The position numbers were made by a program, and so were the translations under genes. 33,960 nt of DNA from Phycisphaerales bacterium. GTDB lineage: Bacteria > Planctomycetota > Phycisphaerae > UBA1845 > PWPN01. The first letter of the stretch is position 1, and every line of letters starts with the position of its first letter. Shown here piece by piece: positions 1 to 33,960 of the stretch. The stretch lies in the NCBI GenBank assembly GCA_012729595.1, contig JAAYCU010000095.1, forward strand, positions 1 through 33,960, given 5' to 3'. Below the pieces are notes generated by a model. It saw nothing but the letters and a program-made list of their open reading frames with translations, ran no database searches and was not told the origin of the DNA.

Positions 1-52
1 GGATCTTGTCTTTTCGCTTCCGTGCCATCTATCCATAAACATACACCATGAA

Positions 53-66
53 TTGCGCATGCGCAA
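53..66. promoter_or_regulatory. Candidate operator, perfect 14-bp palindrome
   Basis: TTGCGCATGCGCAA is a perfect palindrome about 115 bp before the rhamnogalacturonan lyase start. It fits the same degenerate 14-mer, YTGCRCRTGYGCAR, as the site at 3954-3967 before the D-lyxose isomerase gene. Symmetric sites of this size are typical of LacI-type or other dimeric sugar regulators. The regulator is not in the window, so its identity is inference. Confidence 0.45.
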
Positions 67-180
67 GTAAAGTGTGGCGCGATCTTGTACGCTGCTGCGC
101 GAAGTCCCCGCGAGGAACCATTCAAAGTAAGCCTTGTGCCGAACAGGATTGAGAATGTCCCCTTTATTTTGGAGCATCTT

Positions 181-2099
181 ATGGTCAGTCGCAGGATGAT
201 CTTCGTTACCGGAGTTGTCACGGTGTTGGTCTTGAGTGCGTACACGCGGGTGCAGGCCGAGCTGCCCGAGGTACTGGGGGTGGTCAACGGCGACTTCGAG
301 GTCGGGGTGGACGCCGCGTCGATAGGCTGGTCACGCGCATCCAACGAGGAACTGCTCACGGTCGAGTTTTCAACGGAGGCCCGACGGGGTACCCGTTCCG
401 TCAAGCTCGGGTACCCCGCTGTCCAGCCCCGCGGTTACCAGGACTGGACCTTCACGAACAGCGGCGCCCTCGCCGTCGAGCCGGGTCAAGTCTGGACAGC
501 CACTGCTTGGATCAGGTACGAGAGGACCGAGCGGATCGGCATCGAAATCCTTGCGCTGGGTGGTGACGGCAGGGTTCTCCCCCTCTGGCGCAGCGGATAC
601 GCTGCTGCCTACGGCACGAGCGACTGGCGGCTGCTCCAGGCCACAGCGACCGTGCCCCCCGACTGCACCCACATTCGCGTTCTGCTTACCGGCTCGGGAA
701 GGACGACGGCGTGGGTCGACGACGTTCGCCTGCACCAGGGCGGACCCGAGCCCACCCATCCGCCGCGCCCCCCCGTACGCGGCTGGGCTTTCGACGGTAA
801 CCGTGTCCGTGAGCGCCTCGGCCGCGGAGTTGTCGCCCGGCCTCGCGAGGACCACAGCGTTTACGTCCGCTGGCGTCTGCTCGAGACCGATCCTGACGAT
901 GTCGCCTTCAACCTCTACCGCGCCGCCGACGCCGGGAGTCCGCTCCGACTCAACGAGGAACCGATACGCTCTACCACCGACTTTGTCGACGAGAGCGCCG
1001 ACCTGACCGTCCAGAAACCTACTATGTTCGCCCCGTCGTCGTCGGTCGCGAGGCCGAAGCCTCCAAACCCTTCACCGTCGAAGCCAACCCGCAGATCAAG
1101 CCGTACATCGCCATTCCGCTGCAGGGCGAGGACACGACCTTCCAGAAGGTGGGCGTCGCCGACCTCAACGGCGACGGCCGCTACGACTTCGTCATCAAGA
1201 CGCCTGACAGCAACATAGACCCATTCCAGCGCAACTGGCGCCCCAGCGAGAACACGTACAAACTTGAGGCGTACCTTTCCGACGGCACGTTCCTGTGGCG
1301 AAAGGATCTGGGCTGGAACATCGAGACGGGTATCTGGTACTCGTCGTATATCGTGCATGACTTCAGCGGCGACGGCCGCGAGGCGATCATCTACGGCGCC
1401 GCCGCCGTAGACGGTAACGGCAACGGTATCTGGTCGGCGAATCTCGGCCATCCGGACAATGTTTGGGTGGGCGACATCGATCCGGCCCGCCCGGGCCTTG
1501 AGGTATACCTGGGAATTGAAGGGGCCCGCGTCAAAGGCAACCGCCGTCATGGAATCTCGCTCTGGGACGCGCGGACGGGCACGTTCCTGTGGGGACTGGA
1601 GCACACGAGCTACCATATCCACGGCTGGGGACTGGTCTCCAACATCGTCGCCGAACACGTGGGTATGGAGTGCTACAGCGGCGAACAGCAGCGTCCTAAC
1701 CGCTGGCTGCACAACGCCCGTGGAGAGCTGATCGCCGACGAGAAAACCTGGCACATGCGGACGCTAAGACCCCGGGCCGTCTACTGGGATGACCGGCCCG
1801 AGCGCGAGTTGCTCGTCGAAGGCCGGATCTTTCGCCATCCGGATGAGACTATTGCCGACCATGTGGAGGGCAACGACGTGGCCTGGGTGGACCTGTTCGG
1901 CGATTGGCGCGAGGAGATCATAACCTCCGTCCCTGGCGAGCTGCGCATCTACGCTACCCCCATACCCGCCGCCGATCGCCGTGTCACGCTCATGCAAGAC
2001 CCGCTCTACCGGAACGGGGTGGCTCACCTGAGCATGGGCTACGGCCAGCCGCCGCTCACCAGCTACTACATCGGGCGCCCCGCGCCGGTCGCCCGGTGA
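181..2099 (+). pseudogene. Rhamnogalacturonan lyase, PL11 family, split by a -1 frameshift
   Basis: Secreted enzyme expected to cleave the rhamnogalacturonan I backbone of pectin by beta-elimination. The start at 181 follows GGAG at 171-174 and opens a signal peptide of about 26 residues ending TRVQA. Residues ~32-190 resemble a carbohydrate-binding jelly roll (start VVNGDFE, end WVDDVRL). Next come the PL11 N-terminal segment (ERLGRG, ~205) and a fibronectin-like stretch (VYVRWRLLETDPDD, ~228). The propeller then carries calcium-type loops (DLNGDGRYD, DFSGDGRE) and closes with SMGYGQPPL. Reading passes from frame 1 to frame 3 near 1012-1020: DFVDESADLTVQ before the break must join YYVRPVV after it, so one base is missing, perhaps from the AAA or CC run. 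With the base restored the protein is about 639 residues, normal for a CBM-bearing PL11. It could be a real pseudogene or an assembly error. Family call is firm. Confidence 0.88.
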
Positions 2100-2389
2100 T
2101 CCGCCAAGGTCAGTCCGGCGACCACTTAAAGGATTCCGTACTTATCCCAGCAGTATGTGTCGAAACTCCCCCGCCACAGGGGGTAAGCCGTCGCCCCTTG
2201 CGGAATCAAATTGCCTATCAGGGAAAGAGGAGAACGAAGTACGAGGATGAGTATTATATCCCGATTTTCTAAGCTCGAAGCACGCAATGACTCTCGAGCT
2301 CGAACCCCAGCTTGTGCAAACCGCGTACTCGTCTGAGATGCCGAGATTTCGTCTTTGCTAAGATGTAATCGTTAAAGTAGAATCCAGCC
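2100..2389. other. Intergenic region with two hairpins
   Basis: No gene is supported here. An imperfect hairpin lies at 2171-2203: CCGC pairs with GCGG, and AGGGG pairs with CCCCT, around an 11-nt loop. No T-run follows, so a simple intrinsic terminator is doubtful. A second inverted repeat, AGCTCGA (2272-2278) with TCGAGCT (2294-2300), sits about 90 bp before the next gene. The octamer AGCTCGAA is also repeated directly at 2272 and 2297. A regulatory role is possible but unproven. Confidence 0.35.
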
Positions 2390-3868
2390 ATGAATATGAT
2401 CAAAGTGACGGCAGCCCTGTTCGCAGGTGGGATAACGGTTACGTGTGGGTTCGCGAGCGAGCCGGCCTTGAAGCATTCTGATGTAGTGTTCATGTACGCC
2501 TCGTCAGAGGAGGCCTACAAGGCGTATGGAGCGACGTTCGTCGCCTGGGGCGGGGCCGACACGGAGGAGCGGGTCCGATGGCACCATGATCTCGGTGTGC
2601 GCTGCACGGGCTCGATGTGGTGTCTGACCGCGGGGGCGAAGCTTATCCATGAGCGACCGGAGATCCGCGCTGCCTGCGCGGTGGACATCGAGGGCAACCC
2701 CGTCGAGGTGCCCTGGCTCTTCGACCACACCCATGAGGGTACGAAATCCTACTTCGGTTGTACCAACCACCCGGAATTCCGCCGGCTCTGCCGCGAGCGC
2801 GTCGAGCAATGCATGAAGGGCGGGGCGGACGGCCTGCATGTGGACGACCATCTCGGCGTGGCACAGGCGGCATGGAATTTCGGTGGCGGGCTATGTGATC
2901 ACTGTATCACGGCCTTCCGCGGGTATCTTGAACGGAAGGTTTCACCCGAGGAGTTGCGGGCCGCCGGAGTCGAGGATGTCGCCACCTTCGACTATCGTGA
3001 TATAATCCGTAAGCACGCGACTACCAGGGCGGAATACCAGAAAATACAGCGACAGATTCCCCTGATGGACCGGTTCCTCGAGTTTCACGTCGAGGCCGCC
3101 GCGGATCATGTCAAGCTGCTGGGCGAGATCGCCGAGAAGACCGCCGGCCGTCCAGTTCTGCTGAGCGCCAACGCCGGGATCCCCCAAAAATTGCATACCT
3201 ACGTCGTCAAGAACCTGACTCATGTCGTCTGCGAGGTTGGGCAAAACGCCGCGAAGGGAACCCAGGCCATCGATCACGCTGTCGAGGCCTATGCGATGGC
3301 CGATGCATTGGGGCGGCCCATGGCCTCGACGGCTAGCGGATGGGACTGGGCTTTTATCAAGGCCAATGACCGCGAGACGCTCGTGCGCTTCTGGATCGCC
3401 CTGGCTTATGCCCACGGACAGCGGTTCATGGTTCCGCATCCGAAGCGGCAGTGGTGCTTCACCAAGGAACTCGGTACGCACTTGTACGAGGCCCCGATCG
3501 ACGCCTACGCCCCGCTTTACCGGTTCGTCCGCGCGAACGCCGCCAGCCTGGACGGCTACGAGGCGGTTGCCGCGGAAGGGATTCGGACGGCCGACCGGAC
3601 CCGGGTCGCCGTCCGCCGTAACCCCGCGACCGGCTCGCTGGTTTTACACATGCTGAATCTCAACTACGTGGCCGACGAGGACCGGATGCTTTCGTCGCAC
3701 GACGTGTCCATCCGTATCCCCGCCTCACTTGTTTCGTCAAACGCGCGGTTCGCTCAAGTGCTGTCCTACGATGCCGATCCGATCCGGGTTCCCATCCTAC
3801 GCGCCGCGGACGAGTGCGAGATCGTGGTTCCGGAGTTAAGGCTGTGGAGCCTGGTAGCGGTCGAATAG
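2390..3868 (+). CDS. Secreted glycosidase-like TIM-barrel protein
   Basis: A 492-residue exported protein. The signal peptide covers residues ~1-23 (hydrophobic core VTAALFAGGITV, cut near CGFAS). The body looks like a (beta/alpha)8 glycosidase barrel. It has strand-end motifs such as GADGLHVDDHLG (~143), where adjacent Asp residues sit at a typical catalytic or metal position, then a CxxC pair (LCDHC, ~168) of the kind seen in hydrolase-like barrels of planctomycetes and Lentisphaerae. A beta-rich C-terminal domain (~390-490) is suggested by the all-beta pattern ending ELRLWSLVAVE. The exact CAZy family is not recognised. No good ribosome site precedes either in-frame ATG (2390, 2396). The place downstream of a PL11 lyase suggests action on pectin-derived oligosaccharides, which is inference. 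Confidence 0.72.
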   Translation: MNMIKVTAALFAGGITVTCGFASEPALKHSDVVFMYASSEEAYKAYGATFVAWGGADTEERVRWHHDLGVRCTGSMWCLTAGAKLIHERPEIRAACAVDIEGNPVEVPWLFDHTHEGTKSYFGCTNHPEFRRLCRERVEQCMKGGADGLHVDDHLGVAQAAWNFGGGLCDHCITAFRGYLERKVSPEELRAAGVEDVATFDYRDIIRKHATTRAEYQKIQRQIPLMDRFLEFHVEAAADHVKLLGEIAEKTAGRPVLLSANAGIPQKLHTYVVKNLTHVVCEVGQNAAKGTQAIDHAVEAYAMADALGRPMASTASGWDWAFIKANDRETLVRFWIALAYAHGQRFMVPHPKRQWCFTKELGTHLYEAPIDAYAPLYRFVRANAASLDGYEAVAAEGIRTADRTRVAVRRNPATGSLVLHMLNLNYVADEDRMLSSHDVSIRIPASLVSSNARFAQVLSYDADPIRVPILRAADECEIVVPELRLWSLVAVE

Positions 3869-4171
3869 TCGTAAAGGACTGGGGTGGAACACCTCGATAT
3901 GATTCGGAGCTGTTCTCGTTTAAACTCGCATGGGCCTGGCACATGGGGTATGTCTGCACGTGTGCAGTGTGATATCTGGGCGACGGGGCCACGTGCCGCT
4001 GCTCACGGGGAGGCGGGAGGAGGTCGGCCGTGTCTGCAACGTCGCCGATTTGAAAGGTGAAGAGGTTTTACGGAGGGCGCGGTCGGCGACATTACGACAA
4101 CCCCTCTTCCTATGTGTAAACCGATGTCTGCCGAGGGGCTTTATCGGCAGCCCGTATATGGAGGTATGTAC
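3869..4171 (+). promoter_or_regulatory. Structured leader upstream of D-lyxose isomerase gene
   Basis: This gap holds a palindrome at 3954-3967 and three further perfect inverted repeats. GTCGCCGA (4041-4048) pairs with TCGGCGAC (4083-4090). CCCCTC (4101-4106) pairs with GAGGGG (4133-4138). CTGCCGA (4128-4134) pairs with TCGGCAG (4144-4150). The last two overlap and exclude each other, and the final hairpin ends 10 nt before the Shine-Dalgarno GGAGG at 4160-4164. That layout could act as a switch for translation, but no known riboswitch class was recognised. Confidence 0.4.
3954..3967. promoter_or_regulatory. Candidate operator, interrupted palindrome
   Basis: CTGCAC-GT-GTGCAG is an inverted repeat with 6-bp arms, about 205 bp before the isomerase start. 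It matches the site at 53-66 at 9 of 14 positions, and every difference is a purine-purine or pyrimidine-pyrimidine swap. This suggests one regulator for both genes. Confidence 0.4.
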
Positions 4172-4714
4172 ATGATTACGCGAAAAGAGTTTGCGGAGGC
4201 CAAGAATCAATCGGTTCACATGGTCCGTCGGGCCGGTATTTTACTCAATCAACATGAAATCGATGAGATGGACGTGGCGGATTTCGGCCTCAACGACCTG
4301 ATGGTCGAAGGTGGCCAGATGTTTACGCTTATGAATACGGACAGGGTCAGTGCCAAGGTTATTGCTCTGTTTCCCGGGCAAACGCTTCCGGAGCACTGGC
4401 ATACCGCCCTGGGCGAGGATCCTGGTAAGCAGGAGACCATTCGGGTGGTCATGGGCCAACTCTATTTCTGCCAGGAAGGGCCGGATACCCTGAAAAAGGC
4501 GACCATACCGAAGGCGAAACACCAATGCTACACGGCTCGCAATGAAATGGTCATGTCGCCCGGGGATCAAATCACCATTGAGCCCGGAACCAGGCATTGG
4601 TTTCAGGCCGGGGCCGAGGGGGCAGTGCTGTTTTCCTTTGCCAGTTCCGCCAGGGATGCGCTTGACCCGTTTACGGACCCCGAGATTGTCAGGGTGACCC
4701 GGGTCATTGATTGA
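4172..4714 (+). CDS. D-lyxose ketol-isomerase family cupin
   Basis: A 180-residue cytoplasmic cupin of the D-lyxose isomerase family (YdaE-like), which interconverts D-lyxose and D-xylulose and often D-mannose and D-fructose. The start at 4172 is set by GGAGG at 4160-4164 with 7-nt spacing; the upstream in-frame ATGs at 4112 and 4166 have no usable site. Metal ligands are visible: HWH (~75-77), the Glu of GKQETIRVV (~88) and the His of GTRHWF (~142). Length matches the family. It is preceded by a structured leader and a palindrome shared with the lyase gene. Together with PL11 it suggests sugar breakdown after extracellular depolymerisation, but lyxose itself may not be the natural substrate. 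Confidence 0.88.
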   Translation: MITRKEFAEAKNQSVHMVRRAGILLNQHEIDEMDVADFGLNDLMVEGGQMFTLMNTDRVSAKVIALFPGQTLPEHWHTALGEDPGKQETIRVVMGQLYFCQEGPDTLKKATIPKAKHQCYTARNEMVMSPGDQITIEPGTRHWFQAGAEGAVLFSFASSARDALDPFTDPEIVRVTRVID

Positions 4715-4740
4715 TCGCATATAGTCCAGCCGTTCCTCCT

Positions 4741-4762
4741 GGCCGACTCCTCGGTCGGGGCC
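4741..4762. terminator. Weak hairpin between convergent genes
   Basis: CCGAC (4743-4747) and GTCGG (4754-4758) form a stem with a 6-nt loop. GG/CC can pair outside it with a bulge. It lies in the 109-bp gap between two convergent genes. No clear U-tract follows, so terminator function is only suggested by position. Confidence 0.25.
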
Positions 4763-4823
4763 ACGGTTTGATAGGACGGTTTTCCAATACGAGGAATCCC
4801 GCGAGCATCAGCCAGGTCAAGGC

Positions 4824-5936
4824 CTAGTGTCTGGCCGGCTGAGAGGTCGGCGCGCTCTCGCCTGGTCTTAGGAACACTAGTTCCCACTTGGATATACCGG
4901 CGACGAACAGCCGGGCTATCTGTCCGGAGAGTTTGTCGGTTTCAGCACGTCGGGCATCGACCCCGATCACCTGCGGATACCACTTCGACGCCTCCAGTTC
5001 CGGAGCATCCAGAATCTTGACCGGCTTACTCCAGCCGCTCGGGTCAGACAGGTCCGGATTATAAGTTACGTAAATGCCTTCCTGGGCCCAGTTCTGATCT
5101 TTGGCGCGATTGAGCAGGACGACGTACTGGTTGAGGTGGGTGTTGTGGTGAATGGATGGCCCCCAGAACGCGTCTCCCTCGGGTTCATGCCAGCTAGCCG
5201 CTGCCGGAAAAATCGGGGAGCTACGTCCGCCCACGCCGGGCTCGCTCCAGTCGCCCTTGTACCACTTCACGACCTTTCCGACCGGCGTGTCGCGATCGGT
5301 ATAGGGCATACGGGCGATGCTAACACCTTGTTCAGCCTTATCCTTGTTGTAGGTGCCGATCAGAAAGTAGAAGTGTTGTTTGTTCCGATCGAGTATAACC
5401 GAAAAATCGCCGTTGCCGCCGGCGAAGTAACGGTTGGCGGTTTCACAGTAGAGCGAATCGGCCGGCGCTTTGAGGACGATCCCCAGGTCGCGCCAGTGCA
5501 TGCCGTCGTCCGTGGACACGGCCGCGCCGATCTGAGGAGCGGTCAGAGATCTCTCCTCGCCGCAAACCCCGCGGGGCTCGCGATGGTACCAGCCGTAAAG
5601 CTTACCGTCGCTGTCCTTGAAGGTTGCCTCGATCCATCGACCGCCGTTGTAACCTTCCTGGTTGTCGTAGGCCACGCTTTGGGGACTCGTCAAACTAAAC
5701 AAATCGGACCCCTCGGATCGCCATGGCTTTCCCCCATAGCAAGAGGCGAAAATGTACAGAGTACTTCCCGCCCAGTGGAGGGGGCTGTTGCAGTCAGCGA
5801 CGTAGTCCGATGTACTTCCGACTCCCGGCAACTTGAGCGGCGATGCCGTTCGTACCATGACCGAGGGAGCATCCTTCGCCAGAACGAGACCGGTAACGCC
5901 AAGCAGTGCGAGAACGGTTGTAGTCAAAACCTTCAT
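4824..5936 (-). CDS. Secreted five-bladed beta-propeller glycosidase-like protein
   Basis: A 370-residue exported protein. The start at 5936 follows AGGAG about 10 nt upstream and opens a clear signal peptide (MKVLTTTVLALLGVTGLVLA). The mature part is built of beta strands with Trp/Tyr-rich turns typical of the GH43/GH32/sialidase propeller superfamily: SPLHWAGSTLYIF early, STDDGMHWRDLG in the middle (like a sialidase Asp-box), FWGPSIHHNTHLNQYV late. Such folds bind or cleave exposed sugars. The exact family and catalytic acids cannot be assigned by eye. The C-terminus is a short low-complexity tail (SAPTSQPARH). It is transcribed alone, convergent with the lyxose isomerase gene. Export is confident; enzyme activity is inferred. 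Confidence 0.72.
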   Translation of the reverse strand: MKVLTTTVLALLGVTGLVLAKDAPSVMVRTASPLKLPGVGSTSDYVADCNSPLHWAGSTLYIFASCYGGKPWRSEGSDLFSLTSPQSVAYDNQEGYNGGRWIEATFKDSDGKLYGWYHREPRGVCGEERSLTAPQIGAAVSTDDGMHWRDLGIVLKAPADSLYCETANRYFAGGNGDFSVILDRNKQHFYFLIGTYNKDKAEQGVSIARMPYTDRDTPVGKVVKWYKGDWSEPGVGGRSSPIFPAAASWHEPEGDAFWGPSIHHNTHLNQYVVLLNRAKDQNWAQEGIYVTYNPDLSDPSGWSKPVKILDAPELEASKWYPQVIGVDARRAETDKLSGQIARLFVAGISKWELVFLRPGESAPTSQPARH

Positions 5937-6295
5937 GATAATACTCTCCTGACTTCCGGGTAATCTGGCCTGGCTCCGCTGCTGGGCCACGCGTGACCAT
6001 CATACCGTATATCCCATATTGGATACACCATCACGGATTCCTCGGTGAGGGTGGGCCAGCCGACGAATAGGGGTTTATGTGATTTGCTGGAGGGAGTTGG
6101 CTATCCAGGCACGGGCCCATGCCCCATCAGGCAAATTGTGATTGGCCTGGTCAGCAATCGGATATGAGATTAGAGCATTTTCGGATTACGTTACTTCCGG
6201 TGATCCATTGCTTCCGCATTCATGATCCAGGTATTCAATTTGTTCTGGCACATACTGGCCTTTATCCTGTCGTGGTGGATTTAAGCGGGTGGGCG
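5937..6295. other. Intergenic region, no gene seen
   Basis: This 359-bp gap precedes the propeller gene and follows the SGNH gene, both on the minus strand. It has one small inverted repeat, TATCC (6010-6014) with GGATA (6021-6025), about 75 bp upstream of the propeller start, which could be an operator. Short open frames here lack ribosome sites and protein-like composition. Confidence 0.3.
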
Positions 6296-7051
6296 TTATT
6301 TCAGATGGTCAGCGATGAGTATTGTCCACAGTTCGTAACCCTTACGGTTGAGGTGTAGACCATCGGCGACGAAGAGTTCGAGGCGGGGCCGTCCATCGGG
6401 ACCAAGCATGTTCGTAAAGACGTCGATGTAGCTCAGCCGTTGGTGGGCGGCGGCGTATCGGCGGATCAGCTCGTTGGCCTGTTGAAAAGCGGCCATGTGT
6501 TGTACGCGAGACGGGCTGGGTTTCAGGGAGATATAGGCTATGCGGGTCCGGGGCAGGGCTTGGCTTGCGCGGGTGACGAATTCCTTGTAGTCCTCGAATA
6601 CCTGTCCAGCGGTTCGCCCTCCGGCAATGTCATTCTCGCCGGCGTACAGTACGATCATACGTGGTCGATAAGGAATGACGATGCGGTCGAGATAGAAGGT
6701 GCAGTCGGAGATTCCCGATCCACCAAAACCACGGTGGATTACCTGTATGTCGGGGAAGTCCGCGGCCAACTCACTCCATTTGCGGATCGAGGAGCTTCCA
6801 ATGAAAAGTACCGCGTCTTGAGGCGGAGAATGACGACGGTCCTCCTCCTCGAACTCGCGTATCTGGGTTTCCCACGGGCGGCTCGATTCGAGTGCGGTAC
6901 AGGAACCGGCGGTCTCTCGGGCGGACGAACACGCCAGGGAAAGAGTCAGCAGGCCCAGTAGGCCAAGGCTATAACGGCCCGCTACTTTCCACCCCGAGTG
7001 AATATGCCAGGGGCGTGAGATTCTTGTCTGGTTCGTTTTTTCTTGATCCAT
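6296..7051 (-). CDS. SGNH/GDSL-type hydrolase lipoprotein
   Basis: A 251-residue putative lipoprotein esterase. Residues ~27-41 are hydrophobic and end in a lipobox with Cys41 (LSLAC). SGNH blocks are visible: GSSS (85-88) with the nucleophile Ser, GFGGS (108-112) as the Gly block, GEND (138-141) as the Asn block, and D230/H233 (DGLHL) as the rest of the triad. Family members remove acetyl groups or other esters from sugars, which would suit pectin or xylan deacetylation; this is inference. The first 70 bases overlap the 3' end of polX in another frame. No better start was found inside the hydrophobic segment, so the gene is probably translated by coupling to polX. A weak GGAG lies about 17 nt upstream. 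Confidence 0.82.
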   Translation of the reverse strand: MDQEKTNQTRISRPWHIHSGWKVAGRYSLGLLGLLTLSLACSSARETAGSCTALESSRPWETQIREFEEEDRRHSPPQDAVLFIGSSSIRKWSELAADFPDIQVIHRGFGGSGISDCTFYLDRIVIPYRPRMIVLYAGENDIAGGRTAGQVFEDYKEFVTRASQALPRTRIAYISLKPSPSRVQHMAAFQQANELIRRYAAAHQRLSYIDVFTNMLGPDGRPRLELFVADGLHLNRKGYELWTILIADHLK

Positions 7052-8751
7052 GTCTTTAACTCTGTCTCCGTCAGAGTATTGAGCACCTGTGTTTTCGTGG
7101 CCCAGCCACGGCGGGCGGTCTGGATGCCGAAGTGCATCTGGTCGAGTTGCTGGACCTCATGGCTGTCGGTGGCGATAACGATCCGACAGCCGGCCTCGAC
7201 AGCTGTGCGTACATGAACGTCCTTGAGGTCTAGCCGCTGCCAGGAACAGTTCAGTTCCAAGGCGGTGCCGCATCGGGCGGCGGTTTCGATAATTTTTTCC
7301 CAGTCGAGGTCCATCGCGTCACGGGCGCCGATCAGACGTCCAGATGGGTGGCCGAGGGTGCAGACGTAGGGGTTTTCCAGGGCGGCGAGGCTACGCTTGG
7401 TGACCCGGTCACGGTTCTGCTGCATACCCGCGTGGATACTGGCGACGACGTAATCGAGTTGGGCAAGGATGTTATCGGGATAATCAAGCGATCCGTCGGA
7501 AAGAATGTCGCACTCGACGCCGGCCAGGAGAGTAAGACCTTTAAGCGTTTTGTTGAGGTTATGGATGGCCTCGACATGTTCGAGCAGACGTTCGATGGAC
7601 AGCCCGTTGGCGATAATCGAGCTTTTGGAATGGTTGGTGATGGCCAGGTAGCTGTAACCACGTTGTCTGGCCGCCTCAGCCAGCTCCTCAATCGAGTTTC
7701 GACCATCGCTATCGGTGGTATGTACATGCAGGTCGCCGCGGATATCGTCGATGGTCACCAGATCGGGAAGCTTTCCTTCTGCCTCGATCTCGCCGCGGTC
7801 CTCGCGCACTTCCGGTGGTATGGGCGAGAATCCGAGCTTCCTGTAAATATCCTCCTCGCTAATCCCGGCCAGGGATTTATCGCCGTCGAACAGGCCGTAT
7901 TCGTTAAGCCGCCAGCCTTTCTTAACGGCCAGCTCGCGCAGGCGGATGTTGTGTTGTTTGGAGCCGGTGAAATACTGCCAGGCAGCCCCGAAAGATTCCT
8001 GAGGAACGACACGCAGATCGACTTGAATATCCCCACCGCGTGGGTTGGTTACCAGGATCGACCCTTTGGTCTCGCCGGCAGCGAGAACCTGATTGACTTC
8101 GGGCATGGCGGAGAAGGCTTGAATGGTCGCTTCTCCGTCGTCAGCCTCGCAGAGCATGTCAATATCGCCGATGGTTTCACACCCCCGGCGGAGCGACCCA
8201 GCGAATTCGACGCGTTTTACGCCGTTAAATCCGGCAATAGTTTCACGGAGAGCATGAGCGATGATCCAAGCCATGCCGATCGGCGTGCGTCCGGCGGAGC
8301 GGGCCAGGAAATCCATGCCCTCAATAATGTTATGTGTACTCTTCGGGCCAAACCCGGCCAGTTTTTCGACCTTGCCCGCCTCGATGGCCGCCCGCAGTTG
8401 CTCGATGTTCTTGACGCCAAGCTCCTGATAGAGTGCCCGAACTTTCTTGGGGCCCAGCCCGGGGATTTGCAATAATTGCGGCAGGCGGGGGGGCACCTGA
8501 GCGAGTAGTTCCTGATGCAAAGTGATGTGGCCTTCCTCAAGGAACTGGCGGATGCGTTCGGCCGTACCCTTGCCGATGCCGGGAATCTTTTGAAGTTCTT
8601 TACGTTTGGCGATGTCGGTGAGATTCTCGGTCAAGTCATCGATGGTCCGGGCCGCCCGGCGATAGGAATTGATGCGAAATAGATCGCCGCCGGTAATCTC
8701 CATCAGGTCGGCGATTTCATCGAATATTCGGGCCAGTGCCTGATTTACCAT
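6982..8751 (-). CDS. polX: DNA polymerase X family with PHP domain
   Basis: A 589-residue bacterial PolX for gap-filling DNA repair with 3'-5' exonuclease capacity. The N-terminal 8-kDa-like region contains helix-hairpin-helix motifs IPGIGKG (~56) and IPGLGPKK (~96), and a third at LAGFGPKS (~131). The nucleotidyltransferase palm has GSLRRG (185-190), GDID with D196 and D198, and the third Asp in IQVDLRV (D245). The C-terminal PHP domain shows LHVH (341-344), TNH (372-374), VEC (412-414), SIH (438-440), LGHP and ATDSHE as metal ligands. All active-site residues look intact. The start at 8751 has AAGG about 10 nt upstream and fits the usual length; a longer frame to 8862 adds residues not typical of the family. 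It overlaps the SGNH gene by 70 nt and diverges from lpxD. Confidence 0.95.
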
Positions 8752-8904
8752 GCGGCTACACCTTGCTTGCGAACCAATAATCAGCATCTTGACGCAGTAC
8801 GGGTTACGTATGCGTTCCAGGGAGGTTTGACACCCTGCCCCGCGCTTTCCTATCATAACCATTTCGGTTATCCGACGGTACGAGTTCTATATTTGGAATA
8901 ATAC

Positions 8905-9963
8905 ATGACCCTGACCCTTCGCGAATTGGCTGATTTTCTGGCTTCGGTGGGGATGGTCTGCACGGTTGAGGGGGATGAGGCCGCCACAGTGGCTTCGGTA
9001 GCCACCCTGGAAGACGCCGGCGAGGGGCAGATCAGCTTCCTATCGAATCCGAAGTATGAAAAGGACTTGATCGCGACGAAGGCTACGGCTGTTCTGGTGC
9101 GGCCGGAGTTGCAGCCGAAGAGGAAAATGAATCTATTGCGGACGGCTGACCCGTATGCCGCGGTAACGGCGTGCATTGTGCGGTTGCATGGGTATCGTCG
9201 GCACCCCCAGTGGGGTGTATCGCCGCGAGCCCATATAGCCGATGGCGCGCAAATCGGCGCCGACTCCAATATCGCCCCTGGGGTGCATATCGAGGCTGAT
9301 GTGGAAATCGGCGAAAGGGCTACGTTATATCCCGGTGTATATGTTGCGCGCGGTTGCCGGATTGGTCGGGAAGTGACCCTGTTTCCCAATGTGGTAATCT
9401 ACGAAAACTGTGTACTCGGCGACCGAGTGACCATTCACGCCGGCACGGTGATCGGCGAGGACGGGCTGGGTTACGCCCCGATCAATGAAAAATGGGTCAA
9501 GATTCCGCAGATCGGTAACGTGGTGCTAGGCGATGACGTTGAGATCGGGGCGAATTGCGCGATCGACCGGGCAACGCTGGGTAATACCGTAATCTCGTCC
9601 GGCACGAAGTTCAGTAACCTCATTGCGATCGGTCATGGTACGAAAATCGGGGAGGACTGCCTGTTCGTGGCCCAGGTTGGAATCGCCGGTTCGGTTACCG
9701 TTGGTCGTCATGTGACCATGGCCGGCCAGGCTGGCGTTGTGGGGCATATTCAGATTGGCGACCATGCAACCGTGGGGGCCAAGGCGGGAGTGGTCAACTC
9801 GATCGAGCCGCATATGACAGTACTGGGCCAACCGGCGGTTCCCATTAACGAATGCAAGCGGCAGGTGGCGGTCACCCAGAAGTTGCCTGCGATGAAAAAA
9901 GACATGCTGCGTCTTCGTCGGGACGTGGATGAGTTGATTAAGCAAATTGAAAGCCGGAAGTAA
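8905..9963 (+). CDS. lpxD: UDP-3-O-acylglucosamine N-acyltransferase LpxD
   Basis: A 352-residue enzyme of lipid A synthesis that adds the second, amide-linked hydroxyacyl chain from acyl-ACP. The N-terminal uridine-binding domain spans ~1-100 (QISFLSNPKY). It is followed by left-handed beta-helix hexapeptide repeats from ~108 to ~305 (for example IGADSN, IGERAT, IGANCA) and a C-terminal helical segment (~310-350). The catalytic His lies in IAIGHGTKIG (~244). Length and order match LpxD. A GGA lies 7 nt before the ATG. Presence of lpxD and lpxI shows that the organism makes lipid A and has an outer membrane. Confidence 0.96.
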   Translation: MTLTLRELADFLASVGMVCTVEGDEAATVASVATLEDAGEGQISFLSNPKYEKDLIATKATAVLVRPELQPKRKMNLLRTADPYAAVTACIVRLHGYRRHPQWGVSPRAHIADGAQIGADSNIAPGVHIEADVEIGERATLYPGVYVARGCRIGREVTLFPNVVIYENCVLGDRVTIHAGTVIGEDGLGYAPINEKWVKIPQIGNVVLGDDVEIGANCAIDRATLGNTVISSGTKFSNLIAIGHGTKIGEDCLFVAQVGIAGSVTVGRHVTMAGQAGVVGHIQIGDHATVGAKAGVVNSIEPHMTVLGQPAVPINECKRQVAVTQKLPAMKKDMLRLRRDVDELIKQIESRK

Positions 9964-10049
9964 AAAGCCCGACGCAACAATGTGAGCCCTGGGCCCTGAT
10001 GGAGTCTAAGGGGCTGGTCGGGAATATCGTTTTGTCACCGTGGAGAGTA

Positions 10050-10904
10050 ATGGGAATCGCGTTGAATCAACCGTTGGGAATCATCGCCGGAGCGGGGCGG
10101 TTTCCATTCCTGGTAGCCGATGGGGCCCGGCGGTCGGGTCGGTCGGTGGTGATCGTCGGGTTGAAGGGTTTGGCGGATCCGGCTCTGCGTGATAATGCGG
10201 ATGGATTTTACTGGTCTGGAGTGGTTAGGCTGGGGCAGTGGATTCGCATATTTCGCCGCTGCGGGGTGTCCGAGGCCATCATGGCCGGTTCCGTACGCAA
10301 ATCGGAAATGTATGGGCGGTTTCGGATGTTTCGCTATCTGCCCGACTGGACCAGCATTCGATTGTGGTTTTTTGAAGTGTCTGACCGGCGCAACGATACG
10401 CTGCTGCGGGCAGCGGCCGATCACATGCAACGGAAAGGAATTACCTTGACGGATTCGGTGCAATACTGCCGCGAACATCTGCCGGCCGCCGGCATTCTGA
10501 CTCGCAAGGAGCCTTCCCCGGCTCTGCGAGCGGATATCGAGTTCGGCTGGACTATTGCCAAGGAGATGGGCCGGTTGGATATCGGCCAGTCGATTGCGGT
10601 TAAGGAAAAGGAAGTGATAGCGGTCGAGGCCATCGAGGGGACCGACCGGATGATCGAGCGAGCAGGCCAGCTCTGTCGACACGGTGGATGGACGTTGATC
10701 AAGGTGGCCAAGCCTGATCAGGACTCGCGTTTCGACGTGCCCACGGTCGGTCCGGATACGATTGATAACCTGCATCGCCATGGTGGCAGGGCCTTGGTTA
10801 TCGAAGCTGGTCAGACCTTGGTGATCGATCGCCCCAAAATGCTGGAGCAGGCAGAGCGTCTGGGGATCGTGGTAGTAGCCCACGCAAGCGAGTCGGGGGC
10901 CTAA
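10050..10904 (+). CDS. lpxI: UDP-2,3-diacylglucosamine pyrophosphatase LpxI
   Basis: A 284-residue LpxI (DUF1009 family), which hydrolyses UDP-2,3-diacylglucosamine to lipid X and UMP in the lipid A pathway. The N-terminal Rossmann-like part begins with LGIIAGAGRFPFLVA, and MAGSVRKSEMY follows at ~80. The C-terminal catalytic domain contains LTDSVQYC, AVKEKEVIAVEAIEGTD and VAKPDQDSRFDVPTVG, all hallmarks of the family. I chose 10050 because GGAGAG sits just before it, although the gap is short. An ATG at 9999 would add 17 residues with no ribosome site. It lies 86 nt after lpxD, on the same strand, likely the same operon. Confidence 0.95.
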   Translation: MGIALNQPLGIIAGAGRFPFLVADGARRSGRSVVIVGLKGLADPALRDNADGFYWSGVVRLGQWIRIFRRCGVSEAIMAGSVRKSEMYGRFRMFRYLPDWTSIRLWFFEVSDRRNDTLLRAAADHMQRKGITLTDSVQYCREHLPAAGILTRKEPSPALRADIEFGWTIAKEMGRLDIGQSIAVKEKEVIAVEAIEGTDRMIERAGQLCRHGGWTLIKVAKPDQDSRFDVPTVGPDTIDNLHRHGGRALVIEAGQTLVIDRPKMLEQAERLGIVVVAHASESGA

Positions 10905-10932
10905 TGGTAACGTCAAGCCGGGGGAGCCGGGC

Positions 10933-11406
10933 ATGGCCAAGTCACTGAAACGAGGCGAGATCGATAACGCGGAGAACCTCTTCAAGGAATATCTCCGCGA
11001 GCGTGGTTTGAAGTATACGCCCGAACGTCGCACGGTCCTGCATGCGGTGCTAGCCAACGATGATCATTTCGAGGCCGAGGATTTACTTTTAAATCTGCGT
11101 AAGGCGGGTCGCCGCGTAGCCAAGGCCACCATTTACCGGACGCTGCCGTTGCTGGTCGATTGTGGCTTGATTAATGAAGCCGCGTTCGGGGAGAAGCACG
11201 CCCACTATGAGAACGCCCTGAGTCAGGGCACCCATGACCACATGATCTGCCGGCGGTGTCGGCGGATTATCGAGTTTGACGACACCGAAGTGATCCGCCT
11301 GCGGACGGCCCTTGCGGAAATACATCAATTTCGTGCCCAGACTCATCGGTTTCAGATCACTGGTCTGTGTCGAACCTGCCAGCGAAACAACTCTACACAT
11401 GACTAA
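10933..11406 (+). CDS. Fur-family metal-responsive regulator
   Basis: A 157-residue transcription factor of the Fur/Zur/PerR family. The winged helix spans ~10-85, with the recognition helix around KATIYRTLPLLVD (64-76). Regulatory metal ligands are suggested by HFEAED (45-50), HAHYE (89-93) and HDH (101-103). A structural zinc site is formed by C106/C109 (CRRC) and C146/C149 (CRTC). Sequence alone does not tell whether it senses iron, zinc, manganese or peroxide. It starts 28 nt after lpxI with GGGAG upstream and probably belongs to the lpx operon. A hairpin spans its stop codon. Confidence 0.93.
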   Translation: MAKSLKRGEIDNAENLFKEYLRERGLKYTPERRTVLHAVLANDDHFEAEDLLLNLRKAGRRVAKATIYRTLPLLVDCGLINEAAFGEKHAHYENALSQGTHDHMICRRCRRIIEFDDTEVIRLRTALAEIHQFRAQTHRFQITGLCRTCQRNNSTHD

Positions 11407-11423
11407 TCGGTTGAACGGTTAGT
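11402..11423 (+). terminator. Hairpin across the fur-family stop codon
   Basis: ACTAATCG and CGGTTAGT form an 8-bp stem with one G-U pair and the loop GTTGAA, starting inside the stop codon of the Fur-family gene. No U-tract follows, so it may protect the 3' end or terminate weakly rather than act as a classical terminator. Confidence 0.35.
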
Positions 11424-12257
11424 AAGACGGCTGCGACAGGTTTTACTACGAATCTCTATGCCACCGAGGGCAGCTCGGCGTCCGGGGTACAGGTCGCTGA
11501 ATCCTCTCTGTGACTGGGGTGAAGTCAAGGGTACCTCAATCAGCATAGAGCGGCGTAGCAAAGAACCACCAGGACGACGATCTTGATCTTTCGGGCGAAG
11601 AAATCGGTGACTACGATATACATCGGATTTCCCCTCGTGTTGCGTTGAACCTCCAACCACGATTATCCCTGGTCCCCAATCAGTTACTTGCAGGGGTAAT
11701 GCCGATCCGACAAGGGCGGAATTAAGATTTAGGATGTGTGTAAGTCATGATAGTTAAGTGGTTTAGAAAGCAGATGAATAAGTGTTAAAATGGGCGAGAA
11801 ATGCTGGTTGCGCGGGATGTTGGTTTTGGACTACTTAACGATAGTCCGAATATGGGTCCGGTGTGTACAAGTCATTGACAGCAAGCAATTAACAGAGGGA
11901 GTCCGTAGGTAGCGGTGCTTCGCGAAGAAACACATTGGTTTTTTCGCGGTGGGTTTGGCCGAACGGACCGTGACTGGGTGAATATGCAAATGTCTCCAGC
12001 CTTAGTGTGTTTTGTCTATCCTGACACCTGAAGTGCAATCAATTCCGTTTGTCGTTTCTGAATTCGAAACTTCCAAATTCTTTCGAGATCGGCCCAGAGG
12101 GTAAGGCCGCCCTTACCTGAGTGTTTACTTGATTATGATGTCGGGTGGTTCTGGTATTCAGACTCAGGTCCAGGTCATGGAAACCCCATCATCGTAGTCT
12201 GGGAGGATCGCACTTAATATGCCTTTGGGAAGCCCGATAATTCAAAGGAGTACTGTC
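11407..12257. other. 851-bp gene-poor region with hairpins
   Basis: No long gene is supported. The minus strand has a 27-codon small-protein candidate at 11540-11623. On the plus strand a hairpin at 11921-11948 has a 10-bp stem (CGCGAAGAAA with TTTTTTCGCG, one G-U) and an 8-nt loop, so in this orientation its 3' arm begins with a T-run. A second perfect hairpin, GGTAAGG-CCGC-CCTTACC, is at 12100-12117. These could belong to a non-coding RNA or the leader of the large gene at 12258. No known RNA family was recognised. Confidence 0.4.
11540..11623 (-). CDS. Candidate 27-residue membrane microprotein
   Basis: A short open frame starts at an ATG preceded by GAGGGG with 7-nt spacing, one of the better ribosome sites in the window. 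The product has a short charged N-terminal part (MYIVVTDFFARKIK) followed by a hydrophobic stretch (IVVLVVLCYAALC), as in single-span membrane peptides. It stands alone, antisense to nothing annotated, in a long intergenic gap. It might be a small membrane protein or a type I toxin-like peptide, or chance. There is no homology evidence. Confidence 0.38.
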   Translation of the reverse strand: MYIVVTDFFARKIKIVVLVVLCYAALC

Positions 12258-14717
12258 ATGATCGGCAAGAACACAATCACAAGTTGTCTGTTACTGGTGG
12301 TCAGCCTGTCGTCATTTGTAAATACGGCTTATGGTGATGAACAGGATGGAATGGTGGATTCCGTGTCGAGGGTTGATCAAGGTAGCGATTATACGTTCAT
12401 GTGGTGGGCTCATGGTTGGCGCGGAGAGCGGGTTCGTTGCGTGCAGACGAACACCTATGGCCTGGCCATGGATGTTCAGACAGTGGCCGTGACCCATTTT
12501 GGAGAAATCAACAATCCTCTACCCTATGTTCAGGCGGTCTCCCAGGGTAACGAGGTAATCTTCAATCTGCCGCCCGCGAAACTTGAGCTTATTGTTGAAG
12601 TCGGTCGGGATAAGTACACCTGTGTTTCCGGCAGGCACCCCCGGATGGTCGAGAGTGGGCGGTTTCTGCAGCGAGGCGATATTGAAGACTTGGTATTCCA
12701 GGATAGCGCAGGAACGCCCTTGCCAGCCGGTGGTCGCCTGGAAATCATCGCTTGGCCGGATCGACTTGCTTTTCTGCTGGAAATCGTGCCTCGCGAGGAT
12801 TTGTCGAACTGTCGGGCGGTCATCCGGTTTTCCGCAGGGGATCGGGTGGTCGAACAGGTTGGCATCGTTGGCAACTGGCCGGGGAACGCATCGCAGGCGG
12901 TACATGCCGTCGTTTTTCCAGGAACACCGGAAACGGCTCCCTCCAAGGATCTGGTGCAGGCTTTCGAGGCGCAAAGCGGAAAAGCTGTGCCCGTGGTTTA
13001 CGATCCGGTTCGCGGCTGGCATGGAATCACGATGCCCGATCGCCGTATCAAGAGGATTCCCAGCAAGGCTTATCTGGATCGTATCCACCTGCGTTTGAAT
13101 AACCCGGGAGGAACGCCTAAGGTTGTGCGGCTCATGCTGGCTGACGGGGATGGGGTTCCCGGTATAACCGGTGTAGTGCCGATGCTCAGGGACATGCAGG
13201 GTCATCCTACCGGTCTTGACGTACAGGTATCGAAAAACTGGCATCGTAAAGAAACGGCCCCCACGCTCTATGATGGCTTATGGTTACGCGCCTTGACGCA
13301 TATCAGGCTAGCTCCGCAAGCGGTTGTTGACCTGGAGTATGGCCGCGCGATCAATAAGTGGGGCAAGGTTCCACTGGCCTCGCATGCGCAACTCTGCCTT
13401 ATCGGTTGGGGAACGGACCAACTCTGGGACCAGGCCGCCATCGGCAGTTGGGGGGAGAGTATCTGTTATGATCCTGATATATGCCTTAATCGCTCGATGA
13501 TCGACGACATGCGCCCGCTGATGGTCACGGCCATGAATAGTAAAGACGGTAAGTGGACCTGGACCAATAATGTCGGGGGCGGCGATTTTCTTGTATATGT
13601 CGGGACAGATGGCCAGAGGCGTTTTCTGAGTCGCATGCGTACGGCCTATCTCAGTCACGGCCCGAATCTTACGGAGGTCGTGTATTCCGGGATCAGCAGT
13701 GACGGACACATTAATGCCACCATGCGAGTAATGACTCCGCGTTGTGACGATCTCAACCGAGCTTATCACTATTTTCGCTATGATGTAGTCAAGCCCACAC
13801 CGTTCAGTCGGTTGGCTTTTTATCAGGTCGGGGCCGACAAGTACAATGATCATCAATTTCGCAAGCTAGCTCGAGGAGACGAGACCGGGCTGCTCGAGGA
13901 GTGGCCGGCACCGCAGGGTGGCCTTACATACCACCGAGAGGGGATCTCATGTGGGGGCAAGGTGCCGTGGTTCTCGTTGCATGAGGGGATCAGCAAAGAC
14001 GAAGAAGGCGGAGCTTGGGCCAACCGCGGCTTGGTAATTCGTTACTGGCAAGCCCGACTTGCCGGACGGGAGGCGCCGCCGGTGGCCGCCTGTTACGGTA
14101 CCGAGGATAAAAGAAGTAACAAGCAGGGGCCGGACAGTTGTAATATCGAGCTTACGGCCCCGTCGGACGTGACACTACTGCAGCCCGGAGATTATGTCGA
14201 GGCCTGGGTGGAGTTGCTGGTATTGCCCCAATTCGCGAAAGACTACTATGGCCCCAACAAGGGGCTACGGAAGGATCTGGAAGCCAACGAAAACACCTGG
14301 AAACCTGTTTTTCGCCAGGCGGTGGGTAATGATATGCAGATCGTTGTGAAAAAGGGCCGACTTCTGCGGGCCTATCCACCGCATGTCGAGGTTGACGCGT
14401 CAGGTAATGCGGAACTCAGCCTGACCGGCGGGCTCGGTTATGTTCCACTCACCTTTGCCGGACTCGATGATTATCGTGGCGGAGAACTGGCCATGCTGGG
14501 CGAGGACGGAGCATGGTCGGTGATCGATCAATCATCAGGGTACCGTAACGATTTCTGGCAGATCGGTAGGGACGAGTCCGGCAAATACGCGATCACCTTC
14601 AACGTCGATCTGGACGCCCCAGAGAGGCTTGCGCGCAAGCCGAGGGTATTCCGCTATTCCCGGGTGGCAACGCGTTCGACTTCCTCGATGCTGGTCAAGC
14701 CTTCGAGTACTTTTTGA
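12258..14717 (+). CDS. Large exported protein of unknown function
   Basis: An 819-residue protein. The start at 12258 has AAAGGAG at 12244-12250, 7 nt upstream; an ATG at 12219 is less likely. Residues ~1-27 form a signal peptide (core CLLLVVSLSSFV, cut near TAYG). The mature chain is Trp/Tyr-rich and mostly beta in pattern, like carbohydrate-active or sugar-binding secreted proteins, for example FMWWAHGWRG (~47), WHGITMPDRR and AFYQVGADKYND. I do not recognise the family and see no clear catalytic motif. The last 21 codons overlap the 3' end of the convergent FHA-GspE gene by 64 bases, so the tail (RYSRVATRSTSS...) is probably constrained by the opposite gene and may be an extension. Confidence 0.75.
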   Translation: MIGKNTITSCLLLVVSLSSFVNTAYGDEQDGMVDSVSRVDQGSDYTFMWWAHGWRGERVRCVQTNTYGLAMDVQTVAVTHFGEINNPLPYVQAVSQGNEVIFNLPPAKLELIVEVGRDKYTCVSGRHPRMVESGRFLQRGDIEDLVFQDSAGTPLPAGGRLEIIAWPDRLAFLLEIVPREDLSNCRAVIRFSAGDRVVEQVGIVGNWPGNASQAVHAVVFPGTPETAPSKDLVQAFEAQSGKAVPVVYDPVRGWHGITMPDRRIKRIPSKAYLDRIHLRLNNPGGTPKVVRLMLADGDGVPGITGVVPMLRDMQGHPTGLDVQVSKNWHRKETAPTLYDGLWLRALTHIRLAPQAVVDLEYGRAINKWGKVPLASHAQLCLIGWGTDQLWDQAAIGSWGESICYDPDICLNRSMIDDMRPLMVTAMNSKDGKWTWTNNVGGGDFLVYVGTDGQRRFLSRMRTAYLSHGPNLTEVVYSGISSDGHINATMRVMTPRCDDLNRAYHYFRYDVVKPTPFSRLAFYQVGADKYNDHQFRKLARGDETGLLEEWPAPQGGLTYHREGISCGGKVPWFSLHEGISKDEEGGAWANRGLVIRYWQARLAGREAPPVAACYGTEDKRSNKQGPDSCNIELTAPSDVTLLQPGDYVEAWVELLVLPQFAKDYYGPNKGLRKDLEANENTWKPVFRQAVGNDMQIVVKKGRLLRAYPPHVEVDASGNAELSLTGGLGYVPLTFAGLDDYRGGELAMLGEDGAWSVIDQSSGYRNDFWQIGRDESGKYAITFNVDLDAPERLARKPRVFRYSRVATRSTSSMLVKPSSTF

Positions 14718-16375
14718 TAGCCGCTTTCCAGCAGGGTTTGGAAGGACCACTCGCCGGCGGCCTCGCGTATGTCCTTGATCGTAGTGGTGGTGATCAGGGC
14801 ATCGCGCAACTTATCGTTGAAACTGAGCAGCTCGAATATGGCTGCTCGGCCCCAGAAGCCGACCCCCATGCAGCGCTGGCAGCCAGTGGGGGCGTATAGC
14901 GTCGGCAGGGTGCGGGCGTCGATACGCATGCGGGCGACCTGGCTGGGTTTTGGTTTATAGGCTTTTTTACACTCACCGCAGAGCATACGTATTAGTCGCT
15001 GGGCCAGGCACATGGAGACGGCGTTGGCGATCATGTAATTTTCAACGCCGAGATCCAGAAGCCGATAGATCGATCCGATAGTGTCTCGGGCGTGGAGGGT
15101 GGAAAATACCAGGTGGCCGGTCATGGCTGCCTGCAGGGCGGTCTGGGCTGTGTCGCGGTCGCGCATCTCGCCGACCAGAATCACGTCGGGATCCTGACGC
15201 AGCACGGATTTCAAAATCGGGGCGAAATCCAGCCCCTTTTTGGTATTGACCTGAATCTGAGTGATGCCGGCCAAATGGTACTCGATAGGATCCTCGATGG
15301 TGACCACATTGCGCGAGCGGGCGTCGATGGTTCGCAGGGCGGTATAGAGCGTGGTGGTTTTTCCGCTTCCGGTAGGCCCGCTGACGATAATCATGCCGGC
15401 GTCCATTTTGCACAGGGAGGTTACGGGCTTAAGCATGTTGCGGGGCATCCCGAGCTTATCCAGTCGGGTAGGCAGGGTGGCCGAGTCGAGTACGCGGATC
15501 ACCAGTTTCTCCCCGTGCATGGATGGGGTAAGAGACACTCGGTTATCGACGCGGCGGTTGCATGCGACTACGAAGCTTCCATCCTGGATGCCCTGGCGTC
15601 CGGCGATATCTAGTTCTGAAAGGATTTTGACTACGCCGAGCAGGGCTCGCCCGATCTGCTCTGGCAACAGGACGACGGAGATCATTTTTCCGTCCACGCG
15701 GAATCGGACCTGGCAGCCGTCCTCGACCGGGTCGAAGTGCAGGTCGGTGGCCCTGGTACGGAACGCACCGTAGTAAAGCAATCGCAGGGTGCGAACGGCC
15801 TCGGAGGAGCTGTCGTCCGTGTTGCTGGTGTGTACAGGTTTGCCCTGGTGGTCGAAAAGGGCGACCTGTTCCAGGCCGAACCCGGGATCCTCTCCGGCGG
15901 ATCGGAGGCTGTTCAAGTCTCGCCGGGCTTTGGCCAGGATTTCCTCCTGGGAGACGCTGATCTTTTCGACAAGGGGCTCCTCTTCCTCTTCGGCTTCGGC
16001 GACCAGGGCCTCGAGAGCCTCAGCTTCTTCGTCGTCGCCTATTTCCTCGAGAGTTGTTTCCCCGGAGTCGAGGATTTCAATATCCGGGGCGGTGTGTTCG
16101 AAGACGCGGAGGACGGTTTTGCCGACAGTAAAGGTTTCCCCGTAATTGAGCTGAGCTTCCTTGACGGGCTTGCCCTTGATACCCGTGCCGTTCCGCGAGC
16201 CAAGATCGCGGAGAATGAACCCTCCATTGATCGGTTCGAGTGCGCAGTGCTTTCGGCTGGCCAGCTTGTCATCCAGGACCACGTCGTTGTCTCCAGCCCG
16301 GCCGATGACCGCCTTGCCAGAGGGCAGGGTGACCACTTTCGCTCCCTGTTCGTTCAAAATCTGAATTACCGCCAT
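14654..16375 (-). CDS. FHA domain fused to GspE/PilB-type secretion ATPase
   Basis: A 573-residue cytoplasmic protein. Residues ~1-93 form a forkhead-associated domain (IGRAGDND ~25, SRKH ~40, LGSRNGT ~58-64), which binds phosphothreonine peptides. A very acidic linker follows (~97-135, runs of Glu). The ATPase of the type II secretion/type IV pilus family has Walker A GPTGSGKTT (333-341), the Asp box IEDPIEY (~360), Walker B VILVGEMRD (~398-406), the His box STLHARDT (~425-432) and a four-Cys zinc site (C466, C469, C499, C502). All core motifs are present. The FHA domain stands where GspE proteins usually carry their N-terminal platform-binding domain. The start at 16375 has GAGG upstream. 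A lipoprotein gene precedes it by 39 bp, and PilZ genes diverge nearby. Confidence 0.95.
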   Translation of the reverse strand: MAVIQILNEQGAKVVTLPSGKAVIGRAGDNDVVLDDKLASRKHCALEPINGGFILRDLGSRNGTGIKGKPVKEAQLNYGETFTVGKTVLRVFEHTAPDIEILDSGETTLEEIGDDEEAEALEALVAEAEEEEEPLVEKISVSQEEILAKARRDLNSLRSAGEDPGFGLEQVALFDHQGKPVHTSNTDDSSSEAVRTLRLLYYGAFRTRATDLHFDPVEDGCQVRFRVDGKMISVVLLPEQIGRALLGVVKILSELDIAGRQGIQDGSFVVACNRRVDNRVSLTPSMHGEKLVIRVLDSATLPTRLDKLGMPRNMLKPVTSLCKMDAGMIIVSGPTGSGKTTTLYTALRTIDARSRNVVTIEDPIEYHLAGITQIQVNTKKGLDFAPILKSVLRQDPDVILVGEMRDRDTAQTALQAAMTGHLVFSTLHARDTIGSIYRLLDLGVENYMIANAVSMCLAQRLIRMLCGECKKAYKPKPSQVARMRIDARTLPTLYAPTGCQRCMGVGFWGRAAIFELLSFNDKLRDALITTTTIKDIREAAGEWSFQTLLESGYQKVLEGLTSIEEVERVATRE

Positions 16376-16414
16376 GCTGATTACCTCGGCTGTTGCGCCC
16401 CCCGACAAATGCGG

Positions 16415-17137
16415 TCATGGAGCAGGTTGTGTGATCTCCTTTTGTTCGGAGCAGAAACTCAGGTTGATCTTGAGGTCATTAACCTCAAGACGGGCCGAGG
16501 CCTCTTGTCCGGCGGCGCTTTGGGCCTCAACTTTTCCCGTCAGAATAATGTCGTAGCGAAGTTTCGGTTCTAACGAAACGGAAAGCTTACGGTGGTCGAG
16601 CAGTTCGGCCGATGCCTGAATCTGGTCGCTGTCGGTTTTGAGTGCCGGGATTGTGGCCAGGATTTTACCCTTGGCATCCAGAACCAATATCTGGAGGTCG
16701 GCCCGCGCGATCGTGTCGGCTGTCGGGTCGGTGGACGTATGCAGGGCATGCTGCCATCGGCAATCGAGTTCGACGGACAGGTTCTGGAAATAGTCGGTCT
16801 GGTTGGCAATACGGTGGCCGATGGTGAACTCCGCCAAAGCCGACCCGCCGTTGGCGGCCTCCACGGAACAACTGGCTCGGCCTGCAGCGGTAGCGTCTGA
16901 ATGGCCCTGGGCGGTACCGTCGAGCCCCGGATTCTGGTTGCTGCGCTTAGTATGAATATTGAACGGTTGATCCATCGGCAGGCTTACTTTTATGGGACGT
17001 TCCGATGGGTCGTCGAGAATGTACTGTCGGTCGAGGGGGACGCGGATCTGGAGAGAAGAGCGGTTGTCCTGGCAACCGCAGAGCATGCAACTCGCGGACA
17101 GAACGACAATGGTGACTTTTCGAGGGACGGGAACCAT
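16415..17137 (-). CDS. Lipoprotein of unknown function upstream of FHA-GspE
   Basis: A 240-residue putative lipoprotein. Residues 1-21 are a lipoprotein signal (VTIVVLSASCMLC) with lipobox Cys22 (LCGC). The mature part is alternating polar/hydrophobic and looks beta-rich (for example LSVELDCRWQHAL, KLSVSLEPKLRYDIILTG), ending in a domain with ARLEVNDLKINLSF. No family is recognised. GGAGG lies 9 nt before the ATG. It is followed after 39 bp by the FHA-GspE gene on the same strand, so the two are likely co-transcribed, and it could be an envelope partner (pilotin-like or assembly protein) of that system. That role is inference from position only. Confidence 0.8.
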   Translation of the reverse strand: MVPVPRKVTIVVLSASCMLCGCQDNRSSLQIRVPLDRQYILDDPSERPIKVSLPMDQPFNIHTKRSNQNPGLDGTAQGHSDATAAGRASCSVEAANGGSALAEFTIGHRIANQTDYFQNLSVELDCRWQHALHTSTDPTADTIARADLQILVLDAKGKILATIPALKTDSDQIQASAELLDHRKLSVSLEPKLRYDIILTGKVEAQSAAGQEASARLEVNDLKINLSFCSEQKEITQPAP

Positions 17138-17259
17138 AAATGGAGTCCTCCAATAATCGTAAAGCCTAGCCGGAAATGCCCTGAGTCATCCGCAACAAGT
17201 TAACACCCCCGACGGGAAATGTAAACCGGGTGCGTTTCGGGCAGATATTGGCACGTAGG

Positions 17260-17271
17260 GTTTAATTAAAC
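17260..17271. promoter_or_regulatory. Perfect 12-bp palindrome between divergent genes
   Basis: GTTTAATTAAAC is perfectly symmetric and lies in the 220-bp space between the lipoprotein/FHA-GspE operon (minus) and the PilZ gene (plus). Its position fits an operator controlling both. The regulator is unknown, and AT-rich palindromes also arise by chance. Confidence 0.3.
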
Positions 17272-17357
17272 GGAATGTAGTCAACTCGCGATTTCTTACG
17301 GCCGATCTGAAATGTATCGTACTCAGCCGGGGATTGTATCCTACCGAGGATCCTGTT

Positions 17358-17801
17358 TTGATCACCGAGCACAATAAGCAACTGTTGGATTCACTGTTGA
17401 ACGAATTGGACTGTCTTGCGGCGCGACAGTCGTCGCAAGAGGCTGGCGGCAAGGCGGACGAGAGGCGTTGCCGGCGTCAGCCATTCCGGGTCAATAGCAA
17501 GGTTCGATTATTCAGTCCTGATCAGCATGAGATTCTGGAAATTGCCGGCCGAACTCGGAACCTCTCCCGCGGCGGATTTGCCTTTGTGTCACGGCGTTTG
17601 TTTACTATTCAGGATCCTGTTGAGCTGGAGATAGCATTGCCCGGCAGGCCGATCACCTACATCACTGGCGCAGTCCGTTTTTGCCGTTATGTCGCCAAGG
17701 GGTATTACGAGACGGGGGCCGAGATGATAGTCATGGCCCACCGATCGCATCTGGCCGGGCAAATACATAAGTTGTCCATTGCCCCGGTCATTATATCCTG
17801 A
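17358..17801 (+). CDS. Single-domain PilZ protein, c-di-GMP receptor
   Basis: About 147 residues when started at TTG 17358, which has GAGGA at 17345-17349 with 8-nt spacing. A TTG at 17334 would add eight residues but lacks a spaced ribosome site. A short helical N-terminus (KQLLDSLLNELDCLAA) precedes the PilZ domain. The two c-di-GMP signatures are visible: the Arg-rich RRCRRQPFR and the NLSRGG loop of type (D/N)xSxxG. The barrel continues through ITGAVRFCRYV to GAEMIVM. It probably reports c-di-GMP to the adjacent secretion or pilus machinery, or to motility. It diverges from the FHA-GspE operon. Confidence 0.88.
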   Translation: MITEHNKQLLDSLLNELDCLAARQSSQEAGGKADERRCRRQPFRVNSKVRLFSPDQHEILEIAGRTRNLSRGGFAFVSRRLFTIQDPVELEIALPGRPITYITGAVRFCRYVAKGYYETGAEMIVMAHRSHLAGQIHKLSIAPVIIS

Positions 17802-17979
17802 TGAATCCGTACCGTTGATCCTGGCCCGATAATCCCTTCGCTGAGTCAAGCGGGTCGGCGTCGGCATCCAAAAACGATGGCCCACTCCAGTTCTGCGTTG
17901 CTTTTCCGTATTTTCAATCGTAAGAACCCTGTAGGCTTCCGTGGATTAGTATTGTTCCTCGGTTGTAAGGGGATCTTAT

Positions 17980-18921
17980 ATGCCAGTACAGACAAGCAAG
18001 AAGTATTTGCCCGACCTCAATGAGCTTCTGGATAGAATCGACGAGGTTGACGAAGTGGTGCGGGACCGTTGGCTAGGCAAGCGAACGTCGCCGCGTTATG
18101 CCTTGAATATACCTGTGGTTATTCAGGTCTTGACCGATAACCGCGTTGGTCCACCGGTGGAATACCCGCTACGCGACATATCCGATAACGGAATCTGTTT
18201 TATCTCGAAAATTAACATCTGCCATGGAACCTGGCTCCGTGCTCAAATCGAGGTAAACGAAGCCTGTTGGTCTGGCAATTTGTGCGTGGCCCATTGCACC
18301 GAGACGGTAGGGGGGTTCAAGGTTGGGGCGGATCAGGCGGGACCGCTGGGCAGGAAAATAACGTCCGACCCGTCGCACGAAATCACCTCTTCTATCCAGT
18401 CGCGTCTGCGGGAGATGGAGTCGTTGAAAGCCATCGCCGAGGAAATACAGACTGTTATCCGGGCCTATGATATCGCTCGCCTGTCCTGGGGTTTGTTGGG
18501 AACGTCGCTGAAGAAGAAGATACTCTCTATTGTCCGTGATTTGCCGCCGGTTGCGGACGCTCCCGTGGAACAATGCCGACGTAAACATCCGCGGAAAGTG
18601 ATGTGCGGATGCGCCCAGTTGATTGTGAAAACGAATTACGGGCGAAAGCGAATCGACGCCAAAATCATAAATGTATCAGAAGGCGGGGGGTGTCTGCAGG
18701 TTAGAAACAGTGCTTTGGAAGATCCGATCGAGCGGAAGATGGCTGGCGATCTGTTAATCCAGCCCGAGACGACGCTGATGCTCGGTATCGGCGGGCCGGA
18801 CGAGATGCTGTGGATCCCCGCGGAAATCCGACGTATGCAGAAGCTCGATAAGAAAGAAACCGAGATAGGTATCCAATTTGTCACCGATAAATCGCTATCG
18901 AGTCTAAAAGGTCATATCTGA
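17980..18921 (+). CDS. Tandem PilZ-domain protein
   Basis: A 313-residue protein with AAGGGG about 8 nt before its ATG. The first PilZ domain spans ~33-120, with KRTSPR (R35, R39) and DISDNG (67-72). A helical middle (~136-190) may link or dimerise. The second PilZ domain spans ~199-303, with CRRKHPRK (R200, R201, R205) and NVSEGG (231-236). Both domains keep the Arg motif and the (D/N)xSxxG loop, so both could bind c-di-GMP. It lies 178 bp after the single-PilZ gene on the same strand. Its target is unknown; the neighbouring FHA-GspE is the obvious candidate. Confidence 0.88.
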   Translation: MPVQTSKKYLPDLNELLDRIDEVDEVVRDRWLGKRTSPRYALNIPVVIQVLTDNRVGPPVEYPLRDISDNGICFISKINICHGTWLRAQIEVNEACWSGNLCVAHCTETVGGFKVGADQAGPLGRKITSDPSHEITSSIQSRLREMESLKAIAEEIQTVIRAYDIARLSWGLLGTSLKKKILSIVRDLPPVADAPVEQCRRKHPRKVMCGCAQLIVKTNYGRKRIDAKIINVSEGGGCLQVRNSALEDPIERKMAGDLLIQPETTLMLGIGGPDEMLWIPAEIRRMQKLDKKETEIGIQFVTDKSLSSLKGHI

Positions 18922-19033
18922 AGCGTGAGATAGGGCGAGGCCGCTACAAGTTCGTGATGTGCCTCGCAGGCATACTTCGCTCGGCGACGCGGTATCCAAC
19001 CGTACCTCTATCCGTTGCTTGATCAACTCGCAT

Positions 19034-20176
19034 TCATATTCCGTCCTGGATAACGGTTACGTTACGGCTATGGCTATCCACGATTCGAGCCAGTCTTCGC
19101 AGGGCCTGTTCCTTACCAGTCGGATCGCTTTTGACCCGTCGGACGGCCCGTTCGAGCAGGGCGATGGAGCGATCATAAGTCGTTCGATCGACCGGGAAGG
19201 GGTGCCCGTCCTTGCCGCCGTGAGCGTAGCTGAACGTCGCGGGATCCCGGGGGTTCCATCGGCGGGTAATGTCCTTGCGGCAGGCCGCCGCCCCGTAAAT
19301 CAATTCAGCAATCAGGGCCAGACTGCGGACGGTCTTTGGGCCCACTCCCGGAACGCCGAGCAGGGTCTCGAAGTCAGCCGGCTGACGCTCGTGAACCAGA
19401 CGCAGGATGTTGCCCAGCCTTTGAGGATTGATGTCCGTATCCCGAACCGGATGATGGGCCGGCAGGAAGAGCGACGGGCCGACGGTGATTTCGCGCAGGA
19501 GCCGGTCCGGATTCATACGGGCCAGCTCGGCGGAGCGGTCCCGCGACGGCCCGGCCTCGCCCGCGACCATGTTCAGCAGGTCGGGGCTTCGAGCCGGTGG
19601 CGAGGCGACAGCCTGATGCGGCTCGCAGACGAAATCGCGTACCGCGCTGCCCAGCCAGTGATAGCGACGGGCGTACCGGTCGGCTTCGTTCATGCCCTGC
19701 TGGACGACGCACCATTCGTTGTCATCGCTGAAGAAGAAATGGTGGGTATAGATCTGGTAGCCGTCCTGCACGGCGGCGCTGTCCACCTTGGCGGCCGTCC
19801 GCGAGGCGTAAATCAGGCGGTCACCTTGCAGGGTCCGGCGGTCGGCGACGCGGGCGATGTGCTCGGGCGTTTTACGGGAGACGCCGCCCTTGCCGCCGGC
19901 TACGTGGATGCCGAGGTCCGGGCCCATGCGCCGGTAGGCCTCCTTGACCGCTCCGCAGGTTACGGTAGTCAGTCCGCTGGAATGCCAGTCGAAGCCGAGT
20001 ACGCAGCCGAACGCCTGGAACCACAACGGGTCGGCCAGGCGATTGAGCATCTCGCCCGGCCCGACGTCGGCGACGATCAATTGAATAATCGAGCCGGCCA
20101 GCCGGTGCATCCGCTGGAACAGCCAGGCGGGCGCTTTGCCTCCATGCAGTGGTAAGTCGGCGATCTGGCGACGCAT
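19034..20176 (-). CDS. DUF763 family protein with helix-hairpin-helix
   Basis: A 380-residue member of DUF763, a family found in archaea and some bacteria and of unproven function. The N-terminus (ADLPLHGGKAPAWLFQRM) is the family signature. Near residues 270-285 there is a DNA-glycosylase-like helix-hairpin-helix (LLGVPGVGPKTVRSL), and FSYAHGGKDGHPFPVDR follows, also typical. The HhH suggests contact with DNA and a possible repair or nuclease role, but this is inferred. It starts 8 bp after the nnrD stop codon, so the two are probably one transcript. A long open frame on the opposite strand is its shadow. Confidence 0.9.
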   Translation of the reverse strand: MRRQIADLPLHGGKAPAWLFQRMHRLAGSIIQLIVADVGPGEMLNRLADPLWFQAFGCVLGFDWHSSGLTTVTCGAVKEAYRRMGPDLGIHVAGGKGGVSRKTPEHIARVADRRTLQGDRLIYASRTAAKVDSAAVQDGYQIYTHHFFFSDDNEWCVVQQGMNEADRYARRYHWLGSAVRDFVCEPHQAVASPPARSPDLLNMVAGEAGPSRDRSAELARMNPDRLLREITVGPSLFLPAHHPVRDTDINPQRLGNILRLVHERQPADFETLLGVPGVGPKTVRSLALIAELIYGAAACRKDITRRWNPRDPATFSYAHGGKDGHPFPVDRTTYDRSIALLERAVRRVKSDPTGKEQALRRLARIVDSHSRNVTVIQDGI

Positions 20177-20184
20177 GGTTGTAA

Positions 20185-21186
20185 TTATCCGCTTGCCGAT
20201 CGGCGGGCAGTGGTTTTCTTACGAGACCGGGTCATTTTCATGAATGCTTGAGGCAGGGCGTCGATCAGGTCGGTGGCGATCAGGCTGATCTGGCCGATTT
20301 TTCCGGCGACCATGTCGCCGGCCAGGCCGTGTACGTAAACGCCGGTGACGGCCGCCTCGAAGCTGTCCATGCCCTGACCGATCAACGCCCCGATGATCCC
20401 CGTAAGCACGTCGCCGCTGCCGCCGGTGGCCATGCCCGGGTTGCCCGTGCGGTTGGTATAGACTCGTCGTCCGTCGGTTACTACCGTGCCGGCGCCTTTG
20501 AGAACGACGGTCGGGGCATATTCAGGGGTGTCGTGGCTGGCCTTCATCAGGTTGGCGGTGCGGACGGCATATCCACGGCGGTCGGCCTGGATTTCGCGGA
20601 TGGAAACACCATGCATCCGGGCCAACTCGCCGGGGTGCGGGGTGATGACGGTTCGAAAATGGAACTGGCCGTCCCAGCCGTCGGGCCGGTCCGCCCCGGT
20701 TTTCTCGATTAGGTTCAAAGCGTCGGCGTCGATGACCGCCGGGACCAGCGGGCCGTTGCGAAAGGCGTTGATCAGTTCCCAGAAATCGCGGCCGTAGCGC
20801 CCCGGGCCGCGCCCGATTCCCGGGCCGGTCAGGAGGCAGTCGGGCGGGTTGCCGACCGGGGCCGGATCGAGCAGGCCGAGGTCTTTGAACAGGGATCGCG
20901 CCGCTTGCGGGTCGATCTGGCCAGTGGACGTTTCCGGCAGGCCGATAGTGGTCGCACAGGGGCAACAGGAAGCCACCGCCTGCTGAATACTCCGGGGTAC
21001 GGCGATAGTGACCAGCCCCGCGCCGCTACGCAGGGCGGCCAGGCCGACTAGGGCGGGTGCGCCGGACATACCCAGACTGCCGGCCAGAACCAGTAACCGT
21101 CCGCAATCGCCCTTATGAGCGTCGGTTGCCTGCCGCGGCGGCGACGGGATAGTACGCACAATACTGACTTGTTTATTGACGGCCAC
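20185..21186 (-). CDS. nnrD: ADP-dependent NAD(P)H-hydrate dehydratase
   Basis: A 333-residue carbohydrate-kinase-fold enzyme that repairs damaged, hydrated NAD(P)H. It starts at GTG with GAGG 7 nt upstream. Family features are the N-terminal GDCGRLLVLAGS (~26), the region with GPGIGRG, VIDADALNLI, TPHPGELARM, VVLKGAGTVV, and the C-terminal GNPGMATGGSGDVLTG (~247-262) with the catalytic Asp. Many bacteria fuse this to an epimerase (NnrE) domain; here only the dehydratase part is present. The C-terminus ends in a basic tail (KMTRSRKKTTARRSASG). Co-transcribed with the DUF763 gene. Confidence 0.95.
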   Translation of the reverse strand: MAVNKQVSIVRTIPSPPRQATDAHKGDCGRLLVLAGSLGMSGAPALVGLAALRSGAGLVTIAVPRSIQQAVASCCPCATTIGLPETSTGQIDPQAARSLFKDLGLLDPAPVGNPPDCLLTGPGIGRGPGRYGRDFWELINAFRNGPLVPAVIDADALNLIEKTGADRPDGWDGQFHFRTVITPHPGELARMHGVSIREIQADRRGYAVRTANLMKASHDTPEYAPTVVLKGAGTVVTDGRRVYTNRTGNPGMATGGSGDVLTGIIGALIGQGMDSFEAAVTGVYVHGLAGDMVAGKIGQISLIATDLIDALPQAFMKMTRSRKKTTARRSASG

Positions 21187-21329
21187 GACATTGCCTCGTT
21201 CGCCGGCCCCCGCCCGGCCATTCGCGAAAATGTTATTCAGCCCTGCCGCGACATGCTAACACCTGCGATCCGTAAATTCCATGCCACTCGGCCGGTTTTC
21301 CGATGCATGGGAAACATGCCAATTCCCAA

Positions 21330-21374
21330 TACCAGCCCGAAGCGCCAGCGAGGGTACGATTACGAGTAACCTCG
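21330..21374. repeat. Dispersed short repeat, copy 1
   Basis: Begins TACCAGCCCGAAGCG, continues with AGCGAGGG, and ends near GAGTAAC. About three quarters of its 45 positions match the copy at 22576-22620. From memory, similar strings recur between genes in planctomycete genomes; their function is not known to me. Confidence 0.65.
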
Positions 21375-21481
21375 CAATCATCGTGAAACCCGGCGCTCCA
21401 GGACATGCGATGTCCGTCTTCTTGCGGGTCAGACACGGGCAGACCCCGGAGTACCGGAGCCTGCCCACACCACCCGGCCGA

Positions 21482-21510
21482 TACCAGCCCGTCGCGCGAG
21501 CAAGGGAACC
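21482..21510. repeat. Dispersed short repeat, copy 2 (degenerate)
   Basis: TACCAGCCCG followed by TCGCGCGAGC and AAGGG matches the first 25-30 positions of the copies at 21330 and 22576, with several changes. Same orientation as the other two. Confidence 0.5.
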
Positions 21511-21640
21511 AAGGCGGTTGGGTGACATAGGCAGGTTCGATCCTGTTGTCATTTCACGGGAATCGCATCTGCCCGTGCATCGCCTCGACGCTGGAATGTT
21601 TCATGGATCGCGTTTTCTCGTCGCATTGCTTAGCGCCTCC

Positions 21641-21649
21641 TGGTATAAT
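21641..21649 (+). promoter_or_regulatory. Extended -10 promoter, probably leaderless mRNA
   Basis: TGGTATAAT is a perfect extended -10 element. Transcription would begin near 21656, only about two bases before the ATG at 21658, and no Shine-Dalgarno lies between. This predicts a leaderless message. No convincing -35 box is present, as is usual for extended -10 promoters. Confidence 0.5.
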
Positions 21650-21657
21650 TCCCATCC

Positions 21658-21942
21658 ATGACTCGGGAAGCAACCCAGCCCGCTACTGGACAGCCATCCT
21701 CCAATGAGCGCGAAGCACGGGCTCGACCGTGGCGGATGCTCAGCACTACTTCCGGACTCCTCCTGGCAGCGACGTTCTTCATGCCCGCGATTGTCGTATG
21801 CAATAGCCCCCACATTCCATCACAGGAAATTCGTTATTACATTGACAAACCAATCCAATCACCGCATTGGCCCAACTGGAATGAACTGGGCGATTACTTC
21901 GTAGCTTACGTGGTTAACCTGGCGGCATATGCGGACTATTGA
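21658..21942 (+). CDS. Small membrane protein, N-terminal part of a possible split gene
   Basis: A 94-residue product with a polar N-terminus (~1-25), one hydrophobic segment (STTSGLLLAATFFMPAIVVC, ~29-48), and a loop with NSPHIP. It ends at a TGA that overlaps the ATG of the next frame by one base. Its C-terminal helix (YFVAYVVNLAAYADY) would run naturally into the next frame's transmembrane region. It is therefore either the first gene of a translationally coupled set or the 5' piece of one frameshifted membrane-protein gene. The segment TFFMPAIVVCNSP resembles planctomycete membrane proteins I have seen, but no function is known. Confidence 0.55.
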   Translation: MTREATQPATGQPSSNEREARARPWRMLSTTSGLLLAATFFMPAIVVCNSPHIPSQEIRYYIDKPIQSPHWPNWNELGDYFVAYVVNLAAYADY

Positions 21943-22349
21943 TGGCCGTCGGAGCCGTATGCCGAATGCTGAAAATGCGCAGGGGTATATTGTGCATCGG
22001 AGTGTTCTTATCCATCCTGATTATCGTGCACTGTTTGATTTTACTTACAGCCTTTACGCTGGAGATGCTTCAAGGAGGTAATCCCGGGCCTTGGCTCGAT
22101 ATGATTGTCATAGGTCTGGTATTTGTGGTCATGCCATGCCTTGGATTGACCTATATGCTCTTTTCTTTTCGTTTACGTCCATGCCCCTTCCTGGGGCCCG
22201 TATTCATCACCTCACTCATGGCGGTTGTCTGGTTCGGTTATGTGCTAATCGGCCATAGCATTGGGGGTACGGCCCTTTATGGTCTGTACCTGTCGTTTGT
22301 CGCCTCGTGCGGCCTGCTGCTGGCTTCGATCGGCGAGGCCACGCCCTAA
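21942..22349 (+). CDS. Polytopic membrane protein, middle part of a possible split gene
   Basis: About 135 residues with four hydrophobic segments (LCIGVFLSILIIVHCLILL, WLDMIVIGLVFVVMPCLGL, VFITSLMAVVWFGYVLIG, TALYGLYLSFVASCGLLLAS). The ATG at 21942 overlaps the previous stop; a TTG at 21939 is also possible. The frame closes at a TAA right where a cytoplasmic tail would be expected, and a zinc-ribbon tail is open in another frame from just there. This supports one original gene with an N-terminal membrane part and a C-terminal zinc ribbon. Confidence 0.55.
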   Translation: MAVGAVCRMLKMRRGILCIGVFLSILIIVHCLILLTAFTLEMLQGGNPGPWLDMIVIGLVFVVMPCLGLTYMLFSFRLRPCPFLGPVFITSLMAVVWFGYVLIGHSIGGTALYGLYLSFVASCGLLLASIGEATP

Positions 22350-22567
22350 CCGGCCATGGCTGGCGGCGGACCATTTGGTTGCTCCTGACCTGTCGATTGC
22401 GCAAGCGTCCCTACGATCATTGCCCGCAATGTGACTACTATCTTTTCGGCTTGACCGTCATGCGTTGCCCCGAGTGTGGCCGGCCTTTCACTTTCGAGGA
22501 ATTGGACTGCTCACCAAAGCTATTGGGCTTCACTCATCCCGTAGAACATCCTTCCCCGGCAGAATGA
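22307..22567 (+). CDS. Zinc-ribbon tail, C-terminal part of a possible split gene
   Basis: Open frame from a GTG at 22307, which overlaps the previous frame by 43 bases. The N-terminal 20 residues are unlikely to be real. From about residue 24 it reads as a membrane-exit helix and basic stretch (TIWLLLTCRLRKRPYDH), then a CxxC...CxxC zinc ribbon (CPQCDYYLFGLTVMRCPECG). Such ribbons commonly form the cytosolic tail of planctomycete membrane proteins. The piece fits better as the end of the preceding frame than as an independent gene. Confidence 0.5.
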   Translation: MRPAAGFDRRGHALTGHGWRRTIWLLLTCRLRKRPYDHCPQCDYYLFGLTVMRCPECGRPFTFEELDCSPKLLGFTHPVEHPSPAE

Positions 22568-23052
22568 GGCACCCCTACCAGCCCGAAGCGATAGAGAGGG
22601 ATCGAATGTGAGTAACCGTTCCATAAGATCGAACCACCCTCGAACATGTACGCCCCCATACGAACCGGGAGCGGAAGCGACCGGCCGACACCGAGCGGCG
22701 TAACCCATGGCAACCCACTCTCCCGGTCGATCAAGATCCACCCCATCCGTCCGGGCGCTGCCGCTTCCGGCTCTGATAGGGCCTTGTCCGGTCGTTGAAG
22801 CCTTCTACATATAATTTCATCAGAACTCCTTCGATGCATGCCTCGTTTTCTCCCCGTCAGCACCGTATGAACAAGGTAGATGCCCTGCAATCGACAAAAA
22901 GGGGGTTCGTTTTGGTTGCATACAGAACACGCATCAACCTGGCGTCGTAATCCATGGTTTTATGATGGTATGCTCCTGTCCCGCCTTGCATACGGATCGA
23001 TCTCGGATCATAATTCCACCGATGGACAAGGCGTTTAATGCAGGATGGACCG
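22568..23052. other. Intergenic region with one dispersed repeat
   Basis: A 485-bp gap. The first part carries repeat copy 3 (22576-22620). A TATAAT at 22810-22815 lacks a well-placed -35 and would give the deacetylase gene a leader over 200 nt long. No protein-coding segment with a ribosome site is convincing. Confidence 0.4.
22576..22620. repeat. Dispersed short repeat, copy 3
   Basis: TACCAGCCCGAAGCG, then AGAGAGGG, then GAGTAACC aligns without gaps to the copy at 21330-21374, with most differences in the middle. It begins 8 bp after the zinc-ribbon stop codon, so the membrane/zinc-ribbon group is bracketed by copies of the element. Confidence 0.6.
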
Positions 23053-23817
23053 ATGAGTAGTGATACTGTTGCCCTGAGTATATGTGCACACCCGGACGAT
23101 ACCGAATTGCTGTGTGCAGGTACGCTGGCCTTGCTATATAAAAAAGGATGGGAAATCCATAGCGCTACCATGACCGCGGGCGATATGGGTTCAGCGGAAC
23201 ATACCCAGGAGGAGATCTCCAGCATTCGTCCCGTCGAGGCGGCTCGTAGCGCTGCCGTGTTAAACGGCAAGTATCATTGCCTGCATTGTTTGGACATATT
23301 TCTGTCCTACGACCGGCCAACCTTGACCAAAACGGTGGAGTTGTTGCGGAAAGTGCGGCCGCGAGTCGTCTTCGCGCCCAGTCCGCAGGACTACATGATC
23401 GATCATGAGACAGCCAGCCGTGTAGTGCAAATGGCCGCTTTCGCGGCCGGTATACCCCTACTGGAAACACCTGGTTATTCCCCAATCAATTATGTTCCCC
23501 ACGTATATTACTCCGATTCCATAGATGGGCGGGATATTTTCGGCGACTCGATCGAGCCGCGAATTCTGGTGGATATCTCTGACGTTATCGGGATTAAGGA
23601 GCAAATGCTCTGCTGCCACGAGACCCAACGGGACTGGCTGCTGAAACATCACGGTATCGATGAGTATGTGATGACCATGAAAAAAATGTCCGCCGAGAGG
23701 GGTGGCCGTATCGGTCGGCCTTTCGCCGAGGGCTTTCGGCAGCATCTTGGGCATCCGTATCCGCAGAATAACATCCTGAAAACCGTACTGGGCGATCTTG
23801 TTTATGAAAGGAAATGA
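23053..23817 (+). CDS. PIG-L family (LmbE-like) N-deacetylase
   Basis: A 254-residue zinc-dependent deacetylase, expected to remove acetyl from GlcNAc-type sugars or conjugates. The zinc motif AHPDDTE places H13, D15 and D16 close to the N-terminus, and the third ligand region is DYMIDHETAS (~115). GGA triplets lie just before ATG 23053; an ATG at 23038 would add five residues. The C-terminal half contains CCHETQRDWLLKHHGID, usual in the sugar-deacetylase branch. It is followed by a NagB-like gene after 3 bp, which strongly suggests that the two act on successive steps of amino-sugar breakdown. Confidence 0.92.
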   Translation: MSSDTVALSICAHPDDTELLCAGTLALLYKKGWEIHSATMTAGDMGSAEHTQEEISSIRPVEAARSAAVLNGKYHCLHCLDIFLSYDRPTLTKTVELLRKVRPRVVFAPSPQDYMIDHETASRVVQMAAFAAGIPLLETPGYSPINYVPHVYYSDSIDGRDIFGDSIEPRILVDISDVIGIKEQMLCCHETQRDWLLKHHGIDEYVMTMKKMSAERGGRIGRPFAEGFRQHLGHPYPQNNILKTVLGDLVYERK

Positions 23818-23820
23818 GTC

Positions 23821-24750
23821 ATGGCTCGTAAACTCAGCCTGATGGCGGCGGAATGGTGGGATTACACGACGCTGGACGACGCGATCCTCAAGGACGCCGC
23901 CCGGCTGACGGTCAAGGATATGCAGGGTATGGCGCGCGAGGGGTTCAAGGTCGTCTTTTATGACACGCTCGAGGAATTCTTTCTGGCCGAGGCGCTGGAG
24001 TATATCACTGCCTGGCAGCAAGCGACCGCGGACAACCCGGTAGGGATTTGCGGTCCGATTGGTCCAACGGAGCAGTTACCACTGGTCGCCCGTCTGGTCA
24101 ACGAGTTGGGGTTGAACCTGAAACATGCTCATTTCTGGGGCATGGACGAATGGTACATCGACGGTGGGGAAGCGCCGGTTACTTATCCGCTATCCTTCGA
24201 GCGGGCCGACCGGGAGCTTTGCTTTAACCGCATCCAGAAAAAGCTGCGTATGCCGGAAAACAATCTGCATTTCCCGAAGGCGGACACGAAACCTTATATC
24301 AAGAGTTGGGAAGGCGTACGGTGCGCGGTAATGCAGGGCGGGCAGGGTGATGTCAAGCACTGGGCCTTTAATGATCCGCTACCTCGCAAAGGCAAGTACA
24401 AGGATCAGCCGCCCAGCCCGGCGGAATATCGCAAGCTGACCGCACGCGTGGTGGACTTGCATCCGGGTACCATCCTGCAAAATGCCCGGACCAGTGCCGC
24501 CGGCATGGTAGGGATGGTTCCTACACAGGCCTTGACCGTCGGACCGGTACAGACCTGGCAGTCGGAAAAGGTGTCGATCTGGCATCCGGGGGTTCATGAT
24601 AATTCTTTCGGAATGCGACTGACCACGCTGATGATCGGCAAAAAAATTCCCGACAGCGCCGTGCCCATGTCTTTGCTGGCCGACCATCCGAACGTGCAAT
24701 TCAACTTCTACCGGCCGGTGATCCGTCCGTGCGAGGTGGAGATGCACTGA
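23821..24750 (+). CDS. Glucosamine-6-phosphate deaminase-like (NagB family)
   Basis: A 309-residue sugar-isomerase-fold protein related to NagB, which converts glucosamine-6-phosphate to fructose-6-phosphate and ammonia. The phosphate loop is replaced by [10 protein letters not shown] (~77-86). The general-base region is GMDEWY (D109). The second active-site region reads [14 protein letters not shown] (D177, H180) where NagB has GxDGHIAFNEP, so the His is kept but spaced by one extra residue and the Glu is an Asp. These changes suggest an altered substrate, perhaps an unphosphorylated or differently substituted amino sugar. It lies 3 bp downstream of the PIG-L gene and is probably in one operon. 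Confidence 0.85.
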
Positions 24751-24758
24751 TGCCGGGG

Positions 24759-25745
24759 TTATGTTTGAATCTTCGGGGTCCGGGGGGGCTCCGTGTCTGG
24801 CTGATGACGCGTGGAGGATATATTTCTGTTCGTGGTGATATGTTCCCTTACGACGTATAGCGGACGGTGTTTGACCTCCTCGAAAATGCATCCGATATAC
24901 TCGGCGATGACTCCCAGGCAGAGTAGTTGCACGCCGCCGAGGATCAAGACGGTAAGGATCAAAGCGGTCCAGCCGGGTTCGATGGGCCAACCGGCCATCC
25001 GGGCGTATAGGATATATACGGCATAACCCAGCCCCGCCAGCAAGGTCATTAGCCCGAGTACCGAAGCCATTCGCAGAGGTACGCTGGAAAAAGCCAGTAC
25101 CGCATACAACGCCATACGTCCGGTTTGCCGTATCGTGTAGGTTCGGTGTCCGGCGAAACGCTCGGGCTGGTCATAGGGGATCCCCGTCTGTCGAAAACCC
25201 AGCCAACTGAGCATGCCCCGGATGAAACGGGCCCGCTCCGGCATGTTCCGGAAAGCCTCGACCACCCGGCGGTCCATCAGTCGAAAATCCGCAGCCTCCG
25301 GCGGTACGCGGACTTTCATTAGCGCGTTGATAAGTCGATATCCGAGCCTGGGTCGGGCTCCGTCGCGATAGGCGTAAACAAGCTCATAGCCGGCCCGCCA
25401 TTGGGTTACGAATTGTGGGATCATCTCCGGCGGATGCTGCAAGTCGGCATCCATGACCACCACCGCGTTGCCTCTGGCGTAATCGATCCCCGCCGATAAT
25501 GCCGCCTGATGCCCGAAATTTCTGGACAAGGCCACTACCTGAAGGCGATTGTCTTTCATGGCCAGCATTCGCAGATGCTCAAGAGTTTCGTCAGTGCTGC
25601 CATCGTCCACGAAAACGAACTCGGCCTCGTTTATGTTCAGCCGGCGGTCGGCGATGACCTCTCCGATCACCGCGTTAAGCCGGCGATACAGCTCAGGCAG
25701 GTTTGCCGTCTCGTTTCGGCAGGGAATGACGATTGATAGCAGCAT
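24759..25745 (-). CDS. GT2 glycosyltransferase, polyprenyl-phosphate sugar transferase type
   Basis: A 328-residue membrane enzyme of the DPM1/ArnC/GtrB-like GT2 group, which moves a sugar from a nucleotide donor to a polyprenyl phosphate. The GT-A domain spans ~1-220, with IVIPCRNE at the N-terminus, FVFVDDGSTDET (~43), RNFGHQAAL, and the metal-binding MDADLQHPPEM (~97). Two C-terminal membrane spans (~225-252 and ~262-290) are followed by FEEVKHRPLYVVRE and a polar tail. AAGGA 5 nt before the ATG lies next to the panB stop codon. Sugar and acceptor cannot be told from sequence. Confidence 0.92.
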   Translation of the reverse strand: MLLSIVIPCRNETANLPELYRRLNAVIGEVIADRRLNINEAEFVFVDDGSTDETLEHLRMLAMKDNRLQVVALSRNFGHQAALSAGIDYARGNAVVVMDADLQHPPEMIPQFVTQWRAGYELVYAYRDGARPRLGYRLINALMKVRVPPEAADFRLMDRRVVEAFRNMPERARFIRGMLSWLGFRQTGIPYDQPERFAGHRTYTIRQTGRMALYAVLAFSSVPLRMASVLGLMTLLAGLGYAVYILYARMAGWPIEPGWTALILTVLILGGVQLLCLGVIAEYIGCIFEEVKHRPLYVVREHITTNRNISSTRHQPDTEPPRTPKIQT

Positions 25746-25753
25746 CGGGTTCC

Positions 25754-26602
25754 TTAATCAGCGGACACGAGTTTTTCGTATTCACCGGGATTCATGTGAA
25801 TAGCTTCGGCATCGGTTGGGAATCGCCCGGTGTGGATATCCTCGACATATGCCGTGAACGCCGATCGCATCACGTCCGCGAGGTTCGCGTAGACTTTGAC
25901 CCGGCGGGGTGGATGTCCACCTCCCCAGCCGATCATGTCGTGCAGGACGACGACTGTCCCGTCGCAATGCGGACCGGCCACGCATCCGATTACCGGTAGG
26001 GACGTTCTAGAGGAGATTGCCCGGGCCGCTTCGCCGGCCACTGCTTCTAGTAGCAGCATGACCGCCCCGGCTTTTTCCAGTATCTGGGCGTCCTCCAGAA
26101 GTTCCCGGGCCTGTTCGACCGTCTTGCCCCGGGCTCGATACCCCGTAACGGGGTCGATGTGTTGCGGCAGCAGCCCCAGATGGGCAACTACCGGTACGTC
26201 CGCGTCACGCAATGCGGAGACCAGGTCGGCGTCCTGGCCGGTGACTTCCACCTTGAGGGCGTCGCAGCCGGCGTCTTGCATGAAATGCCGCGCCCAGTCG
26301 ATGCGAGCGTTGTCGTTCATCTGCATGCATTCGAACGGGAAATCGCCCAGCAGAAACGCGTTGGGAGCTCCACGGCGAACGGCCGCGGTCAGATGCAGCA
26401 GTACGTTCGGTGGAGTGCCCCGCGTGTTTGGCAGCCCAAGCACCACCTCGCCGGCGCTGTCGCCGACCAACAGCACCTCTACGCCGGCTTGGTCCATGAC
26501 CCTGGCCGTGGCGAAATCATAACAGGTCAAAACGCTGAATTTTTTGCCGGCCCGCTTGCGAGACCGGAGATCATCGAGAGTGATTTTGCTCATTGTGGAC
26601 AT
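25754..26602 (-). CDS. panB: 3-methyl-2-oxobutanoate hydroxymethyltransferase PanB
   Basis: A 282-residue TIM-barrel enzyme that makes ketopantoate from 2-oxoisovalerate and methylene-tetrahydrofolate, the first committed step of pantothenate and CoA synthesis. Family landmarks are LTCYDFATARVMDQAGV at the N-terminus, LLVGDSAGEVVLG with the metal-binding Asp, GDFPFECMQ, VVAHLGLLPQ and LLLEAV with the catalytic Glu. It starts at ATG 26602, or nine bases later at 26593; neither has a clear ribosome site. A longer open frame reaching into the tRNA is not real. The GT2 gene follows after 8 bp, an unusual partner. Confidence 0.95.
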   Translation of the reverse strand: MSTMSKITLDDLRSRKRAGKKFSVLTCYDFATARVMDQAGVEVLLVGDSAGEVVLGLPNTRGTPPNVLLHLTAAVRRGAPNAFLLGDFPFECMQMNDNARIDWARHFMQDAGCDALKVEVTGQDADLVSALRDADVPVVAHLGLLPQHIDPVTGYRARGKTVEQARELLEDAQILEKAGAVMLLLEAVAGEAARAISSRTSLPVIGCVAGPHCDGTVVVLHDMIGWGGGHPPRRVKVYANLADVMRSAFTAYVEDIHTGRFPTDAEAIHMNPGEYEKLVSAD

Positions 26603-26732
26603 GGTATCAGGATACGCTTGCCCTGCACGGTTGACAAGAATGGGGCCGACTAAGCCCGGTGCCAATACAATATAAGTGCCGCCGGCTATTTCAATAATAT
26701 CGAAACCTTTCCGGAAACGGCTGCTCCGCTCT

Positions 26733-26760
26733 TTGTTGCCCAGGCCAGGCAGGTTATAAT
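26733..26760 (+). promoter_or_regulatory. Promoter of the tRNA-Arg gene
   Basis: TATAAT at 26755-26760 is preceded 16 bp upstream by TTGTTG (26733-26738), a fair -35 match. Initiation would be about 33 nt before the mature tRNA, a normal pre-tRNA leader. Confidence 0.5.
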
Positions 26761-26799
26761 CGTTCCGGCCAGTATTTGAGTAGCCTGCAAGTATGCTTT

Positions 26800-26873
26800 G
26801 CGCCCGTAGCTCAGCAGGATAGAGCACCGGTTTCCTAAACCGGGGGTCACAGGTTCGAATCCTGTCGGGCGCG
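26800..26873 (+). tRNA. tRNA-Arg (CCT)
   Basis: A 74-nt cloverleaf. The acceptor stem GCGCCCG pairs with CGGGCGC. The D arm is GCTC-AGCAGGATA-GAGC. The anticodon stem CCGGT/ACCGG encloses loop TTCCTAA with anticodon CCT (26834-26836), which reads AGG. The T arm contains GGTTCGAATCC. The 3' CCA is not encoded. A short T-run follows directly. Confidence 0.96.
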
Positions 26874-26928
26874 TTTTCACCACGGGTTCATCGTGATGCC
26901 GACTCAGGCAGCTTGTCGATCTTGGCGA

Positions 26929-28038
26929 TTACTTAGAGGAAACCGGCTCGGCGTGGACGTGTTCGAGCATCCGCTCGAGGGCCAGCAGGGCGTCGCGGCG
27001 GGTGGCCGGATCGACGGTGATGCGGTTGACCACCCGGCCGGCGGCCAGCTCATCGAGGCACCACAGCAGGTGCGGCAGGTCGATCCGGAACATGGTCGTG
27101 CAGAGACACTGTGGCTTGCCGAGCAGGCGAATGTCCTTGCGGCCGAGGTTCTGCTCGATCAGCCGATGGACCAGGTTGATCTCCGTGCCGACCGCCCAAC
27201 GCGAGCCGTCCGGGGCCTCGGTGATGACCTTAATAATATATTCCGTACTGCCGGCCAGGTCGGCTTTCTGGACTACTTCCCAGCAGCATTCGGGGTGTAC
27301 GATGATTTTGCGGTCCGGATCGGTCCGGCGGACCTGAGCGCAGTCCTCCGGGGTGAAATACTGGTGAACGCTGCAGAACCCTTTCCAGAGGATGAATTTG
27401 GCCTGGCGGATCTGCTCGTCGGAAAAATCGTTGTCGTCCGGGCCGTAGAGGATCATGGATTCCAGCGGCCAGCCCATGGCGTAGGCCGTATTACGCCCGA
27501 GGTGCTGATCGGGCAGGAAAAGCACCTTGTCGCCCTGGTCGAGGGCGTATTCGAGGATGCGCCGGGCGTTGCTGCTGGTGCAGCAGGCCCCATCGTGACG
27601 GCCGCAGAAGGCCTTGATTGACGCCGCGCTGTTGACATAGGTGATGGGGATGATTTTCTCGTCGGTGACGTCGGTCAGGTACGCCCAGGCCTCCTCGACC
27701 TGCTCGAGGGTGGCCATGTCGGCCATGCTGCACCCGGCGGTCAGGTCGGGAAGGATGACTTGCACGCTGTCGTCCGTAAGGATGTCGGCGGACTCGGCCA
27801 TGAAATGCACGCCGCAGAAAACCACGAATTCGGCGTTTTTCTGCCGGGCGGCAAGTTGGCTGAGCTTGAGGCTGTCGCCGGTGAAATCGGCGAACCGGAT
27901 CACGTCGTCGCGCTGGTAGTGGTGGCCTAGGATCACCAGTCGATCGCCAAAGGCCCGCTTATGCGCACCAATCCGCTCGGCCATCTGTTCGAGGCTGAGC
28001 GTGTGGTATTTTTCTGGTAAAGGCACCTGAGTCAACAT
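26929..28038 (-). CDS. nadA: Quinolinate synthase A
   Basis: A 369-residue [4Fe-4S] enzyme that condenses iminoaspartate and dihydroxyacetone phosphate to quinolinate in NAD synthesis. Family motifs are VILGHHYQRDDV (~35), FVVFCGVHFMAESA, the first cluster Cys in TAGCSMAD, TYVNSAASIKAF, DQHLGRNTA, the second in HPECCWEV and the third in PQCLCTTM. The usual three cluster cysteines are accounted for. The start at 28038 fits the family length; open frame further upstream is non-coding. It stands alone on the minus strand next to the tRNA gene. Confidence 0.96.
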   Translation of the reverse strand: MLTQVPLPEKYHTLSLEQMAERIGAHKRAFGDRLVILGHHYQRDDVIRFADFTGDSLKLSQLAARQKNAEFVVFCGVHFMAESADILTDDSVQVILPDLTAGCSMADMATLEQVEEAWAYLTDVTDEKIIPITYVNSAASIKAFCGRHDGACCTSSNARRILEYALDQGDKVLFLPDQHLGRNTAYAMGWPLESMILYGPDDNDFSDEQIRQAKFILWKGFCSVHQYFTPEDCAQVRRTDPDRKIIVHPECCWEVVQKADLAGSTEYIIKVITEAPDGSRWAVGTEINLVHRLIEQNLGRKDIRLLGKPQCLCTTMFRIDLPHLLWCLDELAAGRVVNRITVDPATRRDALLALERMLEHVHAEPVSSK

Positions 28039-28405
28039 ACTTCTCAGTATAGCTCCAAAGGCTGGCCGGGCCAAACAGCTAACACTTATAGTTAAGTTCC
28101 TTGGGGATGGCCAAGTATTTTGGCGAGCACCCATGAAGTAATACTGCTTTCGAGAATAATCATAATGGGTCGGGACACGGCGCATTGAAGCCCGGCGTGA
28201 GCGTTCTCTGTCAAGCGGTACTACGAATATTTGGTGTTGCCAAGAAGGCGGGCGTACTCAGAACTTTACTGTTATAATGACCGAGTCATCCAGGCCTTCG
28301 GCAGGCGGCGTTCAAGGCCCTTTAGCGATGACGAATAATCAATGATTGTATTGTTTAAGCGCAGGCGAACGCCGGGGTTTCCGTAAACGAAAAGGGGGTA
28401 TCCCT
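28039..28405. other. Divergent intergenic region
   Basis: A 367-bp gap between nadA (minus) and the large glycosidase-like gene (plus). Its one clear signal is the extended -10 element at 28270-28278. No gene or recognised RNA was found. Confidence 0.4.
28270..28278 (+). promoter_or_regulatory. Extended -10 promoter of the large glycosidase-like gene
   Basis: TGTTATAAT is a perfect extended -10 element. Transcription would start near 28285, giving a leader of about 120 nt before the ATG at 28406. No good -35 is seen at normal spacing. Confidence 0.45.
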
Positions 28406-31400
28406 ATGTGTATTTTGCCAATGGTCACAACATGCTCCTGGTCGCATGTCGCCCGAATCATGTGCCTGTCGTTCCTGCTATTTAATTATCCGTCGCCGAC
28501 GGTGTTTGCCGACGAATCCGCTGTCACCGATCAAGCGGTCTCAGTGCTGTATGTTCGGGGTAACACCTGGCTGGACACATTGTGCAACACCCGCCAGCGT
28601 GTGCAGGCTTGGCGCACCGAAGAGGAGCGCAAAGGGCGGCGTTTTCCCGTCCCAAACGAAAGCGATGTCGTCCAGTCCGACATTGAGGAGGCGGTGGAAG
28701 CGTGGAAGGCATTCTCGGCGGACTTTCCCGTCGAAGCGCGCGATCTTGAGCAATACTTACAACCAGGCGGTGTGGCGTTGTTGGAAAACCCGGACGCCGG
28801 TCGCATGGTACGATCATGTCTCGAGCGTAACCTCGAGCAGTTGGCTTGCGACTATCCCGGTTTTGAGTTCATTCAGCAAACGAAGCAACATATCACTGAC
28901 GAAATCATCACCCAAGCGAACGCCAGCCTGGATCAAACGCTGATAGCATTGATGTCGCTAGGCCAGACGGCAAACGTACTTAACGCCTCGCGTACCGATA
29001 TCACCGGCAACTGGCACGAAGGCGATGATCATCCACCACATATCAAGACCCGTCAGCCGCCCATGGATTGGGAGAACCAGGAAACTCGAACCTTCCGCCA
29101 GACGCTGACGTTGCCGGTAGGCGCCTACCAGGTGGTGATCGGTACGCCAGGCGTGCCTTCTGACGAAGGCCGTCCGCTCAACTGGCATGGTACGATCAAG
29201 GTAGGAGACGGTCCGGCGGTCGCGCTGACGGCTGACGGTGCGCGGGTTGACTTTATCGTGGCGGAAAACGGCGGTGAGGAGACGCTGGAACTGTGCCATT
29301 CGCTCGCAAGGCCGGTGAACACCTGTCTGATCGGTACGGCCCGGTTGCCGCTCCGTCCCCTGACCTACGCCGCGCATCCGGCCGGCGGACACCAGGCGAT
29401 TTTGCGCGGCATCCCGTTTCTTGTGTCGAGCGGCACCCGGCCGGGCGAAGTGGCCTGTTACGGTGCCAAGGTACGCGTCGCGTATTTCCTGGGGATGATT
29501 CACTCGGAAGACATTGGTAACGGTTCCTGGTACAGCCCAAAGGGCGATCACAGCCGTTCCTACTTCGTGGGTGATCAGGCGGGAACGATCGAAATTCAGT
29601 GGGCAGATGGCGGAGAGACGTTGGTGCCGCTGATATTCGGCTTTAACTTGTGGTGGTCTCGCCCGTGGGATCTGGCATGGCATAGCGATCAGTTCGGCAA
29701 TCCGGGCTTAAACCGGGACGAAGTACTTTTTGGCGGCCCGTCTGGAGACCATTTTCGGACTGACATCGAAAATGGACTCCAACTAGTGGACGGCTACCGG
29801 GTATTGGGGGCCAAGACCAGCGATCAGCGGTTCATCTTCTCGCTTGACCTGGGCGGACGCGCGGTGGCCGCTATGAAGTTTTACGGTGTCAAGGAACTGT
29901 CCGGCGAACCGATTATCTCCGCCGTGACCCTGGAAACCGCGGAACCAATCGAGACGCTTCGTTCGTTGCCTCTGCTCAGTACACGTCCGCCGATTACGAA
30001 GATGGTCACACTCGAGGCCATCGCGAACAAGGAATACGAACCAGGCATGCGCAAGATCATGCACGCCTTCTACACTTTTCTTGACGATCTGCCCAAGCTG
30101 GAGAAACCGGAGATTCCCGAGGGTTACTTTGGTCCGCGATACGACTTCCAGGGCCGCCCGGAAGCCCTCTATGCGGCGTGTTACCTGTACCGTAACGGGC
30201 CGGAGTGTGGGTCGCATGTGCCAGCCAGTGGCGTGGGTTGCGTTTCCCCCGTCTCGTCCGGTTATCTCGTGGGGTTATACCAAAAAGGGATGGGCCTATG
30301 GGCACTGAACCGCCCGCTTTTCGGCAGCTTGGAAGAATGGTTCAAGCTCTACACTGAAAAGGCGCCAGGCGAATTGGCCGGCCGAAAGAACGCGTGGACA
30401 CGAGGAGCCGGTAAGCTGCTGCGCGAGGCCAAGGCCTTTGGTTATTGCAAACATGCTGATGCCTACATCGACTGGCTGGACCACTGCCTGTTCACGGAGG
30501 CGAACCCGCCGCATTGGAACCGCGTCGCCGGTAGTTCGGCTTACTCTAAGCTTCGGCGTCAAGTCGGTGATATTGTCGAGCAGGGCAATCGCGAGAACGA
30601 TGGGCACGGCAACTGTATGTGGGGTCGATACATGGTCTGGCACTGGTCCGGGAAGCCCAAGGAGTGGAACGAGAAACGCTGGAACGCCACCGCTGCCGCC
30701 GTGGAGTGGATTCAGTGGCAGCTCGATACCGAAAAGCACTTTCCCAATAGGGGCAAGGAAGTACTTTTTACGGAGAGCGAATGCGCGGGTGGCGCCTATG
30801 ATATCTACTCGTCCTTCAATTGCCTGCACGGGCTTAAGCTCTCCATTCGCATGGCCGAACAACTCGGCAAGGCCGAAACCGTTAAGAGGTGGCAGACGCT
30901 ATACGAGAGGCTGCGGCGCGGCATTCGTCAGCACCTGGTCAAAGACGACGGTACCTGGCATACGGAGGAAGGGTGCGACTGGCAGGACCACGCCCATGCG
31001 CTGGTGCCCGTCACCATGGCCAGCGACGGTGATTCGTTCACTCCGTTGCAGGATTACGCCGCTGGCGACGAGCTTGATCGCGAGTTTATCCAGATCAGCC
31101 TGGCCACGTACCGCCGCCTGATGCGCTCAAAAGACTACTACTGCATTCGCATGTATGGGTACGGGCAGGGCTACATGACCCAGGCCGCATTGCTGCTGGA
31201 CGAGATGGCCGATGCCGAGCAGTTCATCAATGTGCTGGTACGTCACTCTTATCTGCCTCATATGGCCGGCTGGGCTTGTCCGGAAGGCATCATTCTACAC
31301 CGCAGCGGCAAGTATTACCTGCCGGTCAACGGATATGCGGGGCAGGACAGCCATCTGGGTGAGGCCACCAAGGCCATGCGTTTGATGCTGGGTGTGGACG

Positions 31401-31753
31401 ATAACGATTCAGAGCACATTCGTCTGGTTCCGCGTTACCCAGCCACATGGACAAGGATGGAGATCAAGGACTGGCCTGTCCTGACCGGGAGCGATCGGCA
31501 GAAACTCCGCTACACATACGAACGATCCGCCGAACGTCATCGTTTCGTCTACGCTTTTGAACAACCCCTTAAACGGCTGAGCGTGCGGCTGGGCCCCATA
31601 CCGGAGGGTGCTGTGGTGTCGCGGGCGACGGTATTGGGGCGGGATATCCAGGCCGAGATTGAGCCGTCCGGGGACAGCCGCTGGGTATGGATTCGGGATT
31701 TAGACAAGGCAACGGGCGAAATTGATCTTGTCCTACAAAATGTAGATCGCTGA
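28406..31753 (+). CDS. Large exported glycosidase-like protein
   Basis: A 1115-residue protein. The start at 28406 has AAGGGGG 7 nt upstream. Export is suggested by a signal peptide with core ARIMCLSFLLFNY (~16-28), cut near TVFADES. The middle (~200-520) is beta-rich with jelly-roll-like strands (RTFRQTLTLPVGAYQVVIGTP). The region from ~570 to ~1020 is helical with repeated Trp/Glu/Asp motifs (for example ENDGHGNCMWGRYMVWHW, GGAYDIYSSFNCLHGLKL, EEGCDWQDHAH), as in (alpha/alpha)6-barrel glycosidases or lyases. A final beta domain (~1020-1115) closes the chain, a layout shared by several such families. I cannot assign the family or name catalytic acids. It is single-gene, with its own promoter. 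Confidence 0.72.
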   Translation: MCILPMVTTCSWSHVARIMCLSFLLFNYPSPTVFADESAVTDQAVSVLYVRGNTWLDTLCNTRQRVQAWRTEEERKGRRFPVPNESDVVQSDIEEAVEAWKAFSADFPVEARDLEQYLQPGGVALLENPDAGRMVRSCLERNLEQLACDYPGFEFIQQTKQHITDEIITQANASLDQTLIALMSLGQTANVLNASRTDITGNWHEGDDHPPHIKTRQPPMDWENQETRTFRQTLTLPVGAYQVVIGTPGVPSDEGRPLNWHGTIKVGDGPAVALTADGARVDFIVAENGGEETLELCHSLARPVNTCLIGTARLPLRPLTYAAHPAGGHQAILRGIPFLVSSGTRPGEVACYGAKVRVAYFLGMIHSEDIGNGSWYSPKGDHSRSYFVGDQAGTIEIQWADGGETLVPLIFGFNLWWSRPWDLAWHSDQFGNPGLNRDEVLFGGPSGDHFRTDIENGLQLVDGYRVLGAKTSDQRFIFSLDLGGRAVAAMKFYGVKELSGEPIISAVTLETAEPIETLRSLPLLSTRPPITKMVTLEAIANKEYEPGMRKIMHAFYTFLDDLPKLEKPEIPEGYFGPRYDFQGRPEALYAACYLYRNGPECGSHVPASGVGCVSPVSSGYLVGLYQKGMGLWALNRPLFGSLEEWFKLYTEKAPGELAGRKNAWTRGAGKLLREAKAFGYCKHADAYIDWLDHCLFTEANPPHWNRVAGSSAYSKLRRQVGDIVEQGNRENDGHGNCMWGRYMVWHWSGKPKEWNEKRWNATAAAVEWIQWQLDTEKHFPNRGKEVLFTESECAGGAYDIYSSFNCLHGLKLSIRMAEQLGKAETVKRWQTLYERLRRGIRQHLVKDDGTWHTEEGCDWQDHAHALVPVTMASDGDSFTPLQDYAAGDELDREFIQISLATYRRLMRSKDYYCIRMYGYGQGYMTQAALLLDEMADAEQFINVLVRHSYLPHMAGWACPEGIILHRSGKYYLPVNGYAGQDSHLGEATKAMRLMLGVDDNDSEHIRLVPRYPATWTRMEIKDWPVLTGSDRQKLRYTYERSAERHRFVYAFEQPLKRLSVRLGPIPEGAVVSRATVLGRDIQAEIEPSGDSRWVWIRDLDKATGEIDLVLQNVDR

Positions 31754-31922
31754 CAAAAACTAGCGACACGATTCCGATATTCTAAAACTCCAGCTTATGC
31801 GGTCTCAGGGATGTCCCTGAAGATTTACTGCTGTGCGGCCTTGTGCGAGAATTGGATGTTAACATGGCGTATACGAGAGCATGACGCGACGAAATAGCGG
31901 GCGGTATGACGGTATCAGAGAA

Positions 31923-31938
31923 TGGCACGATGAATGCA
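31923..31938 (+). promoter_or_regulatory. Sigma-54-type promoter candidate
   Basis: TGGCACG, four bases, then ATGCA differs from the -24/-12 consensus (TGGCACG-N4-TTGCW) at one position. The invariant GG and GC are exactly 10 bp apart. It points into a gene-free stretch that ends in a long hairpin about 210 bp on. A match this close can occur by chance in a window of this size. Confidence 0.3.
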
Positions 31939-32157
31939 AACCTCTCTCATTCCCAGAGCCGCCTGTCAAATAATAAATATCCTACCCGTTGTTCCGGGAC
32001 TGCTGGCGAGCCTTCAAACCTTTCGCCAATCGGTATGGTCCCAAACGAAGTATGGATGGAATGGCTATAACGGTAATTCCCCAAAGCGGATGATTACTGA
32101 GCAATCGGCTGCGTACATGATGCTTGCGCTATATACACCGGCGCCATTGGCGCATAA

Positions 32158-32196
32158 GAGACCGAGAGAACCGTAAGGCACGATTCTCTCAGTCTC
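32158..32196. repeat. Long hairpin, 12 bp with one mismatch
   Basis: GAGAC-C-GAGAGAA pairs with TTCTCTC-A-GTCTC around a 13-nt loop. It is one of the strongest inverted repeats in the window. It has no T-run on either side, so it is not a standard terminator. It lies downstream of both the sigma-54-like site on the plus strand and the 43-codon gene on the minus strand. Confidence 0.45.
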
Positions 32197-32265
32197 AAAC
32201 CATAGCGTGAAAGGGTTCATCGATCCGCGTGAATAAAGTGGCGCGCACGCGGCTGACTGTCCGCC

Positions 32266-32397
32266 TCACGCTCCGACGATGACGCCCAGGAACTGGCTGA
32301 TCACGGAAGGAAGATTCTCGCATCCCGGAACAGCCAGAGCGGCGAAGGAGGTACCTGAAAACAAGACCGCCCATTTTCGCACTGTTTTCTGCCACAT
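32266..32397 (-). CDS. Candidate 43-residue exported or lipoprotein-like small protein
   Basis: The product begins MWQKTVRKWAVLFSG, basic then hydrophobic, continues FAALAVPGC, and ends with a second hydrophobic stretch VISQFLGVIVGA. The N-terminus looks like a signal sequence, with PGC at a lipobox-like place. GGGA lies 8-9 nt before the ATG. Short proteins with this plan (charged Trp-containing start, Cys after the hydrophobic core, hydrophobic end) seem familiar from Phycisphaerae-type genomes, but this is recollection. It may be real; it could also be chance. Confidence 0.42.
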   Translation of the reverse strand: MWQKTVRKWAVLFSGTSFAALAVPGCENLPSVISQFLGVIVGA

Positions 32398-32809
32398 ATC
32401 GATTTCCCATTTTTTGCGTGGAGCCCTGCCATGAACTCTGCCCGTACCCACGCGATACGGGCAAGATTCTTTTCCGTTGTCAGCCACATGGCTGAGTAGG
32501 ACCGAACTTCATGACTACGCGATAAAACCGGCGGCGATCCGCAAGCGGTCGTATGCCCGTAGGGGCATCCCATCTCTGTGGTGGCTCGGGCGGAACTCAG
32601 AACTGCTTGCGGCCGGCAAGCTTAGGCGCGACAAGACGAGGCGTACCCGAAGTCGGCGGTAGGGATTCGTTCGCTATTCCCTTCGGCGCCCCGGCGGTGA
32701 GAAAATGTCAAAAATCGTCCGCTGTCCGGCATGGGGGCCATGGGATATAATAGCTTCCATTCGCGGCCTTTCGGAACGGTTTTGTATTGTCAGGGATTGA
32801 TGTACTCCT
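32398..32809. other. Intergenic region with nested inverted repeats
   Basis: A 412-bp gap. CCGCAAGC (32539-32546) pairs with GCTTGCGG (32605-32612). Inside lies a perfect hairpin ATGCCC-GTAG-GGGCAT (32553-32568). AGGGA/TCCCT (32661-32665 with 32678-32682) forms a further stem. The arrangement resembles a folded RNA, but no known family is recognised. A TATAAT at 32746-32751 may be the -10 of the sigma-factor gene. Confidence 0.35.
32746..32751 (+). promoter_or_regulatory. Possible -10 box of the sigma-factor gene
   Basis: TATAAT lies 58 bp before the sigma-factor ATG. The -35 region at normal spacing is poor and there is no TGn extension, so the call rests on the perfect -10 and its position. 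Confidence 0.3.
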
Positions 32810-33388
32810 ATGCCGACTGAGTTTAATTCACGGATCACCCAGGTTGTCGGAGAGGTGGCCTCGGGACACCAAGGAGCCGCCGAGCGGCTTTTCGTACTCC
32901 TGTACGACGTATTCCACGATATGGCCCAACGCTATCTCCGCGTCGAAAATGTCGGCCATACCCTTTCGCCCACGGCGTTGGTCCACGAAGCTTACCTCAA
33001 GCTGGTGGATCAGAATCAGGTCGATTGGCAGGGGAAAACGCATTTCCTGGCGATCGGGGCCCAGGCCATGAGACGCATTCTGGTTGATTATGCCCGCCAG
33101 AAGAAACGCATTAAACGCGGCGGTCGACTCCAACGCATTATCCTTGACGAGCAGGTGGCCTTGTCCCCGCAAAGGGACGAGGATTTGCTGGCCCTGGATG
33201 AGGCCCTGGGTAAACTGGCCCAGGTGGACCCGCGTCAGGCCGCCATCGTGGAACTTCGTTTCTTCGGCGGCTTGAACGTGGCCGAGGTGGCCGCCGTCCT
33301 CGGGGTCTCCAAACGCACGATCGAGAGTGAATGGACCGCCGTTCGCGCATGGCTGCGCCGTGAGTTACAGGAAAAGACTTCTTCATGA
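32810..33388 (+). CDS. ECF-type RNA polymerase sigma factor, planctomycete type
   Basis: A 192-residue sigma factor of the Sigma70_ECF group (PF07638 type) abundant in Planctomycetota. Region 2 contains LSPTALVHEAYLKLVDQ (~52-68) and HFLAIGAQAMRRILVDYAR (~77-95), a group hallmark. A basic linker (KKRIKRGG) follows. Region 4 has a helix-turn-helix at LNVAEVAAVLGVSKRTIESEW (split around ~155-175). Its stop codon overlaps the start of the next gene as ATGA, so sigma factor and kinase are translationally coupled, and phosphorylation-linked control is expected in this group. Confidence 0.93.
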   Translation: MPTEFNSRITQVVGEVASGHQGAAERLFVLLYDVFHDMAQRYLRVENVGHTLSPTALVHEAYLKLVDQNQVDWQGKTHFLAIGAQAMRRILVDYARQKKRIKRGGRLQRIILDEQVALSPQRDEDLLALDEALGKLAQVDPRQAAIVELRFFGGLNVAEVAAVLGVSKRTIESEWTAVRAWLRRELQEKTSS

Positions 33389-33855
33389 CTCCGGAACGTC
33401 ATCAACAGATAAAACGCCTGTTTCTGGCGGCCTGTGAACTGAGCCAGGAGCAACGCTCGGCCTTTCTGGAGCAGGCCTGCGCGGAAGACCCGGACCTCCG
33501 GCGGGAAGTGGAATCCCTGCTGGCCCATCATCTCGCGGCCACGTTGCTCGAAACGGAAACGGCCGCTACGTTATCGCCGGAGCAGGCCGAACGTATCGAG
33601 AAGCGGTTGAGAGAGCTTCGCTCGGAGGCCTCGGCGGAGTCGGCGACCGCCGAACCCGCGCGTTTTTCGGCCGGCACCATGCTCCTGGATCGGTATCGCA
33701 TCGTCCATCAACTCGGGCGTGGAGGAATGGGGGAAGTCTATCGGGCGGATGATCTCAAACTCGACCAGTCGGTAGCTCTGAAATTCATCGCCCCCGGCCG
33801 CACGCACGACGCAAAATGGCTGGCCCGCTTTTATAACCCCGGATTTCCCATATGA
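33385..33855 (+). CDS. Ser/Thr protein kinase, truncated after the ATP-binding lysine
   Basis: The 156-residue frame starts in an ATGA overlap with the sigma-factor gene. Residues ~1-85 are the helical N-terminal extension usual for planctomycete sigma-linked kinases (EQACAEDPDLRREVESLL). The kinase domain opens with YRIVHQLGRGGMGEVYRA (glycine-rich loop, 111-121) and VALKF with K133. After HDAKWLARFYN (N151) the sequence leaves the family. It reads PGFPI and stops, where family members continue with NEV and the C-helix. The C-helix Glu, catalytic loop and DFG are all absent, so this cannot be an active kinase. The break near 33838 suggests an insertion, deletion or assembly junction. Confidence 0.85.
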   Translation: MTPERHQQIKRLFLAACELSQEQRSAFLEQACAEDPDLRREVESLLAHHLAATLLETETAATLSPEQAERIEKRLRELRSEASAESATAEPARFSAGTMLLDRYRIVHQLGRGGMGEVYRADDLKLDQSVALKFIAPGRTHDAKWLARFYNPGFPI

Positions 33856-33960
33856 CACTTACAACGGCGTATAATGAGGTGACGATTCCCCTTATGAATA
33901 CAGGCGAAAATGAACCTCAGGCCGCTGAAATCCGGAGAATGCAATGGGTGAAGCACGCAA
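33852..33960 (+). CDS. Unidentified open frame running off the window end
   Basis: An ATG at 33852 overlaps the kinase stop, and another in frame lies at 33894; GAGGTG is at 33876-33881. The frame stays open to the end of the window. The visible part (MNTGENEPQAAEIRR... from 33894) is too short to identify. Because it lies just beyond the broken kinase it could belong to an inserted mobile element, but no transposase motif is visible. Confidence 0.3.
   Translation, partial: MTLTTAYNEVTIPLMNTGENEPQAAEIRRMQWVKHA

Follow-up and report, generated by a model that had tools for sequence, protein, structure and literature searches.

A class-wide lineage of GspE/PilB-type ATPases carrying an FHA domain, candidate kinase-responsive motors

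Results and Discussion

Gene content of the locus

The window, i.e. the whole analysed stretch of 33,960 nucleotides of a Phycisphaerales contig, carries on its minus strand a gene for a GspE/PilB-type motor ATPase fused to an FHA domain (FHA-GspE). Its open reading frame covers positions 14654–16408, with the natural start at the ATG at 16375, and the gene of a predicted lipoprotein ends 39 bp before this ATG. Two PilZ protein genes are located on the opposite strand (Table 1). This layout, a lipoprotein beside the ATPase and, divergently, proteins with one and two PilZ domains, had been described in an earlier sequence-only reading of the DNA and was confirmed here; its remark that no other secretion gene lies nearby is also true for the window proteins scanned.

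Table 1. Features of the FHA-GspE locus (positions in the window)
Feature	Position	Strand	Evidence
FHA-GspE, GspE/PilB-type hexameric motor ATPase with FHA domain and acidic linker, 573 aa	14654..16375	(-)	Pfam, NCBIfam, translation
T2SSE core of FHA-GspE, with all catalytic motifs and zinc CxxC pairs	14672..15796	(-)	Pfam PF00437, 3.4e-110, residues 193-567
Acidic linker of FHA-GspE, poorly conserved	15803..16105	(-)	Coordinates derived from translation
FHA domain of FHA-GspE	16121..16309	(-)	Pfam PF00498, 7.8e-16, residues 22-84; ortholog alignment
Lipoprotein, 240 aa, beta-rich, order-wide single-copy family	16415..17137	(-)	LCGC lipobox; neighbour survey
GTTTAATTAAAC, perfect palindrome of 12 bp lying between the divergent genes	17260..17271	.	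Window scan
PilZ1, one PilZ domain, RxxxR and NxSxxG	17334..17801	(+)	PF07238, 3.1e-8
PilZ2, two PilZ domains	17980..18921	(+)	Pfam PilZ, 1.4e-10, two stretches

Domain architecture and conserved residues of FHA-GspE

Motors of type IV filaments take c-di-GMP through an N-terminal MshEN domain. In FHA-GspE an FHA domain occupies this place and MshEN (PF05157) is absent from the Pfam listing at E ≤ 0.1, in agreement with the earlier proposal that FHA replaces the usual GspE N-domain. The acidic linker and the complete set of catalytic motifs behind it, likewise pointed out before, were both seen in the translation and alignment: Walker A (GPTGSGKT), EDPIEY, the Walker B region (DVILVGEMRD) and TGHLVFSTLHA are present, and the Asp and His boxes are intact. 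None of the 20 aligned orthologs departs from the catalytic residues or from the two CxxC pairs (C466, C469, C499 and C502).

The conserved Arg, Ser, His and Asn-Gly of FHA domains form part of the face that binds the phosphopeptide. The sequence-only reading had left room for an FHA domain lacking these residues; they are, however, present and invariant (R26, S40, R41, H43, N62 and G63; 20/20 aligned orthologs). The closest solved relative of the domain is the FHA domain of Rv1747 (1.1e-13).

Comparison with NCBIfam gave E-values of 8.5e-129 for GspE and 2.5e-123 for PilB versus 1.6e-12 for TadA, with scores lying below the equivalog level (430 of 630 bits for GspE and 413 of 676 bits for PilB). 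By these profiles, FHA-GspE belongs to the GspE/PilB branch and not to the CpaF/TadA branch. It shares with MshE, PilB and XpsE the N2 and C-terminal ATPase core, the zinc CxxC pairs and an N-terminal domain of a signal-receiving kind, but the MshEN of those proteins binds c-di-GMP, whereas FHA-GspE has FHA in that position and MshEN was undetected.

Distribution and phylogeny

Strong matches to FHA-GspE (E ≤ 1e-101) were found in 118 of 397 genomes of the class, and 71 of the 118 extend into the FHA domain; the FHA pattern is also present in five examined loci whose BLAST match ended before it. A general search for related loci returned mostly FHA domains from unrelated proteins. The phylogenetic analysis drew on the loci retrieved in the survey, T2SSE matches being included from 300 aligned residues upwards. 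In the resulting tree a single branch of 49 T2SSE domains (support 100/100) takes in all 47 FHA rows, and this branch is nearer to canonical GspE/PilB (88/92, not starred) than to the intact ATPases that accompany PilT in other classes (see below), which leaves the descent of FHA-GspE from the latter unsupported. As judged from this tree, FHA-GspE is one well-supported clade, old and class-wide. It also appears to be dispensable, since none of 34 genomes from six families of the order was found to carry it, genome G002 of the survey has lost it and another (G006) retains only its FHA part.

Genes adjacent to FHA-GspE

The sequence-only reading had joined the ATPase, the lipoprotein and the three PilZ domains into one secretion motor responding to two signals, phosphothreonine and c-di-GMP, and had asked whether these neighbours are conserved beside FHA-GspE in relatives. 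Largely they are not. The lipoprotein adjoins FHA-GspE in 6 of 9 carriers of its own family and PilZ1 does so, divergently, in 4 of the 9, which together with the short intergenic distance mentioned above speaks for a module; neither was found beside FHA-GspE in any examined locus outside the family, the neighbour check being weak at three loci (L236, L249 and L253) in which the gene caller had missed the ATPase. Moreover, among 34 genomes from families lacking FHA-GspE the lipoprotein occurs in 27. Its gene has ligA as a neighbour in family f4 and is next to nadD in f7. Genome G002, in which the ATPase was lost, keeps the lipoprotein and two PilZ1 genes, and PilZ1 is located beside the lipoprotein there. 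Homologs of PilZ2 in relatives lie elsewhere, unlinked to FHA-GspE, and the best one was identified in a genome that lacks the ATPase.

All three PilZ domains carry RxxxR and [DN]xSxxG, so the c-di-GMP motifs on which the two-signal motor depends are in place. An assembly ATPase together with a PilZ protein recalls the PilB-PilZ-FimX system of Xanthomonas citri, in which the solved PilZ-PilB interface uses ND0/ND1 of PilB and the PilZ protein does not bind c-di-GMP (PMC8389850). In contrast, FHA-GspE is devoid of ND0/ND1 and the local PilZ domains keep their motifs. On this evidence a single two-signal motor built from all these genes is very improbable, and an obligate lipoprotein/PilZ module was ruled out by the neighbour survey. 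As far as gene neighbourhoods tell, the genes of the lipoprotein and of the PilZ proteins are local neighbours, separate from the motor and not parts of it, and the lipoprotein is a family-specific companion of FHA-GspE, not an obligate one.

The lipoprotein has no Pfam family, and the GC of its lipobox also occurs in those orthologs that cover the site. Its single-sequence model (pLDDT 54) is beta-rich; Foldseek matches had a TM of at most 0.34 among those listed, and nothing was drawn from them, while a profile search of the PDB gave only E-values of 0.35 and 0.36. The predicted model of PilZ2 reached a pLDDT of 32. The palindrome noticed earlier between the divergent arms is real, but it is ordinary: the window contains 8 perfect 12-bp palindromes, this one included, and a search allowing at most 2 mismatches found 1 match versus 0.57 expected, at least 1 being obtained in 42 of 100 shuffles. 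In 7 loci of the family the equivalent stretch lacks its core, TTAATTAA. Neither the shuffle test nor the family loci thus gave anything beyond chance for an operator, and this candidate was rejected.

Filament systems that FHA-GspE might serve

The 47 FHA loci examined contain no platform gene (T2SSF), and therefore the link of FHA-GspE to a filament machine rests on homology. In its own genome three other ATPases carry MshEN and each platform is already paired with a likely ATPase. The type II secretion system on contig C399 probably has the MshEN ATPase of contig C268, because a close relative of the latter directly adjoins gspF in genome G048; this weakened the candidacy of FHA-GspE as the missing GspE of that system. 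FHA-GspE could instead be a spare, conditional extension motor of the type IV pilus (contig C265) or of the C399 system that uses the same platforms as the MshEN ATPases; phosphothreonine and c-di-GMP would then choose the motor. The presence of these core systems is consistent with such sharing, two extension motors acting on one pilus are reported for Acinetobacter baylyi (PMC8213720), and in genome G044 FHA-GspE and PilT lie directly upstream, on the same strand, of a GspE-PilT-PilB run. The G044 arrangement is nevertheless a single case, no other FHA locus examined having a T2SSF gene, and we regard a spare motor as a possible but rather doubtful role.

Another setting is offered by a class-wide system of PilT, a membrane-anchored pseudo-ATPase (mGspE) and CvpA, to which FHA-GspE would be the kinase-controlled catalytic partner, supplying the assembly-type ATP hydrolysis that the catalytically dead mGspE has lost. 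In family f7, 12 of 14 examined loci have the PilT of this cluster a short way upstream of FHA-GspE and on its strand, and mGspE-CvpA come after FHA-GspE in 5 of the 14; in the genome studied here, contig C270 carries PilT-mGspE-CvpA with no other intact assembly ATPase alongside. The Walker A Lys is absent from mGspE in 26/26 loci of the order and from every one of the 40 mGspE genes in 40 additional loci of the class, and is intact in the counterpart in 4/4 loci of other classes. This degeneracy, however, does not track FHA-GspE: mGspE is equally dead in families in which no FHA-GspE was seen, and the idea that the rise of FHA-GspE caused its decay was dropped for want of a strict link. Outside f7 no examined FHA-GspE locus has PilT, mGspE or CvpA nearby, and the tree, as given above, places FHA-GspE closer to canonical ATPases than to the intact ATPases encoded in the clusters of other classes. 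A partnership with the cluster thus seems unlikely. More unlikely still is its extended form, a kinase-gated, pilin-free envelope machine composed of PilT, FHA-GspE, the dead membrane-anchored GspE and a large CvpA protein, in which FHA-GspE would deliver a power stroke regulated by an intramolecular phospho-switch of the linker.

Proposed role of FHA-GspE

The reading that we favour, by a modest degree, is that FHA-GspE is an FHA-gated assembly motor of the GspE/PilB type, belonging to a type IV filament machine and responding to a Ser/Thr kinase, not to c-di-GMP. A flexible acidic linker would carry the phosphothreonine-reading FHA domain in place of the usual MshEN/N1; a Hanks-type kinase would phosphorylate Thr either in a partner at the base of the machine or in the protein's own linker (Thr107/Thr108), and binding of the phosphothreonine by FHA would leave the hexamer docked, freed or held back. 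This proposal is supported by the domain order, the intact catalytic and FHA residues, the class-wide clade and the kinases of the genome (12 matches to Protein kinase PF00069, 9 of them above the cut-off); the limitation of the neighbouring genes to the family was likewise observed, and the phospho-binding, the linker switch, the machine driven and the direction of control are what we infer. Against it speak the lack of T2SSF genes in the FHA loci examined, the likely ATPase already assigned to each platform of the genome, the dispensability of FHA-GspE and the restricted conservation of the linker Thr described below.

GarA and OdhI are switched by intramolecular binding of a phosphothreonine to FHA. 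They resemble FHA-GspE, as proposed here, in being FHA proteins whose phosphothreonine lies beyond the FHA domain itself (structure solved as Rv1827 pThr22), but they have no ATPase, and the linker switch of FHA-GspE is a motif only. This motif is ETT, which comprises Thr107/Thr108 and is followed by an acidic residue at +3. Thr at the ETT column is kept in 8 of 10 loci of the own family, and 7 of the 8 also have D or E at +3; the retention of this Thr suggests a possible intramolecular phospho-switch. T-x-D occurs in 7/7 extracted linkers of family f24, and conservation of the linker Thr does not extend to f7 or f13 in this comparison, in which 1 of 13 f7 and 2 of 9 f24 rows were not extracted by the pattern and f10 and f22 (4 of 5 and 3 of 4 rows not extracted) were not judged. 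Linker disorder was judged by composition and not by prediction.

A similar architecture has been described on the Tad side of the superfamily. Class III CpaF, a Tad pilus motor found mostly in betaproteobacteria, consists of FHA, a disordered region and CpaF (PMC12019362), and KilF, the central ATPase of the Tad-like Kil system of Myxococcus, has an N-terminal FHA domain for which a signalling role was proposed (PMC8460266). Class III CpaF thus shares with FHA-GspE the N-terminal FHA, a disordered linker and a hexameric ATPase of the secretion superfamily, and KilF the fusion itself; both are counted here as showing that such an architecture is usable. They differ in that class III CpaF is of the CpaF/TadA branch and works in Tad systems, whereas FHA-GspE is of the GspE/PilB branch, without Tad genes as neighbours, and in that KilF, of the Tad-like branch, is encoded in a dedicated gene set, whereas FHA-GspE is isolated from core genes. 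FHA-GspE is therefore most likely a counterpart of these FHA-fused ATPases of Tad systems, yet on another ATPase branch.

The survey corrects the earlier view of the locus, in that the lipoprotein and PilZ genes are local company of the ATPase. If the class-wide, FHA-gated GspE/PilB lineage proposed here is real, Ser/Thr kinases would gate a filament motor directly.

Domain architecture and conservation of the ATPase

The motor ATPase FHA-GspE matches the FHA domain at residues 22-84 (7.8e-16) and T2SSE at residues 193-567 (3.4e-110) in Pfam, and no match to MshEN, the usual c-di-GMP-sensing N-terminal domain, was found there at E<=0.1. Against NCBIfam the best matches were GspE (8.5e-129) and PilB (2.5e-123), both under the equivalog cut-offs, with TadA (only 1.6e-12) far behind. 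Among solved structures, a profile of FHA-GspE orthologs retrieved, at E<=1e-20, 25 distinct sequences of GspE, PilB and PilT; the FHA part was not covered, the earliest best stretch among the matches listed starting at profile position 154 at least. Searched alone, this part matched solved FHA domains, the top one being Rv1747 (1.1e-13). The gene of an unnamed 832-aa protein (no family in Pfam or NCBIfam) runs convergently to FHA-GspE, and the two overlap by 64 bp at their 3' ends.

Coordinates and contents of the loci discussed (own genome, unless another is named)
Feature	Location	Strand	Remarks
FHA-GspE	window 14654-16375	-	573 residues, ATG start; ORF as listed runs to 16408
Lipoprotein	window 16415-17137	-	upstream of FHA-GspE, ends 39 bp before it
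Unnamed 832-aa protein	window 12219-14717		convergent to FHA-GspE; secreted-looking
Pilus-type platform	contig C265		two MshEN ATPases and PilT
Type II genes F, G, K	contig C399		with platform protein, PilM/L-like protein and giant Secretin_N protein
Secretin_N ORF	L305 5754-13145 (contig C399)		2463 aa, open-ended, after the type II genes
Two platform proteins	contig C72		with a 407-aa ATPase
Two platform proteins	contig C226		Tad type
PilT-mGspE-CvpA run	L123 1257-6294 (contig C270)		no FHA-GspE there
FHA-GspE with PilT and ATPase run	L109 614-8952 (G044)
GYF_2-bearing ortholog	L247 6756-8747 (G686)
PilZ1-lipoprotein-M20 locus	L199 5154-9001 (G002)

In an alignment of 20 orthologs from the own family (f1) and family f7, FHA residues G25, R26, S40, R41, H43, N62 and G63, which we take to include the phosphothreonine contacts, were invariant, and so were the Walker A glycines and lysine and the four zinc cysteines. 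The predicted phosphopeptide-binding residues, on which the sequence-only reading depended, are thus retained.

Distribution and phylogeny

FHA-GspE, full-length or cut by a contig end, was present in 22 of the 61 genomes of the first search (f1, 9/13; f7, 13/14; six further families, 0/34). At the class level, 118 of 397 genomes matched with E<=1e-101, and 71 of these matches (manual count of rows) extend into the FHA domain; the FHA pattern is also present in five class loci (L234, L238, L240, L249 and L250) whose BLAST match ends before it. Across the phylum 59 of 392 genomes matched, those of other classes mostly through the ATPase core only.

When 94 T2SSE domains were placed in one tree, all 47 FHA rows grouped in a single branch of 49 (support 100/100). 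Of the two rows left over in that branch, one (L241) is a fragment at the edge of a contig, and the other is an ortholog from G686 with a GYF_2 domain where FHA would be. This single branch, together with the GYF_2 ortholog, indicates an old fusion and an exchangeable N-terminal slot in this ATPase lineage. ORFs matching the FHA part occur within the same 15 kb as the GYF_2-bearing gene.

No FHA-GspE/PilB fusion was described in titles or abstract openings among the matches listed for FHA with GspE, PilB, MshE or traffic ATPases. Published FHA fusions include those of CpaF (class III; PMC12019362) and KilF (PMC8460266).

Lipoprotein and PilZ neighbours

The genes PilZ1 and PilZ2 (one and two PilZ domains) are oriented divergently from the lipoprotein/FHA-GspE arm, and all three domains carry RxxxR and [DN]xSxxG. 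A fixed module of these neighbours with the ATPase, as proposed, is not supported. Within f1 the lipoprotein lies immediately upstream in 6/9 carriers (G000, G003, G004, G008, G011 and G012) and a divergent PilZ1 is adjacent in 4/9 (G000, G004, G007 and G012), but neither gene adjoins FHA-GspE in any locus fetched outside f1. PilZ2, matched in 6 of 13 family genomes (own one counted), was not linked to FHA-GspE in the other f1 genomes, and the top match among these is in G009, which lacks FHA-GspE. Among other f1 carriers, the lipoprotein sits on a separate contig in G005 and was not found in G007 or G010 (the latter 55% complete).

The lipoprotein is encoded once in each of 49 of the order's 61 genomes, including 27 of 34 from families without FHA-GspE, and adjoins ligA in f4 and nadD in f7 (names from sequence reading). 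In G002, two divergent PilZ1 genes, the lipoprotein and an M20 peptidase gene (named likewise) are contiguous, FHA-GspE being missing between the last two; in relatives the peptidase gene follows FHA-GspE. In G006 an FHA fragment alone follows the lipoprotein, close to a run of N, and loss of the ATPase part is possibly an assembly fault.

Candidate partner machines

None of the 47 FHA loci contained a T2SSF gene. Besides the systems tabulated for the own genome, a third MshEN ATPase lies at the end of contig C268; because its relative in G048 adjoins gspF, it is probably the motor of the C399 system. The large ORF of that system has 15 Secretin_N stretches, more than usual secretins.

A possible partner of FHA-GspE is a cluster of PilT, a membrane-anchored GspE-like protein (mGspE) and CvpA. 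Among the 14 f7 loci fetched, 12 have a PilT-like gene close upstream on the same strand (at a distance of 2.1 kb in G029), the exceptions being G047 and the contig-end fragment of G053, and mGspE and a large CvpA protein come after FHA-GspE in 5 of the 14. In G044, the sole such case seen, FHA-GspE and PilT are directly upstream, on the same strand, of a GspE-PilT-PilB run. The class-wide form of the cluster is [HisF]-PilT-mGspE-CvpA (L123; L178-L197; L261-L300), and no pilin, platform or secretin gene was seen beside the own-genome copy. The Walker A lysine is missing from mGspE in 26/26 order loci and from 40/40 mGspE genes in an additional 40 loci of the class; in other classes the ATPase of the cluster is intact (4/4 loci). 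Judged by sequence, mGspE is a pseudo-ATPase, and since the lysine is lost regardless of whether FHA-GspE was seen in the family, its decay predates FHA-GspE presence or is independent of it. Nothing on a PilT/CvpA cluster was found among the literature matches listed, in a search that covered mainly open-access papers.

Signal input

The own genome encodes 12 PF00069 kinase matches (nine above cut-off) and seven PilZ matches, and kinases for the FHA arm would be available in it. FHA domains can prefer pThr-x-x-D, and GarA and OdhI rely on an internal pThr; the PDB matches listed for the FHA part include GarA solved with pThr22. In 8/10 f1 loci the linker has a threonine at one shared column, followed in seven of these by D or E at +3, and T-x-D is present in 7/7 linkers extracted from the nine f24 loci; no conserved linker threonine was found in f7 or f13. 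Together with these known preferences, the threonine pattern offers a lead towards an internal phospho-switch, in which the linker threonine of FHA-GspE may take part.
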